A stretch of 64,000 bases of DNA from Ignavibacteria bacterium (GTDB lineage Bacteria > Bacteroidota > Ignavibacteria > Ignavibacteriales > SURF-24). A program made the translations under genes and the position numbers. Every line of letters begins with the position of its first letter. The stretch's first letter is position 1. The notes under the pieces were generated by a model. The model ran no database searches, was not told where the DNA came from, and was given only the letters and a program-made list of their open reading frames with translations. Positions 1 to 64,000 of this stretch are shown here, one piece after another. The stretch is from positions 1 through 64,000 of the forward strand of contig JAAXKN010000012.1 of the NCBI GenBank assembly GCA_025612375.1. The letters run 5' to 3'.

Positions 1-742
1 ACATTGCCATTCCGCCGTCAACGGAAATTACCTGTCCTGTTATATAATCAGCATCGGCACTGCATAAGAAACATACCGCCTTTGCAACCTCTTCGGGGCG
101 CCCTTCTCTTTTAATGGCCACACCAGTAAGAATTGCTTCCTTCTGCTTATCATTCAGCTTTGCAGTCATATCCGTAGCAATAAAACCCGGAGCAACAGCA
201 TTAACATTTATATTTCTTGAAGAAAATTCCTTTGCACTCGACTTTGTAAGCCCTATTACGCCTGCCTTTGCAGCCACGTAATTTGCCTGTCCTGGGTTGC
301 CTATTAAAGCAACTACAGACGAAATGTTTACAATCTTACCGTAACGCTGCGCCATCATAGGCTTTACAGCAGCTTTTGTATAGTTAAATACACTCTTAAG
401 GTTAGCACTGATTACAGCATCAAAATCACCTTCGCTCATCCTCATCAAAAGCCCGTCGCGCGTAATGCCTGCATTGTTAACCAGTATGTCCAGGCCGCCT
501 AAGGATTCAACGGCAAACTGCACGGTCTTTTCAGCTTCCGCAAAATTTGCTGCATCAGCCTTAAAGCCCAATACTTTTACACCGTCTTTGGATGCCTCGC
601 ATTCAATCTGCCTGGCAGCCTCTTCTGAATTCTGGTAGGTAAAAACCACGCTGCAGCCCTCTTTGGCCAGCTCAGTTACTATTGCCTTTCCGATACCGCG
701 TGTACCGCCGGTTACAATTGCTCTTTTACCTTTAAGATTCAA
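1..742 (-). CDS. fabG: 3-oxoacyl-ACP reductase FabG, complete but for the stop codon
   Basis: NADPH-dependent reductase of the beta-keto group in each cytoplasmic fatty-acid elongation cycle. It is a short-chain dehydrogenase: the Rossmann motif TGGTRGIG lies at about residues 11-18, followed by NNAG, a catalytic Ser in NISS, and the Tyr and Lys of NYVAAKAG. The C-terminus reads ITGQVISVDGGMAM, the usual FabG ending, and window base 1 fits the first base of a stop codon, so the 247 residues are essentially the whole protein. The start is TTG at 742, overlapping the end of the preceding DUF3109 gene, with AAGGA five bases upstream. No ATG fits the family N-terminus. It is the last visible gene of the plsX-fabHDG operon; acpP often follows in related clusters but lies outside the window. 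Confidence 0.95.
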   Translation of the reverse strand, partial: MNLKGKRAIVTGGTRGIGKAIVTELAKEGCSVVFTYQNSEEAARQIECEASKDGVKVLGFKADAANFAEAEKTVQFAVESLGGLDILVNNAGITRDGLLMRMSEGDFDAVISANLKSVFNYTKAAVKPMMAQRYGKIVNISSVVALIGNPGQANYVAAKAGVIGLTKSSAKEFSSRNINVNAVAPGFIATDMTAKLNDKQKEAILTGVAIKREGRPEEVAKAVCFLCSADADYITGQVISVDGGMAM

Positions 743-1355
743 TGCTTTCCTTTATTAATTTTTTTACTTTGTTTAACTCGTTAAGATATTCTTCCCTGTA
801 CTCTTCCAGCTCCTTAAAGCCGTCGGGACCAAAGACATGCGTGATCTCTTCTTTGCACTCCTCAAAAACCGTTGAGGTCTGATTCTCCCCGCGGTTGCAG
901 AAATGCATGCGGTCCAGGTGACCGTCGTCAATGGAAAATACACCATCGGAAATAACAAGCGGGAACAATATACAATAAAGAGGTTTATATTTCCACTTAT
1001 TTTCACCATTTTCATACGCTATTTTTTGAAGCGTACAGAAGCCCTGCTTGTCCAAAAATACGCATTTCCCGTTGTAAACCTCGGTTCCTACGGCAATACC
1101 CGACTTGAAATCAGGGTCCTCATTCGGCTCTTCAAACCACTGCGTGTAGTCTTTTGTCTGTGAGTCATCCATAGACTGGATGATCCTTTCCTTCATACCC
1201 ATTATTACTTCAAACTCAGTACTTTCGGCATAAACACCGTAGTAACAGCATTCACCCGAACAGTTGTGGATGTTGCATCCAGGTACAAACTTCTGAGTAA
1301 ATATGACGGGATCAATTTTTAATCCCTTAATTACACGCATCGGTTTTTCAGTCAT
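732..1355 (-). CDS. DUF3109-type cysteine-cluster protein
   Basis: 207-residue cytoplasmic protein that resembles the DUF3109/YkgJ-like cysteine-rich family, thought to bind a metal or Fe-S cluster; function unknown. Visible cysteines include the N-terminal CNIHNCSGECC cluster, then KCVFLD, FCTLQ, YCILFP and HFCNRG, enough ligands for one cluster. An alternative TTG start lies at 1373 inside fabD, but ATG 1355 is preferred: it begins one base after the fabD stop and has GAAAGG ten bases upstream. Its 3' end overlaps the TTG start of fabG by 11 bases, so it is translationally embedded in the fatty-acid operon. That position suggests co-expression with lipid synthesis but does not show a role in it. 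Confidence 0.8.
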   Translation of the reverse strand: MTEKPMRVIKGLKIDPVIFTQKFVPGCNIHNCSGECCYYGVYAESTEFEVIMGMKERIIQSMDDSQTKDYTQWFEEPNEDPDFKSGIAVGTEVYNGKCVFLDKQGFCTLQKIAYENGENKWKYKPLYCILFPLVISDGVFSIDDGHLDRMHFCNRGENQTSTVFEECKEEITHVFGPDGFKELEEYREEYLNELNKVKKLIKESIES

Positions 1356-1356
1356 T

Positions 1357-2271
1357 TCAGAGATACCTTTCAAGATCGGAAAATTTGTCGATTCCGGAAC
1401 ACTTTACATCGGGATTTATTCTTTTAATAAGCCCCTGGAGAACCTTTCCAGGCCCAATCTCTATGAATTCATCGCAGCCGTCACTGATCATGTTTACAAC
1501 TGTCTCTTCCCAGCGAACCGGTGCATTTAACTGCTTTAAGAGCAGTTCCTTAATCTCTTCTTTTTTTGTCTCCGGCTTTGCCGTAACGTTGGCATAAACC
1601 GGAATTTTGGCGTCGTAGACCGGAGTTGAATCGAGCTTTTCCTTCAGCTCATCCGTAGCAGGCTGCATTAAAGGAGAGTGAAATGCTCCTGAAACAACCA
1701 GCTCCTTAACCAGCTTGGCGCCCGATGCTTTGGCAAACTCCATTGCTTTCCTTACACCTGTAACTGAACCGGAGATAACGATCTGGCCGGGTGAGTTAAA
1801 ATTGGCGCACTGAACAATTCCTGCCTCTAAAGCCTTCTGGCAGACCTCCTCAAGCTTTTCCGGGGCCATTCCAATTACTGCGGCCATAGTGCCGGGGTTC
1901 ATTGTTCCGGCCTTCTGCATTGCGCATCCCCTCGTCCTTACTAACTTTACGGCGTCATAAAACTGGATTGCGCCTGCAGCAACAAGGGCTGAATACTCCC
2001 CTAAGGAATGCCCTGCTGTCATGTCGGCCTGGAAATTCCTTAAAAGGCTTGTTAAGACTACACTGTGCAGGAATATTGCAGGCTGCGTGTTTTCAGTCTG
2101 CTTTAATGCCTCTTCGGGCCCCTCAAAAAGTATGTGCGAGAGCTTTAGACCAACAGCCTCGTCAGCCATAAGGATCATTTCCTTTGCCTCAGGCGAGTTT
2201 TCATAGAGGTCCTTTGCCATACCGACATACTGGGCACCCTGTCCGGGAAATACAAAAGCTCTTTTACCCAT
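1357..2271 (-). CDS. fabD: Malonyl-CoA:ACP transacylase FabD
   Basis: Transfers malonyl from CoA to acyl carrier protein, supplying the elongation unit for fatty-acid synthesis. The 304 residues carry GQGAQ (10-14), the nucleophile Ser89 in GHSLGEYSA, the substrate-carboxylate Arg in VRTRG (about 114) and the catalytic His198 in GAFHSPLM. Length is normal for the family. It follows fabH by one base and is followed at once by the DUF3109 gene, so it sits inside a tightly packed operon. Confidence 0.97.
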   Translation of the reverse strand: MGKRAFVFPGQGAQYVGMAKDLYENSPEAKEMILMADEAVGLKLSHILFEGPEEALKQTENTQPAIFLHSVVLTSLLRNFQADMTAGHSLGEYSALVAAGAIQFYDAVKLVRTRGCAMQKAGTMNPGTMAAVIGMAPEKLEEVCQKALEAGIVQCANFNSPGQIVISGSVTGVRKAMEFAKASGAKLVKELVVSGAFHSPLMQPATDELKEKLDSTPVYDAKIPVYANVTAKPETKKEEIKELLLKQLNAPVRWEETVVNMISDGCDEFIEIGPGKVLQGLIKRINPDVKCSGIDKFSDLERYL

Positions 2272-2272
2272 T

Positions 2273-3292
2273 TTAGTCCATGCTCCATTTTAAGTAAATT
2301 GAACCCCAGGTAAAACCGGCTCCGAAGGCTGCAAGAACCAGGTTGTCACCCTTCTTAAGCTTGCCTTCACGGTAATACTCTGTCAGACACAAAGGAATTG
2401 TAGCCGAAGTTGTATTGCCGTATTTATGAATATTTATCATAACCTTGTCTCTTGAAATCCCCATTCTGTTTGCCGTGGCATCAATAATCCTGAGGTTTGC
2501 CTGGTGCGGCACCAGATAAGCCACGTCTTCACTGCAGAGATTGTTCTTCTGCATGATTTCGTATGAGACGTCTGCCATTCCGACAACAGCCACCTTAAAG
2601 ACGGCCTTGCCATCCTGGTAAATATAATGCATTTTTTTATCAACTGTTTCATGCGATGGAGGATTTAAGCTTCCGCCGCCTTTCATGTAAAGCGAGTTGC
2701 GGCCTGAACCGTCCACGTGCAGGATTGAATCCTGGAATCCGTAGGTGTGGTCTTCTGTGGGCTCCAGTAAAACTGCGCTTCCTGCATCGCCAAAAAGAAT
2801 ACAGGTGTTTCTGTCTGTGTAGTCTGTTATGGCGCTCATCTTGTCGGCTCCCACAACTACAACTTTCTTATAAGCCCCGCTTTCAATTAAGCCCGAGCCT
2901 ACTTTAAGTGCAAAAAGAAAACTTGAGCAGGCGGCCGAGATGTCAAAACCCCAGGCGTTCTTGGCTCCGATATTATCCTGAACCAGGCATGCAGTTGCAG
3001 GGAAAAACATGTCAGGAGTTACCGTAGCAACAATAATAACGTCAATTTCTTCCGGCGACATGTTCTTTGACCTGAGAAGGTCCTTAATGGCCTCTGTTGC
3101 CAGAGTGCTCGTTGCCCCGTTTTCCAGCATTCTGCGTTCTTTTATGCCGGTTCTTGTCATAATCCATTCGTCATTCGTATCAACTATGGATTCAAAATAC
3201 TTGTTATCAAGTACTTTTTCAGGAACATACATTCCTACGCCTGTAATAACGGCGTTAAATTTTCTGTTTTTTCCGTTAGGAGATATTTGCAT
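2273..3292 (-). CDS. fabH: 3-oxoacyl-ACP synthase III FabH
   Basis: Initiates fatty-acid synthesis by condensing an acyl-CoA primer with malonyl-ACP. The catalytic triad is visible: Cys122 in ISAACSSF, His263 in VPHQANLRI and Asn293 in [10 protein letters not shown]. The 339 residues include a short extra N-terminal tail before the conserved [10 protein letters not shown]. The ATG at 3292 overlaps the end of plsX by 17 bases, which suggests translational coupling; the ribosome-binding site is weak. Primer choice (acetyl or branched chain) cannot be read from the sequence. Confidence 0.97.
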
Positions 3293-4307
3293 AATCTTTT
3301 AATGACTCTTCAATTTTTTGTGTTAGTTTTTTATCGTGCATTTCTTTGGCCCTGAGAACCATGTTCTTAATAGCCAGTACAGTACTGGAACCATGCCCGA
3401 TTATACTGATTCCGTTTACGCCAAGAAGAGGAACCCCGCCGTAGGTCTGGTAGTCGAACTGTTTCATCACATTTTTCAGGGTGCCCTTCATAAGGAGTAC
3501 TCTGATCTTGTTTAAGAGTCCTTTATCTGCAAAAAGTTTGATTTTACTTTTCAAAAGGCCGACAAAGCTTTCGGCAAATTTCAGTATTATATTGCCTACA
3601 AAACCGTCGCAAACGACAACGTTCACCTTGCCTTTTAAGATATCCCGCCCCTCAATATTCCCCACAACATTCAGATTTGTTTTTCTTATGAGTTCGAGAG
3701 CACATAAGGACACCTCATTCCCCTTTGTGTCCTCCTCTCCAACGCTTAAGATCCCAACCTTGGGATTTTTAATGTTGTGCATTTCTCTTACGAATATGGA
3801 TCCCATAATGGCGTAGTCCAGCAGGTGCCTGGGCTTGGAGTCAACGCTGGCCCCGGCGTCAAAAATAGTAACAACACCATCTTCCGAGGGCATGAAAGTA
3901 CCAATGGTGGGCCTTTCAACTCCGGGGAGCTTTCCCATCATGAGCGTCGAGGCAACGAGCATGGCGCCTGTGTTGCCTGCGGAGACAAAGGCATCGGCCT
4001 TTTTCTCCCTGACCATTCTGGCTCCCAGAGTAATCGAGGAATTTCTCTTGGTTTTAATTACATCAGTCGGATGATCGGACATAGTAATGACCTCATCGGC
4101 ATGTATTATATGCGAGGTGTCAAAACTTAGATTGTTTCCTGAAATAACTTCCAGGATTTCTTTTTCTCTACCGACCAGAAAAAGTTCTATGGATGGATCT
4201 TCATTTGCTGCCTGGATAGCGCCTAAGACGGCATTATGGGGAGCGAAATCGCCCCCCATCGCATCCACTACGATTCTACAATGAGCATTTTCATCGGGTT
4301 GTGCCAT
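3276..4307 (-). CDS. plsX: Phosphate acyltransferase PlsX
   Basis: Makes acyl-phosphate from acyl-ACP as the acyl donor for membrane phospholipid synthesis by PlsY. Family signatures are DAMGGDFAP near the N-terminus, GNTGAML, DAGAS and CDGFVGNI; the 343-residue length is typical. An in-frame TTG at 4331 lies within rpmF. ATG 4307 is preferred because it begins just after the rpmF stop and has AAGGG eleven bases upstream, at the end of rpmF. The order rpmF-plsX-fabH-fabD-fabG is widely conserved in bacteria. Confidence 0.96.
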
Positions 4308-4314
4308 GAAAGGA

Positions 4315-4494
4315 TTAGCCCTTAGGTACAAACATTGAACGTCCTGCGTAATATCCGCAGTTAGGGCAAGCTCTGTGGTTCAACTTCATTTCCCCGCAGT
4401 TGCTGCAGGTACCCAAAGTCGGAGCTTCGGCTTTGTAATGGGTTCTTCTTTTATCTCTTCTGCTTTTGGACCATTTACGTTTTGGATTTGGCAT
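4315..4494 (-). CDS. rpmF: 50S ribosomal protein L32
   Basis: 59-residue protein found by translating the gap between plsX and the DUF177 gene. It begins [17 protein letters not shown], the basic L32 N-terminus that binds 23S rRNA, and has a CSNC...CPNC zinc ribbon in the second half. All four cysteines are present, so it is the zinc-bound form. It lies between the DUF177 gene and plsX, its standard location, which links ribosome and lipid gene expression. Confidence 0.96.
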
Positions 4495-4509
4495 TTTTTA
4501 TTCCATGTT

Positions 4510-5019
4510 TTATTTTGAATTATTCTTCAGTTTAAGCAAGGGTGCCCAAACGGGATTTATATTTTCCTTCGTGCAATTGCAGGTCTCATTATTCAGGTTC
4601 ACCCCGCAATGCGGGCACAGCCCTCTGCAATCTTCTTTGCAAAGCTTTTTCATCGGTACAGAAAGTACCGAATATTCAACCACATCCGGCCTCAGATCGA
4701 TCTTGTCCTCATCCGGAGAAAGGTAATACAGATTTACAGCTTCACTTTCACCAGGATCCTGCCCGAAGAGGTATACCAGCCTGAAATCACTCTTAAGTTC
4801 ACTAGTAAGTTCCTCACCGCACCTGTCACAGTCAAACCTTGCATTTACAGCCATCGTGCAGCTGAGCACTATCTGACTGTGCGACTTATCCATTCTGACT
4901 TTCAGGTTCACATTTCCAATCAGAGGCTCTTTTAAGCCCAGCGTCTTGACGTCTTCATTAAACTCTAAATCGTGTATGCCGTCTGTATAGTTCGTGTATT
5001 TTATTATCATAGGTTTCAT
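4510..5019 (-). CDS. DUF177 (YceD-like) protein
   Basis: About 169 residues of the DUF177/YceD family, normally encoded directly before rpmF; the family has been linked to 23S rRNA accumulation. Visible features are a CDRCGE pair in the middle and a C-terminal CPHCGVNLNNETCNC cluster, suggesting metal binding. In-frame starts also exist at ATG 5037 and TTG 5040; ATG 5019, giving MKPMIIKYTNY, best matches where homology should begin, but none has a strong ribosome-binding site. It is the first gene of the minus-strand lipid operon. Confidence 0.85.
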   Translation of the reverse strand: MKPMIIKYTNYTDGIHDLEFNEDVKTLGLKEPLIGNVNLKVRMDKSHSQIVLSCTMAVNARFDCDRCGEELTSELKSDFRLVYLFGQDPGESEAVNLYYLSPDEDKIDLRPDVVEYSVLSVPMKKLCKEDCRGLCPHCGVNLNNETCNCTKENINPVWAPLLKLKNNSK

Positions 5020-5140
5020 AACTTTAAAAAAAAGCATCAAAATATAATTATCTTATACTTTATAGTCAACTTTTTGCTTATGATTTATCAAATAAATGAA
5101 CAATGTCCACGGCCAGTTCAGTAAAATACGTATTTAGGAC

Positions 5141-5178
5141 ATAAAATCAAATTTTGTATATAAAATCAAAAATTGTAT
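5141..5178. repeat. Two 19-bp imperfect tandem repeats in a divergent promoter region
   Basis: The 317-bp region 5038-5354 separates the minus-strand lipid operon from the plus-strand ABC genes and has no gene. It holds two adjacent copies of a 19-bp unit beginning ATAAAATCAAA and ending TTGTAT (5141-5159 and 5160-5178), which differ at two positions. They could be a regulator site or chance AT-rich repetition. Nothing else is recognised there apart from AT-rich promoter-like DNA. Confidence 0.5.
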
Positions 5179-5354
5179 GTTAAATATAAAGTCATTTTTT
5201 TTGTTTAGTTAAATTTAATTAAATTGAGAAGTTAATATTTCCCTGGTACTCCCCCGCTCACTCTTTGCCCTGGATACTGGCCCATTTTTGGCGGGACTAA
5301 CGGCAGTTAGGTAATACCGGTCTCAAATAATTGTCTATTAATTACATTTATAAT

Positions 5355-6242
5355 ATGCTAAAAGTTCAAAATCTTACCAAAGAATTTCTTAATGTTCTGG
5401 CAGTTAATAATATTTCCTTTGAAGTTACCCCGGGCAGGATTTTCGGACTTTTAGGTCCCAACGGTGCCGGCAAAACAACTACCATCAGGATGATACTCAA
5501 TATTATAAAACCAACCAGCGGAGAGGTTCTCTTCAGAGGAAAAAAAACAGACTACAGCTTCCAGAACATCGTAGGCTACCTGCCGGAAGAAAGGGGCCTT
5601 TACAAAAAAAGCAGGGTTATAGACGTCCTTCGCTACTTTGGTGAACTTAAGGGAATGCCAAAGCCTAAAGCCCTCCGGGAAGCTTTATCGTGGCTGAGGC
5701 GCATGGATATTGAAGAATATTCAGCGCGCAGGATTGAGGAGCTCTCAAAGGGCAACCAGCAGAAAATCCAGTTCATTACGGCTGTTATTCACGACCCCGA
5801 GGTTTTAATTCTCGACGAGCCTTTCTCGGGCTTCGACCCTATAAACCAGCAGATGGTAAAGGATATACTCTCGGAACTGGTCGGAAAAGAAAAGCTCATA
5901 CTTCTTTCCACGCACCAGATGGAGGTGGCTGAAAACCTGTGCTCGGGCATATTCCTTATTAATAAAGGGCGCGAGGTCTTAAGCGGATCTCTTAGCGATA
6001 TAAAACGGAACTTCGGAAGCGGCCTTTACAGAATTGAGTTCCTGGGCGGGGCTTCGGCCCTTAAGGCAATACCCATGATCGAAATTATACAAGAAAACGG
6101 AAATTCAGCCGAAGTAAAACTGACAGGCAGCACCACACCTTATGAATTCTTAAGGTGTGCAGTAGATAAAGTCAGGGTAACACACTTTTCTGAGGTCGAG
6201 CCGACACTTAACAAGATATTCCTTCAATCTATTAAAAGCTAA
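5355..6242 (+). CDS. ABC transporter ATP-binding protein (NatA-like)
   Basis: 295-residue ATPase that should drive the permease encoded just downstream. Walker A is GPNGAGKT (34-41), the signature is LSKGNQQK, and Walker B is VLILDEPFSGFDP. The signature's LSKGNQQK form and a C-terminal domain of about 80 residues (DUF4162-like) place it with NatA-type exporters of the ABC-2 class. ATG 5355 is chosen over an in-frame TTG at 5331 because the conserved domain begins directly with MLKVQNLTKEF. Substrate unknown; sodium or drug export are family precedents only. Confidence 0.93.
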   Translation: MLKVQNLTKEFLNVLAVNNISFEVTPGRIFGLLGPNGAGKTTTIRMILNIIKPTSGEVLFRGKKTDYSFQNIVGYLPEERGLYKKSRVIDVLRYFGELKGMPKPKALREALSWLRRMDIEEYSARRIEELSKGNQQKIQFITAVIHDPEVLILDEPFSGFDPINQQMVKDILSELVGKEKLILLSTHQMEVAENLCSGIFLINKGREVLSGSLSDIKRNFGSGLYRIEFLGGASALKAIPMIEIIQENGNSAEVKLTGSTTPYEFLRCAVDKVRVTHFSEVEPTLNKIFLQSIKS

Positions 6243-6256
6243 AGCCCTGGTATAAA

Positions 6257-7501
6257 ATGAAAAAAATAATGAAAATTGCCCTCTTCGAGTTTATGGAAAA
6301 GATTAAGACAAGGGCATTTCTTGTATTCATGATCGTCTTCCCCCTTATAATTATTGCAATCAGCATCGTACCTTCAATGCTGGTTGATACCAGGGAGGAT
6401 TCCACCCGCCCCATCGGCGTGCTGGATCTTACGGGCCAGTACTCCAAAGGGATCATAAGGCAGCTGAATGACTTTAAGTTTCCGGACGGACAGCCGAACT
6501 ACATTGTAATTAATCTTTATTACCAGGGCAAATCCCCTGAGGAGATGAGGCAGTTTGCCGATAAGCTTGTCACAGAAGGAAATGTGGACGGCTATATAAT
6601 GGTTGAAGCCAATGATGGCGACAGCGTAAGTGTAAGTTACCGGAACAGGAACTTCGGAAACTTTAATGACCTGCCGCGCTTTGAGAAGATATTCAACAAC
6701 GTCTACACCTCAAAAAGGCTCTTGAGCCACGGGTTTGATCCATCTGTAATCAGCCGCCTGATGACTAACGTGCAGCTTAAAGCAGAAAAAATTGACCACT
6801 CCTCAAACGGGCGTCAGACAAGCCCTGAGATGATATATTTCTCTTCTGTAATTTTCCTAATGCTCCTTTTTATGATGATAATGTTCTCGGGCGGACTTTT
6901 AATAAGGAGCGTCGTGGAGGAAAAGTCCAACAGGATAATGGAAATACTCCTTTCCAGCTGCACACCCGATGAACTACTGACGGGCAAAATTCTGGGTCTT
7001 GGAATGCTGGGGCTTTTCCAGATATTTGTCTGGGCCGTAATTGCCCTTGCCCTTTTAGGCGGCAATTATATACCGCTTGAGATCTTTAACGACATTGGGC
7101 TCTCAATGCTCTATTTTGTGCTGGGATATCTTTTTTATACGGCTATTTTTGTCGGCGTCGGCTCCGTGGTTACAACCGAGCAGGAAGCGCAGCACTTTAC
7201 AGGATACCTCAGCATAGTCTTAATACTGCCCCTGGTCATTTCCTTAAAAGTCATTCAGTCGCCCGACATACTTCTGGTCAGGATACTGTCGCTTATTCCC
7301 TTTACCTCGCCGCCAATAATGCTTTTAAGGATTAAAGTAATGACGCCCCCGGTCTGGGAGATAATTCTTAGTACTCTTATTCTTATATTTTCGATTTATC
7401 TTACAATAATAATTACTTCGAGGATCTTCAGGATAGGAATTCTCTCCTACGGAAAGCGTCCATCACTAAAAGAGCTTCTGATTTGGATAAAAGAAAAGTA
7501 A
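6257..7501 (+). CDS. ABC-2 type permease (NatB-like)
   Basis: 414-residue membrane partner of the preceding ATPase, starting 14 bases after it. An N-terminal membrane segment (about 20-42) is followed by an extracytoplasmic domain of roughly 160 residues and then five to six hydrophobic segments in the C-terminal half. The stretch VEEKSNRIMEILLSSC is the conserved cytoplasmic coupling region of ABC2_membrane_3/NatB permeases. Together the two genes form a complete exporter. Substrate not deducible. Confidence 0.92.
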   Translation: MKKIMKIALFEFMEKIKTRAFLVFMIVFPLIIIAISIVPSMLVDTREDSTRPIGVLDLTGQYSKGIIRQLNDFKFPDGQPNYIVINLYYQGKSPEEMRQFADKLVTEGNVDGYIMVEANDGDSVSVSYRNRNFGNFNDLPRFEKIFNNVYTSKRLLSHGFDPSVISRLMTNVQLKAEKIDHSSNGRQTSPEMIYFSSVIFLMLLFMMIMFSGGLLIRSVVEEKSNRIMEILLSSCTPDELLTGKILGLGMLGLFQIFVWAVIALALLGGNYIPLEIFNDIGLSMLYFVLGYLFYTAIFVGVGSVVTTEQEAQHFTGYLSIVLILPLVISLKVIQSPDILLVRILSLIPFTSPPIMLLRIKVMTPPVWEIILSTLILIFSIYLTIIITSRIFRIGILSYGKRPSLKELLIWIKEK

Positions 7502-7562
7502 TTCCGGCCTTGCAGGCTTTCAGGCTCCGGGCTGGAAAAGGATAATTGAAAAAGGGACAGAT

Positions 7563-8513
7563 ATGATCTTTATTTCTGCTCTTGCAGCCGCCATCCCCAT
7601 GATTTTGTACATGCTTGTACTCTGGCGCCTGGATAAGTATGAACGTGAGCCGTTTAAGTATGTCTTAGCCAGTTTTATCTGGGGGGCAGCAGGAGCCATT
7701 GTACTGGCTTCACTGGCAAGCTGGATCTTAAGCGAAGGGGCTCACCTTATCTTCAGAAGCTCAAACGCCGACAGGCTCCTGGGACCCCTTGTTTTTGCCC
7801 CGGTGATAGAAGAATCCACAAAAGGCCTTTTTTTGATAATTCTTGCGCGCAGCCGTGTTTTCGACAACATTACCGACGGCCTCGTCTATGGAGGCGCAAT
7901 CGGACTGGGATTTGGCATGACAGAGAACTTTCTTTATTTTATTACTTATGGCAGCAGCCTCGAGTCGTGGCTCCTTTTAGTCTTTGTCCGCACCTCATTT
8001 TCAGCCGTTATGCACTGTGTCTCAACTGCTTCGCTCGGCTCATTCCTGGCTATTGCCAAATTCGGGAAGTCATGGACTAAAGTTTTTGCCCCAATGATGG
8101 GCTTTTTTATAGCTGTAACAGTCCATTTTATATGGAATTTTACCGTCAGCTTCAGAATTACTTTATTATTAGGTGTTTTATTTATTATGTTTGCAGTTAC
8201 AGCCTTTATAACAGTGTTTCTGGTGTCAATATATAACGAAAGGAGAATAATACTTAAAGAGCTTGATGAAGAGGTGAGGTCAAATCTGGTCCCGGAAGAC
8301 CATTTGATGATAGTTGCTTCAAAGGACAGGTATGCAAAAGGCTGGATTGATGAGGCTATCAGAAAGGATTACGTTAAGGCCCTGATAAGGCTTGCATTTA
8401 GAAAAATGCAGTTCAGGCAGACTTCAGGCAAAGAAAAGGAATTTTATGCCGCGGAAGTTGAACTCTACAGGAGTCATATCCGCAATTTGCTCCTTAATTC
8501 GCAGTTTAATTAG
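7563..8513 (+). CDS. PrsW-type intramembrane metalloprotease
   Basis: 316-residue polytopic membrane protein of the PrsW family (CAAX-protease superfamily), which includes proteases that cleave membrane anti-sigma factors. Putative catalytic motifs are visible: EESTK with Glu83-Glu84, GMTEN with Glu121, His151 in VMHCVSTA, and His188 in VTVHFIWN. About eight hydrophobic segments cover residues 1-230; the last 90 residues are hydrophilic. It follows the ABC exporter by about 60 bases in the same direction. Substrate unknown. Confidence 0.88.
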   Translation: MIFISALAAAIPMILYMLVLWRLDKYEREPFKYVLASFIWGAAGAIVLASLASWILSEGAHLIFRSSNADRLLGPLVFAPVIEESTKGLFLIILARSRVFDNITDGLVYGGAIGLGFGMTENFLYFITYGSSLESWLLLVFVRTSFSAVMHCVSTASLGSFLAIAKFGKSWTKVFAPMMGFFIAVTVHFIWNFTVSFRITLLLGVLFIMFAVTAFITVFLVSIYNERRIILKELDEEVRSNLVPEDHLMIVASKDRYAKGWIDEAIRKDYVKALIRLAFRKMQFRQTSGKEKEFYAAEVELYRSHIRNLLLNSQFN

Positions 8514-8585
8514 CTTCCGGTTAATTTTAACTGTCTTTGTTCTCTGCTTTTTTAATTTTTATTTTTAATTTTTAATTTACTTCTT

Positions 8586-9281
8586 ATGCCCAAATGTTAC
8601 ATTTTCATCGTCCCTTCCGGCCCTGTCTTTAACGCGGCGGAAGTTCAGCCCTTTGAGAACCTGACGCCGGGCGATTCAGCCCTGCTGCAGTCGACACTTT
8701 ACCTTAACTATAAGGATATGCTTTCAAAATCCGGTAATGGATATGAAATTGTCTATTTCCTCGATGAAAAGGACCGCGAGTGCCTGCCGGAGGAATTTAA
8801 CGACGAAGGGATTAAAAAACAGTTCATCAATTGCTCTGAAGGCTGGGGAAATATTACAGGATATATCTCCCGTAAAATTAACCAGGATTCAACCAATATA
8901 CTCATTCTCTTTTCGCATACTATCGGCATAACACCACAGAAAATAGATAGTTATTTTAACCTCTTAAATCACGAGGACCGAAACTTCCTTATAGGAAGGA
9001 CCTCCTGCCAGAGGGTCGCTCTTATAGGGATGAATTATTTCGAGGACAGGATGTTCGACGGGCTTACCTCCTGCTTTCTGAAGTATGACGACTTTCTGCA
9101 CTACGTTAACCGCCTGGATAACTTCCTTTTTATCGTTGAAGGCTTTAATACAGTTGAAAATCTGGATGACTTCAGGAAACTCTACAAGGTTCTTTCCACA
9201 CGCGAGAGCATAGAATTCTGCAGCTACGAAATCCATGAGAAGTTCACTTATCTTTTTATTGAGTATAAGGAGCTTCTGTAG
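8586..9281 (+). CDS. Hypothetical protein, possible GT-A-like fold
   Basis: 231-residue soluble protein with no signal peptide or membrane segment, not firmly recognised. The opening KCYIFIVPSGP, a segment like LQSTLYLNYKDML, and the strand EIVYFLDEKDREC resemble DUF2064-type nucleotide-sugar transferases, but the metal-binding and GDDxP-type motifs of that family are not evident. It ends three bases before the TTG start of nadD, so the two are probably co-transcribed and may be translationally coupled. Confidence 0.6.
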   Translation: MPKCYIFIVPSGPVFNAAEVQPFENLTPGDSALLQSTLYLNYKDMLSKSGNGYEIVYFLDEKDRECLPEEFNDEGIKKQFINCSEGWGNITGYISRKINQDSTNILILFSHTIGITPQKIDSYFNLLNHEDRNFLIGRTSCQRVALIGMNYFEDRMFDGLTSCFLKYDDFLHYVNRLDNFLFIVEGFNTVENLDDFRKLYKVLSTRESIEFCSYEIHEKFTYLFIEYKELL

Positions 9282-9284
9282 AAA

Positions 9285-9860
9285 TTGAAAAAAGTCGGAA
9301 TCCTGGGAGGCACATTTGACCCTATACACCACGGGCACCTTATAACGGCACAGGCCCTGATGGAAATCAGGAATCTGGAGAGGATTATCTTTATCCCGTG
9401 CTACATATCCCCTCATAAGACCGATGGCGGTAACTCTTCAGGCCTGCACAGGCTTAACATGGTTAACCTCGCAATTAAGGATGTCCCCTACTTCACATGC
9501 TCCCCCATTGAAGTTGAACGCGGAGGCGTCTCATATACAATTGACACCTTAAGAGAGCTGAAAAAAGATTACCCCGAAATGGAGCTCATAATAGGGATGG
9601 ACAACCTGGAAAAATTCTATACCTGGAAGGAACCCGATGAGCTCATTAAAATTGCACAGCTGGTTGTAATGGAACGAGAGTCCAGTCCGAGGGAGATCCC
9701 AATAGACCGCTATTACGAGGCTGCGGAATTCGTAAAAACTCCTTTTATAGACATCAAGGCCACAAATATACGCCAGAGGGTAAGGCAAAATTTGCCAATC
9801 GATTTTCTTGTACCTAAGGAGATAAAAGAATATATTTTCAGGTACAATCTCTACAAATAG
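9285..9860 (+). CDS. nadD: Nicotinate-nucleotide adenylyltransferase
   Basis: Adenylates nicotinate mononucleotide to deamido-NAD in NAD synthesis. The 191 residues start with GGTFDPIHHGHL (8-19), the nucleotidyltransferase HxGH motif, and end with a KATNIRQRV segment that corresponds to the family's second ATP-binding motif (usually S/T-x-x-R). It starts at TTG 9285, immediately after the stop of the upstream gene; no ATG could produce the conserved KKVGILGGTFDP N-terminus. Confidence 0.95.
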   Translation: MKKVGILGGTFDPIHHGHLITAQALMEIRNLERIIFIPCYISPHKTDGGNSSGLHRLNMVNLAIKDVPYFTCSPIEVERGGVSYTIDTLRELKKDYPEMELIIGMDNLEKFYTWKEPDELIKIAQLVVMERESSPREIPIDRYYEAAEFVKTPFIDIKATNIRQRVRQNLPIDFLVPKEIKEYIFRYNLYK

Positions 9861-9902
9861 TCTTTTTAACTAATTCATCAAACGAAAAACTTTTTCATCA
9901 GT

Positions 9903-10874
9903 ATGTCAGAAAATTCTTTCTCGGATAATTCATTCATAGATAAACTGCTTAAGGGAGATAAAAGAACGGTTTCACGCTCAATCTCAATTGTGGAACACGG
10001 TAACTCCCGAGCCAAAGAGCTCCTGAAATCTATATACTCCAAAACAGGAAGGGCCTACAGAATAGGTATTACCGGGCCTCCGGGAGCAGGCAAAAGCACT
10101 CTTACAAACCAGCTCACAAAATTCTACAGGAACCAGGGCAAGACCGTTGCCGTTATTGCAGTTGATCCCACGAGCCCGTTTACAGGAGGCGCTCTTCTGG
10201 GCGACCGCGTGCGCATGAGCGAAATTGGAAGCGACGAGGGGGTCTTCATAAGAAGCATGGCAACCCGCGGAAGTCTCGGCGGCCTGAGCAAGACTACAAC
10301 CGATGCCGCCGACGTGCTGGATGCTGCAGGCTACGACATTATACTTTTTGAAACCGTCGGCGTGGGCCAGTCTGAACTTGATATCGCCAGAACTGCGGAC
10401 ACCACGCTCGTCGTGCTTGTGCCGGAATCGGGTGACTCCATACAGGCAATGAAGGCAGGACTTATGGAAATTGCAGACCTCTTTGTCATGAATAAAAGCG
10501 ACCGCCCCGGTGCCGACAGCGCTATAATCGCACTCCAGACAATGCTCATGATGAAAAGCCACGATGAAACCACATGGCTTCCCAGGATCGTTAAATCGGT
10601 TGCAACTGAAAACTCAGGCATTGAGGACATTGCCCGCGAAATTGAAGCCCATAAGGACCACCTTGTAAATGACGGCTCATTCCAGAGGAAAAGAGAACTG
10701 AATTCAAAGATCAGGATCAAGGAGATCGTCGAAAGCCAGATCCGCTCCGAAATCTGGACAAAAGAAAGGGAATCCTCGCTCAACAACTCTCTTGAAAAGG
10801 TTGTACTGGGACGCATATCCCCCTACCACCTGGCCGAAGACATAATAGAACACTACAAAAACGAATTTGAATAG
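9903..10874 (+). CDS. meaB: MeaB/ArgK-family GTPase, methylmalonyl-CoA mutase chaperone
   Basis: G-protein chaperone that loads and protects adenosylcobalamin in methylmalonyl-CoA mutase. The 323 residues contain the P-loop GPPGAGKST (58-66), VDPTSPF, GDRVRM, a switch segment FETVGVGQSE and the NKSD guanine-specificity motif. The mutase itself is not in the window. The following acyl-CoA dehydrogenase and carboxylase beta genes suggest a propionyl or branched-chain acyl-CoA context. It could instead serve another B12-dependent acyl-CoA mutase. Confidence 0.92.
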   Translation: MSENSFSDNSFIDKLLKGDKRTVSRSISIVEHGNSRAKELLKSIYSKTGRAYRIGITGPPGAGKSTLTNQLTKFYRNQGKTVAVIAVDPTSPFTGGALLGDRVRMSEIGSDEGVFIRSMATRGSLGGLSKTTTDAADVLDAAGYDIILFETVGVGQSELDIARTADTTLVVLVPESGDSIQAMKAGLMEIADLFVMNKSDRPGADSAIIALQTMLMMKSHDETTWLPRIVKSVATENSGIEDIAREIEAHKDHLVNDGSFQRKRELNSKIRIKEIVESQIRSEIWTKERESSLNNSLEKVVLGRISPYHLAEDIIEHYKNEFE

Positions 10875-10891
10875 ATTTTTTTTTTCTTATA

Positions 10892-10915
10892 GCCCGGGAC
10901 TTCAAAATCCCGGGC
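10892..10915. other. 8-bp hairpin between meaB and acyl-CoA dehydrogenase genes
   Basis: Perfect inverted repeat GCCCGGGA/TCCCGGGC with an 8-base loop. A run of T lies on the 5' side (10876-10884) on the plus strand, so neither strand gives the stem-then-U order of an intrinsic terminator. It may be a dispersed palindromic element or an mRNA-stabilising hairpin. The rest of 10875-11049 shows nothing recognisable. Confidence 0.6.
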
Positions 10916-11049
10916 ACACGTGCAATCACCCTCGCCTCTTGCCTGTATTTGTTTTATCACCTGCTTATTTATATTTTATATAAATCACACCTTTAGCTGA
11001 AAACTGCTCACAAAGGATAAACCAACAAAAAATAGAGGAAAACTATTTT

Positions 11050-12213
11050 ATGGCCGGAAACAACACTCCTTTTACCTTTGAACTAACCGAAGAGCAACTT
11101 GCCATACGAGACACGATACGGCAGTTTGCCGAAAATAACATAAAGCCTGTTGTAATGAAGTACGATGAAAGCCAGGAACACGCAAAAGAAATCTTTGACG
11201 AGCTGGGTGAAATGGGCTTCCTCGGCATTCTCGTCCCCGAGGAAGACGGGGGTGCGGGCCTGGGGTATATTGAATACGCAATCGTTGTAGAGGAAATTGC
11301 AAGAATCGATCCTTCAATTGCACTTTCCGTTGCGGCACATAACGGGCTCTGCACCAATCACATTAATCTATTCGCGAATAAAGAACAGAAGGAAAAATAC
11401 CTGCCCGAACTTGCACAGGGCAGAAAGCTCGGTGCCTGGGGGCTTACAGAACCCGCCTCGGGAAGCGATGCCGCAGGAATGCAGACTACGGCACGGAAAG
11501 AAGACGGATTTTACGTCCTTGACGGGACAAAGAATTTTATTACCAACGGCGGCGTGGGCAAAACTGCCGTTGTAATGGCTGTAACTGATAAGTCAAAGGG
11601 GAAAAAAGGGATATCGGCTTTTATTCTGGAAAAGGGCTTTGAAGGGTTTTCTGTCGGAAAGAAAGAAAACAAGCTCGGCATGCGTGCAAGCGAAACCACA
11701 CAGCTATTGTTCGATAACTGCCGGGTACCCAAAGAAAACCTTATAGGTGAAGAAGGCGAAGGCCTCATTCAGGCACTCAAAATACTTGAAGGCGGAAGGA
11801 TCTCAATTGCAGCCTTAAGCCTCGGGCTTGCAGAAGGCTGCCTTGAGGCGGCACTCGGCTATTCAAAGCAGAGAAAGCAGTTCGGGAAACACCTGTCTGA
11901 ATTTCAGGCCATACAGTTCAAGCTTGCCGAGATGGCAACAGACATCGCCTCGGCAAGGCTCCTGACCTACCGCGCGGCGGTAAAGAAGGACAAAGGGGAA
12001 AAGATTTCCCGCGAAGCCTCAATGGCCAAACTATTTGCAAGCGAAATTGCAACACGCGCGGCAAACGAGGCGGTGCAGATCCTTGGGGGCTACGGCTTTG
12101 TTAAGGATTATCCCGTGGAAAAGCTTTACAGGGATGTCAAGCTTTTAACAATAGGCGAAGGCACCTCCGAGGTTCAGCGAATGCTTATAGCAAAAAGTTT
12201 TCTGCAAGAGTAA
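11050..12213 (+). CDS. Short-chain-type acyl-CoA dehydrogenase
   Basis: 387-residue FAD flavoenzyme that introduces the alpha-beta double bond in acyl-CoA esters. Family signatures are GAWGLTEPASGSDA, FITNGG, GEGLIQALKILEGGRISIAALSLG (within about 230-256) and the catalytic-base region GEGTSEVQR near Glu370. This resembles butyryl-, isovaleryl- or 2-methylbutyryl-CoA dehydrogenases; chain-length preference cannot be fixed by eye. Together with the downstream MCC-like carboxylase it fits leucine or branched-chain degradation, which is an inference from neighbours. Confidence 0.93.
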   Translation: MAGNNTPFTFELTEEQLAIRDTIRQFAENNIKPVVMKYDESQEHAKEIFDELGEMGFLGILVPEEDGGAGLGYIEYAIVVEEIARIDPSIALSVAAHNGLCTNHINLFANKEQKEKYLPELAQGRKLGAWGLTEPASGSDAAGMQTTARKEDGFYVLDGTKNFITNGGVGKTAVVMAVTDKSKGKKGISAFILEKGFEGFSVGKKENKLGMRASETTQLLFDNCRVPKENLIGEEGEGLIQALKILEGGRISIAALSLGLAEGCLEAALGYSKQRKQFGKHLSEFQAIQFKLAEMATDIASARLLTYRAAVKKDKGEKISREASMAKLFASEIATRAANEAVQILGGYGFVKDYPVEKLYRDVKLLTIGEGTSEVQRMLIAKSFLQE

Positions 12214-12267
12214 ACTTTGTAAAATTCTTAGTTTAACCCGGGTTTAAGAAAAGAAAGAAAGGCTATA

Positions 12268-13923
12268 ATGAAAAAAATAGGCAATCCTGCAGCTAGTGAT
12301 GAATCATTCTTGAAAAGGGACGATCATTACAAAAACCTCGTAAGAAAACTTAATGCCGAAAAAGATAAAGCAAAACTAGGGGGCGGGAAAAAAGCAGTTG
12401 AAGCCCACAAAGCCAAAGGAAAACTTACCGCAAGAGAAAGAATTACTTCACTCATTGACAAGGGCACCAGGTTCTTTGAAATAGGAACACTTACCGCCCA
12501 CGGCATGTATGAAGAGTATGGCGGTGCCCCGAGCGCCGGTACCGTTATGGGACTGGGCAGAATAAACGGCAAATACTTTATGATTGTGGCAAACGACGCT
12601 ACAGTTAAAGCAGGAGCCTGGTTCCCTATAACAGCCAAGAAAAACCTGAGGGCACAGGAAATCAGCATGGATAACCGCCTGCCTATTGTCTACCTGGTCG
12701 ACAGCGCCGGGGTATTCCTCCCCCTCCAGGAGGATATATTCCCCGATAAGGAACACTTTGGGCGCATATTCAGGAATAACGCCAGAATGTCTTCCATGGG
12801 CATCCCGCAGATAGCGGCCATTATGGGCCCGTGCGTTGCAGGAGGCGCCTACCTTCCTATAATGAGCGATGAGGCTCTCATTGTAGAAGGCGAAGGCTCC
12901 GTATTCCTTGCAGGCTCTCACCTTGTTAAGGCGGCTATTGGAGAGGATATAGACAACGAACACCTTGGAGGCGCTCTTGTTCAGTCGAACGTTTCAGGTG
13001 TTACGGACTACGTTATGAAAAGCGACACCGAGTGCCTGGAACAGATAAGAAGCCTTGCCGGGAAGTTCGGCGAAATGCCCCGTGCAGGCTTTAACAGATT
13101 GGAATCCGCACCCCCCAGGTTCAGCCCTAAGGAAATCTACGGCATCCTGCCCGAAGACCCTCTGAAGACGTATAATATGTACGAGATAATTGCCCGCATT
13201 GTAGATAATTCGGAAATTGATGAATATAAGGCGGGCTACGGCAAGTCTGTTATTACAGCCTACGCCAGAATTGACGGCTGGGCCGTAGGCATTGTGGCCA
13301 ACCAGAGAAATATCATTAAAACAGAAAAAGGTGAAATGCAGATCGGAGGCGTAATCTATTCCGACAGCGCCGATAAGGCTGCGCGCTTTATCATGAACTG
13401 CAACCAGAGGAGGATCCCGCTCGTCTTCCTGCAGGACGTAACAGGCTTTATGGTAGGAAGCCGCGCCGAACACGGGGGCATTATTAAGGACGGGGCCAAA
13501 ATGGTTAATGCCGTTGCCAATTCCGTGGTGCCTAAAATTACAATCATTATCGGTAACAGTTTTGGAGCAGGAAATTACGCAATGTGTGGAAAAGCATACG
13601 ATCCAAGGTTTATATTTGCATATCCGAATGCCAGGATTGCCGTAATGGGAGGCCAGACGGCCAGTAATACGCTCCTTGGAATCAGAATGAAACAGCTGGA
13701 AAAGGAAGGTAAAAAGATCACGAGGGAGGAATCTGAAAAACTCCTCAGGGAGATCGAAAGCTCTTACGAGGAGAAAAGCATTCCTTCATATGCCGCGGCC
13801 CGGCTCTGGGTAGATGAGGTTATTGACCCTGTTGAAACAAGAGACTATATTGCAATGGCAATTGAAGTGGCAAATAATAACAATGAAATTCCAGAATTTA
13901 ACCCGGGTGTAATACAAACCTAG
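12268..13923 (+). CDS. Acyl-CoA carboxylase beta subunit, MCC-like
   Basis: 551-residue carboxyltransferase subunit of a biotin-dependent acyl-CoA carboxylase. Both carboxyltransferase subdomains are present. The segment FLPLQEDIFPDKEHFGRIF (about 150-168) and MGPCVAGGAYLPIMSDEAL resemble 3-methylcrotonyl-CoA carboxylase beta, and the length is closer to MCC beta than to propionyl-CoA carboxylase beta (usually about 510-530). No biotin carboxylase/carrier (alpha) subunit is encoded nearby, so it must be elsewhere. ATG 12268 has AAGAAAGAAAGG upstream. It follows the dehydrogenase by 54 bases, in line with an operon for branched-chain acyl-CoA breakdown. Confidence 0.88.
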   Translation: MKKIGNPAASDESFLKRDDHYKNLVRKLNAEKDKAKLGGGKKAVEAHKAKGKLTARERITSLIDKGTRFFEIGTLTAHGMYEEYGGAPSAGTVMGLGRINGKYFMIVANDATVKAGAWFPITAKKNLRAQEISMDNRLPIVYLVDSAGVFLPLQEDIFPDKEHFGRIFRNNARMSSMGIPQIAAIMGPCVAGGAYLPIMSDEALIVEGEGSVFLAGSHLVKAAIGEDIDNEHLGGALVQSNVSGVTDYVMKSDTECLEQIRSLAGKFGEMPRAGFNRLESAPPRFSPKEIYGILPEDPLKTYNMYEIIARIVDNSEIDEYKAGYGKSVITAYARIDGWAVGIVANQRNIIKTEKGEMQIGGVIYSDSADKAARFIMNCNQRRIPLVFLQDVTGFMVGSRAEHGGIIKDGAKMVNAVANSVVPKITIIIGNSFGAGNYAMCGKAYDPRFIFAYPNARIAVMGGQTASNTLLGIRMKQLEKEGKKITREESEKLLREIESSYEEKSIPSYAAARLWVDEVIDPVETRDYIAMAIEVANNNNEIPEFNPGVIQT

Positions 13924-13925
13924 TA

Positions 13926-14600
13926 ATGCTGAAACGCTTTTTACATATGCTTAAACTTTTACCGGTGCCAATTTTGGCCCTCATGCTTTCGCCCGGAAGA
14001 CTCCACTGCCAGGTAACAAGGCTCGGAGGAACAGTGGATTCACTCTCAAAGTTTATTGCATCAGACTATTTCCAAAGCCTGCAGAAAAGGGCCGGAAGCC
14101 TGGAGCTGACAGATACATTATACCATCACGCCCTCAGGCTCTACGAGGGCGACATGTCCAGGGCACTGCTTTCACTTACTTTTGCAACCGTGCCGTACAA
14201 ATATGTGCCTGTTGTGCTGCCTTTAATTAAACTTCATATAAACGTCCCTTTCTATGCCCCGGGAGACAGCATCTTCCGCCTCAAGAACCATAACCTTCCG
14301 CGTGAGCTTTTCTATAACTCGCCAGAGGAAGATGGAGGCGACAGGGACAAGCTGGCTCATTTTTTCGGAAGTGCTTATCTTGCCTATGGTTCCGGAATCT
14401 TTGATTTTACAAAAATAATTGGCATTTTTGTAGAAGAATTCGAAGAAAAATTCTATATCCAGTCCTCCGCTGACCCCAGAGATCTGGCAGCTGATGAGCT
14501 GGGGGAAATCTTCGGCAAGACTCTTAAAAATAACAAAGAGGTGCTTCCTTCTGAAGTCCTTCTAACGTATCCTTTAATATATTTCAGATATAATCTATGA
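13926..14600 (+). CDS. Exported hypothetical protein with DKLAHF motif
   Basis: 224 residues, not recognised with certainty. The N-terminus has a hydrophobic stretch (about 9-25) ending near LHCQ, consistent with a signal peptide. The second half has DKLAHFFGSAYLAYGSG and later DPRDLAADELGEIFG, an arrangement reminiscent of YfiM/DUF2279-like envelope proteins with a DKxxHF motif. It starts two bases after the carboxylase stop and its own stop overlaps the next gene as ATGA, so it lies inside an operon. Confidence 0.65.
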   Translation: MLKRFLHMLKLLPVPILALMLSPGRLHCQVTRLGGTVDSLSKFIASDYFQSLQKRAGSLELTDTLYHHALRLYEGDMSRALLSLTFATVPYKYVPVVLPLIKLHINVPFYAPGDSIFRLKNHNLPRELFYNSPEEDGGDRDKLAHFFGSAYLAYGSGIFDFTKIIGIFVEEFEEKFYIQSSADPRDLAADELGEIFGKTLKNNKEVLPSEVLLTYPLIYFRYNL

Positions 14601-15955
14601 ACTCTGTCTTAGTGATTGATGACGAAAAGGAAATTTGCGAAAGCATTAAAATGATCCTCGAGTACGAGGACTACGAGGTAGACTACTCCACCGAAGCCAT
14701 TAAAGGCGTGGAAAAACTGACCTCGGGAAACTTTGACGTCGCCCTGCTGGACATACAGATGCCCGATATGAACGGCTTTGAAGTCCTCAATAAACTGAAA
14801 GAACTAAACCTTGACATAAATGTAATTGTAATTTCTGCTTTCAGCAGCCTGGAGAACGCCGTAAAGGCAACCAAGCTCGGGGCCTTCGACTTTCTTGAAA
14901 AGCCTATTGACCGCGATAAACTCCTCTTAAGCATACGCAACGCCTTAAGCCAGGTTAAACTGGTCAAGGAAAATAAGGAGCTTAAGAAAACATTAAACGA
15001 AAGCAGCGTTATTATTGGCAGAAGCCCTGCCATACAAAATGTGCTGCAGGTTATTTCAAGAGTGGCACAGACGGACGTAAGAGTTTTAATTACAGGCGGA
15101 AACGGCACCGGCAAGGAACTGGTCGCCCGCGAAATTCACCGCCAGAGCCAGCGCGCCTCTCTGAACTTTGTTGAGGTCAACTGCGCCGCTATACCTAATG
15201 AACTGATAGAAAGTGAACTCTTCGGCCATGAAAAGGGCTCTTTTACCGGAGCCTTCCAGCAGAGAATTGGAAAGTTTGAACTTGCAAATAAAGGCACCCT
15301 TTTCCTGGACGAAATCGGGGATATGAGCCTGCAGGCTCAGGCTAAGGTCCTAAGGGCAATTGAGGACGGGAAGATTGAACGCGTGGGCGGAAACAGGAAA
15401 ATTGACGTCGACGTTAGGATAATCTCCGCAACAAATAAAAACCTGAAGGAGGAAATTGAAAAAGGGAATTTCAGGGAGGACCTTTTTCACCGCCTGAACG
15501 TTATACCTATTATCGTCCCCCCGCTTAAGGACAGGGTTGAGGACATTCCGCTCCTGGTTGAACACTTTGCAAGTGAGATCTCAAATAAATATAAAATACC
15601 GCCCGTTAAGTTTACACAAGCCGCAATTAAGGCCCTGCAGAGCTTTGAGTGGACGGGCAACGTACGCGAGTTAAGAAATATAGTTGAAAGAATTATTATC
15701 ATGATGCCGCAGAAGGAAATTAACGATAAGGACGTCTTTAAGATAGTCCCTCCCTCCCCTTCAGGCATGGATGACATAATGAATATTAATAATTCCTTCC
15801 AGGACTTCAAGGAAAAAGCCGAACGCGCTTTCATATTAAGGCAGCTGGAGGCAAACGACTGGAATATCAGCAAGACGGCTGAACTGCTCGATATTCAAAG
15901 AAGCCACCTTTACGCAAAAATGAAAAAGTACGACATAGAAAAAGGGAGAGAATAA
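14597..15955 (+). CDS. Sigma-54-dependent response regulator (NtrC family)
   Basis: 452-residue transcription activator with three domains. The receiver domain (about 1-120) has the phosphoacceptor Asp52 in LLDIQMPDMNG and Lys102 in EKPID. The AAA+ domain (about 135-375) has Walker A GGNGTGKE, the sigma-54 contact loop GSFTGA and Walker B TLFLDEIGD. The C-terminal Fis-type helix-turn-helix is ILRQLEANDWNISKTAELL. No cognate histidine kinase is adjacent. It overlaps the exported protein by ATGA and the HIT gene by one base (TAATG). Target promoters are unknown. Confidence 0.95.
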   Translation: MNSVLVIDDEKEICESIKMILEYEDYEVDYSTEAIKGVEKLTSGNFDVALLDIQMPDMNGFEVLNKLKELNLDINVIVISAFSSLENAVKATKLGAFDFLEKPIDRDKLLLSIRNALSQVKLVKENKELKKTLNESSVIIGRSPAIQNVLQVISRVAQTDVRVLITGGNGTGKELVAREIHRQSQRASLNFVEVNCAAIPNELIESELFGHEKGSFTGAFQQRIGKFELANKGTLFLDEIGDMSLQAQAKVLRAIEDGKIERVGGNRKIDVDVRIISATNKNLKEEIEKGNFREDLFHRLNVIPIIVPPLKDRVEDIPLLVEHFASEISNKYKIPPVKFTQAAIKALQSFEWTGNVRELRNIVERIIIMMPQKEINDKDVFKIVPPSPSGMDDIMNINNSFQDFKEKAERAFILRQLEANDWNISKTAELLDIQRSHLYAKMKKYDIEKGRE

Positions 15956-16305
15956 TGGCCGAGACTATTTTTTCGAAAATAATCCGTAAGGAAATCCCCG
16001 CAAAAATCGTCTATGAAAACGATGATGTACTTGCATTCAGGGATATTAATCCTCAGGCTCCCGTTCACATTCTGGTCATTCCCAAAACAGGGGTAATTGA
16101 AAATACCACGCAGATCAAAGGTAGTGAGCACGCAGAACTCTTAGGCAAACTCTTTGACGCCGTAAATGAAATTGCAAGAGCCGAAGGCATCTCTGAAAAC
16201 GGCTTTCGCGTGGTTATTAACTCCGGACCAGACAGCGGACAGGATGTCCACCACCTGCACCTGCACCTCTTGGGCGGCCGCAAAATGCACTGGCCTCCGG
16301 GCTGA
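15955..16305 (+). CDS. HIT-family nucleotide hydrolase (HINT type)
   Basis: 116-residue histidine-triad protein that hydrolyses AMP-phosphoramidate-type nucleotides in the family. The triad HHLHLHLLGG is at about 99-108, and the C-terminus RKMHWPPG is typical of bacterial HINT proteins. Its ATG overlaps the stop of the response regulator (TAATG), so it is translated from the same message. Biological substrate unknown. Confidence 0.93.
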   Translation: MAETIFSKIIRKEIPAKIVYENDDVLAFRDINPQAPVHILVIPKTGVIENTTQIKGSEHAELLGKLFDAVNEIARAEGISENGFRVVINSGPDSGQDVHHLHLHLLGGRKMHWPPG

Positions 16306-16400
16306 TCCGGGGCTTTGTTTTGCATATATCGTCATAATTAAATATTTTTGTCCAGTTGACGTTTAATATCCCGGATTTTTACTTGAATATTTGTCTAGCG

Positions 16401-17765
16401 ATGAGAAAATATTTAATTACTCTGATTTTTCTATTTGGTATCACTTCAAAGTATACTTTTGCCCAGGGCAGTATTGAAATCTCCTCCGGCTGTTCGCTGG
16501 AAGTCCAGAATAAAATCGACATTGAAGTAAGCGGAAACTGGATCAATAAGGGCACTTTTATCCCCGGCCGCAGCACGGTAACGCTTTCAGGCACTGCCCC
16601 GCAGACAATCTCAGACCCCTCGGATGCGCAGTTCCATAACCTGGAAATTAACAACAAGGCGGAACTCATCACACTAAAGGGGGACCTCTTACTTACGGGA
16701 AATCTTTCCTTAAACTCTTCCAGGATCAACACGGGCTTTTACACGCTTGCTCTTGCGCCGAATTCAAAACTTTTGCGCTCAAACGGCTATGTGATCGGAA
16801 CGCTTAAAAAGGGGTTCTCAAATTCCGCCTCTAAAACTTTTGAACTTGGAACTGAGGCTGGAGGCTATGCCCCTGTAACTATAAAGGCACAGGAAGGTTC
16901 AGGCAGCATTACAGTCAAGGAATTCCAGGGCACACACCCTAATGCAATCGGGAAGATGAACCTTAAAAGGTACTGGACAATTGATTCAGATGGGATCTCA
17001 AAGGTGGATTTGACCTTCCAGTACCAGCCTCACGACGTCGTAGGAGATGAGGAAGAATATAATCTCGGCGTGTTTACGGGAAAATGGAATTTCCCCGAAA
17101 GCAAGATTGACCTGAAGAAACATTCAATCAGCATTGCAGGCGTTACAAATTTTTCAGCCGACTGGTCCGCTGGCAAAGTGCCCCCGCTTCCGGTTGACCT
17201 CTCAGGCTTTACGTTTGCCGCAACAAGCAGCCACGTTACGCTCCTTTGGGAAACGCAAACGGAAATCAACAGCAAATCTTTCGACATTGAACGCTCGGCG
17301 CTTTTTAGCGAGTCTTCCCGCAGCTTCAATTGGCAGAAAGTCGGCGAGGTTGACGCCTTCGGATACTGCAATTCACAGCAGGAATATTCCTTTATCGATA
17401 ACGGATTAAATCCCGGCTTTTATGCCTACAGGCTTAAGATGATCGGAACAGACGGCACGCTGAAGTACAGCGATCCTTTAACCGTTGAAATCAAACGCCC
17501 GGTCCTGGGGGACCTGGGGCAGAATTATCCCAACCCTTTTAACAGCATGACGGCAATTAATTACACAATTCCTGAAGACGCACAGGTTACGCTCTCAATT
17601 TTTAACATTCAGGGACAGTTAATTTCGCAGCCTGTAAATGAATTCAAGTCAGCCGGGCACTACACATTTAACTTTGACGCCTCGAACCTGGCCAGCGGGA
17701 CCTACATCTACAAGCTTTCGGCAGGAAACTTCACACAGATAAAAAAGATGCTCTTGCTGAAGTAG
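16401..17765 (+). CDS. Secreted protein with type IX sorting domain
   Basis: 454 residues. A signal peptide (KYLITLIFLFGITSKYTFAQ region) is followed by a beta-rich repeat-like region, then an FnIII-like segment around VTLLWETQTEINSKSFDIE (about 280-300). The last 80 residues are a T9SS C-terminal sorting domain beginning GQNYPNPFN and ending with KKMLLLK. It should cross the outer membrane through the type IX system and may be anchored at the surface. ATG 16401 is chosen over a TTG at 16356 because it gives a clean signal peptide. No catalytic domain was seen. Confidence 0.88.
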   Translation: MRKYLITLIFLFGITSKYTFAQGSIEISSGCSLEVQNKIDIEVSGNWINKGTFIPGRSTVTLSGTAPQTISDPSDAQFHNLEINNKAELITLKGDLLLTGNLSLNSSRINTGFYTLALAPNSKLLRSNGYVIGTLKKGFSNSASKTFELGTEAGGYAPVTIKAQEGSGSITVKEFQGTHPNAIGKMNLKRYWTIDSDGISKVDLTFQYQPHDVVGDEEEYNLGVFTGKWNFPESKIDLKKHSISIAGVTNFSADWSAGKVPPLPVDLSGFTFAATSSHVTLLWETQTEINSKSFDIERSALFSESSRSFNWQKVGEVDAFGYCNSQQEYSFIDNGLNPGFYAYRLKMIGTDGTLKYSDPLTVEIKRPVLGDLGQNYPNPFNSMTAINYTIPEDAQVTLSIFNIQGQLISQPVNEFKSAGHYTFNFDASNLASGTYIYKLSAGNFTQIKKMLLLK

Positions 17766-17781
17766 CCCGGATGGGAACTTG

Positions 17782-19383
17782 TTATTTTCTTTTCTTCTTT
17801 CCGCCCTGCTTTTTGTATTCTGAAGGGTGCTTTTTATTTTTATCCAAAACCTGCTCGCTGCCTGCCCCGGTTATGGATGTCTTCAATACCTTTACTTCAG
17901 GCTTCCCCGGCCCCTTCGGGAAACGGAGGCTCGAAAAATCCTCCACTTTTCCATCCGGACTAATTGAATTTCCCCTCGTTGCAACTACGTGCCAGGAAAA
18001 GTAAACGTGGCTTCTTCCGCCTTTTAACTCCCTGACGTCAAATCCCTCTTTTGTCTTGTTAGTTACAAATACCCCGTTGCAGTCGCCTTCCACCTGCACA
18101 AAGACTTTAACCGGGTTTACATCATCAACCGTTATCGCTCTTGAGAATAAAGAGTCAAGGCTGACGTGCGAAAATCCCCTTTCAAGCTGCCCCGTCCCGT
18201 AGTCTTCAAGCACAACTTCAGGACTGGCCGGATTAAACATTACCCTATGCTCCCCCTTTCCGTCTTTAACCATAACGGCATTTGTCCCTGAAGAAAGTAT
18301 TCCGTAACCTGTTTTCCCGAAACTGCCGCCTGTAAAGGCATATGAGTCCGGCGCGCCGGAAGCTTCAAAATATCCCCCCCACTTCTCCTTTTTTGAGGTA
18401 TCACTGTGGGCAAAGCCTGTAACGCCGAAATACCTGCCGTTTCCGGTAACACCGGCGCCCTTTAATGGCATGGTAAGAGTGTCCAGGCTGTTTCCGCCAG
18501 CCAAAATGCCTGTCCCCGAGATGGAATCTGTTGCCGTAGAAAATAACCCAATGGACTTTCCGGCTGAGCTTATGCCCGAGCCTCCTTCAATGAGAAGTGC
18601 GGTATTAAGGCCGCTTCCCAAGGCTATTATGCCTGTTCCCAGGGAATCCTTATTCCGGCCCATCACACCCGCTGCACCCCGGCTTCCGGTTAAACCTGCA
18701 GCGCCGAAACCCTTAAGTGAGGCACCCTTCAGGCCTGAACCCACTGACGTGTTCTGCCCGAACACCCCGGCGCCTGACGAGGTATTAACGCCCAGCACCC
18801 CGTCGCCGTTATCCGTATTTTCGCCGTAAACGCCTGAAAAACCTCCCGTGCTGTAGCCGTTAACAGGATAGTCTGCCATGCCTTCGGTTGTGTTAATTGC
18901 ACCCGAATAACCCCTGCCGTAAACGGCAAAAAGATCCCCGGCCCTGAAGCCCGCTGAGTTTACAGTAATACCCCCTTCAGGCAGAATCCTCATCCTCTCA
19001 TTTTCATGAGCATTCCCCCCGGTCCTGAAGATGAGCGCTCTTTCATCCAGAGTCCCAATGAAATTGCTGTCGGGATTAATGCCGAGATTCCCTGTAAGCG
19101 ACCAGCCCGGCTTTGGGAGCGTTCCGCGGGCAAAAATGGTACCCCTGTCGTCTGCAAAAAGAAGCCTTGAACCCCGGCCCGACAAAACTGAAGACCGGAC
19201 ATCCCCCATCACCTGAAGCCTTACAAGCGGATTCATGGACCCAAGGCCGATGTTCCCGTCACTCCTTATAAAGAGCAGTGAATTGCCAAGGCTGTCTTTT
19301 ACATTTAAGGCAGACTGCGCAAAAGCCGCTGACGAGAAAATAAAAAGGAGGAGAAAAGCTGATTCTATTAAACGTAATTTCAT
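17782..19383 (-). CDS. Secreted glycine-rich repeat protein, tail-fibre-like
   Basis: 533 residues; not assigned to a named family. A signal peptide ends near SSAAFAQ. The next segment (SLLFIRSDGNIGLGSMNPLVRLQV) is like the start of beta-helical tail-fibre or endosialidase-associated proteins. Residues about 150-330 contain irregular repeats such as GVYGEN, GVLGVN, GVFGQN and GLKGAS, typical of an elongated beta fold. The last 40 residues are lysine-rich, and no T9SS sorting motif is visible. ATG 19383 is preferred over the TTG at 19389. A TAAGTTTG sequence (19424-19431, minus strand) fits the Bacteroidetes -7 pattern, without a clear -33 element. Confidence 0.75.
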   Translation of the reverse strand: MKLRLIESAFLLLFIFSSAAFAQSALNVKDSLGNSLLFIRSDGNIGLGSMNPLVRLQVMGDVRSSVLSGRGSRLLFADDRGTIFARGTLPKPGWSLTGNLGINPDSNFIGTLDERALIFRTGGNAHENERMRILPEGGITVNSAGFRAGDLFAVYGRGYSGAINTTEGMADYPVNGYSTGGFSGVYGENTDNGDGVLGVNTSSGAGVFGQNTSVGSGLKGASLKGFGAAGLTGSRGAAGVMGRNKDSLGTGIIALGSGLNTALLIEGGSGISSAGKSIGLFSTATDSISGTGILAGGNSLDTLTMPLKGAGVTGNGRYFGVTGFAHSDTSKKEKWGGYFEASGAPDSYAFTGGSFGKTGYGILSSGTNAVMVKDGKGEHRVMFNPASPEVVLEDYGTGQLERGFSHVSLDSLFSRAITVDDVNPVKVFVQVEGDCNGVFVTNKTKEGFDVRELKGGRSHVYFSWHVVATRGNSISPDGKVEDFSSLRFPKGPGKPEVKVLKTSITGAGSEQVLDKNKKHPSEYKKQGGKKKRK

Positions 19384-19506
19384 TTTCAATATCTCGAAAA
19401 AAATTTCAATTTTGTGCCGGAGTCAAACTTAAACAGAATCTGAATAAATTTCTATATTTGGCGGGTTCCCGGAGGTGTTTTAATTTCCGATGTGCCGTGA
19501 AGAAAT

Positions 19507-19549
19507 AAAAAAAGGGACAATGAAAACTCTCCTGGAGCCCTTTGTCCCT
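19507..19549 (-). terminator. Intrinsic terminator after purD
   Basis: On the minus strand an 8-bp stem AGGGACAA/TTGTCCCT encloses a 21-base loop and is followed by seven T. It sits 28 bases past the purD stop and separates it from the secreted-protein gene downstream. Confidence 0.8.
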
Positions 19550-19576
19550 CTTAAAAACATGTTTTATTTTGGGGCC

Positions 19577-20860
19577 TTAAGCCTTCTGCTTAATCCCCCT
19601 ATCTGAAATATCCGTCCTGTAGTAGATATTGTCAAAACGGATATTCTTAAGCGCCTTATAAGCTTTTTCCTTGCATGCCTGAAGATCATTTTTCTCCAGC
19701 ACTGCCGTTACGCCTAAGACCCTGCCGCCGTTTGTTACAATTTTACCGCCGTCTTTTTTAGTCCCGGCATGGAAAATAATAACTCCATCTTCCTTGTAGG
19801 AAAGCCCCGAGATTTCAAAACCCTTCTGGAAGCCTTCAGGGTATCCCTTTGATGCTGCAATTACGCATACGGCAGCACCGCCCGAGTACTTTACGGCATT
19901 TTTATCCAGTTCACCTGCTGCGGATGAATAAAGGAGTCTTAAGAAATCGCCTTCAAGTACAGGAAGCACGGCCTGTGTTTCAGGGTCACCAAAGCGGCAG
20001 TTAAACTCTACAACCTTTGGGCCCTCACTTGTCAGCATAAGCCCGCAGTAAAGACACCCTGAGAAAGTGCGCCCTTCTTTTTGCATCCCTTTTAAGACGG
20101 GTTCAACAATTTTTGTTTCAACTTCCTTCTGAATCTCAGGCGTTACAACAGGCGCAGGCGCATATGCACCCATGCCGCCGGTGTTTTTGCCGGTATCGTT
20201 GTCCCCGATCCTTTTATGGTCCTGTGCCGCTGGAAGGCAGAGGAAATTCTCCCCGTCGGTTATGGCAAAAACCGAAGCTTCCTGCCCGGTCATGAATTCT
20301 TCAATTACAATCCTGTCGCCGGCAGAACCGAAAGAGCTCGTTTCAAAGCATTCTTTCAGCGCCGTTTCGGCTTCCTCAGGGCTATTGCAGATTAAAACCC
20401 CCTTTCCGGCTGCAAGCCCGCAGGCTTTAACAACTACAGGAAATTTTGCTTTGCCCAGGTAGCCTTTGGCGTCCTCATAGTCTTTTTTATCGAAGACAAC
20501 AAAATCTGCGGTCGGAATAGAATACTTCTTCATGAAGTTCTTGGCAAATGCCTTATCCCCTTCAATTTCAGCAGCCCTGCTGTCGGGACCGAAAACCTTA
20601 ACGCCCTCTTTCCGTAACTTGTCGGCAAGCCCTTCAATAAGAGGCACTTCAGCTCCCACAACCACCAGGTCAATACTGTTTGCCTTACAGAACTGCAGTA
20701 TTTCATCCTGCGAGGAGGCACTAAGCGGAACGTTTTCTCCCAGGGCCTCTGTACCGGGATTTCCCGGAATTATATATAAACGGCCAAGTTCTTTGCTTTC
20801 CTTAATTTTATAGGCAAGTGCATGCTCCCTGCCTCCGGAGCCTATGACAACAACATTCAT
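19577..20860 (-). CDS. purD: Phosphoribosylamine-glycine ligase PurD
   Basis: Second step of purine synthesis: ATP-dependent joining of glycine to 5-phosphoribosylamine. The 427 residues show the N-terminal VIGSGGREHALA, the ATP-grasp segment KACGLAAGKGV, IVIEEFMTGQEASVFA and EFNCRFGDPETQ. Its ATG shares one base with the stop of the upstream glycosyltransferase (TAATG). A strong terminator follows. Confidence 0.97.
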   Translation of the reverse strand: MNVVVIGSGGREHALAYKIKESKELGRLYIIPGNPGTEALGENVPLSASSQDEILQFCKANSIDLVVVGAEVPLIEGLADKLRKEGVKVFGPDSRAAEIEGDKAFAKNFMKKYSIPTADFVVFDKKDYEDAKGYLGKAKFPVVVKACGLAAGKGVLICNSPEEAETALKECFETSSFGSAGDRIVIEEFMTGQEASVFAITDGENFLCLPAAQDHKRIGDNDTGKNTGGMGAYAPAPVVTPEIQKEVETKIVEPVLKGMQKEGRTFSGCLYCGLMLTSEGPKVVEFNCRFGDPETQAVLPVLEGDFLRLLYSSAAGELDKNAVKYSGGAAVCVIAASKGYPEGFQKGFEISGLSYKEDGVIIFHAGTKKDGGKIVTNGGRVLGVTAVLEKNDLQACKEKAYKALKNIRFDNIYYRTDISDRGIKQKA

Positions 20861-22140
20861 TATAACGCTCTTAAGTAAAATTGAAAACTTTTAGTCAGCT
20901 GTTCTGTAAACAGCTCGCGCCTGTGCTTCTGTATGAAATCTTCATTCGGTTTGGGAAGCTGCCCGGCTCTATAAAGGGTATGTATCCTGAGCAATGCCTG
21001 CTTTATCTGCTCAATGTTATCCGGTTCAGTTATAAAGGCAGCGCCGTATTCCTGGGCCGCCATCTTTGCCGCGCCTTCAGGCAGGCATGCCAGAACGGGC
21101 TTGCGCGTCCCGAAATACTCAAAGAGTTTTCCCGGCGTATGGGCGTCTGCACTGTTCTTTTTGCCGACCATAAGCCAGAGAACATCGCTTGAAACAATTC
21201 TTCTAATCGTTTCCCTGTGATCCAGGTACCCCAGGTTTTTAACGTACTGCTGAAGCCCCAGCTTGTTTATAAGGTTTACATTTTCCTTCCTCAGGTGCCC
21301 TAAGAAAACGAGTTCAATATTCTGTGCAATGTCTGGCCTTTCCTTTGAAAGCTCCTTAAAAGCCTTCAGGAGGTATTTGGGCGTTATATATTCATAGAAT
21401 ATGCCCGCGTGCGTAAGGCGAAGTTTGGTATTTTCCTTTGGAACCGGCTTTACGTCCAGGAAGTCCTCTTCGTCATAGCCGTGAGGCAGAATGATTACGT
21501 CCTCAAAGGTGAGGAAAGGAAAAGTATTAAGGAGCTTTTCCTTTACCTTCCTGTTTACCGCAATTACCTTATCTGCAATCTTAAGCGCCTTGTATTCCAT
21601 CTTCTTATGAATATACTTGTGAATGGGCGTCAGATTGAACTCGAACTGGTTCCCTGTCCAGAGATCCCTGTAGTCCACAAAAAGTGATATGTCAAATTCC
21701 TTGCTCAGACGCGATGCCATGCTGAAGGCCGAGAAAGGAGGGATTGTAACAAAAATGATGTCGAACTTTTCTTTTTCCAGGAGTTCTTTTGCAACCGTGT
21801 AGGCTTTCTTCGACCAGAAGATCTTGTTGTCGGGTATAAAAAAAGTCTTGCTCACACGGCTTAAGAACTTTCTTAACCATTCCGGAGGCAGTTTCATGGT
21901 CCTGCGCTTTGAAAGCATCGAATAGGGATCCAGCCCTTCGGTACGCACCACCCTTATTCCGGCATTCTCGCACTCTTTCATAAGCGACATGTCGTGGGCG
22001 AAGTAACCGGTACTTCCGGTTGTAAGAACTGTAGGCTCCCAGTTGTACTTTTTCATGTACTTTACGAACTTAAGAGTCCTCTGGACACCGCTTAAGCCCA
22101 TGGGAGGGAAATAATATGCAATAACGAGTACTTTGAACAT
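20860..22140 (-). CDS. Glycosyltransferase, GT4-like fold
   Basis: About 426 residues with a GT-B layout: an N-terminal acceptor domain beginning VLVIAYYFPPMGLSGVQRTLKFVKYM, and a C-terminal domain with FLGHLRKENV, the SSDVLWLMVG region and a nucleotide-sugar segment around HTPGKLFEYFGTRKPVLACLP. The conserved Glu of HTPGKLFEYF corresponds to the family EX7E region. It likely builds surface polysaccharide or glycolipid; sugar and acceptor are unknown. ATG 22140 is preferred over an in-frame GTG at 22146 because AGGTGA lies just upstream. It lies between guaB and purD, coupled to purD by TAATG. Confidence 0.85.
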   Translation of the reverse strand: MFKVLVIAYYFPPMGLSGVQRTLKFVKYMKKYNWEPTVLTTGSTGYFAHDMSLMKECENAGIRVVRTEGLDPYSMLSKRRTMKLPPEWLRKFLSRVSKTFFIPDNKIFWSKKAYTVAKELLEKEKFDIIFVTIPPFSAFSMASRLSKEFDISLFVDYRDLWTGNQFEFNLTPIHKYIHKKMEYKALKIADKVIAVNRKVKEKLLNTFPFLTFEDVIILPHGYDEEDFLDVKPVPKENTKLRLTHAGIFYEYITPKYLLKAFKELSKERPDIAQNIELVFLGHLRKENVNLINKLGLQQYVKNLGYLDHRETIRRIVSSDVLWLMVGKKNSADAHTPGKLFEYFGTRKPVLACLPEGAAKMAAQEYGAAFITEPDNIEQIKQALLRIHTLYRAGQLPKPNEDFIQKHRRELFTEQLTKSFQFYLRAL

Positions 22141-22206
22141 TTTCACCTGTAAATTCTGTTTTTGAAAGCCTGCCCTTTTATAATAATCCTTGCATTGTCA
22201 CATTGA

Positions 22207-23673
22207 TCATGAATGATAATTCGGAGCTTCATCTGTAATTATAACGTCGTGGGGATGGCTTTCTCTCAGGCCCGCAAGTGACATCTTCATAAACTGGGCT
22301 TTTTCCTTCATCTCTTCAATATTCTTTGTACCGCAGTAGCCCATTGCGGCCCTAAGCCCCCCGATAAACTGATAAATGGTTTCTGAAAGAGGTCCCTTGA
22401 AAGGTACCCTGCCTTCAACACCCTCGGGCACCAGCTTCTTTATGTCCTCTTCCATATCCTGGAAGTAACGGTCGCTGCTCCCCTTTTTCATAGCTCCAAG
22501 TGAACCCATCCCCCTGTAAACTTTGAAGCTTCTTCCTTCAAACAAAACCGTATCGCCCGGAGTTTCATCAACCCCGGCAAACATGCCGCCTATCATAACT
22601 GTATCCGCTCCTGCGGCAATAGCCTTTGGAACGTCGCCGGTCTGCTTAATGCCGCCGTCGGCAATAAGCGGAATTCCCCTTTTCCCGGTCTCTTTGAAAA
22701 CATTCATAACGGCCGAAATCTGCGGTACGCCTACGCCTGCAATTACGCGCGTGGTGCAGATGGATCCGGCACCTATTCCGACTTTGACAGCGTTGACGCC
22801 TGCTTCAATCAGGTCGTGTGCGGCTTCAGCCGATATGATATTGCCGGCAATAAACTGTGCATCTTTGAATTTTTTTCTCAGCTCTTTTATAGTCTTGATA
22901 ACTCCTATCGAATGGCCGTGCGCTGTGTCTACAACAACCACGTCGGCTCCGGCCTTGAGGAGAGCCTCTGTTCTTTCAATCGTGTCGTGCGTTACGCCTA
23001 CGGCGCCGCCGACTCTAAGGCGTCCGTGCTCATCCTTGCAGGCAAGAGGATACTTTTTCTTTTTCTGAATATCCTTGAATGTAATGAGCCCCTTTAAGAG
23101 ACCGTCTTTATCCACGATCGGAAGCTTTTCAATCTTATACTGCTGGAGGATTCTTTCGGCTTTTGTAAGGTCGGTCCCAACCGGTGCGGTAATAAGGTTT
23201 TCCTTTGTCATTACGTCCCTTACCTTAAGGTTGACGTTGGGCTCGAACCTGAGGTCGCGGTTGGTCAGAATTCCAATCAGCCTTCCTGCATTGTCCACAA
23301 TCGGAATACCTGAGATATGGTATTTATTCATGAGCGTAAGGGCATCGTCAACAGTCTTTTCCGAATCCAGCGTAATAGGCTTTAAGATCATTCCGCTTTC
23401 TGAGCGCTTAACGAGGTCAATTTCCTCGGCCTGGCGTTCAATGGTCATGTTCTTGTGTATAAAACCTATGCCCCCCTGTACGGCCATGGCAATTGCCATT
23501 TTAGATTCCGTAACCGTATCCATTGCGGCTGAAAGAAAAGGTATATTCAGCGTTATCTCTGGCGTAAGCTTTGCAGTTAAATCAACCTCCCTTGGCAATA
23601 CAGATGATTGGGCGGGAATAAGTAATATATCATCAAAAGTTAAACCATCATTAATAACTTTATTTGTATTCAT
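22207..23673 (-). CDS. guaB: IMP dehydrogenase
   Basis: Converts IMP to XMP with NAD, the committed step to GMP. The 488-residue protein has the barrel start LTFDDILL, two CBS domains (about 95-205) that commonly sense purine nucleotides, the phosphate-binding GVGIGAGSICTT segment with catalytic Cys306, and IADGGIKQTGDVPKA. All expected parts are present. GAGGACT lies just before the ATG. A terminator upstream (23691-23716) insulates it from the dehydrogenase gene. Confidence 0.97.
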   Translation of the reverse strand: MNTNKVINDGLTFDDILLIPAQSSVLPREVDLTAKLTPEITLNIPFLSAAMDTVTESKMAIAMAVQGGIGFIHKNMTIERQAEEIDLVKRSESGMILKPITLDSEKTVDDALTLMNKYHISGIPIVDNAGRLIGILTNRDLRFEPNVNLKVRDVMTKENLITAPVGTDLTKAERILQQYKIEKLPIVDKDGLLKGLITFKDIQKKKKYPLACKDEHGRLRVGGAVGVTHDTIERTEALLKAGADVVVVDTAHGHSIGVIKTIKELRKKFKDAQFIAGNIISAEAAHDLIEAGVNAVKVGIGAGSICTTRVIAGVGVPQISAVMNVFKETGKRGIPLIADGGIKQTGDVPKAIAAGADTVMIGGMFAGVDETPGDTVLFEGRSFKVYRGMGSLGAMKKGSSDRYFQDMEEDIKKLVPEGVEGRVPFKGPLSETIYQFIGGLRAAMGYCGTKNIEEMKEKAQFMKMSLAGLRESHPHDVIITDEAPNYHS

Positions 23674-23690
23674 ATAGTCCTCAATTTTAT

Positions 23691-23716
23691 AAAAAAAATC
23701 CGCCTAAACAAGCGGA
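23691..23716 (-). terminator. Intrinsic terminator after the gcdH-like gene
   Basis: Minus-strand stem TCCGC/GCGGA with an 8-base loop followed directly by eight T. It lies between the acyl-CoA dehydrogenase stop at 23731 and the guaB start at 23673. Confidence 0.8.
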
Positions 23717-23730
23717 CACCTGCAGTTTAT

Positions 23731-24900
23731 TTATTCAAAAGCCGGTAACCCGGTTATGTCTTCCCCCACAATTAGCGTATGCATCTCGTGCGTTCCCTCG
23801 TAAGTCTTTACAGACTCCAGGTTTGCAGAATGCCTCATAACGGGATACTCATCCAGTATGCCGTTGGCCCCGAGGATTTCTCTCGAGATGCGCGCAATTT
23901 CAAGCGCCTTTTCGCAGTTGTTTCTCTTGGCAAGTGAAACATGTGTGTGTTTTAACGTGCCTTCGTCTTTCATGCGCCCCAGACGGTAATTTAAGAGCTG
24001 CGCTTTTGTAATTTCACTCAGCATATAAACCAGCTTTTCCTGCGTCATCTGGTAGGCTGCAATAGGTTTGCTGAACTGAACTCTCGACTTTGCATAATCA
24101 AGTGCCGCAGTGTAGCATGCCATCATAGCCCCAACAACGCCCCAGGCAATTCCATAGCGGGCCTGGTTTAAGCACATTAAAGCACTTTTGAGCCCTTTTG
24201 TATCCGGCAGCTTCATTTCCTCAGGAACAAAAACATCCTGGAAAATCAGTTCCGAAGTAACTGATGCCCTAAGGGAGTGCTTTCCCTTCATTTCAGGAGC
24301 GCTGAAGCCCTTGCTCCCTTTTTCAACAAGAAAACCATGTACAGCGCCGTCTAACTTGGCCCAGACAACTGCCACGTCGGCAATAGTGCCGTTTGTAATC
24401 CACATCTTGGCGCCGTTTAAGATGTAACCCCCGTCCGCTTTCTCAGCCTTGGTTACCATGCCGCCGGGGTTAGACCCGAAGTCGGGCTCCGTAAGGCCGA
24501 AACATCCTATTTTCTCTGCGCTGGCAAGTCTGGGAAGCCAATGCGATTTCTGCTCCTCGCTTCCAAAGGTAAATATTGGATACATTACCAGAGCGCTCTG
24601 CACCGATGCAAAGCTCCTTATGCCGCTGTCGCCCCTTTCGAGCTCCTGCATTACAAGGCCGTAAGCCACATTGTTCATTTCGGCACAGCCGTAGCTTTGA
24701 GGAAGTGTGGAGCCGAATAGCCCCAGTTCAGCCATTTTCGGGATGAGATGCCGCGGGAATTCACCTTTGCGGTTATATTCTTCAATTACTGGAATTATTT
24801 CACCGGACACGAACTCCCGTACAGTGTCCCTGACCAGCAGTTCATCTTCACTATAAAGACTGTCAATATTTAAATAGTCAACGCCGGTAAATTTTTCCAT
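23731..24900 (-). CDS. Glutaryl-CoA dehydrogenase-like acyl-CoA dehydrogenase
   Basis: 389-residue FAD enzyme. The C-terminal TYEGTHEMHTLIVGEDITG, with the putative catalytic base Glu368, and the central RYGIAWGVVGAMMACYTAAL (about 230-250) are the form seen in glutaryl-CoA dehydrogenases rather than in short-chain enzymes. That enzyme converts glutaryl-CoA to crotonyl-CoA in lysine and tryptophan breakdown. Decarboxylating and non-decarboxylating types cannot be told apart by eye. It lies about 100 bases downstream of recX with an AT-rich gap that could hold its own promoter. Confidence 0.88.
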   Translation of the reverse strand: MEKFTGVDYLNIDSLYSEDELLVRDTVREFVSGEIIPVIEEYNRKGEFPRHLIPKMAELGLFGSTLPQSYGCAEMNNVAYGLVMQELERGDSGIRSFASVQSALVMYPIFTFGSEEQKSHWLPRLASAEKIGCFGLTEPDFGSNPGGMVTKAEKADGGYILNGAKMWITNGTIADVAVVWAKLDGAVHGFLVEKGSKGFSAPEMKGKHSLRASVTSELIFQDVFVPEEMKLPDTKGLKSALMCLNQARYGIAWGVVGAMMACYTAALDYAKSRVQFSKPIAAYQMTQEKLVYMLSEITKAQLLNYRLGRMKDEGTLKHTHVSLAKRNNCEKALEIARISREILGANGILDEYPVMRHSANLESVKTYEGTHEMHTLIVGEDITGLPAFE

Positions 24901-24998
24901 TTGCAGTAAAAATTTTTAAATAGTATATAAAATTATTAAATGACGTAAAGATATGCAACCTTGTTTATAAATGAAATGCAGGATTATTACCCATAAGC

Positions 24999-25637
24999 TT
25001 ATTCCATCTCCTCATCCGTTGGCTGAAAAACCTTTTCCACAACCTGCTTGATCAGGTCATAACCGAAACCTTTCGCCAAAAGATAGGCATAAAGCCTCTG
25101 GTTGATCTTCTTTTTATCCAGATTCCTGCTCATTAACGAAGAAAGCTTCTTTTCAGCAAGCATTACGGCATTTTCAAAGTCCACCTCACTGCTTTTTACC
25201 TCCAGAACACTGTTTATGATCTCCTGCGAGACCCCGCGGGCCTTCAGCTCGGCTTTTACCTTGTTGGGTCCGAATGCTTTTTTATTGATTTTCTCTTCTG
25301 TAAACTCCCTTGCAAACTGCTCATCATCCAGGTAATGGTTATCCTTCAGCTCCTTAATGACCGAATGTATGATCTCCTTGTCGTACTTTTTGGCCGATAG
25401 CTTCCGCTCGAGCTCCTTTTCTGAGTGGATCCTCAGCCCTAAGAACCTGAAGGCCGATTCCTTTACGAAGTAGAACTGATTCTGCCTGATTAGTTTGCTG
25501 ATCTCCTCTTCAGTAAGATCATCCCCTTTCCTGAGAGCGTTCTTCAGGAACACCTCGTACCTTAAGAAAAGCTTCGCCCCGTTGTCGAGAATCATCTTAA
25601 CGTTATTTTTTATTTTGGCTACGCTTTCAATCTTCAT
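24999..25637 (-). CDS. recX: RecA regulator RecX
   Basis: About 212 residues of the RecX family, which binds RecA filaments and limits recombination. It has the usual three-helix repeats, including RFLGLRIHSEKELERKL, YLDDEQFAREFTEEKI and FGPNKVKAELKARGVS. The ATG at 25670 lies inside the recA terminator hairpin, so ATG 25637, giving MKIESVAKIKNNVK, is the better start. RecX is somewhat long owing to its N-terminal 50 residues. It follows recA past a strong terminator, so it may be expressed by readthrough, as known in other bacteria. Confidence 0.9.
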   Translation of the reverse strand: MKIESVAKIKNNVKMILDNGAKLFLRYEVFLKNALRKGDDLTEEEISKLIRQNQFYFVKESAFRFLGLRIHSEKELERKLSAKKYDKEIIHSVIKELKDNHYLDDEQFAREFTEEKINKKAFGPNKVKAELKARGVSQEIINSVLEVKSSEVDFENAVMLAEKKLSSLMSRNLDKKKINQRLYAYLLAKGFGYDLIKQVVEKVFQPTDEEME

Positions 25638-25653
25638 AAATCCGGCCCTTACT

Positions 25654-25680
25654 AAAAAAAAAGGCGGCATAAGCCGCCTT
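25654..25680 (-). terminator. Intrinsic terminator between recA and recX
   Basis: Perfect 8-bp stem AAGGCGGC/GCCGCCTT with a 4-base loop, followed on the minus strand by seven or more T. It begins 8 bases after the recA stop. It would keep recX expression well below recA. Confidence 0.9.
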
Positions 25681-25687
25681 ATTTATT

Positions 25688-26752
25688 TTATCTTTTTCTT
25701 TCTTTTACCGGTCCGGCCTCGGCAAGCTCTGCCTCCTGAACCTCCGGCTCTTCAGTCTTAACCATACCGAGCTTTTTCTTTACATCCGTTAGAAGTTTCT
25801 CATAAAGCTCAGGATTCTCAATAAGCTTCTGCCTGAACTGCTCCCTTCCCTGGAAGCGGTCTTCGCCGTAAGTAAACCAGGCGCCGCCTTTTTTGACGAT
25901 TCCGAAGTTTACTGCCAGATCCAGTGCATCACCGGTCTTGCTGATACCTTCGTTGTAAATAATGTCGAACTCCACCTCTTTGAACGGAGGAGCCACCTTG
26001 CTTTTTACCACTTTAACCTTGGTACGGCTTCCAACAACGTCGTTGCCTTCCTTGATTGCGGAAATTCTTCTGATGTCAAGCCTTACAGAGGCATAGAACT
26101 TCAGAGCGTTGCCGCCTGTGGTTGTCTCAGGATTGCCGAACATGACGCCTATCTTGCTTCGTAACTGGTTTGTAAAGATAACGCAGGTCTTGCTCCTTGC
26201 AATGGCGCCGGTAAGCTTTCTTAATGCCTGCGACATTAGTCGTGCCTGCATGGCCATATGAGCGTCACCCATTTCGCCTTCAATTTCAGCCCTCGGAACG
26301 AGTGCTGCAACCGAGTCGATCACAATAACATCCAGCGCATTGCTTCTGACCAGAGTATCCACTATATCAAGAGCCTGCTCACCGTAGTCCGGCTGCGAAA
26401 CAAGCAGGTTCTGGATATCAACGTTCAGCTTCTGCGCATACTGTATGTCGAGTGCATGCTCGGCATCAATGAACGCAGCCAGGCCGCCGGTTTTCTGTGC
26501 CTCGGCAATTATGTGCAGACATACGGTGGTTTTTCCGGATGATTCAGGACCATAGATCTCAACTATCCTGCCTCTTGGAACACCGCCAATGCCGAGAGCG
26601 TAATCGAGTGAAATTGACCCCGTGGAAATTGCTTCCACCGGCGTTACAACCCCGTCGCCCAGCTTCATAATGGATCCCTTGCCATGCGCTTTCTCAATAG
26701 CAGCAATGGAATCGCCAAGGATCTTTAGTTTTTCATCTTTCTCACTAGCCAT
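25688..26752 (-). CDS. recA: Recombinase RecA
   Basis: Strand-exchange ATPase for homologous recombination and LexA activation. The 354 residues have Walker A GPESSGKT (68-75), Walker [14 protein letters not shown], the loop [10 protein letters not shown] and [31 protein letters not shown] region. The C-terminal tail is acidic then ends in KERKR. No LexA-box can be assigned in the 11-base gap upstream; the gene appears to be read from the thpR side. Confidence 0.98.
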
Positions 26753-26763
26753 TTTTTCTCCGA

Positions 26764-27306
26764 TTATGTTAAATTAAACCTTTCTATTTCCGAATAAACA
26801 GAACCACCCGGGAGAAGCTTGCTTCTCATCAGGGCTATTTCAGATGCATAAAATTTCATCTCCGGAACCCTGAAATTCCTGAATGCCGAGACAAATTCTT
26901 CGCTGAGATTTCCTTTTATACGTAAAAGCGTTATATGGGGTTTAAAGTTCCGGTTTTCCTTCTCAAAGCCGAGTAATTCCAGGTCATTATTTATATCCTT
27001 GACGAGCTCAAAAAGTGCGTTTTCAGCGCGTAATCCAAACCAAAAGATCCTCGGCATGAAAAAGCCGAAACGGTCGAACCCGAGCATAATTTTGGTATAT
27101 TTTGAGGTGATTTTTGAGAGACTTTTTATCACTTTTTCGGCCTTTTCTTCCTCCGTGTCACCCAGAAATTTTAGCGTCAGATGAAGCTTCCCACGATCCT
27201 CCCATTTGTGCATCCACGCGGGGTCGGGATTAACCCTGTCCCTCATGGAGACGATCTCATTTATTGCGTCTTCCGGAAGTTTTAATGCTATAAATAGCCT
27301 ATTCAT
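26764..27306 (-). CDS. thpR: RNA 2',3'-cyclic phosphodiesterase
   Basis: 180-residue 2H phosphoesterase. The two HxT motifs are His42-Leu-Thr44 in [10 protein letters not shown] and His124-Ile-Thr126 in [10 protein letters not shown]. The family opens cyclic phosphate ends of RNA and has in vitro ligase activity. It overlaps the end of cinA by 8 bases and precedes recA by 11, so it is part of the pgsA-cinA-recA operon. Confidence 0.92.
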
Positions 27307-28555
27307 CGTAAGGTATCCCGAGTAAGTGCCGCCTTAACATTTCAAGTGCCGCCTGCGAGGCCCTGTCCTTGTTTAATAGCCTGTCTTCGCTGAACTGGAA
27401 TTTCTTGGCTGTGCACAGTGTCTCATTGCAGAGGCCTATGTAAACCAGGCCGACCGGCTTTTCACGCGTTGCGCCCCCGGGGCCCAAGATTCCTGTTATT
27501 GAAAGCCCTATGTCAGTTCCGCTTACAGACTTAATGCCTTCAGCCATCTGGCGCGCAACTTCCAGGCTTACAGCCCCGTACTGGGCTATAATATCCTCAT
27601 TAACATTAAGAAGTTCCACCTTGGCTGCATTGCTGTATGAAATAACCGCGCGCTCGAAGTAGCTGCTTGAACCGCTGACGTTTGTAACCCTGTGGCTTAC
27701 AAGGCCCCCGGTGCACGATTCCGCAATTGCTATTGTAAGCCCCCTTTCTAAAAGCAGGCGTGAGATTACCTCTTCAAGCGTATCATTTTCAATTCCGTAT
27801 ATATAACGCCCTACAAGTGACCGGATCTTCTGTTCTATTTCGCTTAATTTGTTTAATGCCAGGTCTTCCGTCTTATCTTCAGCTGTAATGCGCATCCTGA
27901 CGCCGAACTGGCTTGGGAGGAATGCAAGTTTTGCTCCCTGCAGAAGCTCATTTAAATCCCCAAGGCGCTCAAAAAGCGTGGATTCGGCAATTCCTGTTGA
28001 AAGAAGGTTTTTAATTTTAATGCAGCTGCTGCTTCTGCGGTTCATCTTCGAAATTCCGGGTATAACCTCGCTGTCTATCATCTCCTTCATCTCGTGCGGA
28101 ACGCCTGGAAGCGAGATTAAAACCTTGTTGTCCTTCTCAATCCACATACCGGGAGCCGTGCCGCGCGTGTTTCTGATGACGCGTGCAATTTTGGGTACAA
28201 GCGCCTGTGTCTCATTGATCTTTGCCATCTGGCGCCCGCGCCTTTCAAAAATTGACTTTACGTCTTCAAGTACATCAGGATTCATTTCAAGCTCTGTATT
28301 AAAGAACCTGACAATGCATTCCTTTGTAATATCGTCGTGCGTGGGACCAAGTCCACCGGTAACAATTACAATGTCGTTATTTTCAAATGCTGACTTAAAT
28401 TCCCCGAGAATTGCTGATTCCTCGTCCCCAACGACTACAGTCCTGGAGACAGCGATCTGAATTTTGGTGAGTTCTTCCCCTATATATGCGGCATTTGTGT
28501 TTATGGTCTGCCCAATGAGGATTTCATCCCCAATGGTAATAATTTCAGCCTGCAT
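27299..28555 (-). CDS. cinA: CinA-family protein (NMN deamidase domain)
   Basis: 418 residues with two domains. The N-terminal MoCF_biosynth-like domain (about 1-170) begins AEIITIGDEILIGQTINTN and contains TGGLGPTHDDITKE. The C-terminal CinA domain (about 260-410) contains IAIAESCTGGLVSHRVTN and GILGPGGATREKPVGLVYIG, associated with nicotinamide-nucleotide amidohydrolase activity. Its place upstream of recA is the classical cinA-recA order, though a role in competence is not shown. Confidence 0.93.
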   Translation of the reverse strand: MQAEIITIGDEILIGQTINTNAAYIGEELTKIQIAVSRTVVVGDEESAILGEFKSAFENNDIVIVTGGLGPTHDDITKECIVRFFNTELEMNPDVLEDVKSIFERRGRQMAKINETQALVPKIARVIRNTRGTAPGMWIEKDNKVLISLPGVPHEMKEMIDSEVIPGISKMNRRSSSCIKIKNLLSTGIAESTLFERLGDLNELLQGAKLAFLPSQFGVRMRITAEDKTEDLALNKLSEIEQKIRSLVGRYIYGIENDTLEEVISRLLLERGLTIAIAESCTGGLVSHRVTNVSGSSSYFERAVISYSNAAKVELLNVNEDIIAQYGAVSLEVARQMAEGIKSVSGTDIGLSITGILGPGGATREKPVGLVYIGLCNETLCTAKKFQFSEDRLLNKDRASQAALEMLRRHLLGIPYDE

Positions 28556-28582
28556 AAATTCCCCTCGTTTTATCCTGTTTTG

Positions 28583-29038
28583 CTAAAAAAGAAAAATAAT
28601 TAAATGAACAAGAATACAAGAATAAACTGCTGCTATAATATCATCAAGCATAATACCGAGACCGCCATGAAGCTTCTCGGCATTTCTGGCCGGGGATGGT
28701 TTAATTATATCAAAAATTCTCCAAATAACAAAGCTTAAAATCACATAATTAAACGTCTTCGGCACAAAGAGCAATGAAATCCACATCCCCACAACTTCAT
28801 CAATTGTACACTGCGACGGATCCTTTTTCCCGTAGATGACCTCAAACCTGTCGCCGGCCTTAATCCCTATGAAAGCAAAAATAATTATCATCGGGATCAG
28901 CACGTACGGCATCTCAAAGCCCGGGATAAGGTAGTAAATAATGAGTGCAGCCAGGCTTCCGAAGGTCCCCGGCGCAAACGGGATGTAGCCGGTATAAAAG
29001 CCTGAACCAAAGAGCTTTATAAAAAAATTATTTTTCAT
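28583..29038 (-). CDS. pgpA: Phosphatidylglycerophosphatase A
   Basis: About 151-residue membrane enzyme that dephosphorylates phosphatidylglycerol-phosphate to phosphatidylglycerol. It has GTFGSLAALIIYYLIPG near the N-terminus, the active-site segment DPSQCTIDEVVGMWISLL and the C-terminal HGGLGIMLDDIIAAVYS, with four hydrophobic segments. ATG 29038 is chosen, overlapping the end of pgsA by 11 bases; the longer reading frame to 29089 lacks an ATG at the family start. It acts directly after the pgsA product. Confidence 0.92.
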   Translation of the reverse strand: MKNNFFIKLFGSGFYTGYIPFAPGTFGSLAALIIYYLIPGFEMPYVLIPMIIIFAFIGIKAGDRFEVIYGKKDPSQCTIDEVVGMWISLLFVPKTFNYVILSFVIWRIFDIIKPSPARNAEKLHGGLGIMLDDIIAAVYSCILVHLIIFLF

Positions 29039-29624
29039 CTGAAAAAAACCTTCCCAGGAGCTTCCTGTTTGTAAAAAGGTATGCAACACCTGTATAAATG
29101 GTAAGAATTGTTATAATAAGCATGCAGACATTAATGAGCCTTTGATCCATAAGCATCCTGAATATATGCTCATTGCCTTTATAGATCCACCCCACGGTCT
29201 GAAGCGTATATACTGCCAGAAGGTAATATATAAAAGCCATCTGAATGAATGTCTTCCATTTTGCCATATAGCTCGTCGTCATCGACTCCCCTTTCGTATC
29301 GGCATAGAGCCTGAGGAAAGTGACCATAAAGTCGCGGAAGACAATAACCACAACCATCCACATCTCCAGCACTCCAAGGAATACAAAAGCAAAGAATGCC
29401 GTCGAGGTCAGAATCTTGTCGGCCAGGGGATCCATAAACTTCCCCCAGTTCGTTATATAGTTAAACTTGCGGGCAAGCCAGCCGTCGTACCAGTCGGTAA
29501 CAGCCGCAATGATAAAGACGGCAAGCGACATCTGTTTCATCAGCGGGTTGTCTGAGATGAAAAGAAAGAGGAATACCGGGGTTAGTATAATTCTCAGAAC
29601 GGTCAGTTGATTTGGTAATACCAT
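29028..29624 (-). CDS. pgsA: CDP-diacylglycerol-glycerol-3-phosphate phosphatidyltransferase
   Basis: Makes phosphatidylglycerol-phosphate at the inner membrane. The CDP-alcohol phosphatidyltransferase motif is complete: Asp44, Asp47-Gly48, Ala51-Arg52, Gly61, Asp65 and Asp69 in the segment from DWYDGWLAR to MDPLADK. The 198 residues contain about five membrane segments. It overlaps pgpA, so two successive steps of phosphatidylglycerol synthesis are coupled. Confidence 0.95.
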   Translation of the reverse strand: MVLPNQLTVLRIILTPVFLFLFISDNPLMKQMSLAVFIIAAVTDWYDGWLARKFNYITNWGKFMDPLADKILTSTAFFAFVFLGVLEMWMVVVIVFRDFMVTFLRLYADTKGESMTTSYMAKWKTFIQMAFIYYLLAVYTLQTVGWIYKGNEHIFRMLMDQRLINVCMLIITILTIYTGVAYLFTNRKLLGRFFSDEK

Positions 29625-29732
29625 CTATTCTAAATTCCAATTACAATTAGAGACATTTTAATGGATAATCTGCTTGCTATTTCCAGGCGCAGAAAAAAAA
29701 GAGTGCTTGAGAAACTTAAAGCTCCGGCGTTT

Positions 29733-30032
29733 TTACCGCTGCTGTTCGGCTATTCTTCTTAATAAATCGTACTCATAAATTCCCAGCTTATGCCCGTCCT
29801 TCCAATGAACATTTATGCCGTAGTAGCCGACCATTTTGACATTCAGGACGGCTACCTGGTCATCATTGTAAATCGGAATATAATCCTTACCCTGTTTAAG
29901 CCTTTCCTCACTGCACATGGCACAGGGACATATACGCCTTAAGCTGGTAAGACGGACAGAACTCTCCGTTGAGTCCTGCCACTTTATATACAAATATTTC
30001 TTTTCTTTGATCTTAATTTGAATTGGAGCCAT
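29733..30032 (-). CDS. DUF971 protein
   Basis: 99-residue protein of the DUF971 family (related to the N-terminal domain of gamma-butyrobetaine hydroxylase and found near Fe-S proteins such as ApbC). Visible features are the TSLRRICPCAMCSEE cysteine region and the C-terminal VHWKDGHKLGIYEYDLLRR. It starts eight bases after the purC stop. Function unknown, perhaps linked to metal-cluster handling. Confidence 0.87.
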   Translation of the reverse strand: MAPIQIKIKEKKYLYIKWQDSTESSVRLTSLRRICPCAMCSEERLKQGKDYIPIYNDDQVAVLNVKMVGYYGINVHWKDGHKLGIYEYDLLRRIAEQQR

Positions 30033-30040
30033 CTAATCTG

Positions 30041-30931
30041 CTATTTATTCCCTGTTAATTTATTGAGCGCCTCCAGGTACTTTTCACTCGTAACCCTGAT
30101 AACATCTTCCGGAAGAGGAGGCGGAGGAGGCTGTTTATTAAACCCTATGGAAAGAAGATAATCGCGTACGAACTGCTTGTCGTAGCTCTCCTGAGTCTTT
30201 CCCTTTGAATACTTATCCAGCGGCCAGAACCTGGAGGAATCCGGTGTAAGAAGCTCATCAACTAAAATTACCTCTCCGTCATAGACGCCGAATTCCATTT
30301 TCGTGTCGGCAATTATGATCCCTTTACTAAGGGCATAATCCGATGCTGCTTTATATATTGCAACAGAGGCATTTTTTATCTTGTTATAAACATCCTCGCC
30401 TGCAATTTCCCTGGCCCTTTCATTTGTAATGTTTTCATCATGCTCACCGATTTCGGCCTTTGTAGAAGGCGTAAAAATCGGCTCCGGCAGCTTTTCCGAT
30501 TCCTGCAATCCTTTCGGGAGCTCTATACCCGAAACTTTACCCGTCTTAAGGTAATCATTCCACCCGGAACCTGTAATGTATCCTCTTACTATGCACTCGA
30601 TCGGGATGACCTCGGCTTTCTTAACCAGCATCGAGCGTCCTTCGAGCTCTTTGGCATAGTCCAGACATTCCTTCGGAAAATCCTTTATGTTTGTAGAAAC
30701 CAGGTGGTTCGGAATGATATCTTTTGTATAGTTGAACCAGAATTCGGAAATTTTATTTAATACCTCGCCCTTGTAGGGGATGCCCTGAGACATAATCACA
30801 TCAAATGCAGAAAGTCTATCGGTAACAACAAATAAGAAGTATTCACCAAGGTCGTAGATCTCTCTAACTTTCCCCTGCTTTACGAGTTTGAGATTGGGAA
30901 AATTTCCCTGAAGTAGAACATCAGTCTGCAT
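30041..30931 (-). CDS. purC: SAICAR synthetase PurC
   Basis: Joins aspartate to CAIR in purine synthesis. The 296 residues show [50 protein letters not shown] and [16 protein letters not shown], all SAICAR synthetase signatures. Length is at the upper end for the family, as in eukaryote-like bacterial forms. The 179-bp gap to the divergent membrane-protein gene at 31111 must hold both promoters; no riboswitch was recognised there. Confidence 0.96.
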
Positions 30932-31110
30932 AGGAATCCTTAATTTAAAGTGTTAATATAAAAAGCGGTTTTTGATAATTCAACCTTATATGAAATTAAA
31001 TTTGGAGCACTTGTACGATTTATAAGGTGATTGTTCTTTAAGCTAAAAAGAATTAGATTATTTAAAAATACCTTAAAAATAAGCAAATAACAAAAACGGG
31101 GGCCTTAAAA

Positions 31111-31530
31111 ATGAATAAATATCAGATTGAAGCCTTAACGGGTTCGGCATTGCTGGTAATTGCCGGATTTCTTCCGGTTGCCGCCTTAAAAGGCGGAATA
31201 ATCACCTTCTTCCCCGTCTGGCATAACCTCTACCTGGATAACGGGCTGTGGAACTGGCTGGACATAGCATTCCTGGCCGTTTCATTTGCTATACTGGCAC
31301 TCCTTTCTTTTTATTTTATATTGAGGAAAAAATATTCAGGACTCATATTTACCGGTGTGCTTACGCTTTTTATCAGTATAATAACCTTCATTTCCATTTT
31401 CTTTATTAAAGCCAATCTGAACACCTGGGCCGGAAGCGACACCTTAAGGCTCAGCTGGGGCTGGCTCTTCCTCCTTGCAGGCTCCGTTCTGCTCATCATA
31501 GCCGGCAGCTCCAACAGAAAAAAAATTTAA
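31111..31530 (+). CDS. Hypothetical four-helix membrane protein
   Basis: 139 residues, not recognised. Four hydrophobic segments are visible (about 9-27, 49-70, 78-100 and 115-133) with a short basic C-terminus NRKKI. The ATG is preceded by a GGGGGCC stretch rather than a good ribosome-binding site. It stands alone, divergent from purC, followed by a repeat-like region. Confidence 0.65.
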   Translation: MNKYQIEALTGSALLVIAGFLPVAALKGGIITFFPVWHNLYLDNGLWNWLDIAFLAVSFAILALLSFYFILRKKYSGLIFTGVLTLFISIITFISIFFIKANLNTWAGSDTLRLSWGWLFLLAGSVLLIIAGSSNRKKI

Positions 31531-31547
31531 TACCTATTGTTAAAAGC

Positions 31548-31623
31548 GAGGCCTCTGCCCAGGCCTCCTCCCCGTCGAACCTCATTCCGTTGAATCCGCC
31601 GCGGTGGAAACGTCGAACCTTGC
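31548..31623. repeat. Hairpin plus dispersed-repeat-like element
   Basis: A perfect 7-bp inverted repeat GAGGCCT/AGGCCTC (31548-31567) has no following U-run on the plus strand. It is followed by an element (31574-31623) with a near-palindrome TCCGCCGCGGTGGA, then AACGTCGAACCT and TGC. The same pieces recur at 50442-50480, which suggests a dispersed non-coding repeat. The rest of 31531-31731 shows no gene. Confidence 0.55.
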
Positions 31624-31731
31624 ACCCGCTTTTTCGGTATTGCATTAGAACCCGATTCTTGATAATGTGATTTGAAGCACAATTCCCGCAGTTTGCAGTA
31701 CCGGAAATATTAAAACAAATATATTACCAAA

Positions 31732-32088
31732 ATGAAGATAAGCTTTTTATCTGTAATTTTTATTTTTACATATACACTTTCAGCCGGCTTTGCCGGATGC
31801 AAAAGTGAAAGCAAAAGAACCATATTTATAATGGATACGCTTAGGACGCACCACAAGCGGTCAATTGAAGAAGTGATGAATGCCCACACCGATGAACTCA
31901 TGTCTATTCCGGATGTCAACGGCGTATATATTGGCGAACTGGAGAACGGACAGGAGTGCATTACAGTCCTGGTCTCAAAGAAAACAGAGCTGCACAAAAA
32001 GAAAATCCCCAGGAAAATTGAAGGCTACCCGGTTATAATAGAGGAGACCGGTGAAATCCGCCCCTTAATGGAAAAGCATGAAACCTGA
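31732..32088 (+). CDS. Putative lipoprotein with small alpha-beta domain
   Basis: 118 residues. The N-terminus is a hydrophobic signal ending FAGC, a weak lipobox, so Cys22 or nearby could be lipidated. The rest (about 55-115) has the pattern MSIPDVNGVYIGELENGQECITVLVSKK followed by IPRKIEGYPVIIEETGEIRP. This resembles the small domain seen beside bacterial trypsin-like proteases and in stand-alone proteins, a structural guess only. No partner gene is adjacent. Confidence 0.6.
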   Translation: MKISFLSVIFIFTYTLSAGFAGCKSESKRTIFIMDTLRTHHKRSIEEVMNAHTDELMSIPDVNGVYIGELENGQECITVLVSKKTELHKKKIPRKIEGYPVIIEETGEIRPLMEKHET

Positions 32089-32103
32089 ATAGAAAGGGAA
32101 CCT

Positions 32104-32664
32104 TTATGGCTCCCCGTCCTTCTTAAGCTTTCCGGCAAATATCTGCCTGAACTTTCCTATTTTCGGCGTTATAACAAACGTGCAGTAAGGCTGCGCGGGA
32201 TTGTGGTTGTAATAATTCTGATGATACTCCTCTGCCTTATAGAATTCCTTTGCAGGAGCGATCTCTGTAACTATCGGATCATCAAATATTTTCTCAGCCT
32301 CAAGTTTATTTTTATATTCTTCGGCTTTGCGCTTTTGTTCATCGTTATGATAGAAAATAACCGATCTATACTGCGGACCTGCGTCTGCCCCCTGGCGGTT
32401 TAAGGTTGTGGGATCGTGGGTTTTGAAGAAAACCTCCAGCAGTTCATCAAATGAAATTTTCTTTGGATCGAATGTAATGCGGCTTACTTCGGCGTGGCCT
32501 GTTCTCCCGGAACAAACCTCCAGATAGGATGGGTCCTTAACCGTTCCGCCCGAGTAACCGCTTTCAACACTAATGACACCTTCAAGCCTCTGAAACACCG
32601 CTTCCGTACACCAGAAGCATCCTTCACCGAACGTAGCAACTTCATAATTATCCTGAGAATTCAT
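32104..32664 (-). CDS. msrA: Peptide methionine sulfoxide reductase MsrA
   Basis: Repairs methionine-S-sulfoxide in proteins. The active-site GEGCFWC motif is at about residues 13-19 and is followed by [20 protein letters not shown] and [10 protein letters not shown]. No signal peptide, so it is cytoplasmic. ATG 32664 is preferred over an adjacent in-frame GTG at 32667. MsrB is not nearby. Confidence 0.96.
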
Positions 32665-32805
32665 CACTACCCTGCTTTCTTTCTGAGTTTGAGTTTATCC
32701 TGAGACAGCCATTTAGAAATTTAAGGCTGATTAGTTCAGTATAATAATTGGCCGATATAATTTCATCTACTCACCTTCTTTTTGCACAGGGTCCTAAAAA
32801 AGGAA

Positions 32806-33219
32806 CTACTGCACCCTTAAATGTGTATGCCCGGAGTGGCTCCGGAATTCAGGAGCGTACATGCACTGTATTTCGGCAATTCCATTTGAAAATGTCCCGT
32901 TATAGGTAACCTTAAGAGGATACTCAAAAACATATGTCCCTTTTGGAAGCCGGTCCAAAAAGAAGTTTGTGGATGCATCTTTAGTTGCCTCATAGTATTG
33001 GAGCCCGTCTTGGTACCTGACACAGGAAAGCACATTTAAGGGTTCCAGGCCTGAGGCCCTCATGTCCTTAATGTGTACAAACTCCATATCCCGGTCCGTT
33101 TTTATGATAAGCCTGACTTTAAGCTCGTCTCCCGCTTTCAATCGCGTTGTGTCTGTTACCCGGACGGCTTTATTAACACCGGTTTTAAGCAGCAGTTCCT
33201 TATGGATGCTGAGAGCAGT
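32806..33219 (-). pseudogene. C-terminal remnant of an alpha-2-macroglobulin family gene
   Basis: The frame is open from 33219 to a stop at 32806 and reads as the very end of a bacterial alpha-2-macroglobulin: DRDMEFVHIKDMRASGLEP, DASTNFFLDRLPKGTYVFEY and IAEIQCMYAPEFRSHSGHT. Full family members are about 1500-2000 residues, so only the last domain remains. Upstream, a TGA at 33220-33222 ends the frame and no ATG lies in it (first in-frame TTG at 33141). It is most likely a deletion remnant. The rest of 33220-33459 shows no clear gene. Confidence 0.7.
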
Positions 33220-33459
33220 TCATCATTTTATAAATATTTTCAGCATAATATTTCTGGTACACCCTTCCCAGAGCAGCTTTAATGATATTGCTTTCAGGGA
33301 AGCTGAAGAAATGTCAGACCGGCCAGGGATTTATAACTCATGGTAATATAGTTGGAAAGTTATAAAACGGTGTTGATTAATCGGATCCTGCTTTTTAAGG
33401 AACCTGAGTGCAAAGTAAAAATTGGTTTTTAAAGAAGCACTGAAAAAATGGAGTCTTTT

Positions 33460-35202
33460 TTACCCTTTCGGTGTGTTGCCTTTGTTGTTCTTTGCCTTCA
33501 GGACGTATTTAAGCAGAAGCTCCCTGGCCTGCTTTGATCCCAGTAGATCTGCCCTGACCCAATCCGAGAAAGCTGAACGGGTCTGCCCCATTTCATGGCG
33601 CAGCATACCGCGTAAAAGATAAAGCTGCGGATTCCTAGGCTCAAATATAATTGCCTTTGTAAAATCCGCCAAGGCTTCACGGTTCTTCCCCGACTTCTGA
33701 TTTGCAAGTGCCCTGTTGTAATATGCCACGGGATTCCGATGGCTGTATTCAATCGACTTTGAATAATCCGCTATTGCGTCCGCCAGTTCATTTAATTCGG
33801 ATGCCGTAATTCCCCTCTGCAGATAGGCCTGCGAAAACTTGGGATGGAACTCAATTGCGTTTGTATAATCCAGGACGGCACCCGCCAAGTCTCCCGCGTC
33901 CTGTTTCAATTTTGCCCTGTAGAAAAACCCCCTGGCATAGTTTAACCTGCTGTCGGGAAGAGTCTCTGTAATTATCCTTTTAATTTCATTATGCTCAGGC
34001 AGCTCAAAGGTTGCTCCCTGCTCGAATATAGCCGGATCAAAAGCATCAGCGGCATTATTTTCCCTCCCCTCCGGTATTTCACTATCTGAAGCTTCAGCCA
34101 CACTGCCTGCCAGCTTCTCAGACGTCTCTTCCGCCTTATCAATATATTTAGCCAACTCACTTTCATCAAAAATGTCTTCGCTATACTGCAAGAGCATATT
34201 AATTTCTTCATCAGAATCCCCGGGCTCTGCCGGATCGCATTTATTTCCTACCTTTTCCTGTTTTTCAGGCCTTGTTATTTCTTCAGCCTTAAAACCTGTC
34301 TTATCCTTGCCGGGAGCATCCTCACCCTTTGCCTGATTATTCACGGGGCGGCCTTTAGAATAATCTTCTGCCTTTTTTTCATCTGTTATTCCAGTCAATT
34401 CCTGAAGAAGCTCCTTCTCAATTTCCATACTCATCAGTTTGCTGAAATCATCTTCAGAAGCTTGTTCCTCAAAGACATTTTCTTTAGAGGCATCCTCTTC
34501 TTCATCTCCAGAATCATACTTCTCTGATGAAGCTTCACTTTCTTCTTCCTCAACGGGAGTAAGCGAAGAAAACTCATCCTTTTCAGATTCAAATGCAAGA
34601 GGTTTCATGAATCCTTCCTCTTCAATCTCATTTTCTGCTCCTTGGAACTGCCTTTCCTCAGCTTCATCAGAAGAAAGGGCTTTAAAGGATTCATTCTTCA
34701 GTACTGCGCGCTTTGGCTTTTCTGGCGCTGCGTCTTCGCCTCCGGCCTGTTTAGTCTTAACAACCTTTATTTTCCTGACAGTGAAGAGCGGATAAAGCTT
34801 TGGATCTATTTCAACAGATTTCAGGAAGTCCCCTTGCGCTCCCTCTGGGTCGCCCAGCCTGTTTTTTGCAATTCCCCTGTTCATGTATGCCTTTGCATAA
34901 ACAGGATGAATTTCAATGGCTTTTGAAAAGTCGAGGTTTGCTCCCTGGTTATCGTCGATTTTTAATCTTGATAACCCCCTGTTATAAAATGCCTGGTGGA
35001 AATTACTGCGGATTGCAATAGCCTGCGTGAAGTCTCCTATGGCTGCATGGTACCTGGTGGAGCTATAGTTTTGAATTCCGCTTCTGAAAAAGCTTACTGC
35101 ATCCGGTGCCTTGGGTGCGTCAGTTTTACCCTTAGATACAATTCTACTCTTTCTGCGGCCAAGCTTTGAAAAAAAAGAGACAATTAAGTTTAGAAGCTTC
35201 AC
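33460..35202 (-). CDS. TPR-repeat protein with long acidic linker
   Basis: 580 residues. About three TPR units (about 35-150) and four more (about 430-570) flank a central acidic, Ser/Glu/Lys-rich region of about 270 residues with no predicted fold. TPRs mediate protein contacts; the linker would tether two such modules. A hydrophobic N-terminal stretch (LLNLIVSFFSKLG) is followed by a basic segment, suggesting membrane association rather than cleavage. GTG 35202 is the start, with GGAG nine bases before it. Role unknown. Confidence 0.8.
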   Translation of the reverse strand: MKLLNLIVSFFSKLGRRKSRIVSKGKTDAPKAPDAVSFFRSGIQNYSSTRYHAAIGDFTQAIAIRSNFHQAFYNRGLSRLKIDDNQGANLDFSKAIEIHPVYAKAYMNRGIAKNRLGDPEGAQGDFLKSVEIDPKLYPLFTVRKIKVVKTKQAGGEDAAPEKPKRAVLKNESFKALSSDEAEERQFQGAENEIEEEGFMKPLAFESEKDEFSSLTPVEEEESEASSEKYDSGDEEEDASKENVFEEQASEDDFSKLMSMEIEKELLQELTGITDEKKAEDYSKGRPVNNQAKGEDAPGKDKTGFKAEEITRPEKQEKVGNKCDPAEPGDSDEEINMLLQYSEDIFDESELAKYIDKAEETSEKLAGSVAEASDSEIPEGRENNAADAFDPAIFEQGATFELPEHNEIKRIITETLPDSRLNYARGFFYRAKLKQDAGDLAGAVLDYTNAIEFHPKFSQAYLQRGITASELNELADAIADYSKSIEYSHRNPVAYYNRALANQKSGKNREALADFTKAIIFEPRNPQLYLLRGMLRHEMGQTRSAFSDWVRADLLGSKQARELLLKYVLKAKNNKGNTPKG

Positions 35203-35442
35203 TCTATAGACTCCGGGTAAAAAATAATTTATATTAAACTCATCTGCCCAAAAGAACCATAAGCGTAATACTGCAGCCTATGAATGTCATATTAGCGGCA
35301 AAACCAGATTTTGAGAAACCTGGGGTATGGCATTTTAGACAACAATTGCTTTTGAACCTGCAATATATTTCAAATAAATGAAAAATTAAATAGCGATCTT
35401 CCTGGCAAAAAAAGCAGGAGACCTTGGCTGAAAAATATGTCA

Positions 35443-35682
35443 TTAATTGGATTTCGAATCCTGTGCTTTTATTTCTTCATCCGGCGTGTATTCAAGAATA
35501 TCCCCGGGCTGGCATTTAAGCACACTGCAGATGGCATCCAGTGTTGAAAACCTGATGGCTTTCGCTTTCTCTGTTTTCAGTATGGAAAGATTTGCCATTG
35601 TAATGCCTACCCTGTCTGCCAGCTCAGTCAGCGACATTTTTCTTTTTGCCATCATTACGTCAAGATTTACTCTTATTGCCAT
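35443..35682 (-). CDS. XRE-family (YozG-like) transcription regulator
   Basis: 79 residues with a Cro/C1-type helix-turn-helix: LTELADRVGITMANLSILKTEKAKAIRFSTLDAICSVLKC (about 17-56). This short form commonly pairs with DUF2975 membrane proteins, and such a gene ends six bases upstream here. The pair may form a small autoregulated unit. Its 3' flank (35203-35442) holds nothing recognisable. Confidence 0.88.
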   Translation of the reverse strand: MAIRVNLDVMMAKRKMSLTELADRVGITMANLSILKTEKAKAIRFSTLDAICSVLKCQPGDILEYTPDEEIKAQDSKSN

Positions 35683-35688
35683 ATATGC

Positions 35689-36321
35689 TTACACCGTTAA
35701 TTCATTTTCTTCTTTAATTTTCCGCCCCTGCCTGAATGCATTGGATATGGCCAGGAACACTAAACCAATAAATACCCCCCGTAAAATCGGGCGCATGTTA
35801 AATGGGTCCTGTTTTATAACCTTAAAGCCGTTTATGATAAGGTTGTCGGGAATGTACTGGTTAAGCAGATAGAGCCTGACGGCAAATAAAACTGGAATTA
35901 TCATAGCCATAACGGCTATAAGCCGGAGTATTCTGCTGTTATCGGCATCAAAGATCTTATCTTCCTTTATTCTCTTAGCCATCTTTCTCCAGTTCCATAC
36001 TCCAATAAAACCCGCAGCAACTATTAACAAAAGTTTTGATTCCCCAAGCAAATAGACCCAGAAATTCTGCGGAGTCATGTAAAACTCCCCCTCCGTTATA
36101 GTGAGCGCGGAATAGGTCGAGTCGGCAGTCTTTATCACACCGTGAAAATCCCTGTTCTTAAGATTAACCTCTACGTCAACAACGGTATTCTTTAACACAA
36201 ACTTCTTATAAGGATACGTCAGCAGGGCCATCAGCACTGTAAAAATCAGTATTGCCAGCACCACGTTATAGACATAATAAGTAATTCTGCCGGCTTTCAG
36301 ATTGCTTAACAAGAGGTCCAT
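35689..36321 (-). CDS. DUF2975 membrane protein
   Basis: 210-residue membrane protein. Hydrophobic segments lie at about 18-38, 90-108, 128-150 and 178-197, with an extracytoplasmic loop between the first and second. The size and the downstream YozG-like regulator identify it as DUF2975, function unknown. AGGAGA precedes the ATG by five bases, a strong ribosome-binding site. The 237 bases upstream (36322-36559) contain no gene. Confidence 0.82.
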   Translation of the reverse strand: MDLLLSNLKAGRITYYVYNVVLAILIFTVLMALLTYPYKKFVLKNTVVDVEVNLKNRDFHGVIKTADSTYSALTITEGEFYMTPQNFWVYLLGESKLLLIVAAGFIGVWNWRKMAKRIKEDKIFDADNSRILRLIAVMAMIIPVLFAVRLYLLNQYIPDNLIINGFKVIKQDPFNMRPILRGVFIGLVFLAISNAFRQGRKIKEENELTV

Positions 36322-36559
36322 TTTGGTCTCCTGAATTTAGTGTTTATTTATAAACTTCCCCCAAGGAATGACTGCCCGGAGCATTTCCGGTTGACAATCT
36401 TCACTTCTACAGGCAAATTAATGGGAAAATTTCCGAATGTCAAGAATTATTTATCGATTTTCAATAAATTTTATCTGTCTTTCAGTTGCATGATGCATAA
36501 GGAAGAGCATGCAGGGGGGAAATCAGGGAGACAATCTGCACTTAATCTTGCCTCTGGGT

Positions 36560-36595
36560 TTAAAACAACAGGAGGCCGTTAATTTCAGCCTCCTG
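36560..36595 (-). terminator. Intrinsic terminator after the DUF805-like gene
   Basis: Perfect 8-bp inverted repeat CAGGAGGC/GCCTCCTG with an 11-base loop; on the minus strand it is followed by TTGTTTT. It lies 13 bases past the stop of the DUF805-like gene. Confidence 0.65.
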
Positions 36596-36608
36596 ATGGT
36601 AATAGCAG

Positions 36609-36881
36609 TTATCTTTCCTCTAATTTAATATCTTCTTGTAATCCAAAATCTTTTTGCCCGGCCTTTCCATAATCATGAAGTCTTCTGATTGAAGCGGCAA
36701 TTACAGCCCATTGTGACGCAACAATAAAAACATACATTATAATTTTAATTACAGGATATTTGCTAAATAAAGGTATTAAAATAAATACTACCGATAGAAT
36801 CACTATTGCGTATGCAGTTATACAGGTTTTTACATACCTGGACTTGTCCATACTGCCTTTGAAACTAAAGGGATTTGTCAT
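36609..36881 (-). CDS. Short DUF805-like membrane protein, C-terminally truncated
   Basis: About 90 residues from ATG 36881. It begins TNPFSFKGSMDKSRYVKT, which matches the DUF805 opening, and reaches the family hallmark RRLHDYGKAG. Where the family continues with a Trp-rich membrane segment, this protein changes to QKDFGLQEDIKLEER and stops. Two membrane segments remain (about 22-40 and 47-65). Either a frameshift or deletion truncated it, or it is a natural short form. A TTG 18 codons upstream is less likely. Confidence 0.6.
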   Translation of the reverse strand: MTNPFSFKGSMDKSRYVKTCITAYAIVILSVVFILIPLFSKYPVIKIIMYVFIVASQWAVIAASIRRLHDYGKAGQKDFGLQEDIKLEER

Positions 36882-36972
36882 AGATCTTTTCCTAATTTGA
36901 CATATATATCCTAATTTGACATGAAAAATTACCAAAGTTCAAAACGATTTCCAAAAACCTCTAAAGCTTTCT

Positions 36973-37002
36973 TTAAAATAACAAGAGGCTGCTGCCAGCC
37001 TC
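36973..37002 (-). terminator. Intrinsic terminator after the T9SS protein gene
   Basis: Minus-strand stem GAGGCTG/CAGCCTC (7 bp, 4-base loop) followed by TTGTTATTTT, 26 bases beyond the stop at 37029. Confidence 0.65.
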
Positions 37003-37028
37003 CTTTACATACTAAATTCACCATGCTC

Positions 37029-39089
37029 TCACTTCAGCAGCATCAGTTTCCTGGAATACCTGAACTGCCCGGCCTGAATGCTGTAAATATATATCCCGCT
37101 TGGAAGCGCGGAACCGTCGAATCTTACACTGTGCTCCCCTGCCTTCTGCTCCTGGTTGACCAGTGTGGCCACTTCGCGCCCCAGCACGTCAAAGACTTTC
37201 AGAACAACCTTATCACTCTGAGGGATCTGATAAACCAAGGTTGTTGCAGGATTAAAAGGATTAGGGTAATTCTGCCTGAGAGCATATGTAAAATGCATTT
37301 CGGGCTTTACATCAGAAGGATCCACCCCCACCACTGCACTCCATGTTGACATATTAATAAACCTTGAGCTTTCAAGCCTCATTCCTGTAAAAGGACTTAC
37401 GGTATTCTGAGTCCCATTATCAATGGCTGTAACCGCATAGTAATACTCATTTCCTTTTACAACATTTGTATCCTCGAACTTAAGCGTATTCCTGTCGGTA
37501 GTTTCGTAGACCAGTTTCCAGATTTCCCCGTTTTTCTGGTCCAGGGGATCATTTGTAAGCATTGCCCCCGCTTTCCTGTAAACTCGCCATGCATTCCAGT
37601 CGTCAACACCCGTCACTGCATCCTTAAAGTATGAACCGTCGGGATAGCTCCACTTTACAGTAATGAATTCTTTCCCCGATTTAATCTCAATATCCGGAGG
37701 TGGAGGGGGTGCAGGAATGGAAGCATTCCTGGTCATGCGGTCCCACGTCCAGTTAGCCCTGTCCAAGGTCTGCTGAAGTGAATCGCGGCCTTTCAGTACC
37801 CATGCCTCTTTTTCGGCATCAGTTATTTTACTATTGAGCCAGAGCCTTCCTACAGAGTCGGCAGCCTTCCAGCCAATGCTTCCGGCACCGACGGCATAAA
37901 CGAAAGTTAGCGAGTCGTATCTGTTCTGGGCCGAATTTTTTGTAAGCTCATATGGGCCGGATGTTATAAATCTCATAGGGCCTTTCTGATAAGCCACACC
38001 GGAATTCTTTGGGGGCTCAACAGGAAAGCGGCCTCCTTCATCTGTTCCGAGATAGGTTTTTTTTATACCAATTGAATGGTCGCCCCAGAGATCTGTCTCT
38101 ATGCTGGCATGAGCCATTGAATAGGGCTGAGTTCTGTCATCAGAATGATCCTGATAGCTCTTGTCCGCATGCAGAAGCGTAAAACCCGGTACCTGAGTTG
38201 AATACAGGTGGCCTGTTGTTCTGTCAGGATCACCCGTGTCATCTTGTGAGCCGTTAGTAAAAGGCTGTGCTTGGGGATTATTTGCGTCCCTGTAGTAAGC
38301 AATATAAAGGCTATCGCGGGCTCCGCCTAACTTCGATGGAACTTTTATCCAGCTGTCGTAGTCATCTTCACCTTCATAGCTGAAAGCTCCTAAGGCATAG
38401 CGTTCCCCTGCCTTAGTAGGGCCGAAGCTGAAGGAGATCGGCCACCAGAAGCGTATAGTCTGGTCGGGAAGTTTAACCTTATAGTTTGCAGTGTCTGAAG
38501 GAAGCGCCTGTTCACCTGTAAACTTGTGCGTGGCCTTCCAGATGAAGAAATCCGAGAGAAGCGGGTTGCTGAAAGCATAGATTTCCACGTGGCTGCGTAA
38601 TCCGAACTGCTCCAGCATGTCTTCAAATTCAATTTTAATGTCCGACTTTAGGTTAGGATCCACTTTCCACGTGTAGGGCTTGCTTAAAACATTCCCGTCA
38701 ACTATAACTACAGGCGGGCGGTACCTGCGGGTCTCCTGTGCCCATACAGTTTTCCCATAATTCGTTAATGCATCTCCTTTTGCAAACACCAGTTTCTTTA
38801 TTCCCTTGATATCAATTATACCGCTGTCGTCAAGGACCAGAGGATTAAATATCTGGTAGAGCATATTGGATTTCCACTCATCTCTCGGCCAGTAAAATAT
38901 TTCTGTTGATGAAGAATTACTGGCTGCCAGGTCCCAGCTGAACTGGCTCTGCAGTCCGCCGTCCCCCATCATAGCATCCATTTTCATGTGAATGTTTCCC
39001 ACATCAAGCACCATTGGCGGAGGTAAAGTCTGGGAAAAGGCAAATGATGAAATAAGAGCCAAAACAGAAAAGATTTTCAGTAAATTCAA
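37029..39089 (-). CDS. Large secreted T9SS cargo protein
   Basis: 686 residues. A signal peptide (LLKIFSVLALISSFAFSQ) precedes about 460 residues without a recognised domain, then a proline spacer APPPPPDIEI and an FnIII-like region (about 470-580). The last 80 residues are a sorting domain starting RQNYPNPFNPATT and ending RKLMLLK. It should be secreted by the type IX system. The start is TTG 39089, supported by GAGGTG four bases upstream and by the signal peptide; the next Met lies beyond the signal peptide. Function unknown. Confidence 0.85.
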   Translation of the reverse strand: MNLLKIFSVLALISSFAFSQTLPPPMVLDVGNIHMKMDAMMGDGGLQSQFSWDLAASNSSSTEIFYWPRDEWKSNMLYQIFNPLVLDDSGIIDIKGIKKLVFAKGDALTNYGKTVWAQETRRYRPPVVIVDGNVLSKPYTWKVDPNLKSDIKIEFEDMLEQFGLRSHVEIYAFSNPLLSDFFIWKATHKFTGEQALPSDTANYKVKLPDQTIRFWWPISFSFGPTKAGERYALGAFSYEGEDDYDSWIKVPSKLGGARDSLYIAYYRDANNPQAQPFTNGSQDDTGDPDRTTGHLYSTQVPGFTLLHADKSYQDHSDDRTQPYSMAHASIETDLWGDHSIGIKKTYLGTDEGGRFPVEPPKNSGVAYQKGPMRFITSGPYELTKNSAQNRYDSLTFVYAVGAGSIGWKAADSVGRLWLNSKITDAEKEAWVLKGRDSLQQTLDRANWTWDRMTRNASIPAPPPPPDIEIKSGKEFITVKWSYPDGSYFKDAVTGVDDWNAWRVYRKAGAMLTNDPLDQKNGEIWKLVYETTDRNTLKFEDTNVVKGNEYYYAVTAIDNGTQNTVSPFTGMRLESSRFINMSTWSAVVGVDPSDVKPEMHFTYALRQNYPNPFNPATTLVYQIPQSDKVVLKVFDVLGREVATLVNQEQKAGEHSVRFDGSALPSGIYIYSIQAGQFRYSRKLMLLK

Positions 39090-39438
39090 GCTGCACCTCA
39101 GTTAATTCAGAATTGGGACGCTTCAAATATTTATATGACCTGATATTTATCCCGCAAATAAAATTATTACTTACAGAAAAGAAAATCAACAGCCTGATCC
39201 CCAGGTGGGCTCAGGAAATCAGGTAAAAGAAAAAATAACTCATATTCAAGCAGCCTTCATCCAGAGACACTAAAAACTTTTGTTTAAAAATAAAAGAGGT
39301 TGCCCCCATATCTGATCTTGAATGAAATAGCGAAAATTAATTAAGTAAAAATATCATTGTAAGCGAAATATCTATAATTTGGGCAAAGCAAACCCTCAAG
39401 GATGAAACTGCAATGCTGCATTCCGCCATATTAAAGCC
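39090..39438. other. 349-bp intergenic region, no gene seen
   Basis: AT-rich region between the TTG start of the T9SS protein and the stop of the M56 peptidase gene, both on the minus strand. It probably carries the promoter of the T9SS gene. No tRNA, riboswitch or clear terminator was recognised. Confidence 0.6.
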
Positions 39439-41076
39439 TTATTTTATTTCCGGATTTGCGTTGGGTCTCTTTTCAATATGAGAATCAATTATATCGGAAT
39501 ATTTACCATAATCAGCTTTGTCAATTTCCTTTCCCTCAACAACTAAATAAACCGGAGTATAATTCTTCCAGATCAATTGGACATGATTATATGTCTTATT
39601 TCCTATTGTCATCTGACCGGCACTCATTGATCCATTCCCATAATTATAATTCCTTTTCTTGCCATGGCCGGACCTGAAGTCGAAAGACGGCATGTGTTCA
39701 TCGAAATATATTAAATCAGGATAATTCCTGAAATCTCTGGGATTAATTTCCTTTCCATCAATAGATAAACGGGTTACTATATTATTCTTCCATTGCAATG
39801 TAACATGTTTATACGAACCTCTGTCAGTATTTACTCCTTTGCCATCCCAGGTGCCTGTCCCGAATTTCCTGACAACATACTCATCCGAAGAATTACCGGA
39901 TTTCGTGGTATCTGTTGCAGATCCGGACTTGATATTTTTAGGGACAGTTTTCGTTTCAGCCTTTTTAATCGAATCACCGGTTTTAGTTCTGTTTGTATCT
40001 ATAGCCAAAATGGAAGGGCTGGTAACATGCCTGGAGTTTACTTTTGCAGTAATTGAAACAAACATGCTCATAACCAAAACCAGCAGTATTATGGATCCTT
40101 CTTTAAATGAAGGCTGCATTCCCGAGGGTTTTATTACTCTTTCCACCCTTTTCAGGGCGTGGCTTTTCCTGTTAAATAATGCTAATGAATAGTGAGGAAC
40201 ACTAAGGGAATTTTCCAATACAGCGGCCAAAGCCTTTGCATAGTCGAATGGATAATTAGTTGTGGACATTGCAAGGTCATCACACGAACATTCTCTTTCG
40301 AATTTGATTTTGGAAGATATCCACCAGAAAGCAGGGTTATAAAAGAAAACGATCTCAGTTATCACAAGAAATATGTTAACTAAAGTGTCTTTCCTTATTA
40401 TATGGGCTATCTCATGAGCAAGTATCAGTTCTATCTGTTCACTGGACAGTCCTGTAAATATTCCGACTGGTAAAAGAATTACCGGCTTAAAATAACCAAT
40501 AACCATCGGCACTTTGGATTTTATTGATTCCACAACAGGAATTGAACCTTTATAATTTAATTTCCTCATTGCATTATCTGCAATACTCTGGAATTCAGAA
40601 TTCATGTTAAATGCACTGTTTCTTATATATCTCTGGAACGCCAGTCCGGCTAAAAATTTGATCAGCAGCAGAATCGCCCCAAACATCCAAATTGCAGTTA
40701 TATAATAATGATACTGACTGCTCAGGGACAGTGCACTTACAACAGCAGATTTGCTTTTTGAGTAATAGGATCCCTGAGCTGCATTTTTTTCAGAAGAAAT
40801 ATTTACTGTTTTATAACTGTCAAATGAGTAATTGCTTATATTCAGCCCCTCACTTGAGTCCAAATAATTAATAAAGGTAATAACTGAGGAAATAACTAAA
40901 AGAATTGAGAATACTAAAGAGACAGCATATCTGGTCCTGGCAGAGGAGTTTTTCAGAAAATATAAGACAATTTCCAGGCAAATGGCAATAATAGCGCCCT
41001 GCCAGAAAGAGTGAATTATTGTCCATCCAAAGCTGTAAACAAGAGATTGCGGGATCAGATTACCGATGAAATTCAT
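39439..41076 (-). CDS. BlaR1/MecR1-like M56 membrane metallopeptidase
   Basis: 545 residues. Four hydrophobic segments surround a cytoplasmic zinc-protease domain with HEIAH at 221-225 and a downstream SSKIKFERECSCDDLA segment that can supply the third ligand. A fifth membrane segment (about 325-345) leads to a 200-residue extracytoplasmic sensor region without a penicillin-binding domain. It holds two copies of a short unit (HVTLQWKNNIVTRLSIDGKEI and HVQLIWKNYTPVYLVVEGKEI). By analogy, ligand binding would trigger cleavage of the BlaI-type repressor encoded upstream, with which it overlaps by 4 bases. The signal is unknown. Confidence 0.9.
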   Translation of the reverse strand: MNFIGNLIPQSLVYSFGWTIIHSFWQGAIIAICLEIVLYFLKNSSARTRYAVSLVFSILLVISSVITFINYLDSSEGLNISNYSFDSYKTVNISSEKNAAQGSYYSKSKSAVVSALSLSSQYHYYITAIWMFGAILLLIKFLAGLAFQRYIRNSAFNMNSEFQSIADNAMRKLNYKGSIPVVESIKSKVPMVIGYFKPVILLPVGIFTGLSSEQIELILAHEIAHIIRKDTLVNIFLVITEIVFFYNPAFWWISSKIKFERECSCDDLAMSTTNYPFDYAKALAAVLENSLSVPHYSLALFNRKSHALKRVERVIKPSGMQPSFKEGSIILLVLVMSMFVSITAKVNSRHVTSPSILAIDTNRTKTGDSIKKAETKTVPKNIKSGSATDTTKSGNSSDEYVVRKFGTGTWDGKGVNTDRGSYKHVTLQWKNNIVTRLSIDGKEINPRDFRNYPDLIYFDEHMPSFDFRSGHGKKRNYNYGNGSMSAGQMTIGNKTYNHVQLIWKNYTPVYLVVEGKEIDKADYGKYSDIIDSHIEKRPNANPEIK

Positions 41077-41462
41077 TTTTCACCTCTCTCAATTTTATTG
41101 ATTAATTCCTTTATTTGTTCGAGCTCTTTACTGGAAGTTTTCCGGTTGCCTAAGAGCTGCATTGCCAGTTTCATTGCCGAACCCCCAAAGGCAGCATCAA
41201 GGAACTTGTTCAACAGGATTTTTTGTGTTTCCTTTTCTTCAAATGCAGGTGAGTAAATGTGGCTTTTCCCTTCCGTGTCGCGCATTAATATTCCCTTCTC
41301 AGCCATAATCTGCATAAGCTTCAAAGTTGTAGTATATCCTGTTTCCCGTCTTTCGTTAATCCTGTCATTTACAAACTTCACTGTAGCCCTACCATTTTCC
41401 CAAAGGATCCTTAAAATCTCCAGTTCTGCTTCTGTTGGAATTGGCGGATTTCCTTTTTTCAT
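41073..41462 (-). CDS. BlaI/MecI-type repressor
   Basis: 129-residue winged-helix repressor. It has PTEAELEILRILWENGRATVKFVNDRI and the recognition-helix region TTLKLMQIMAEKGILMRDTEGKSHIYSP, matching the BlaI family. The C-terminal half forms the dimer. It precedes and overlaps the M56 sensor gene, the standard two-gene arrangement. Three dyads lie just upstream and are its likely operators. GAGG lies six bases before the ATG. No beta-lactamase gene is linked in the window. Confidence 0.93.
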   Translation of the reverse strand: MKKGNPPIPTEAELEILRILWENGRATVKFVNDRINERRETGYTTTLKLMQIMAEKGILMRDTEGKSHIYSPAFEEKETQKILLNKFLDAAFGGSAMKLAMQLLGNRKTSSKELEQIKELINKIERGEK

Positions 41463-41487
41463 TTCAGCCTCACGATAAAATTAAAAC

Positions 41488-41557
41488 TACGAACTCTTTC
41501 GTATTATAATATACGAAAGTTTTCGTAATGTCAAGTACTCCTACGAATTATTTCGTA
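41488..41557. promoter_or_regulatory. Three TACGAA-N4-TTCGTA operator dyads
   Basis: Identical half-sites form three 16-bp dyads at 41488-41503, 41512-41527 and 41542-41557, all with a 4-base spacer. Centres are 24 and 30 bp apart. The half-site TTCGTA at 41498 also pairs with TACGAA at 41512 around an AT-rich spacer. The block begins 25 bases before the repressor ATG and extends toward the divergent peptidase gene at 41749. It is inferred to be the BlaI-type repressor's operator, with possible effect on both genes. Confidence 0.8.
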
Positions 41558-41582
41558 ATATATTTTAATAGAGGTAATTTAT

Positions 41583-41640
41583 GGAGCTGCCGGTATCAGC
41601 CTTCTTGAAGTTACTTTTGGGCAGGGGCGAAACCTAACCG
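41583..41640 (-). pseudogene. Decayed copy of tRNA-Phe 3' end and terminator
   Basis: This 58-bp stretch matches 43768-43824 (terminator stem, spacer, acceptor 3' strand and T arm of the tRNA-Phe gene) at 45 of 58 columns with one gap. It has the same orientation. The rest of the tRNA (anticodon and D arms) is missing. It could be the displaced 3' end left by integration at the tRNA gene, or the relic of a tandem duplication. Confidence 0.65.
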
Positions 41641-41748
41641 AGGAAGGCCTAAAGGAAGAATTCGCGGCCAAATATTCAAACCACTTGCAAGTAAATTTTC
41701 TTTGTTTTATATATCGTTCATTAATAAGCCGAATAAAAAGGAAAACAT

Positions 41749-42810
41749 ATGTTCAGAATATTTCTTGTGCTAATATCCTTTTGGGTTATGTTTTTTAATT
41801 CTAATGCCCGTCCGTTAAAATCTTCAGTCGATTCAGGCAATGTCGAAGTTAAAGGACTGGTATTAAAGTATGTTCTTATTGATACGCCCTATGAGATGTA
41901 CCAGGTGATCTTCAGCAATTCGCCATACTTTACAGATTCCGTTTATATGAAATATGGAGGATCTGATTCATATGAGCATATTAAGTGGCTTAAAAAGTGC
42001 TATGAGAGTTTCCTTCCGGAAGAAAAAAGTAAATTGAAATATATCTTTGATAAAGCTTTTGAATACTGGATGATGGTGGAAACAACAAAACTGGATGATG
42101 ATGCTTCCCTATCAGAGATTATAGACTGCCTGACTTCACCCCGGATACACTATCAGAATGAGATTGTTAAAGACAGCATCAGGGAATTCCTGCCGTATTT
42201 TTATAATAATTATCTTAAAGATTATCTGGCATCAAACAAAAAAGTATTTGATGACCGGGCGTTGGAACTGATGGATCAGGTCCGCCGGAATAATTCAGAT
42301 ATTTTAGGATTCATGGAAGACGTTTCAGGGGTAAGCTTCAGGAAAAAATTCAATGTTTGTTTCTATTTTACACTCAGGCTTATCGGAGCAGATGGATTTA
42401 CAAAAGAAAACACTAACATTTCTACCCTTCAAAGACATATTAAAGATTATTCCATGCTGTTTGGCACACCCTTTCATGAATTCAGCCATCAGTTATTTCA
42501 GACATTTTCAAGAGATAGTTTATTTATAAAAGCAGCCGGTACATTAAAGACAGATACAAAATTATTCAATTATTGGGATAAGCAGCTTCAAAGAAAGCAA
42601 TATGACTGGCCGGGATGGTGTGAAGAAAACCTGGTACAGGGCTTTGCCAAGTATTTATATCTGAAGTATTATAAAAAAGAGCTTGATGTTAAAACTTATG
42701 TCTACGATGATGATTTTTATAATTACCTAAAGAAAAACAATTTTGACGGTAAAAAAATGAGCCTGGCCGACGTATCAATAAAATTTCTTGAAAGCATTGG
42801 CGGGAAATAG
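41749..42810 (+). CDS. Putative exported zinc metallopeptidase (HEFSH)
   Basis: 353 residues with a signal peptide (FRIFLVLISFWVMFFNSNA). HEFSH at 243-247 is a zinc-peptidase HExxH motif, and CEENLVQGFAKYLY about 45 residues later offers Glu292/Glu293 as the third ligand, a gluzincin-like spacing. The layout recalls DUF4932 proteins, but family membership is a guess. It would act outside the cytoplasmic membrane; its substrate is unknown. Base composition is AT-richer than the neighbouring house-keeping genes. AAGGAAAACAT precedes the ATG. It lies between the decayed tRNA copy and the intact tRNA-Phe. Confidence 0.7.
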   Translation: MFRIFLVLISFWVMFFNSNARPLKSSVDSGNVEVKGLVLKYVLIDTPYEMYQVIFSNSPYFTDSVYMKYGGSDSYEHIKWLKKCYESFLPEEKSKLKYIFDKAFEYWMMVETTKLDDDASLSEIIDCLTSPRIHYQNEIVKDSIREFLPYFYNNYLKDYLASNKKVFDDRALELMDQVRRNNSDILGFMEDVSGVSFRKKFNVCFYFTLRLIGADGFTKENTNISTLQRHIKDYSMLFGTPFHEFSHQLFQTFSRDSLFIKAAGTLKTDTKLFNYWDKQLQRKQYDWPGWCEENLVQGFAKYLYLKYYKKELDVKTYVYDDDFYNYLKKNNFDGKKMSLADVSIKFLESIGGK

Positions 42811-42974
42811 AAGATAAATTCAAAAAGAACGGGCCATGAATTTTGACCTGACTTTAGATGAGATTATTTTCCAACAGAGAGGCATTCTCGAAATTTGGAA
42901 TTTTTTGTTTTTGTGTGCAGATTATATTTTATATTAGTTTATAAACTTTTTCATTCAGAAAGCGAGTGTAAAAA

Positions 42975-43637
42975 ATGGATCCCAAAACTGCACATCCGGA
43001 AGATATTGCAAAGATGCTTCGAAAGCCTTCGGGACCTTTTGCCAAACAATTTTCTGAATTGATGCATAAAGGGAATATTTTTCTGATAGACCTGACTTAT
43101 GAAACAATGGATCTTAAGAAAGATGAGTCTATTCTTGAGATCGGTTTTGCAAGCGGAAGGTCTTTTGAAATACTATTTTCAAATATGAATGATATTAAGG
43201 CTACAGGAATAGATTATTCCGAGGAAATGGTTTCTCAGGCAAGGGAGATAAATCAGGATGCTGTCAATTCGGGCAAACTCAATTTGTATCATGGCAGCAG
43301 CGACAATTTGCCATTCGGGGATAACTCTTTTGATAAGGTCTACTGCAACAATGTGATCTATTTCTGGGATGATCCTTCGAGGCACCTTGAGGGAGTTCAC
43401 CGCGTGCTTAAGCCTGGCGGAATGTTTTATACCGGAATAAGGACGAAAGAGACAATGCTTTTGATGCCTACTGCACAATATGGATTTACGCTTTATGAGG
43501 AAGATGACTGGGTGAAAATTCTTGAACAGAATGGGTTCAGGTTTATTCTGACTAATAAGAAGGCTGATCCCCCAATTGAAGTTGAGGGACATGTATTTAA
43601 GATGGTCTCACTTTGCATTGCAGCAGAAAAGGCATAA
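42975..43637 (+). CDS. Class I SAM-dependent methyltransferase
   Basis: 220 residues with the SAM-binding glycine motif ILEIGFASGRS (53-63), the acidic loop GIDYSEEMV and post-motif FDKVYCNNVIYFW, ending in the LKPGGMFYTG strand of the Methyltransf_11/25 fold. Substrate unknown; small-molecule methylation is typical. It follows the putative peptidase gene by 165 bases in the same direction and is also inside the tRNA-bounded segment. Confidence 0.88.
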   Translation: MDPKTAHPEDIAKMLRKPSGPFAKQFSELMHKGNIFLIDLTYETMDLKKDESILEIGFASGRSFEILFSNMNDIKATGIDYSEEMVSQAREINQDAVNSGKLNLYHGSSDNLPFGDNSFDKVYCNNVIYFWDDPSRHLEGVHRVLKPGGMFYTGIRTKETMLLMPTAQYGFTLYEEDDWVKILEQNGFRFILTNKKADPPIEVEGHVFKMVSLCIAAEKA

Positions 43638-43762
43638 ATCAATAGCCCCGCATTTATATTATGGCAGCGGAAGCCTGTGCGTTAACTTGTCATGTTGCTT
43701 ACTGGACTCATACTTCAGTAATAAACTATTAATCCAGCTCAAATTCGCGGCTACTTAAAATG

Positions 43763-43788
43763 AAAAAGGCGCTGTCGGTATCAGCGCC
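43763..43788 (-). terminator. Terminator after tRNA-Phe
   Basis: Minus-strand stem GGCGCTG/CAGCGCC with a 7-base loop, followed by five T. It begins 14 bases past the tRNA 3' end. A degraded copy of the same structure occurs at 41583. Confidence 0.85.
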
Positions 43789-43801
43789 TTGTAGTTACCT
43801 G

Positions 43802-43874
43802 TGGGCAGAGACGGAATCGAACCGCCGACACAAGGATTTTCAGTCCTTTGCTCTACCGACTGAGCTATCTGCCC
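43802..43874 (-). tRNA. tRNA-Phe (anticodon GAA)
   Basis: 73-nt cloverleaf on the minus strand. Acceptor arms GGGCAGA/TCTGCCC pair fully; the D arm is AGCTCAGTCGGTAGAGC; the anticodon stem AGGA/TCCT holds the loop CTGAAAA, anticodon GAA; the T loop is GGTTCGATTCC. The 3' CCA is not encoded. It stands alone with its own terminator. Confidence 0.97.
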
Positions 43875-43979
43875 TTAAATAGGTTAACAAATATAAGTAT
43901 TTTCTCTAAAAACTCAAAACTTTTTTTTGCCTCTCCCGCAAAATTTATCCTGTTTTTTTTCAGCCTTTCTTCAAATTTC

Positions 43980-44025
43980 AGGGGATAAATCCCGTAAACT
44001 ATTTCATTACGGCCCTTTATCCCCT
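43980..44025. other. Long interrupted hairpin upstream of tRNA-Phe
   Basis: Outer arms AGGGGATAAA/TTTATCCCCT (10 bp) and inner arms CCGTAA/TTACGG (6 bp) around a 9-base loop. It lies between the stop of the glycosidase gene at 44081 and the tRNA. No U-run follows on either strand, so it is not a classic intrinsic terminator. It might end or process the glycosidase mRNA. Confidence 0.5.
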
Positions 44026-44080
44026 AAAATAATTTTGCGCTAAAACTGAGTCCCGAAATCTTTGCGCCCTGACCTCGGAC

Positions 44081-46567
44081 TTATCTTACCAGCATCATCT
44101 TCTTAGTCTCTACCATGTTGCCCGACTGAAGCCTGTAGAAGTATACACCGCTCGAAAGCTCCTGGGCGTTGAAGCTTACCCTGTGACTTCCGGATGGAAG
44201 CTCCTTGTCCAGTAATACCTGAACCTCACGCCCCAGCATATCATAAACCTTCAGACTTACATGCGAAAGCTCCTTCGTCGTAAACTCAATTACTGTCGAT
44301 GGATTAAATGGATTTGGATAGTTCTGCAAAAGACTGAATTTATCCGGCCTGACCGATGAAGCACTCTCTTCTACTCCTGTAGTCTGAAGCGGATAACGCG
44401 CTCTTAAATTATCCAGGTAGAATGTTCCTTTGTATGTTACGCCAACCTCCTTGGCACTGCCCAGCCTGACCTCTATCTCCTTGATCTTTATCGGAAATGT
44501 GAAGATCCCGCCCGGTGTAATTACCTGGGATGCACGGGCTGGAACGGTTACCCTTCCAAATGCACCGGAAGTGTTCATTCCTATACTCGGATTTGCAAGG
44601 AAAAGCTCACTGTTGTCATTTGAAAGTGTAAGATAAACCCTGTGATTTACTGTACCCTCTACCCTTCCGTCTATTAATAGCGTATCAGGTACTCCGTAAA
44701 CCTCCAGCGGAGTTTTGGGAACCAGGTATACTATATTATCCTGAAAACCGTCATATGTAAACGAATAATCCACTTTAACGGATCCCGCTCCTGAGGATTT
44801 TACGTCTGAAACTACGCTCAGCTTTGTGTTAGCCGTGTCAACTGCCGATCCCCTGAGCGACCAATCCTCTATGTTTTCCATTTCACTGATCACCTGCACG
44901 TCTTTTCCAACAACAACACTTACCTCTACAGTGTCCGCTATCCCCTCGTAGCTGGCAATGATCTTGCCTTTTCCTTCCTTCTTTGCCTTAAAGTTTCCAA
45001 GGGCATCCAGAGTTCCGAGAAGCGAATCCGTGAGCGTCCATTTTATATCACTTGCCGGTATCGATCTGACTATGTTCTCACTGTCGTATGTCTTAAGACT
45101 CAGGCGGACCGACCTGAGCGTGTCGATGGTGAAATTATGCGGGATCAGACTGATTTTTACTATCGGCTTAAGTGTCACGAGCGCCGAATCCTTCGTATTA
45201 TCATAACTTGCATAAACATATCCCTGCCCCCCGTTTAACTTTGAAGCCGTAAAGAGACCCTTGCTGTCTATTGTTCCAATCTTCGCGTCGCAGCTGTATG
45301 TAGTTTTTGCCGGATCCAGCGCCACGGCATTAAAATTCCTGTCGCTTCCAAGAACACTGAAAGAGATCTGCTCGTCCCTGAAAACCGTTTTCTTCGCGGG
45401 AAGAATAATGATGCTGTTTAGCGCTTCAACGGGAGCCGTGGAAACCACAATAAATCCGTTTGAAAGCTCGCGTTCAACTCCGTCTGAAGGAACGTTCATT
45501 ATGCTGTTCCTTACCATCATTTCAGATGAGCCGCCGCCGTCAAAGTTCATTCCCAGGTATACCCCCTCCTGTATCATAAGATCTGCCAGCTTCGGAAGCG
45601 TCATACCACCCGACAGCTCGCTCCTACCGTCAACAACAAAAAGATACATCTTTGTGCTGTCCTGGCTGAAACCTATTGCCGTACGGGGCTCCGACAGGTA
45701 TGTATGATCCGGTCCCCCTTCTTCAAGATACCCCTGGTCTGCCCAGTTCTTGCCGTTATAAACAATTTTTGGATATCCTCCAAGCATTTCCTTTAGCTTT
45801 ACCAAACCGGGAGTAACTCCAAGATATACCTTTACAGTATCTCCGGCCTTAACCCTGTTCTTTAGTATGGCATCCATAACCCCGTTCCCTGAAAGTACGG
45901 CATTACCCGCTGTAAGCGCCATGCTGCCGGCTCCTGAAACAACCGTGTCTACCACACACTTGACTGTATCGTTAACAAGCCAGTTTCCTAATGGATGGAT
46001 CCGTGCCTCTGTGCCGTAGACGTTTGTACCGGTCGACTGGCCGTTAAAACTGTTGAACAAAATCATCTGATTCGAATTGCGGGTCTGGTTTACTCCTGCA
46101 ACCGTAACGGCTGTATCTTTCAGAATGAGCTGCCCTCCGAACTGTACCCTGTTGAGCATAGGCTTGTTATTTACGTCAAAACCTACGGTCGAAAGATTGA
46201 TAGGGCCTTTTAATATCTCCCCGTTCTCAATCTGAATGTTAATCGGCCTTCCGTTACTCATGTCAAAAAAATCAGAGTTTACGCCTCCCACCACGTTATG
46301 CTGCAGTGTTGTACGGCGCTTTATCATTGAGCTCAGTACCTCTTTTCCATCCAGCTTTTCATTTGCCTTAACACTTTCCACCTTAACAAAAGGATTTTTC
46401 AAATCCACTACCATCATATCCACGTTCAGCGGAATTGATGCAACACGCATCTTTGTATACGTAACTCCGGGCCCTGCCTTGTAGCTGGCCAGAGTATCAA
46501 GTTTATATTGAGCTCTAACTTCCATAAACGATAAAAGAACTAGCAAAAACAGTATTTGTTTTTTCAT
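44081..46567 (-). CDS. Secreted phosphodiester glycosidase-like protein with T9SS domain
   Basis: 828 residues. After the signal peptide, residues about 60-385 look like the NAGPA domain (phosphodiester N-acetylglucosaminidase, PF09992): NVVGGVNSDFFDMSNGRP, PRTAIGFSQDSTKMYLFVVDGR and GVYLGMNFDGGGSSEMMV. The middle has one or two Big-like beta domains (about 390-560) and a C-terminal carbohydrate-binding-like beta region. It ends with a sorting domain from LQNYPNPFNPSTV to KKMMLVR. It likely acts on surface or environmental glycans after type IX secretion. AAGGGA precedes the ATG by ten bases. Confidence 0.85.
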   Translation of the reverse strand: MKKQILFLLVLLSFMEVRAQYKLDTLASYKAGPGVTYTKMRVASIPLNVDMMVVDLKNPFVKVESVKANEKLDGKEVLSSMIKRRTTLQHNVVGGVNSDFFDMSNGRPINIQIENGEILKGPINLSTVGFDVNNKPMLNRVQFGGQLILKDTAVTVAGVNQTRNSNQMILFNSFNGQSTGTNVYGTEARIHPLGNWLVNDTVKCVVDTVVSGAGSMALTAGNAVLSGNGVMDAILKNRVKAGDTVKVYLGVTPGLVKLKEMLGGYPKIVYNGKNWADQGYLEEGGPDHTYLSEPRTAIGFSQDSTKMYLFVVDGRSELSGGMTLPKLADLMIQEGVYLGMNFDGGGSSEMMVRNSIMNVPSDGVERELSNGFIVVSTAPVEALNSIIILPAKKTVFRDEQISFSVLGSDRNFNAVALDPAKTTYSCDAKIGTIDSKGLFTASKLNGGQGYVYASYDNTKDSALVTLKPIVKISLIPHNFTIDTLRSVRLSLKTYDSENIVRSIPASDIKWTLTDSLLGTLDALGNFKAKKEGKGKIIASYEGIADTVEVSVVVGKDVQVISEMENIEDWSLRGSAVDTANTKLSVVSDVKSSGAGSVKVDYSFTYDGFQDNIVYLVPKTPLEVYGVPDTLLIDGRVEGTVNHRVYLTLSNDNSELFLANPSIGMNTSGAFGRVTVPARASQVITPGGIFTFPIKIKEIEVRLGSAKEVGVTYKGTFYLDNLRARYPLQTTGVEESASSVRPDKFSLLQNYPNPFNPSTVIEFTTKELSHVSLKVYDMLGREVQVLLDKELPSGSHRVSFNAQELSSGVYFYRLQSGNMVETKKMMLVR

Positions 46568-46920
46568 CTTAAGTTGTCCCTTCTATAAAAATTTGAACGG
46601 ATTGTATTTATGGCTGAAGGAAAGGATTACCGCTCCAGGGCAGGATAAATTCCAATCGGGCAGCAAAACACATTGCATGCGAAGCTGTGTAAAAACGGTA
46701 AGTGGCTTTGCTCCGCAAAACAATTCAGGCACGAAAATTTATATCTTTTTTCTTATAATTAAAAGTATTTATTGTTCCATAATTTACTTTTATTAAATAT
46801 TTTACTCCGTTTCCGGCATAGTTTCTTTTACTTATAGAATAAAAATGTTTATTTTTGTAATGTCCAAAGAAAGTATTTTAATTTTCTTATTACAATTGAG
46901 ACACAAAATCGAGGTGAAAC
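46568..46920. other. 353-bp divergent intergenic region
   Basis: Separates the glycosidase gene from the 1158-residue protein gene and must carry both promoters. On the plus strand, TATTTTTG at 46850-46857 fits the Bacteroidetes TAnnTTTG -7 pattern about 63 bases before the ATG, but no matching -33 element is obvious. No gene was seen. Confidence 0.4.
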
Positions 46921-49900
46921 ATGGATTTAAAACGATCACTCGGTTTTTTTCAGAAGGCATCTGCTTCCTGTCATGACGATGAAAAATTAATTCAATATAT
47001 CAACCTTAGACTGGCAGCTTTAGGAGCTCCGGTTTTCGGGCAAAAAGGTGAAAATTCTGAATTTATTGAAATTGCGCGTGATCTGATTGCCAATCATCAG
47101 GAAAAAAACCGTCTTCTTTCTAATTATTTATGCCCGGCTGACCAGCGTATCCAGAACTTCCTGGATAAGTATTTAAGCGACGTTAAGCTGGATGAACCTG
47201 TGCGTATGCCTGCACAAACATTCCTGCTCGACAGGCATGGTATTGCAAGGGTGCTTTCCCTTCCGCCAGATAAATGTGAGTTTGTTTCTGATATTATAAG
47301 CACTTATAGAATAAAACAGGGAATTCTGCATAACCCTAAAAACGACCGCAGAACTACTAAAGGCGTTTTTCACATTTCCGAAGGGGGGCTCCCTATTCCG
47401 GATGACAAAATTGCCGTCCCCAAACACGCCTTTGCAGGACTCCTTTACCGTGCACTTCATCCGCCAAAAGAGCTGATGAAGCTTCCTTTTACTTCTTCAC
47501 AGCACAACCAGGCAGAGGTTTTCGTATCGCTGCTCATGCGCCCTGTTGTCTGCCCTGCCGTTGAAGGCTTTACTCCCGAAAAATCTATGGAAACAAGATT
47601 TTTCGTCCCCGGTAACCTTGTGGGCAACCTGGACTTTGTAGAGTCCATTTTCGGCAACGCAGGCGACCCGTATCTGCCTGAGAACGACGCGGGCCTTGAC
47701 GTTGAACACTGGACCGGCCACACGGGATGCATTATACTTGCACCGCAGCTCACGACAGTGACTAAAAAGGAACTTGGACTCCCGCATATATCTGAGGCCA
47801 CAGAACGCCAGAAGCGCGACGGAATGTGCTATGAAAACGATTCCGATCTCTATAACGGCGGCAGCGCTTTTAAGGTTACCTGCCGCACCGAAGAGGGCGT
47901 TATTATTACGGTTATTGCCGATAACTACTTCGGCTACTGCAAAAAAGAGGTTAAAACCCAGATCAGCTATTCGGCAAACCTCTTCGGAAACTCGGAGGAG
48001 GAACACGCCGGCGGCGCAATCGCATTCCCAAGCTATGGCCTTGGTGATAAATTCCACGACGATAACCAGGTCAGAAAGGAAGGCCATTCCTTTAAAGAAG
48101 TATCTCAGCTTTTCAAGGATGTAATGGACCTGCAGCCTGAAGGCTACGGCATCGATAAAAATTTCCGCGACATTATCTACGTTCCCGAAGACGCAAGGTT
48201 TAACCTTACAACTCAAACGGTCGGCTGGAAAAAAGGTGAAAAGGACGTTGTAATTAAACTCCTTACTTCAAATACCTACATTCTCCCTGCCGGCTATAAG
48301 ATCCGCCTTGAGAAGAACCCGTCGGTTCCAACCTGGCGGCTTATTGGTACCGTTGCCGAAGGAACCTTCTGCCATAAGCCTTCTACGGTCTCGGGCGGAG
48401 GTAAGTCAGAAATCTCTAAATCCATTTCGGATTCAATTATATACGGACCTTTCTTTGTCGCCGATTTCCAGAAGGACCTGGAATTTGTGGACAGAATAAT
48501 AAACTACGACTACAGCAAACGCTACAAGATCCCTGTTAAGAAGACTACCCCAAGCCGCCCGCTTCTTAGCACTCAGAGGTCCCTGGGCTCTGTAATTAAG
48601 ATGCTCACCCCCTCACCAAGCGAGTATACGGATGAATACAACAAATGGCTCGATTCAATACCGCAGTATATAAAGGGACTTGTATTCATTATTAAAAGGT
48701 TCTACCGCCACGAATGGATGGGCAACTGGCGCGAGCATTTCAGCGTGGATATTGTTAACGGCAATACAGGCAATGAACTTAAATACAATAACCGCAAACT
48801 TGTTGCAAGCTACTTAAGAGTCGGTCTGCAGAAGGATAAATCGTGGCGTACATTCAAGCTGAGGCAGGATTTTATTGCCGCCGATAAGCTACAGCTCGAA
48901 GACGACATTACGGCTTCTGTTGTAGTGCCTGCCGATAAGCTTTTAACTGTCCTCAATAAGGACTACGATAACCAGAGCGTAAAGTTTACACAGAACTGCG
49001 AGTACCGCTTCTTCCAGCGCCCCGATGACGCTATTATAAGAGGATACGACAAGCAGGCTGAAAAGGATATATCTTCACCTGGAACTTTCATATCCAACTT
49101 CCAGCCGCTGCAGCTCCAGGATGCAGAGGCGCTGATTGAAGACGCCATAGGCTTCGATACCTATACCGAACCGATGAAGGCTTTCATACAGAGCTTTGCA
49201 GGCCAGAACTCATGCAAATACTTTGTATCCTCGGCTCACCCCCGCATGGTGGATGGCAAGCCGTCAAAGAATATGAGGTATCTGCAGAACAGGCCCGATA
49301 TTATTAACCCCAGGGATAAGTATATTGCCGAGATAGGTACACGCTTCTTCCGCCGCATAACGGTGGATAAGCCGGTCTACTTCCCCGTTAACTCGGTATT
49401 GCCCGGAAGGCGCAACAATCCGCCCGACCCTCAGGCAAACATACGCGCTCTTGCAGTATATAACCCTATACATTACCAGGAACTGCCTGAGATGTTCATG
49501 GATTTTATCTGCAGCCTTACGGGAAAATCACCTTCAACTACGGGAGCAGGCTCCGAAGGCGCCCTTACAAAGGGTCCTTTTAATGCCGTCAGCCCTATAG
49601 TTGACCTGAATAACGCGCTCGTTTCCTTTATTCTTACGGGTTACGACTGCTACACAACCGCGGCAGGTTATGTAGGCCCTAACGTCAGGGTCGATCACGA
49701 TATAAGCCTTCTTATTCCTGAAATCTGGTGCCGCCTTTCGGTTAATGAAAGGGATCCGGAATTCCTCATAAAGGAAGGATACCTGGAAAAACTGAGCGAC
49801 TTTGAACACAATGGACAGAAGGTGCTGGCAAGCCGCCTTGGCTACCGCATTACAGATAAATTCGTTCATACATTTTTCGGAAGGGTCTTCGAAAACCCGA

Positions 49901-50397
49901 ATTCTGTATTCAGCGATGAAATGCTGAAGCCGGAAATCCAGGATATGGACGTTTATGCCGACGGCGTTAATAATATTGTGGAAGCACAGCAGAGGGTTGC
50001 ACAGGCTTATTTCGAGGATGGAAGCATCGAGGACGCCTGCCCTGCCCTTAAGGCTCTGCTTTACATTATGGCCAAAGGCAGCTACGAAGGTAAAACGGCT
50101 GAAGATCCCGAGATCAGGAATATGTTTACAAAGTGGCACCTGCTCTCAAGCCAGTGGTACAACGACCGCCTGAAGGCAAAGCAGGAAGGCGACATTGCAC
50201 TCTGGGAGCGTCATGTACGCTATCTACAGAACTTCCTGAAGAAATCCAGCCACCTCGACGTTGCAGAACAGCTTAAGATAGGCAAACGCCTTAAGTCTGC
50301 CCAGGCGCAGCTTAAGAAGGTTTCGTCCCCAGCCTACTTAAAAGAGCTGCACGGCACAATCGGCACAGACCCCGTATTCAGAAAAAAAATAGACTAA
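46921..50397 (+). CDS. 1158-residue protein, candidate PPi-type PEP carboxykinase
   Basis: Very large soluble protein without signal peptide or membrane segment. Conserved-looking blocks are GHTGCIILAPQLTTVTKKEL (about 266-285), VIITVIADNYFGYCKKEVK (about 327-345), a P-loop-like SGGGKSEIS (491-499), and SSAHPRMVDGKPSKNMRYLQ in the second half. The length and the P-loop-like motif fit the PPi-dependent PEP carboxykinases of Entamoeba and Propionibacterium (about 1140 residues), which interconvert PEP and oxaloacetate using pyrophosphate. Relation to DUF4914 proteins is also possible. The assignment rests on memory of the family, not on an alignment. A terminator follows, so gatE-gatD is probably a separate unit. 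Confidence 0.5.
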   Translation: MDLKRSLGFFQKASASCHDDEKLIQYINLRLAALGAPVFGQKGENSEFIEIARDLIANHQEKNRLLSNYLCPADQRIQNFLDKYLSDVKLDEPVRMPAQTFLLDRHGIARVLSLPPDKCEFVSDIISTYRIKQGILHNPKNDRRTTKGVFHISEGGLPIPDDKIAVPKHAFAGLLYRALHPPKELMKLPFTSSQHNQAEVFVSLLMRPVVCPAVEGFTPEKSMETRFFVPGNLVGNLDFVESIFGNAGDPYLPENDAGLDVEHWTGHTGCIILAPQLTTVTKKELGLPHISEATERQKRDGMCYENDSDLYNGGSAFKVTCRTEEGVIITVIADNYFGYCKKEVKTQISYSANLFGNSEEEHAGGAIAFPSYGLGDKFHDDNQVRKEGHSFKEVSQLFKDVMDLQPEGYGIDKNFRDIIYVPEDARFNLTTQTVGWKKGEKDVVIKLLTSNTYILPAGYKIRLEKNPSVPTWRLIGTVAEGTFCHKPSTVSGGGKSEISKSISDSIIYGPFFVADFQKDLEFVDRIINYDYSKRYKIPVKKTTPSRPLLSTQRSLGSVIKMLTPSPSEYTDEYNKWLDSIPQYIKGLVFIIKRFYRHEWMGNWREHFSVDIVNGNTGNELKYNNRKLVASYLRVGLQKDKSWRTFKLRQDFIAADKLQLEDDITASVVVPADKLLTVLNKDYDNQSVKFTQNCEYRFFQRPDDAIIRGYDKQAEKDISSPGTFISNFQPLQLQDAEALIEDAIGFDTYTEPMKAFIQSFAGQNSCKYFVSSAHPRMVDGKPSKNMRYLQNRPDIINPRDKYIAEIGTRFFRRITVDKPVYFPVNSVLPGRRNNPPDPQANIRALAVYNPIHYQELPEMFMDFICSLTGKSPSTTGAGSEGALTKGPFNAVSPIVDLNNALVSFILTGYDCYTTAAGYVGPNVRVDHDISLLIPEIWCRLSVNERDPEFLIKEGYLEKLSDFEHNGQKVLASRLGYRITDKFVHTFFGRVFENPNSVFSDEMLKPEIQDMDVYADGVNNIVEAQQRVAQAYFEDGSIEDACPALKALLYIMAKGSYEGKTAEDPEIRNMFTKWHLLSSQWYNDRLKAKQEGDIALWERHVRYLQNFLKKSSHLDVAEQLKIGKRLKSAQAQLKKVSSPAYLKELHGTIGTDPVFRKKID

Positions 50398-50406
50398 TTC
50401 CTATAA

Positions 50407-50438
50407 GGCGCCGGAGTTATCTCCCGGCGCCCTTTTAT
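50407..50438 (+). terminator. Intrinsic terminator after the 1158-residue protein gene
   Basis: Stem GGCGCCGG/CCGGCGCC (8 bp) with a short loop, followed by CTTTTAT. It starts 9 bases after the stop codon. Confidence 0.75.
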
Positions 50439-50441
50439 TCC

Positions 50442-50480
50442 TCCGCCGAAGGCGGAAACGTTGAACGTCGAACCTCTTGC
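50442..50480. repeat. Dispersed-repeat-like element before gatE
   Basis: A hairpin TCCGCC-GAA-GGCGGA is followed by AACGTTGAACGTCGAACCT and CTTGC. The same order of pieces is found at 31595-31623. Because it lies between the terminator and the gatE ribosome-binding site, it is either non-coding filler or part of the gatE leader. Confidence 0.55.
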
Positions 50481-50538
50481 TTCTTTCCTCCCCCCTTCCT
50501 ATTTTGCCTGCATTCACTTTTTAATGGAAGGTTATTTT

Positions 50539-52461
50539 ATGCAGGACTTTCTCTTTAAAGCTTTTAGTGAAATGACACCTGAGGATTACCGAAGGGTCGA
50601 CTTCAAATCCGGCCTCGAAATCCATCAGCAGCTCCTTACAAAAAAGAAACTCTTCTGCCGCTGCCCCGCGGGCATTTACAGCACCAGCTATAACGCTGAA
50701 ATACTGCGCCATATGAGGCCTACACTCTCCGAGCTCGGCGAATACGACGGCACGGCACTAATGGAGTTTAAGACAAAAAAAGAAATCATCTACCAGATTA
50801 ACCGCGATACCGTCTGCACGTACGAGATGGACGACACTCCCCCCTTTGAAATAAACGACGAAGCCCTCGATATCGCTCTCGGTATCGGCATGCTCTTAAA
50901 CTGCACTACGGTCGACGAGATCCATATTGCACGCAAACAGTACCTCGACGGCAGCATCCCTACAGGGTTCCAGAGGACTTCAATTATCGCGCTCGACGGC
51001 AGGATACCTTTTAAGGACCGGCACATAAATATCGTCCAGATTTCAATCGAGGAGGACTCCTGCCGCGAGGTCAGCGATATTGGCCACCGCAGGGTCTACC
51101 TTTCAGACCGCCTCGGCATGCCTTTAATTGAAACCGTAACAGCACCCGATATGCTTACACCCCAGGAAGTTGCAGCCGCGGCCGGCATTTGCCGCAAACT
51201 AGTTAAATCTACGGGCAGGGTCCGCACCGGAATCGGCTCGGCAAGGCAGGACGTAAACGTCAGCGTTGAAGGGGGTACAAGAATTGAAATTAAAGGGGTA
51301 CCCAGAATCCCCATGATCCCGCTTCTGACATATAACGAAGCCATGAGGCAGTGGAACCTCCTGCGCTTAAAAGAAGAACTCTTCAGGCGCGGCATTACTC
51401 CCCAAACCTTCCAGGCCAGGTTTGAAGACGTTACAAAGCTCCTTAAAAGAACTTACTTCCTCCCGGTGCAGAATGCCCTCAGCCAGGGCATGATAGTTAA
51501 ATGCGCACTCCTTAAGGGCTTCCGCGGGCTCCTTAACTGGCCCACACAAACCGACACCTTCTTCTCAAAGGAAATATCGGACAGAGTCAGAGTAATAGCA
51601 TGCCTTACTACTCTGCCTAATATAATCCACTCCGACAGCAAGGGTGATACGCTTTCTTCAAGCGATTGGCAGAAAATAAAGAAAAGCATGGGCGCAAGCG
51701 AAGATGACGCAATGGTTCTCGTATGGGGAAACCCCGCCGACGCCGAAATGGGTGCCTGCGAAATTATTATTAGAGCCAAAGAGGCAACCATCGGCGTGCC
51801 TTCTGAAACCCGTCAGGCACTGCGCGACGGGACAAACGGATTTGAACGCATACTGCCGGGACCCGACAGAATGTACCCCGATACGGACCTTCCTCCTAAA
51901 AAAATTACAAGGGAAAGACTTTCAAAAATACGCCTGGGACTCCCTGAACCGGTCTGGGAAAGGGAAGCCTGGTACAGAAGCCTGAAAGTCCCCGAAGACG
52001 TAATAGGGCCGCTTGCGGAATCCCGTTATGCTGCCCTCTTTATGAAACTCGTTGCAAAGTGGAATATCGATCCTGTTCTGGCCTCAGTTGCACTCATACA
52101 GTACCCAAAGCGCCTTAGCCATAAGGGCTTAGATACGGGAGTACTGACTGAAGCGATATTTGAAGAGATATTCCTGGCGTTCAAACAGGGCAGGCTTGCG
52201 CGCGAAGGAGTTCTCCCGGCTCTCGAAAATGCGGCCCGCTCGGGAAGCTTTTTTGTGGACATGCTCCCCCCGGCATGCTCGGAACAGGAACTCATGCATT
52301 TCCTTTCACTTGCCCGCAGTGAGCTCTCAGGCATTAAGCTCCATAAACCCGCATGCGAAAAGACCGTCCTCATGAGCCTCGTCATGAAACACCTTAGAGG
52401 CAGGGTTGAAGGACGCAGGGTAATGGAAACAATCGGTACTCTTTTCCAGGAGGCGAAATGA
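50539..52461 (+). CDS. gatE: Archaeal-type Glu-tRNA(Gln) amidotransferase subunit E
   Basis: 640 residues. With GatD it would amidate Glu-tRNA(Gln) to Gln-tRNA(Gln): GatE phosphorylates the glutamyl ester and channels ammonia from GatD. The catalytic cradle begins GLEIHQQL (25-32), followed by KLFCRCPAG with candidate zinc cysteines, then TGFQRTSIIALDGR, SIEEDSCREVSD and ARQDVNVSVEGGTRIEIKG. A GAD-like AspRS-type insertion (about 375-480, DRVRVIAC to RMYPDTD) distinguishes GatE from bacterial GatB. A helical tail (YqeY-like) follows. ATG 50539 is chosen because GGAAGG lies seven bases before it; a TTG at 50461 and an ATG at 50524 are also in frame. Overlaps gatD by ATGA. Confidence 0.93.
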   Translation: MQDFLFKAFSEMTPEDYRRVDFKSGLEIHQQLLTKKKLFCRCPAGIYSTSYNAEILRHMRPTLSELGEYDGTALMEFKTKKEIIYQINRDTVCTYEMDDTPPFEINDEALDIALGIGMLLNCTTVDEIHIARKQYLDGSIPTGFQRTSIIALDGRIPFKDRHINIVQISIEEDSCREVSDIGHRRVYLSDRLGMPLIETVTAPDMLTPQEVAAAAGICRKLVKSTGRVRTGIGSARQDVNVSVEGGTRIEIKGVPRIPMIPLLTYNEAMRQWNLLRLKEELFRRGITPQTFQARFEDVTKLLKRTYFLPVQNALSQGMIVKCALLKGFRGLLNWPTQTDTFFSKEISDRVRVIACLTTLPNIIHSDSKGDTLSSSDWQKIKKSMGASEDDAMVLVWGNPADAEMGACEIIIRAKEATIGVPSETRQALRDGTNGFERILPGPDRMYPDTDLPPKKITRERLSKIRLGLPEPVWEREAWYRSLKVPEDVIGPLAESRYAALFMKLVAKWNIDPVLASVALIQYPKRLSHKGLDTGVLTEAIFEEIFLAFKQGRLAREGVLPALENAARSGSFFVDMLPPACSEQELMHFLSLARSELSGIKLHKPACEKTVLMSLVMKHLRGRVEGRRVMETIGTLFQEAK

Positions 52462-53843
52462 ATTCAGACATTTATAAAGGCTACAGGGGTGAAGCACTGG
52501 ACGCACTGAAAAACTTCGGCGCAGAGGTCTGGAGCGACGTTGAGATCAAAACTTCAACCGGGAAATTTACAGGCATTATACTCCCCCGCTCCGAAACAGC
52601 CGACTCTCACCACATTGTAATTAAGCTCCGTTCGGGCTACAACATAGGAATTTTTGCCGGAGGAATTCAGGCAATTACTGTTACAGGACACAAGGAAGCT
52701 CACTATAAAATACCAGAAAAGGAGTTCCCCTATAACCCGCAGAAACCTAAGGTTAAACTTCTCGGCACCGGCGGAACAATTGCAAGCCGCCTCGACTACC
52801 GTACGGGAGCCGTTATACCGGCTTTTTCACCCGGTGAACTTTATGGCTCTGTTCCCGAACTTGCTGATATCTGCAACCTGGAGACTGAAAAACTCTACGG
52901 CGTCTTCAGCGAAAATATGGGTCCCGAACAGTGGATCGGTACGGCTCAGGCTATTGGACGCGAAATTGAAAAAGGGGTCCAGGGAATTGTAATCGGGCAC
53001 GGAACTGACACAATGCACCACACGGCGGCCATTCTGTCCTTTATGGTGCAGAACACTCCTGTTCCAATTGTTATGGTGGGATCCCAGCGCTCAAGCGACC
53101 GCCCGTCTTCAGATGCGGCGCTGAACCTGATGCACAGCGTCAAGACCGCGGCCGAAAGCGACATTGCAGAAATAATGGTATGCATGTTCGGCCCTACTTC
53201 CGACGCGTACGGACTATTGCACCGCGGAACCCGCGTAAGAAAAATGCACTCAAGCTACAGGTCTACTTTCCGCACCATTGGAGACATACCGATTGCAATG
53301 GTAAGCCGCGAGAAGATTACGCCTTTAAGACAGGATTATAAGAAAAGGCGCAGGGACCACGGCGTTACAATAAATACGGCCTTTGAAGAAAAAGTCGGCA
53401 TTGTTTATTACTACCCGAATATGAAGCCCGACATAATTGACTCAATGATCGATAACGGCTACAAGGGAATTGTAATTGCAGGAACGGGTTTAGGACACGT
53501 CAACAAGCCTCTTTACCCCGCGCTAAAAAGAGCCCATGAGAAAAATATTGCGGTATATATGACGGTTCAGACCCTGTGGGGATATGTGCAGATGTATGTT
53601 TATGATACCGGGCGTGACATGATGGAGCTCGGTGTGGTCCCCACGGCCAATATGCTCCCCGAGGTTGCTTATGTTAAGCTCGGCTGGGCACTGGGGCAGA
53701 CGCAGGACCCACAGAAGGTTAAGGACATAATGCTCACTCCCATAGCAGGCGAAATTACAGAACGCGAACCGAGCAACGGCTACTTAATTTACCAGGGCGG
53801 CATCCCCGAGGTTGAAGAGTTCATATCCAAATACGTCAAATAA
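52458..53843 (+). CDS. gatD: Archaeal-type Glu-tRNA(Gln) amidotransferase subunit D
   Basis: 461-residue glutaminase subunit that releases ammonia for GatE. An N-terminal beta-barrel domain (about 1-90) is followed by an asparaginase-like domain (about 95-430). The four catalytic residues expected from archaeal GatD are visible: Thr107 in GTGGTIAS, Thr183-Asp184 in HGTDTM and Lys262 in RKMHSS. The segment SRLDYRTGAV after TGGTIA and the extra N-terminal domain separate it from plain L-asparaginases. It starts inside the gatE stop (ATGA) and is followed by a terminator. Confidence 0.95.
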   Translation: MNSDIYKGYRGEALDALKNFGAEVWSDVEIKTSTGKFTGIILPRSETADSHHIVIKLRSGYNIGIFAGGIQAITVTGHKEAHYKIPEKEFPYNPQKPKVKLLGTGGTIASRLDYRTGAVIPAFSPGELYGSVPELADICNLETEKLYGVFSENMGPEQWIGTAQAIGREIEKGVQGIVIGHGTDTMHHTAAILSFMVQNTPVPIVMVGSQRSSDRPSSDAALNLMHSVKTAAESDIAEIMVCMFGPTSDAYGLLHRGTRVRKMHSSYRSTFRTIGDIPIAMVSREKITPLRQDYKKRRRDHGVTINTAFEEKVGIVYYYPNMKPDIIDSMIDNGYKGIVIAGTGLGHVNKPLYPALKRAHEKNIAVYMTVQTLWGYVQMYVYDTGRDMMELGVVPTANMLPEVAYVKLGWALGQTQDPQKVKDIMLTPIAGEITEREPSNGYLIYQGGIPEVEEFISKYVK

Positions 53844-53864
53844 GTTCAAGGTTAAAACAACTTG

Positions 53865-53888
53865 AGGCCCGCTTTAGCGGGCCTTTCT
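53865..53888 (+). terminator. Intrinsic terminator after gatD
   Basis: 8-bp stem AGGCCCGC/GCGGGCCT with a TTTA loop, then TTCT. It lies 21 bases past the gatD stop; the T-run is short, so efficiency is uncertain. It may also act on the opposite strand, which reads into TTGTTTT. Confidence 0.7.
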
Positions 53889-53899
53889 CAATTGACTAG

Positions 53900-53958
53900 C
53901 CATGAGCTTTAGCTCGTGGTTTGATGCGCACCCACTCGCCCCGGAACTTTAGTCCCGG
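53900..53958. repeat. Two palindromes with TTTA loops
   Basis: CCATGAGC-TTTA-GCTCGTGG (53900-53919) and CCGGAAC-TTTA-GTCCCGG (53941-53958), each with one non-Watson-Crick pair, separated by 21 bases (TTGATGCGCACCC region). Both share the TTTA loop with the gatD terminator. They look like REP-type dispersed palindromes; the second partly precedes the stop of the Sel1 protein gene. Confidence 0.5.
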
Positions 53959-53963
53959 ATTTT

Positions 53964-55565
53964 CTATTTATTATCCTCAATAACAATAAACTCATTCTTT
54001 TTGGGACGGACTTCATCATACAATCTTTTGAGGGAACGGTACGCACCCTGACTCCCCCTCTGAGTCGAAACCCTGTAGAGATGAATTGCCTCAAGTCTGT
54101 TCTTCTTTACTCCCGTCCCCGTCTCATAACAGTAGGCTAATGCCATCTGTGCTAAAAGTGAACCCGAATCAGCGGCTTCTCTTAATACTTTAACCGATTC
54201 CGTGGAATCCTGATACGGGAAATGATCCTGCACATTTGCAATTGCAATCCTTACCTTCCCTTCGCTGCTTCCAAGATCCGAAGCCCGCTTCCAGATCGCT
54301 ATGGCCTTACTCTTATTCTGAAGAGTTAAATTACCCGAATAATAACAAAGCCCCATTTCTATAATTGCCGGAATATAGTTTTCATCTGCGGCATCCTTTA
54401 AGAGCTTTAAGGCTTCACTTTCCGGGACCTGGAAATTATAGCGCAAAGCTACAAGTCCAGCATAAGCAAACCGCGCCTCTGAATTCTTCTGGTCCAGCAG
54501 TACTTTTAATTTCCTGAAGAACTCGGGCTTCTGTATGAGGCTAAATAAAAGCTTCGGGGCACGCCTGGAGTCAAGGCGTATGGCTCTTATATACTGCACC
54601 GCAGCCTGAACAAGATCCCGTCTTACCCCAATCCCCTTTTCATAACAGCGCCCCAGCATTGTCTGTGCCTCAGGGCTCCCTGATTCTGCCGCATTCTCAA
54701 TTGTACTTATTACCGACAAATCAGGCAGGAACGTACTGTCGCTTAAAACAACATTCCCGAGGGCATACTTAAGCTCGTCGCTTCCTTCTCTTAAGACTTC
54801 CTTTAATAGCGTTACGTCGTCAATGCCTGAAAGCGAATCCTGCCTGAGATCCATATAGTTTATGCCGAGGGCGGGGTTGACTAATGTAACGGAATTTGGC
54901 TTCTGCTCAATTGCCTTGACCGATTTTATATCCACCGAATCCAGCCCGAATTCCATCCTGTACTTAAGCATCTCCTCCAGGACGTCAATGGCAGGCTTAT
55001 ACCCCTTATCGGCCGCTTTTTTGATGTATGTGAAAGCTTTCTTGTAATTTCTCGGCACTACAAGATTGTCCAGCATCATGAGCCCCAGAACATACTCCGC
55101 CTCAGGCATTTTGCCTTTTGCGGCTTTCTGAAAATTTTCGTAGGCTTTGAACGGGTTCCATTCCGTCCCCCAGCCGTTGTTCTGGAAAATGCCAAGGTTG
55201 TATTGTGCTTCGGGCAGGTTCTGCGCAGCTGCTTTTTTTGTCCACTGCACGCATTTTACGGTATCAGCCGGAAACCCCTGTCCTAAAAGATAGCGGATAC
55301 CAAGCTCATGCTGTGCCTTTGCGTTGCCGTCATTGGCTTCTTTGATAAGAAAATAGCTCTGCCAGAGTGCATAGGAGTCGCTTACGCGCTTAAAAAGGGT
55401 TGATGAATCCGGTACCTGATAGTCCTTGAAAACCGGACTGTTGGGATGAGGTTTCTGTTCCTTTTTCTGTTTTTGTTCCTGTTTCTGTCCAAAGACGGTT
55501 TGCCCAAAGGCTAAAAAAACGAACAAACAAGCGAAGCTGAAAAGATATTTAATTTTTGCTGGCAG
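53964..55565 (-). CDS. Exported Sel1-repeat protein, probable non-ATG start
   Basis: About 533 residues with many Sel1-like repeats, for example AQHELGIRYLLGQGFPAD, AQYNLGIFQNNGWGTEW, AQTMLGRCYEKGIGVRRD and AQMALAYCYETGTGVKKN, which form a solenoid for protein binding. No ATG lies near the N-terminus. TTG 55526 gives a signal sequence without basic residues. CTG 55565 gives MPAKIKYLFSF..., a better signal peptide, with AAAAGGG about ten bases upstream; an in-frame TAA lies five codons above it. The mature protein begins near VFGQ. Periplasmic or surface function unknown. Confidence 0.75.
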   Translation of the reverse strand: MPAKIKYLFSFACLFVFLAFGQTVFGQKQEQKQKKEQKPHPNSPVFKDYQVPDSSTLFKRVSDSYALWQSYFLIKEANDGNAKAQHELGIRYLLGQGFPADTVKCVQWTKKAAAQNLPEAQYNLGIFQNNGWGTEWNPFKAYENFQKAAKGKMPEAEYVLGLMMLDNLVVPRNYKKAFTYIKKAADKGYKPAIDVLEEMLKYRMEFGLDSVDIKSVKAIEQKPNSVTLVNPALGINYMDLRQDSLSGIDDVTLLKEVLREGSDELKYALGNVVLSDSTFLPDLSVISTIENAAESGSPEAQTMLGRCYEKGIGVRRDLVQAAVQYIRAIRLDSRRAPKLLFSLIQKPEFFRKLKVLLDQKNSEARFAYAGLVALRYNFQVPESEALKLLKDAADENYIPAIIEMGLCYYSGNLTLQNKSKAIAIWKRASDLGSSEGKVRIAIANVQDHFPYQDSTESVKVLREAADSGSLLAQMALAYCYETGTGVKKNRLEAIHLYRVSTQRGSQGAYRSLKRLYDEVRPKKNEFIVIEDNK

Positions 55566-55714
55566 AGTATTGTTTCCCTTTTACATTTTAACACACATAA
55601 ATACCTAAAACAAAACATAAATTCAATGAAGAACCCGTTCCTTTTGTTTCCGGTATTTTTCCTGTTTTTCTTCTTCTTTATACCTGCCAGCCCGGCGTTT
55701 GTTCCTTGGTATGC

Positions 55715-56236
55715 CTATTTATCCCGCTTCTTCGATTTTAATGAACCGATAAGATAAACATATCCGCTGAGTACAAACATCGTAATTACCTGCAGATAAA
55801 TGGGAGTTGTAACCAGTTCCGAATCCATAATTCCGAGCAGAATAAAGGTATACTTTAAGGCATAATAGAATATTTTGCCAATTCCAATTGCAAAAAGAGC
55901 TGAGTAAAATCCGTTAAACTTTTTGCTGAATTCATAAAAAAGCCAGACGTTCAGGCCCATTTCAGCCGTCAGAAGAATTGACTTTTCCACCGAGGGATGA
56001 CTTGAAATAAGAAAAGAGAACAGCGGGAGCGAAAAAGCAATGAAAAAGCTGTTTAATTTACCTGAATGCGCCATGGAGAGAATGAGCATGATCCTCATCG
56101 GTTCAAGCAGGTAAAAAGGAATGCTGAACATGTGCGAAATGGTCGGCACAAAATATATAAAGGCTAGCGCAATTATGTCCAGAAGAACACTTTTAATACC
56201 TTCTTTGGTTTTTACTAAGGCAAGAATATTTTCCAT
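55715..56236 (-). CDS. Hypothetical integral membrane protein
   Basis: 173 residues with about five hydrophobic segments (roughly 17-37, 45-60, 62-80, 105-128 and 143-163) and a basic C-terminus SLKSKKRDK. The compact five-helix shape recalls ECF-type substrate-binding membrane proteins, but no signature motif was seen. It stands alone on the minus strand upstream of the Sel1 gene with about 150 bases between. Confidence 0.65.
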   Translation of the reverse strand: MENILALVKTKEGIKSVLLDIIALAFIYFVPTISHMFSIPFYLLEPMRIMLILSMAHSGKLNSFFIAFSLPLFSFLISSHPSVEKSILLTAEMGLNVWLFYEFSKKFNGFYSALFAIGIGKIFYYALKYTFILLGIMDSELVTTPIYLQVITMFVLSGYVYLIGSLKSKKRDK

Positions 56237-56451
56237 ATGTTTCCCCGTTACTTAAAGGTTATCCTGTTACATCAGCTTTTTCTGATAAGTGAATATAATA
56301 TTTTTTTCTTTTTTTATAAATTAAATTGTAATTTTTATGGGGGAAATTTAAGGCACCCATCCTTATATTTCACTTTCATTAATCCATTTTTCTATTAAAT
56401 TAGGTTTCATCTTCAAAAACCATATTCCATAAATAAAAGCGGACGGATAGG

Positions 56452-57381
56452 ATGGATAGAAGAGATTTTATTAAGAAAACTTTTGCAGCCTCGGCCCTGG
56501 CAGCAGCCGGCACTACACTCCCCTTTGGACAGAAGAGTAACCTCTGGGCTCTGGGCTCAGGCCTCATGCAGAACCCTTATGATATGGTGGCAATTAAGGG
56601 CGGGGAACCCGACGTTATGTTCGATAAGGCTATAGCTTCTCTTGGCGGCATGAGCAAGTTTGTAAAGAAAGGACAGACTGTAGTCGTTAAACCGAATATC
56701 GGATGGGATGTGACTCCTGAAAAAGGAGCTAATACAAACCCCAAACTCGTAAGAAGAATCGTTCAGCACTGCTTTAACGCTGGCGCAAAGGAAGTTTTTG
56801 TTTTTGACCATACATGCGACACCTGGACCAACTGCTACTCCAACAGCGGCATTGAACGCGCTGCAAAAGACGCCGGAGCAAAGGTTGTCTCTGCTGCAAA
56901 TGAAGGCTATTACCAACAGGTTAAAATTAAAAACGGCAAGAGACTTACTAACGCAAAAATCCATGAACTCATATTAAGCTCAAACGTATTCATTAACGTC
57001 CCTATACTTAAAAACCACGGCGGAGCTAAAATTACCGCTTCAATGAAAAACCTCATGGGAATTATATGGGACAGGGAGTTCATGCACAAAAACGATCTCC
57101 ACCAGACAATTGCCGACCTGGCAAGCTTCCGCAAGCCTGACCTGAACGTTGTGGACGCATACTATGTAATGAAAAATCACGGCCCGAGAGGCGTATCCAA
57201 AGAAGACGTTGTTACCATGAAGTCGCAGATCGTCTCAACTGATATCGTGGCATCCGATGCAGCAGCAATAAAGCTCTTCGGCATGGATCCCGAAAGCATA
57301 GACTACCTGAAGCATGCATCAGATATGAGGCTCGGAAGAAAGGATTTAAATAAGCTTAATATTAACAGAATCAAAATTTAA
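56452..57381 (+). CDS. Tat-exported DUF362 protein
   Basis: 309 residues. The N-terminus MDRRDFIKKTFAASALAAAGTTLP is a twin-arginine signal (RRDFIK). The body is DUF362: VVVKPNIGWDV, TNPKLVRRIVQHCFNAGAKEV, VPILKNHGGAKITASMKNLMG and VSTDIVASDAAAIKLFG. Family members often carry Fe-S clusters, but here few cysteines are present, so the electron-transfer part may be the next gene. Ends 17 bases before the polyferredoxin gene, strongly suggesting a shared envelope redox role. Confidence 0.9.
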   Translation: MDRRDFIKKTFAASALAAAGTTLPFGQKSNLWALGSGLMQNPYDMVAIKGGEPDVMFDKAIASLGGMSKFVKKGQTVVVKPNIGWDVTPEKGANTNPKLVRRIVQHCFNAGAKEVFVFDHTCDTWTNCYSNSGIERAAKDAGAKVVSAANEGYYQQVKIKNGKRLTNAKIHELILSSNVFINVPILKNHGGAKITASMKNLMGIIWDREFMHKNDLHQTIADLASFRKPDLNVVDAYYVMKNHGPRGVSKEDVVTMKSQIVSTDIVASDAAAIKLFGMDPESIDYLKHASDMRLGRKDLNKLNINRIKI

Positions 57382-57398
57382 TTGCGAGATTTAAGTTC

Positions 57399-58976
57399 AT
57401 GTTACTTGCCCGGTTAAAGAAAATCAGGATCGCTGTTTCCATCTTATTTTTTCTTTTTACAGCAGTTTTATTTCTGGATTTTAAGAGTTACATCCCCATA
57501 ACTGCACATAAGTATATCCTTTATGTGCAGTTTGTGCCTTCCCTGCTGAAGTTTGTAAATGTTCTAAGCATTGCTGCGGCAGGCTTTATATTCATTATTA
57601 TACTTACTCTTTTGTTCGGAAGGGTCTACTGCTCAACAATATGCCCTCTCGGCACGCTGCAGGATATTGCAATATATATAACCCGGAAATTCAGGAAGAA
57701 AAAGAAAAACCGCTTCCGCTACCTGAGGCCCCAAAACCTCCTGAGATACAGCCTGCTGGCACTCGCAGTAATACCGGTATTATTCGGAAGCATGTTTGTC
57801 CTTGATCTTCTTGATCCTTACAGCAACTTCGGGAAAATAAACTCAAACCTCTTAAGGCCCGTTCTCGTGTTCTTAAATAACTCGGCCGCCTACACTCTGG
57901 AGAGCTTTAAGAACTATTCACTTTATCCATTTGAGCTTAGAACAATAAGCCTTCTTGGAGCAGGTTTCTCAGTCCTCTTCCTGGCTTTCGTCCTCTGGAT
58001 GTCTGTAGCTAAAGGAAGGCTTTACTGCAACTCCGTCTGCCCTGTTGGAACGCTTCTTGGACTTATCTCCAGGTTTTCAATCTTTAAGATTGCGATAGAC
58101 CAGACTAAGTGCAAAGGCTGCGGAATATGCGAAAGGACCTGCAAATCGGGATGCATTGATAACAAGACCCGCTCAGTCGATTTCTCAAGATGCGTAAGCT
58201 GCTTTAACTGCTTTAACGTCTGCCCGAGCGAGGGCCTCACTTATGAAAAACCCTCAAAAGAAAAAGAGACTGTAGACTTAAAAGAAACCGACACAAAAAA
58301 GCGTGAGTTTATCTTTAAGACTTCGGCTTACCTTGTGGGCTTAAGCGGTCTGGCTTTTATGCAGCAGAAAAAGGTTATAAAAAGCTATAAGAAAAATTCA
58401 GTCCCCACTTTTAAGCAAAATCCCCTTACCCCTCCGGGCTCCAGGGGCATTGATCACTTTACAAGCACGTGCACTGCATGCCACCTTTGCGTAAGCGCAT
58501 GCCCGGCACAGGTGCTTCAGCCCGCGTATCTTGAATACGGGCTTAGAGGAATGATGCAGCCTCATATGGATTACATGACCAGCTTCTGCCAATATGAATG
58601 CACAATCTGCACCGATGTCTGCCCCAACGGCGCAATACTGCCATTGACTCTGGAAACAAAGAAACTGACTCAGCTTGGGAAGGTTAAGTTTGTCAAGGAC
58701 GACTGTATAGTTAAAACAGAAAACACCGACTGCGGAGCCTGCTCGGAGCACTGCCCTACAAAGGCGGTCAACATGGTTCCATACAAAGGGAAGCTATCAA
58801 TTCCGGAAGTAAAAGACGAGTACTGCATCGGATGCGGAGCCTGTGAATATGCATGTCCGGCCAGGCCGTACAAGGCAATTTACGTGGAAGGAAACCCAAA
58901 GCACCTCATAGCCAAAAAGCCAGAAGTCAAAAAGATTGATCAAAAGGTGGATTACAAGGAAGATTTCCCGTTCTAG
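57399..58976 (+). CDS. Membrane-bound polyferredoxin (NapH/CcoG-like)
   Basis: 525 residues. Four to five membrane segments (about 12-30, 42-75, 110-135, 185-205) contain two CxxxCP motifs at helix ends, CSTICPLGTLQD and CNSVCPVGTLLG, as in NapH-like proteins. Soluble parts carry several cluster motifs: CKGCGICERTC, CVSCFNCFNVCP, CTACHLCVSACP, CTICTDVCP, CGACSEHCP and CIGCGACEYACP. It can pass electrons across or along the membrane. With the DUF362 protein it forms a two-gene unit; partner substrate unknown. A terminator follows. Confidence 0.9.
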   Translation: MLLARLKKIRIAVSILFFLFTAVLFLDFKSYIPITAHKYILYVQFVPSLLKFVNVLSIAAAGFIFIIILTLLFGRVYCSTICPLGTLQDIAIYITRKFRKKKKNRFRYLRPQNLLRYSLLALAVIPVLFGSMFVLDLLDPYSNFGKINSNLLRPVLVFLNNSAAYTLESFKNYSLYPFELRTISLLGAGFSVLFLAFVLWMSVAKGRLYCNSVCPVGTLLGLISRFSIFKIAIDQTKCKGCGICERTCKSGCIDNKTRSVDFSRCVSCFNCFNVCPSEGLTYEKPSKEKETVDLKETDTKKREFIFKTSAYLVGLSGLAFMQQKKVIKSYKKNSVPTFKQNPLTPPGSRGIDHFTSTCTACHLCVSACPAQVLQPAYLEYGLRGMMQPHMDYMTSFCQYECTICTDVCPNGAILPLTLETKKLTQLGKVKFVKDDCIVKTENTDCGACSEHCPTKAVNMVPYKGKLSIPEVKDEYCIGCGACEYACPARPYKAIYVEGNPKHLIAKKPEVKKIDQKVDYKEDFPF

Positions 58977-58983
58977 ATTTGAG

Positions 58984-59014
58984 AATATGCCCGCCAGAGG
59001 CGGGCATATTTTGT
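58984..59014 (+). terminator. Terminator between convergent genes
   Basis: 12-bp perfect stem AATATGCCCGCC/GGCGGGCATATT with a 3-base loop, followed by TTG. It lies between the polyferredoxin stop and the GH5 stop. The stem's own A/T ends supply short U-runs in both directions, so it can act on both. Confidence 0.75.
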
Positions 59015-59016
59015 AA

Positions 59017-60087
59017 TTATACCCCTGTCGGAATAAGCGCGCTTAAAAGGAGCTGGTTCCACTGCTGCTTAGCCTGATCGTACACCCCGAACCCTGAACA
59101 GAACTCCCAATAAGACCAGCTGAATCCCCTCTGCTCTGCCTGACGCGAAATGTAATATGTCCACTGCGCGCGCGATTCGATATCGGCTTTATTGTACGCC
59201 CCGAATTCACCTATATAAACCGGACGGTTATTTGCTTTCGACCAGATCAAAAGCTGATCCATGTCTTTTGCCACTGCCTGCTTTTCAACTTCAGTCGCAC
59301 TCCACGTTGTCCCCAGCCACAAGTCGCTTCCAAGGACCCACTCGGCTCCCTGGTGCGTAAATATAAACGGGTCGTAGTAGTGAACCGTCGCAATTACATT
59401 CTTTTCCTCGGCCGGAATTGCCAGACTGCCTATAGATCCTACGCTGTTCCAGTCCGGCCCCCCAACAATCAGCGTCCTGTATGGGTTCTTTTCCCTTATT
59501 GCACTTATTGCGTCTTTCAAATAAGCATTCCAAACCTCCGGCGTCAGGTTTCCATTGGGTTCATTCAAAACTTCAAAGAAAAGATCGGCCGAATAGTCAA
59601 CATAATGCTCTGAAATCTGGCGCCAGAGCGAAATAAACCGGTCCTTATTTGCCGTGGGTGCATCTATCAACTCATCATAATGATGCATATCAAGCACAAC
59701 TGCAAGCCCTCTTGAAAGGGCCTCGTCAATAATTACGTCCACTCTCTTAAAGAAATCAGGACTTATCTCATACGGGGCTTTATCTGAGGCGTGGCCCGAC
59801 CATTTTACAGGAAGGCGGACCGAACTGAATCCTTTTTCTTTTATCAGCTTAAAGAATTCTTCCTTAACCGTAACTCCCCATTCTCCTTCATTTGGGGCTT
59901 CCAGGGAATTGCCGATGTTTATTCCCCTGCCGAGTTTTTTATTCTGCTCAAAAGGATCAAGCGGCTGCGTAATGCCTTCCTTCTTGGGTTCCAGTATTCC
60001 ATCTGAACTGCCGGAACATCCGCTGTATGTAATTAATAGTATGACTGAGAAAATAATAAAATAGAAATTTCTTCTGTTATAAATCAT
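59017..60087 (-). CDS. GH5-family glycoside hydrolase lipoprotein
   Basis: 356 residues. The signal ends in the lipobox YSGC (Cys24), so it is a lipoprotein. The catalytic domain is a GH5 barrel: RGINIGNSLEAP, VRLPVKWSGHA, VVLDMHHYDE, the acid/base Glu176 in FEVLNEPNG and the nucleophile Glu294 in YIGEFGAY. It hydrolyses a beta-linked glucan or mannan; the exact substrate is not deducible. No sorting domain, so it stays membrane-attached. Confidence 0.93.
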   Translation of the reverse strand: MIYNRRNFYFIIFSVILLITYSGCSGSSDGILEPKKEGITQPLDPFEQNKKLGRGINIGNSLEAPNEGEWGVTVKEEFFKLIKEKGFSSVRLPVKWSGHASDKAPYEISPDFFKRVDVIIDEALSRGLAVVLDMHHYDELIDAPTANKDRFISLWRQISEHYVDYSADLFFEVLNEPNGNLTPEVWNAYLKDAISAIREKNPYRTLIVGGPDWNSVGSIGSLAIPAEEKNVIATVHYYDPFIFTHQGAEWVLGSDLWLGTTWSATEVEKQAVAKDMDQLLIWSKANNRPVYIGEFGAYNKADIESRAQWTYYISRQAEQRGFSWSYWEFCSGFGVYDQAKQQWNQLLLSALIPTGV

Positions 60088-60250
60088 AGCGGCTCTTCAG
60101 GTTTAGTTTTAACTGCACTGCAAATTCAGTATCTGCAGGATTAGAATTTTGCAAATTTAATATTAAATGCAGCATAATCAAAACCTAAAACCTGAGGAGC
60201 ACTATGGAAAAATCAGTACTCTTTTTTATTTGTAAATATTATCCTTTTTT

Positions 60251-60700
60251 TTACTGCTTTGTAAACTCCAGCAAAGCGTCAAACGGGTTGTTGTTTGCAT
60301 CAGTTAATGTCTGCTTTGTAGTAAATTTATTTCCAGTCATCGTAATATCTACAGTCGTCTTCTCCCCGTTGGTGTTTGTCAGGTTCACTACCCCGTTACT
60401 GTATGTATATGTTCCGCTTTCTGTTGTAGTACCCATACTGTCCACCTGGGTTATTGTAGCGGTGTTATCGTTCCTGAATTCCATTGTAATTGAAAGCCCC
60501 AGCTGCTGGGGTGTAAATGAAGTCTTAGAACCATCCTGATTCGTTACCATCACATTGCTTAAGAGCCATTTACCAACTATCGGACTTGAAGAAGTTACCG
60601 GACTGGCAGGGTTATTGTTATCTTTTTTGCATCCCGAATATATGACTAAAGACATCAGAACAAGAATATACATAAAACCGGCCTTATATCTTAAAAACAT
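60251..60700 (-). CDS. Lipocalin-like lipoprotein
   Basis: 149 residues. Lipobox YSGC places the lipidated Cys at about 24, followed by a polar linker KKDNNNPASPVTSSSP. The domain (about 40-149) begins IVGKWLLSNVMVT and has alternating strands typical of lipocalin_5-like small beta barrels in this phylum. AGGAGG precedes the ATG, one of the clearest ribosome-binding sites in the window. Ligand unknown. The flanks 60088-60250 and 60701-60842 show nothing recognisable. Confidence 0.75.
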   Translation of the reverse strand: MFLRYKAGFMYILVLMSLVIYSGCKKDNNNPASPVTSSSPIVGKWLLSNVMVTNQDGSKTSFTPQQLGLSITMEFRNDNTATITQVDSMGTTTESGTYTYSNGVVNLTNTNGEKTTVDITMTGNKFTTKQTLTDANNNPFDALLEFTKQ

Positions 60701-60842
60701 ACTATATCTCCTCCTAAGAAGTTAATTTTGGTGTGTGATTATTTTTCAGGAAAGTAGCTGATAATAAACGATAGGTAAAATGGAAAACTAATTCAAAGGC
60801 AAAAAGCCTGCATTATCCGCAGACTGAATCAAATTTGTGTAG

Positions 60843-60875
60843 GGGCGAGCGGCGCTCGCCCAAATAAAAATTGGG
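60843..60875. repeat. REP-like palindrome
   Basis: Perfect 8-bp inverted repeat GGGCGAGC/GCTCGCCC with a GGC loop, then a second weak pair CCCAA/TTGGG. No U-run follows on either strand. It lies 25 bases from the stop of the DUF6483-like gene and resembles dispersed palindromic elements. Confidence 0.55.
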
Positions 60876-60900
60876 TGTAATGCAAGGAACTGATGTTTGT

Positions 60901-61572
60901 TTAAAGGTGGTCTTTCTTAAGAAGAATTGTTACCCTGTTCAACCCTTCCAGCACCTCCTCTTTGGGCAGATTCCCTTTCCTGAGCTCCTCTTCCGGCTTT
61001 TCCATCAGCCTGAGGTAAAACTTTTCTGCTTTCTGCAGATAACCCGGCTCACCCGTCTCCGTAAGCTCAAAAAGGACGTCTTCGGCATCGGCAAAGCGCC
61101 CCTGAATCTCATAATAGCGTATGAGCTTTTCTGCAATTTCAGGCGGGATCTGAAAGCCTGAGACTCTTTCAAGCACACTTTCAGTGTCCTTTACAAAACG
61201 GTCCGTCATCAGCTCGTCTTTATTAATTAAAGCCTCAAGGAATAAACTTAATGAGTCAAAATAGACAAGAACCGACTCCTCGTTCCCTTCGCCATGAATC
61301 ATCTCATCTATTGCGGCCTCCTCTTTCAGAAGCTCAGCTATCATCAGGCATCTTTCATACTGCGTAGAGCCCGTTATCTTCAGAAAATTTATTATCTCCA
61401 CGTCGGACATTGAGCGGATCAGGTCGGGATCGAGCCCGAGCATATTTGGATAAGCCTGACGTATGAGTTCTTTAGCCTCGTCCAGATTTTTAGCTCCCTT
61501 GCTGAAAAGTATCTTACTTAGCACCTGTGTAAGCTGCTCAATAAGCCTTAAAATATAGTCCCTTTCAAACAT
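60901..61572 (-). CDS. DUF6483-like hypothetical protein
   Basis: 223 residues, soluble, mostly helical. The N-terminus MFERDYILRLIEQLTQVLSKIL resembles the DUF6483 opening. The middle holds a helix-rich region with LDPDLIRSMSDVEIINFLK, and the C-terminal 80 residues look TPR-like (LIRYYEIQGRFADAEDVLFELTE). No catalytic motif, no signal peptide. Function unknown. Confidence 0.65.
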   Translation of the reverse strand: MFERDYILRLIEQLTQVLSKILFSKGAKNLDEAKELIRQAYPNMLGLDPDLIRSMSDVEIINFLKITGSTQYERCLMIAELLKEEAAIDEMIHGEGNEESVLVYFDSLSLFLEALINKDELMTDRFVKDTESVLERVSGFQIPPEIAEKLIRYYEIQGRFADAEDVLFELTETGEPGYLQKAEKFYLRLMEKPEEELRKGNLPKEEVLEGLNRVTILLKKDHL

Positions 61573-61669
61573 CTGTGATCCCTGTAAAAATGTATCCTTA
61601 AATTAATTACAACAATGTAATTCCACAAGCCCGCAATTTCTTTAATTCCCTTCTTCTACTTTTTAATTT

Positions 61670-62899
61670 TTAATTGCCCCTCAGGGTGATCACCGTAATC
61701 TCCGGCGTTGAATTATACCTGAATGGAACAATAGACATACCAAGGCCCCGCGTTACAACCATAAGCATATTGCCTATGTGAAAGTCCCCTTTTACATAGG
61801 GAGTTTCAAACTGCGTAAAGGTAAAGTTATGAAACGGAAAAAGAAACGTAATCTGCCCTCCGTGCGTGTGCCCGGCCAAAAGCAGGTCGTAATGCTCCTC
61901 CGCTGCCCTGTCAATTAAATACTGGCTCGGCTGGTGCGTAAGCAGTATTCTTATGCTGCTGTGGTTAAGGTCAGTAAGCCTGTCCAGAAGATCAACACCT
62001 ATCCTCCCCACATAAGTGCTTGTAACGAAGGTAACGCCTATAGCGGCATTTCCAACGTTGAAAATCTTATTTTGATTGTCCAGCATATCCACCTTCTTTT
62101 CTTTTAAGGCGGTAGACACCTCCCTGAGGCTTCTGGCATTATCGTTTCTGTATGCCCAGTTATCGTGGTCGCCCACACAGGAGTAAACGCCCAGGCGCGA
62201 CCTGATATCCCCCAAGTACTCGGCTGCAAGGTTAATATAGTCGGGTGAGCTTGTAATTACGTCGCCGCCAACAAGAACAAGATCGGGCTTTGTTTCGTTT
62301 ACCCTTTCAATGTACCTTCCAAGCCTTTTTTTATTAGTATAAGGGTCGGCTTGTGTATCTGAAATAAATGTGATCCTGAAATTCTTCAGGCTCTCCGGAA
62401 GCCCCGCTTTCTTAAGTTCCACATGCCTTACTTCAATTGTATTGAAGTCGTAAATAATTCTTGCAGGAACATAAATGATAAATGCCGCCGTAATTGCGGC
62501 AGTAATCCATGCAGCATAAAGCCGCGCCCTTTCCCTCTGTTTTCTTATAAAAGGGTAGATTATAAGCCTCAGCAGGTCAATGGGAAGAATAATGAAAAGC
62601 GACTGGACAACAATAAGTTCCAGTATTATAAAGGGAAAGAAGATGAAGTAATCAAAAAGCCCTCCCTGCGGCTGGGAGTAAGGCCTGCCGTTTGTAAGCT
62701 GTATTATTATGAGGTTCAGAATCAGGTATAAAGGGAATAAATTCAAAAGGATAAGAAATATCAGGCTTCCTGTTTTAATCCTGTTTTTGCCTGCGGCTCC
62801 AAGTATCGTTCTTAATGACGAAGTAATCCTTTTATAAAAATAAATTTCCAGTACTATAAAAAGCAGCACGGCTAAAATGATCCGCAAAATAAAACCCAT
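61670..62899 (-). CDS. Membrane metallophosphoesterase (copy 1)
   Basis: 409 residues. Four N-terminal membrane segments (about 4-20, 45-70, 82-110, 130-150) precede a calcineurin-like phosphoesterase domain: ISDTQAD, LVGGDVIT, VGDHDNW, LTHQPS and AGHTHGGQ. The first motif has DxQ where DxH is usual, and the GNH(D/E) motif reads GDHD, a change also present in the neighbouring copy. The domain should face outside the membrane, as in YkuE-type enzymes. Substrate unknown, perhaps a lipid or nucleotide phosphoester. Confidence 0.88.
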   Translation of the reverse strand: MGFILRIILAVLLFIVLEIYFYKRITSSLRTILGAAGKNRIKTGSLIFLILLNLFPLYLILNLIIIQLTNGRPYSQPQGGLFDYFIFFPFIILELIVVQSLFIILPIDLLRLIIYPFIRKQRERARLYAAWITAAITAAFIIYVPARIIYDFNTIEVRHVELKKAGLPESLKNFRITFISDTQADPYTNKKRLGRYIERVNETKPDLVLVGGDVITSSPDYINLAAEYLGDIRSRLGVYSCVGDHDNWAYRNDNARSLREVSTALKEKKVDMLDNQNKIFNVGNAAIGVTFVTSTYVGRIGVDLLDRLTDLNHSSIRILLTHQPSQYLIDRAAEEHYDLLLAGHTHGGQITFLFPFHNFTFTQFETPYVKGDFHIGNMLMVVTRGLGMSIVPFRYNSTPEITVITLRGN

Positions 62900-62940
62900 A
62901 ACTAAATCTGCTTAAAAGTTAAAAGAGTATGTATTAAAAC

Positions 62941-62961
62941 GCCTGAAGTAAATCTTCAGGC
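62941..62961. other. Hairpin between the two metallophosphoesterase genes
   Basis: Perfect 8-bp inverted repeat GCCTGAAG/CTTCAGGC with a TAAAT loop. On the minus strand it is followed by GTTTTAA, so it may end transcription from copy 2 or lie in the leader of copy 1, whose ATG is 42 bases away. Confidence 0.55.
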
Positions 62962-63032
62962 ATCCATAACTAACAAAATTTAAGCTATTTTAGTTTTATA
63001 TTAAAGCCTATGTAATAGAATTCTTTAAAAAC

Positions 63033-63057
63033 AAAAAAGGGCTCCCGCAGGGAACCC
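63033..63057 (-). terminator. Intrinsic terminator after metallophosphoesterase copy 2
   Basis: Minus-strand stem GGGTTCCC/GGGAGCCC (8 bp, one G-T pair) with a 3-base loop, followed by six T. It lies 21 bases past the stop. Confidence 0.8.
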
Positions 63058-63078
63058 CTTTTCTTCACTTTTTAATTT

Positions 63079-64000
63079 TTAATTTCTCTTCAGGGTAATC
63101 ACCGTAATCTCCGGAGTCGAATTGTACCTGAAAGGAATGGTGGACATTCCAAGCCCGCGCGTTACAACCATGAGCATTTTGCCTATATGAAAGTCCCCTT
63201 TTACATACTGTGTCTCAAGCTGTGTAAATGTCAGGTTATGAAACGGGAAAAGAAACGTGAGCTGTCCGCCATGAGTATGGCCTGCAAGCATGAGGTCATA
63301 GTTTTCCTTTGAAGCCCTGTCAATTATGTACTGGCTTGGCTGATGCGAAAGCATTATTTTTATGTTGCTGTGGTTATTATCAGTCAGCTTATTCAGAAGA
63401 TCAGTCCCTATTCTGTCGACGTAAGTACTGGTTGCAAATGTAACGCCTATTTTTGCCTCGCCCACGTTAAAAACCCTGTTAACGTTATCCAGCATATCCA
63501 CTTTCTTCTCCCTCAGGGCGGTTGAAACTTCTCTGATGCTTCTTACATTGTCATCTTTGTATGCCCAGTGGTCGTGGTCGCCTATGCATGAGTAAACACC
63601 CAGGCGTGACCTGATGTCGCCCAGGTACTCGGCTGCAAGGTTAATGTAATTCGGAGTGTATTCCGGCGTGCCTGTAATTACGTCGCCTCCAACAAGAACA
63701 AGGTCAGGCTTTGTTTCATTCAGCCTCTCGATAAACTTTCCTATTCTTTTCCTGTTGTTATAGGAATCGGCCTGAGTATCTGCAATAAATGCAATTTTGA
63801 AATTATTCAGGCTCTCCGGCAGGCCGGCTTTTGTTAACTCCACCTGCCTTACTTCAATACCTTTATTGTCATAAATTATTCTTACGGGGACATATACAAA
63901 AAATGCGGCGGCAATTCCAATTACGGCCCAGGCGGCAATAAGCCTTACCTTTTCCTGGTGCTTCTTTGTAAAAGGAGCAGCCGCAAGCCTCAATAAATCC
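63079..64000 (-). CDS. Membrane metallophosphoesterase (copy 2), 5' end outside window
   Basis: At least 307 residues; the frame continues beyond base 64000 and the N-terminal membrane segments are missing from view. The visible part starts DLLRLAAAPFTKKHQEKVRL, one or two membrane segments, then ADTQADS, GGDVITG, IGDHDHW, SHQPS and AGHTHGGQ. It is closely similar to copy 1 over its whole length, including the C-terminal STPEITVITL and AT-rich downstream bases, so the pair is a tandem duplication. It shares the DxQ and GDHD variants. Confidence 0.87.
   Translation of the reverse strand, partial: DLLRLAAAPFTKKHQEKVRLIAAWAVIGIAAAFFVYVPVRIIYDNKGIEVRQVELTKAGLPESLNNFKIAFIADTQADSYNNRKRIGKFIERLNETKPDLVLVGGDVITGTPEYTPNYINLAAEYLGDIRSRLGVYSCIGDHDHWAYKDDNVRSIREVSTALREKKVDMLDNVNRVFNVGEAKIGVTFATSTYVDRIGTDLLNKLTDNNHSNIKIMLSHQPSQYIIDRASKENYDLMLAGHTHGGQLTFLFPFHNLTFTQLETQYVKGDFHIGKMLMVVTRGLGMSTIPFRYNSTPEITVITLKRN

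Follow-up and report, generated by a model that had tools for sequence, protein, structure and literature searches.

An intact GatE-GatD gene pair in an Ignavibacteria bacterium belongs to a bacterial subfamily that accompanies GlnRS

The first 64,000 nucleotides of contig JAAXKN010000012.1 of an Ignavibacteria bacterium (assembly GCA_025612375.1), here called the window, contain two adjacent genes for the subunits of an archaeal-type Glu-tRNA(Gln) amidotransferase, gatE and gatD, whose features are listed in Table 1. The original prediction had read these genes as a complete pair joined by an ATGA overlap, and this is borne out, with both products full length and scoring above the curated cut-offs of the equivalog-level models NF003107, TIGR00134, NF003217 and TIGR02153. 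An AGGAGG ribosome-binding site can be recognized in the sequence upstream of gatD.

Table 1. Coordinates of gatE, gatD and their parts in the window.
Feature	Position	Strand	Basis and remarks
gatE, Glu-tRNA(Gln) amidotransferase subunit E (kinase/transamidase subunit), 640 aa	50539..52461	+	NF003107, TIGR00134; full-length match to 1zq1 and 2d6f; start ATG 50539, stop 52461
GatE cradle, N-terminal part, residues 1-283, GLEIHQQL motif	50539..51387	+	Alignment, bounds approximate; 78% mean pairwise identity in bacterial GatEs
GatE AspRS-like insertion, about residues 284-418	51388..51792	+	Alignment to 1zq1/2d6f; 61% mean pairwise identity in bacteria
GatE cradle, C-terminal part, about residues 419-460, GVPSETRQALRDGTNGFERILPGPDRMYPDTDLPP	51793..51918	+	Alignment, conservation
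GatE helical and tail domains, about residues 461-640, predicted all-helical	51919..52458	+	Conservation, structure prediction
ATGA overlap of gatE stop and gatD start	52458..52461	+	Sequence
gatD, Glu-tRNA(Gln) amidotransferase subunit D (asparaginase-type glutaminase subunit), 461 aa	52458..53843	+	NF003217, TIGR02153, PF18195, PF00710, PF17763
GatD catalytic codons: Thr107 (52776-52778), Thr183 (53004-53006), Asp184 (53007-53009), Lys262 (53241-53243)	52776..53243	+	Conservation
GatD C-terminal tail, residues 438-461, PSNGYLIYQGGIPEVEEFISKYVK	53769..53840	+	Lies past the end of the archaeal models; conservation in bacteria about 90%

GatE reaches 522.5 bits on NF003107, where the cut-off is 456, and 449.8 bits on TIGR00134, where it is 319.6; the GatB models give it only 57-124 bits against cut-offs of at least 314, which places it outside GatB. 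It aligns end to end with the GatE of P. abyssi (1zq1; residues 16-638, E 2.5e-100) and likewise with that of M. thermautotrophicus (2d6f), AspRS-like insertion included, so that the cradle and insertion first noticed in the letters alone are confirmed by alignment, as are the helical and tail parts. The predicted GatE model is weak (mean pLDDT 62), and a Foldseek search with it returns 1zq1 and 2d6f as top matches. The cradle is 78-85% identical among bacterial GatEs and the tail (residues 546-640) is the least conserved of all parts, at 28% pairwise. There are 44 positions common to GatB, archaeal GatE and bacterial GatE, a further 54 common to the archaeal and bacterial GatEs only, and more than 30 that are fixed differently in bacteria and archaea.

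GatD exceeds the cut-offs of both NF003217 (521.3 bits against 310) and TIGR02153 (517.7 bits against 324), and the N-terminal barrel that had been proposed for it corresponds to a match to PF18195, the GatD N-terminal domain. All four of the predicted catalytic residues are present, and none of them varies among the 98 bacterial GatDs compared or differs in the two archaeal structures. Identity across phyla is 83-88%, far above that of GatE. The archaeal family models stop at residue 437, where the solved archaeal chains also end; the predicted structure is weak (mean pLDDT 56), falling below 50 in the conserved tail that follows.

Both genes are under strong purifying selection, with dN/dS of 0.07 for GatE and 0.024 for GatD, and the gatE-gatD order is retained in nearly all loci that have both. 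Codon use is close to that of the surroundings (GC3 of 0.58 and 0.55 for gatE and gatD, versus 0.50 +/- 0.05 in other window genes) and the genes on either side are of bacterial type (PPi-dependent PEPCK, Por_Secre_tail, Sel1, DUF362), as the original prediction had held. The family models, the intact catalytic residues and the dN/dS values support the interpretation that this is a true GatDE pair, intact and evidently in use, in agreement with the earlier view that the genes are not decaying. No conserved operon partner was found in 110 loci, the commonest neighbours other than GatDE occurring in at most 24 of the 110. In two loci (L089 and L165) glnS adjoins gatDE.

GatDE was stated to be confined to archaea in papers of 2021-2022 (PMC9499178, PMC8007984), and our literature search for GatDE in bacteria found no report. 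The pair is nonetheless carried by 35 of 129 Ignavibacteria-type genomes sampled from this class, as well as by metagenome-assembled genomes (MAGs) labelled Kapabacteria, Aminicenantes and KSB1, and its nearest relative (85% identical) is in an Ignavibacteria MAG. Some carriers are cultured, such as Melioribacter or Ignavibacterium. The source genome is bacterial, 100% complete and has 0.63% contamination, and with relatives in so many bacterial genomes contamination is therefore excluded. In a tree the bacterial GatEs form a single clade beside archaeal GatE and apart from GatB, with long stems on both sides; the assignment to GatD and GatE rather than to GatB and asparaginase thus stands, while the transfer from archaea that had been suggested does not follow from this topology. 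The tree holds just three archaeal rows, one of them partial and all on long branches; a hunt for further archaeal sequences yielded one partial haloarchaeal GatE from plasmid records and none from viral contigs. With three archaeal sequences only, an old transfer in either direction is not distinguishable from an ancestral origin. The best reading is that bacterial GatDE is a distinct, apparently old and widespread bacterial subfamily and no recent archaeal stray.

The source genome also encodes GlnRS, GatA, GatB, GatC and AsnRS. Its GlnRS (G000:C1:221241-222824, 785 bits) is full length and lies in tandem with the single GluRS gene, and neither this gene set nor the occurrence of GatDE together with GlnRS across the class supports the proposal that GatDE replaces the bacterial route. 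Among class genomes at least 90% complete, GlnRS is present in 29 of 30 with GatE versus 34 of 86 without (Fisher p 1.5e-8, kinship ignored). The lone exception, G251, looks like an assembly gap, since a contig end truncates its gltX at the very point after which its sister G055 carries glnS and asnS. GatE and GlnRS covary within families f15 and f11, and the sole GatE-bearing genome of f4 has GlnRS. Several genomes (G172, G444, G160, G196, G465 and others) have lost GatCAB but kept GatDE, together with GlnRS and AsnRS; an amidotransferase should thus be unneeded for translation there. By analogy with tRNA-dependent Asn formation we also asked whether GatDE is there because glutamine synthetase is missing, and rejected this, the enzyme being present in complete carriers and in two copies in the source genome.

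Archaeal GatDE recognizes tRNA-Gln by an A1:U72 pair (PMC9499178). Both tRNA-Gln genes of the source genome have the bacterial U1:A72 instead, as do those of all other carriers checked and of relatives without GatE; the companion genes that we looked for (gatA, gatB, gatC, glnS and a GluRS gene) are all present, but the archaeal tRNA feature is not. No dedicated archaeal-type tRNA-Gln was found among the typeable ones of the genome's 46 tRNA matches, nor was any Gln seen in a tRNA cluster on contig C29, which holds Leu and Arg tRNAs together with two tRNA-like matches that were left untyped. The single GluRS of the source genome is of bacterial type with Arg at the position of T. thermophilus Arg358, a residue that points to a discriminating enzyme but is not diagnostic, being also found in many relatives without GlnRS and held to be no reliable mark of specificity (PMC3927822). 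Arg358 is present in all single-GluRS carriers checked (ten at first, then eight more), and we judge a non-discriminating GluRS unlikely for these; in family f56 an additional GluRS, with Tyr at this position, accompanies GlnRS and GatDE. The residue patterns point to a GluRS that probably discriminates against tRNA-Gln in most carriers.

How, then, might GatDE be used in a cell that has GlnRS? We give roughly even odds to the reading that it is a functional tRNA-dependent amidotransferase providing a repair or back-up route by amidation of Glu-tRNA(Gln). By homology, GatD would release ammonia from glutamine or, alternatively, asparagine; GatE would use ATP to activate tRNA-bound glutamate and then amidate it. 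GlnRS would supply the bulk of Gln-tRNA(Gln), as is expected from its presence in essentially all complete carriers and from a GluRS that is mostly of the discriminating type, and GatDE would correct Glu-tRNA(Gln) presumed to arise by mischarging, whether GluRS or a GlnRS that takes Glu is at fault; in some families a second GluRS may form Glu-tRNA(Gln) for GatDE to convert to Gln-tRNA(Gln). In favour of this repair role are the equivalog membership, the alignment over full length with the GatE and GatD of known structure, the GatB-shared residues, the invariant GatD site, the dN/dS values, the kept gene order, the link to GlnRS, the glnS neighbours and Arg358 in GluRS. Against it, GatCAB could do the same repair in the source genome, tRNA-Gln lacks A1:U72, and the GatE tail, the tRNA-binding part in archaeal GatDE, is poorly conserved. 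Bacteria of the E. coli type with GlnRS live without GatDE repair and 34 complete GlnRS-bearing genomes of the class lack GatDE, so that on present knowledge the role is dispensable.

A competing explanation, which we regard as possible but less likely, is that the enzyme has moved off tRNA-Gln and amidates another glutamate, on another tRNA, in a protein or peptide, or in a small molecule; the GatD tail would then contribute to this new function. The presence of both GlnRS and AsnRS where GatCAB is lost favours such repurposing, as do the discriminating-type GluRS, the tRNA-Gln shared with relatives that lack GatE, the high identity of GatD beside a GatE tail at 28%, and a conserved GatD tail that is new to bacteria. 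However, a clear tie to GlnRS is unexpected if the substrate is unrelated, GatE has an intact cradle that retains the residues shared with GatB, its helical and tail regions are still predicted to fold, and no partner gene is conserved nearby. Spanning the repair reading and this one, we tentatively suggest, at a little under even odds, that GatDE works only beside GlnRS, either proofreading Glu-tRNA(Gln) by amidation or acting on a new non-translational substrate by way of the GatD tail.

That GatDE is the principal source of Gln-tRNA(Gln), or has replaced the other route to it, is very unlikely; what the family does in archaea (PMC9499178) and the Tyr358-type second GluRS of f56 would suit this reading, but it is opposed by the GlnRS of the source genome and of essentially all complete GatE-bearing genomes. 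About as unlikely is that GatD acts alone as an asparaginase or glutaminase with GatE as a passenger: while GatD is far better conserved than GatE and is kin to type I asparaginases, GatE is itself under purifying selection with a well conserved cradle, the genes stay together, and GatD has kept its GatD-specific N-terminal domain. A recent transfer from an archaeon, or archaeal contamination, has the archaea-only view of the family in its favour and can be dismissed as scarcely credible given the bacterial flanks and codon use, the many carriers in the class, the separate GatE clade and the nearest relative in an Ignavibacteria MAG.

A GatDE subfamily that occurs in bacteria together with GlnRS, and that persists in several lineages after the loss of GatCAB, runs counter to the archaea-only view and bears on whether the last common ancestor had GatDE, and the name of a GatD or GatE gene is by itself no mark of an archaeal contig. 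It makes testable whether an amidotransferase can act in quality control next to a synthetase that charges the tRNA directly, or has taken on a new substrate; if either is true, a tRNA-dependent amidotransferase is being put to a new use.

Compared with archaeal GatDE (1zq1, 2d6f), both subunits are full length with the same domains and catalytic residues, at about 46-51% identity for GatD and 40-43% for the GatE cradle, but the bacterial enzymes form their own clade in GlnRS-bearing hosts with U1:A72 tRNA-Gln and a bacterial GluRS, and GatD has a conserved 24-residue tail. Bacterial GatCAB, present in the same genome, shares through GatB the cradle fold and the 44 near-universal positions; GatE differs in its AspRS-like insertion, and the glutaminase is the asparaginase-type GatD whereas that of GatCAB is the amidase-type GatA. 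The GatD catalytic domain is that of type I L-asparaginase (392 bits on TIGR00519), from which it is set apart by the GatD_N domain, the pairing with GatE and higher scores on GatD models. A survey of 547 bacterial genera knew of no bacterium encoding both routes to Gln-tRNA(Gln) (PMC4206432). The closest parallel is GatCAB beside GlnRS and AsnRS in Deinococcus, Thermus and Bdellovibrio (PMC4206432), where an amidotransferase is likewise kept despite direct routes; there, however, GatCAB serves Asn through a non-discriminating AspRS, whereas archaeal GatDE serves Gln only, a product that GlnRS already makes here.

The window does encode an adjacent GatE-GatD pair, as the original prediction had it. 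Both proteins exceed the cut-offs of their family models (NF003107 and TIGR00134, both equivalog models, for GatE; NF003217 and TIGR02153 for GatD), and GatE scores 57-124 bits on GatB models, far under their cut-offs. In the solved structures from Pyrococcus abyssi and Methanothermobacter each protein aligns with its namesake, GatE from end to end. Besides a GatD N-terminal domain, GatD has both asparaginase domains. The end of gatE and the start of gatD share ATGA, with AGGAGG ahead of gatD. The pair is preceded by a gene for a PPi-dependent PEP carboxykinase, which has no match in Pfam or NCBIfam, and followed on the opposite strand by one for a Sel1-repeat protein; neither is conserved as a neighbor of gatDE. 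Both proteins belong to the GatDE family; their setting is not that of the archaeal pathway.

Features of the window and tRNA-charging genes of its genome (G000; C, contig)
Feature	Location	Strand	Details
gatE	window 50539-52461	+	640 aa; NF003107 522.5 bits (cut-off 456), TIGR00134 449.8 bits (cut-off 319.6)
gatD	window 52458-53843	+	461 aa; NF003217 521.3 bits (cut-off 310), TIGR02153 517.7 (cut-off 324)
PPi-dependent PEP carboxykinase	window 46921-50397		1158 aa; best PDB matches 6k31, 8e1u (1225, 1210 bits)
GluRS (single, bacterial-type), then full-length GlnRS	G000, C1		
GatA	G000, C13		
GatB	G000, C34		
GatC	G000, C34		
AsnRS (true)	G000, C39		

The suggestion that the genes are in use rather than decaying is sustained by low dN/dS, at 0.070 for GatE and 0.024 for GatD when the window is compared with locus L106, its nearest relative; dS in this comparison (∼1.4-1.5) is near saturation. 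By part, the GatE value is 0.05 for residues 1-545 and 0.22 for the tail. Among pairs that have diverged less, GatE ranges over 0.03-0.07 and GatD over 0.01-0.03, with one Aminicenantes pair as an outlier (0.23 and 0.12). These ratios indicate that both genes are in use, and a codon-use comparison agrees with the prediction that their codon usage looks native.

GatD scores over its cut-off in 30 of 395 genomes of the phylum, all in the window's class, and a GatB_N search finds GatE in 35 of 129 class genomes, the calls being the lower GatB_N score class (∼137-174 bits) together with open frames of ∼640 aa. Scanning 84,980 species genomes with the window GatE yielded 333 relatives, of which the best 80 (61-85% identity) are all labelled bacterial, the other 253 perhaps including archaea; among these 80, Ignavibacteria, Melioribacter and Bacteroidota labels predominate, followed by Kapabacteria, Aminicenantes, a single Acidobacteria, KSB1 and some bins whose labels are missing or doubtful.

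A GatE tree rooted with GatB separates a clade of 78 bacterial GatEs from a neighboring one of three archaeal GatEs (SH-aLRT 99 for each), both on stems of ∼5 changes per column. Nested within the Ignavibacteria-rich clade are Aminicenantes and KSB1 sequences, which means that the genes either moved between bacterial phyla or predate them. With only three archaeal sequences on long branches the tree is silent on an archaeal source for the bacterial clade, but it does argue against recent transfer into the window's genome. Bacterial and archaeal GatEs share 54 positions absent from GatB, and at more than 30 positions bacterial GatEs are fixed to a residue other than the archaeal one. Across phyla GatD is 83-88% identical versus only 60-67% for GatE; within GatE, with approximate domain bounds, identity among bacteria is 78-85% in the cradle but falls to 28% in the tail (58-76% and 38% in a single archaeal pair).

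All examined bacterial GatDs that reach the C-terminus end in (T)EREPSNGYLIxQGGxPEVEEFISKYxK, and mean identity to the window over 98 GatDs is 90% for residues 434-461 versus 83% for the body. Because two archaeal GatD family models stop at query residue 437 and the solved archaeal chains end near there, residues 438-461 are an addition, and this tail is a bacterial hallmark.

The genome assembly (5.23 Mb in 140 contigs, 100% complete, 0.63% contamination) also encodes GlnRS, AsnRS, GatA, GatB and GatC, and its single GluRS has Arg at the T. thermophilus Arg358 position. The systems that concern Gln-tRNA and Asn-tRNA in this genome are thus three, direct synthetases, GatCAB and GatDE, and GatDE replaces nothing there, contrary to one option of the original prediction. 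The two tRNA-Gln genes found in it (CUG and UUG) both have U1:A72 rather than the archaeal A1:U72. Separately, C29:37220-38189 holds, between short ORFs, a cluster of unusual tRNA-like genes with low scores (Leu, Arg and two not accepted by ARAGORN) that resembles the tRNA array of a phage or mobile element.

Among class genomes at least 90% complete, GlnRS is present in 29 of 30 with GatE versus 34 of 86 without (Fisher p 1.5e-8; kinship, not corrected for, inflates the test; two GlnRS fragments at contig edges are scored as present). In the exception, G251, GluRS is only a piece at a contig end, and the whole stretch in which its sister G055 has gltX, glnS and asnS consecutively is absent, which makes an assembly gap the likely explanation. 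Three within-family contrasts point the same way: family f15 has three genomes with both GatE and GlnRS and six with neither, f11 has two and one, and the sole GatE genome of f4 has GlnRS. The glnS gene adjoins gatDE at only two of 109 loci (L089, in G014, and L165).

GatB and GatC are both absent from seven GatE carriers of four families (G172, G444, G160, G196, G465, G436 and G432; at least 92% complete); AsnRS and GlnRS were both present wherever checked. No tRNA-dependent amidotransferase besides GatDE was found in these genomes, and by standard reasoning translation does not require GatDE there. Three other class genomes (G009, G140 and G337) have GlnRS and AsnRS with no GatB, GatC or GatE found, so that charging would be fully direct; another, G004, rated 100% complete, matches neither the bacterial GluRS model nor that for GlnRS.

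All single-GluRS carriers examined have Arg at the Arg358 position, a residue that is not diagnostic everywhere (PMC3927822). In f15 it is Tyr in GlnRS-less relatives and Arg in genomes with GatE and GlnRS, so in those lineages a change of GluRS type accompanied GlnRS gain. Genomes of family f56 (e.g. G395, G408, G436) have two full GluRSs, one Arg and one Tyr, plus GlnRS and GatDE, and the Tyr-type enzyme might supply Glu-tRNA(Gln) to GatDE.

The link with GlnRS suggests a repair or back-up step on Glu-tRNA(Gln) beside GlnRS, a role we consider about evenly balanced between right and wrong. By homology, GatD would free ammonia from glutamine and GatE would phosphorylate, then amidate, tRNA-bound glutamate; the Glu-tRNA(Gln) concerned would be a product of error or of a second GluRS. 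The main rival, that GatDE has been repurposed to another glutamate, is favored by the loss of need, by a GatD tail that is new and by a GatE tail that is only loosely conserved; we think it possible, if rather doubtful.

Reviews restrict GatDE to archaea (PMC9499178, 2022; PMC8007984, 2021), and a survey of 547 bacterial genera knew of no bacterium with both routes to Gln-tRNA(Gln) (PMC4206432); a literature search, with most subscription journals outside its reach, found no paper on bacterial GatDE. One carrier, G014, has a tRNA (L269, C46:24847-24918) with a body 88% identical to tRNA-Gln(UUG) and anticodon GTG, called His by ARAGORN. Archaeal GatDE recognizes A1:U72 and the D-loop of tRNA-Gln (PMC9499178), whereas every carrier tRNA-Gln checked has U1:A72, as in relatives lacking GatE, so the bacterial enzyme must read tRNA-Gln differently from its archaeal counterpart, or not at all.
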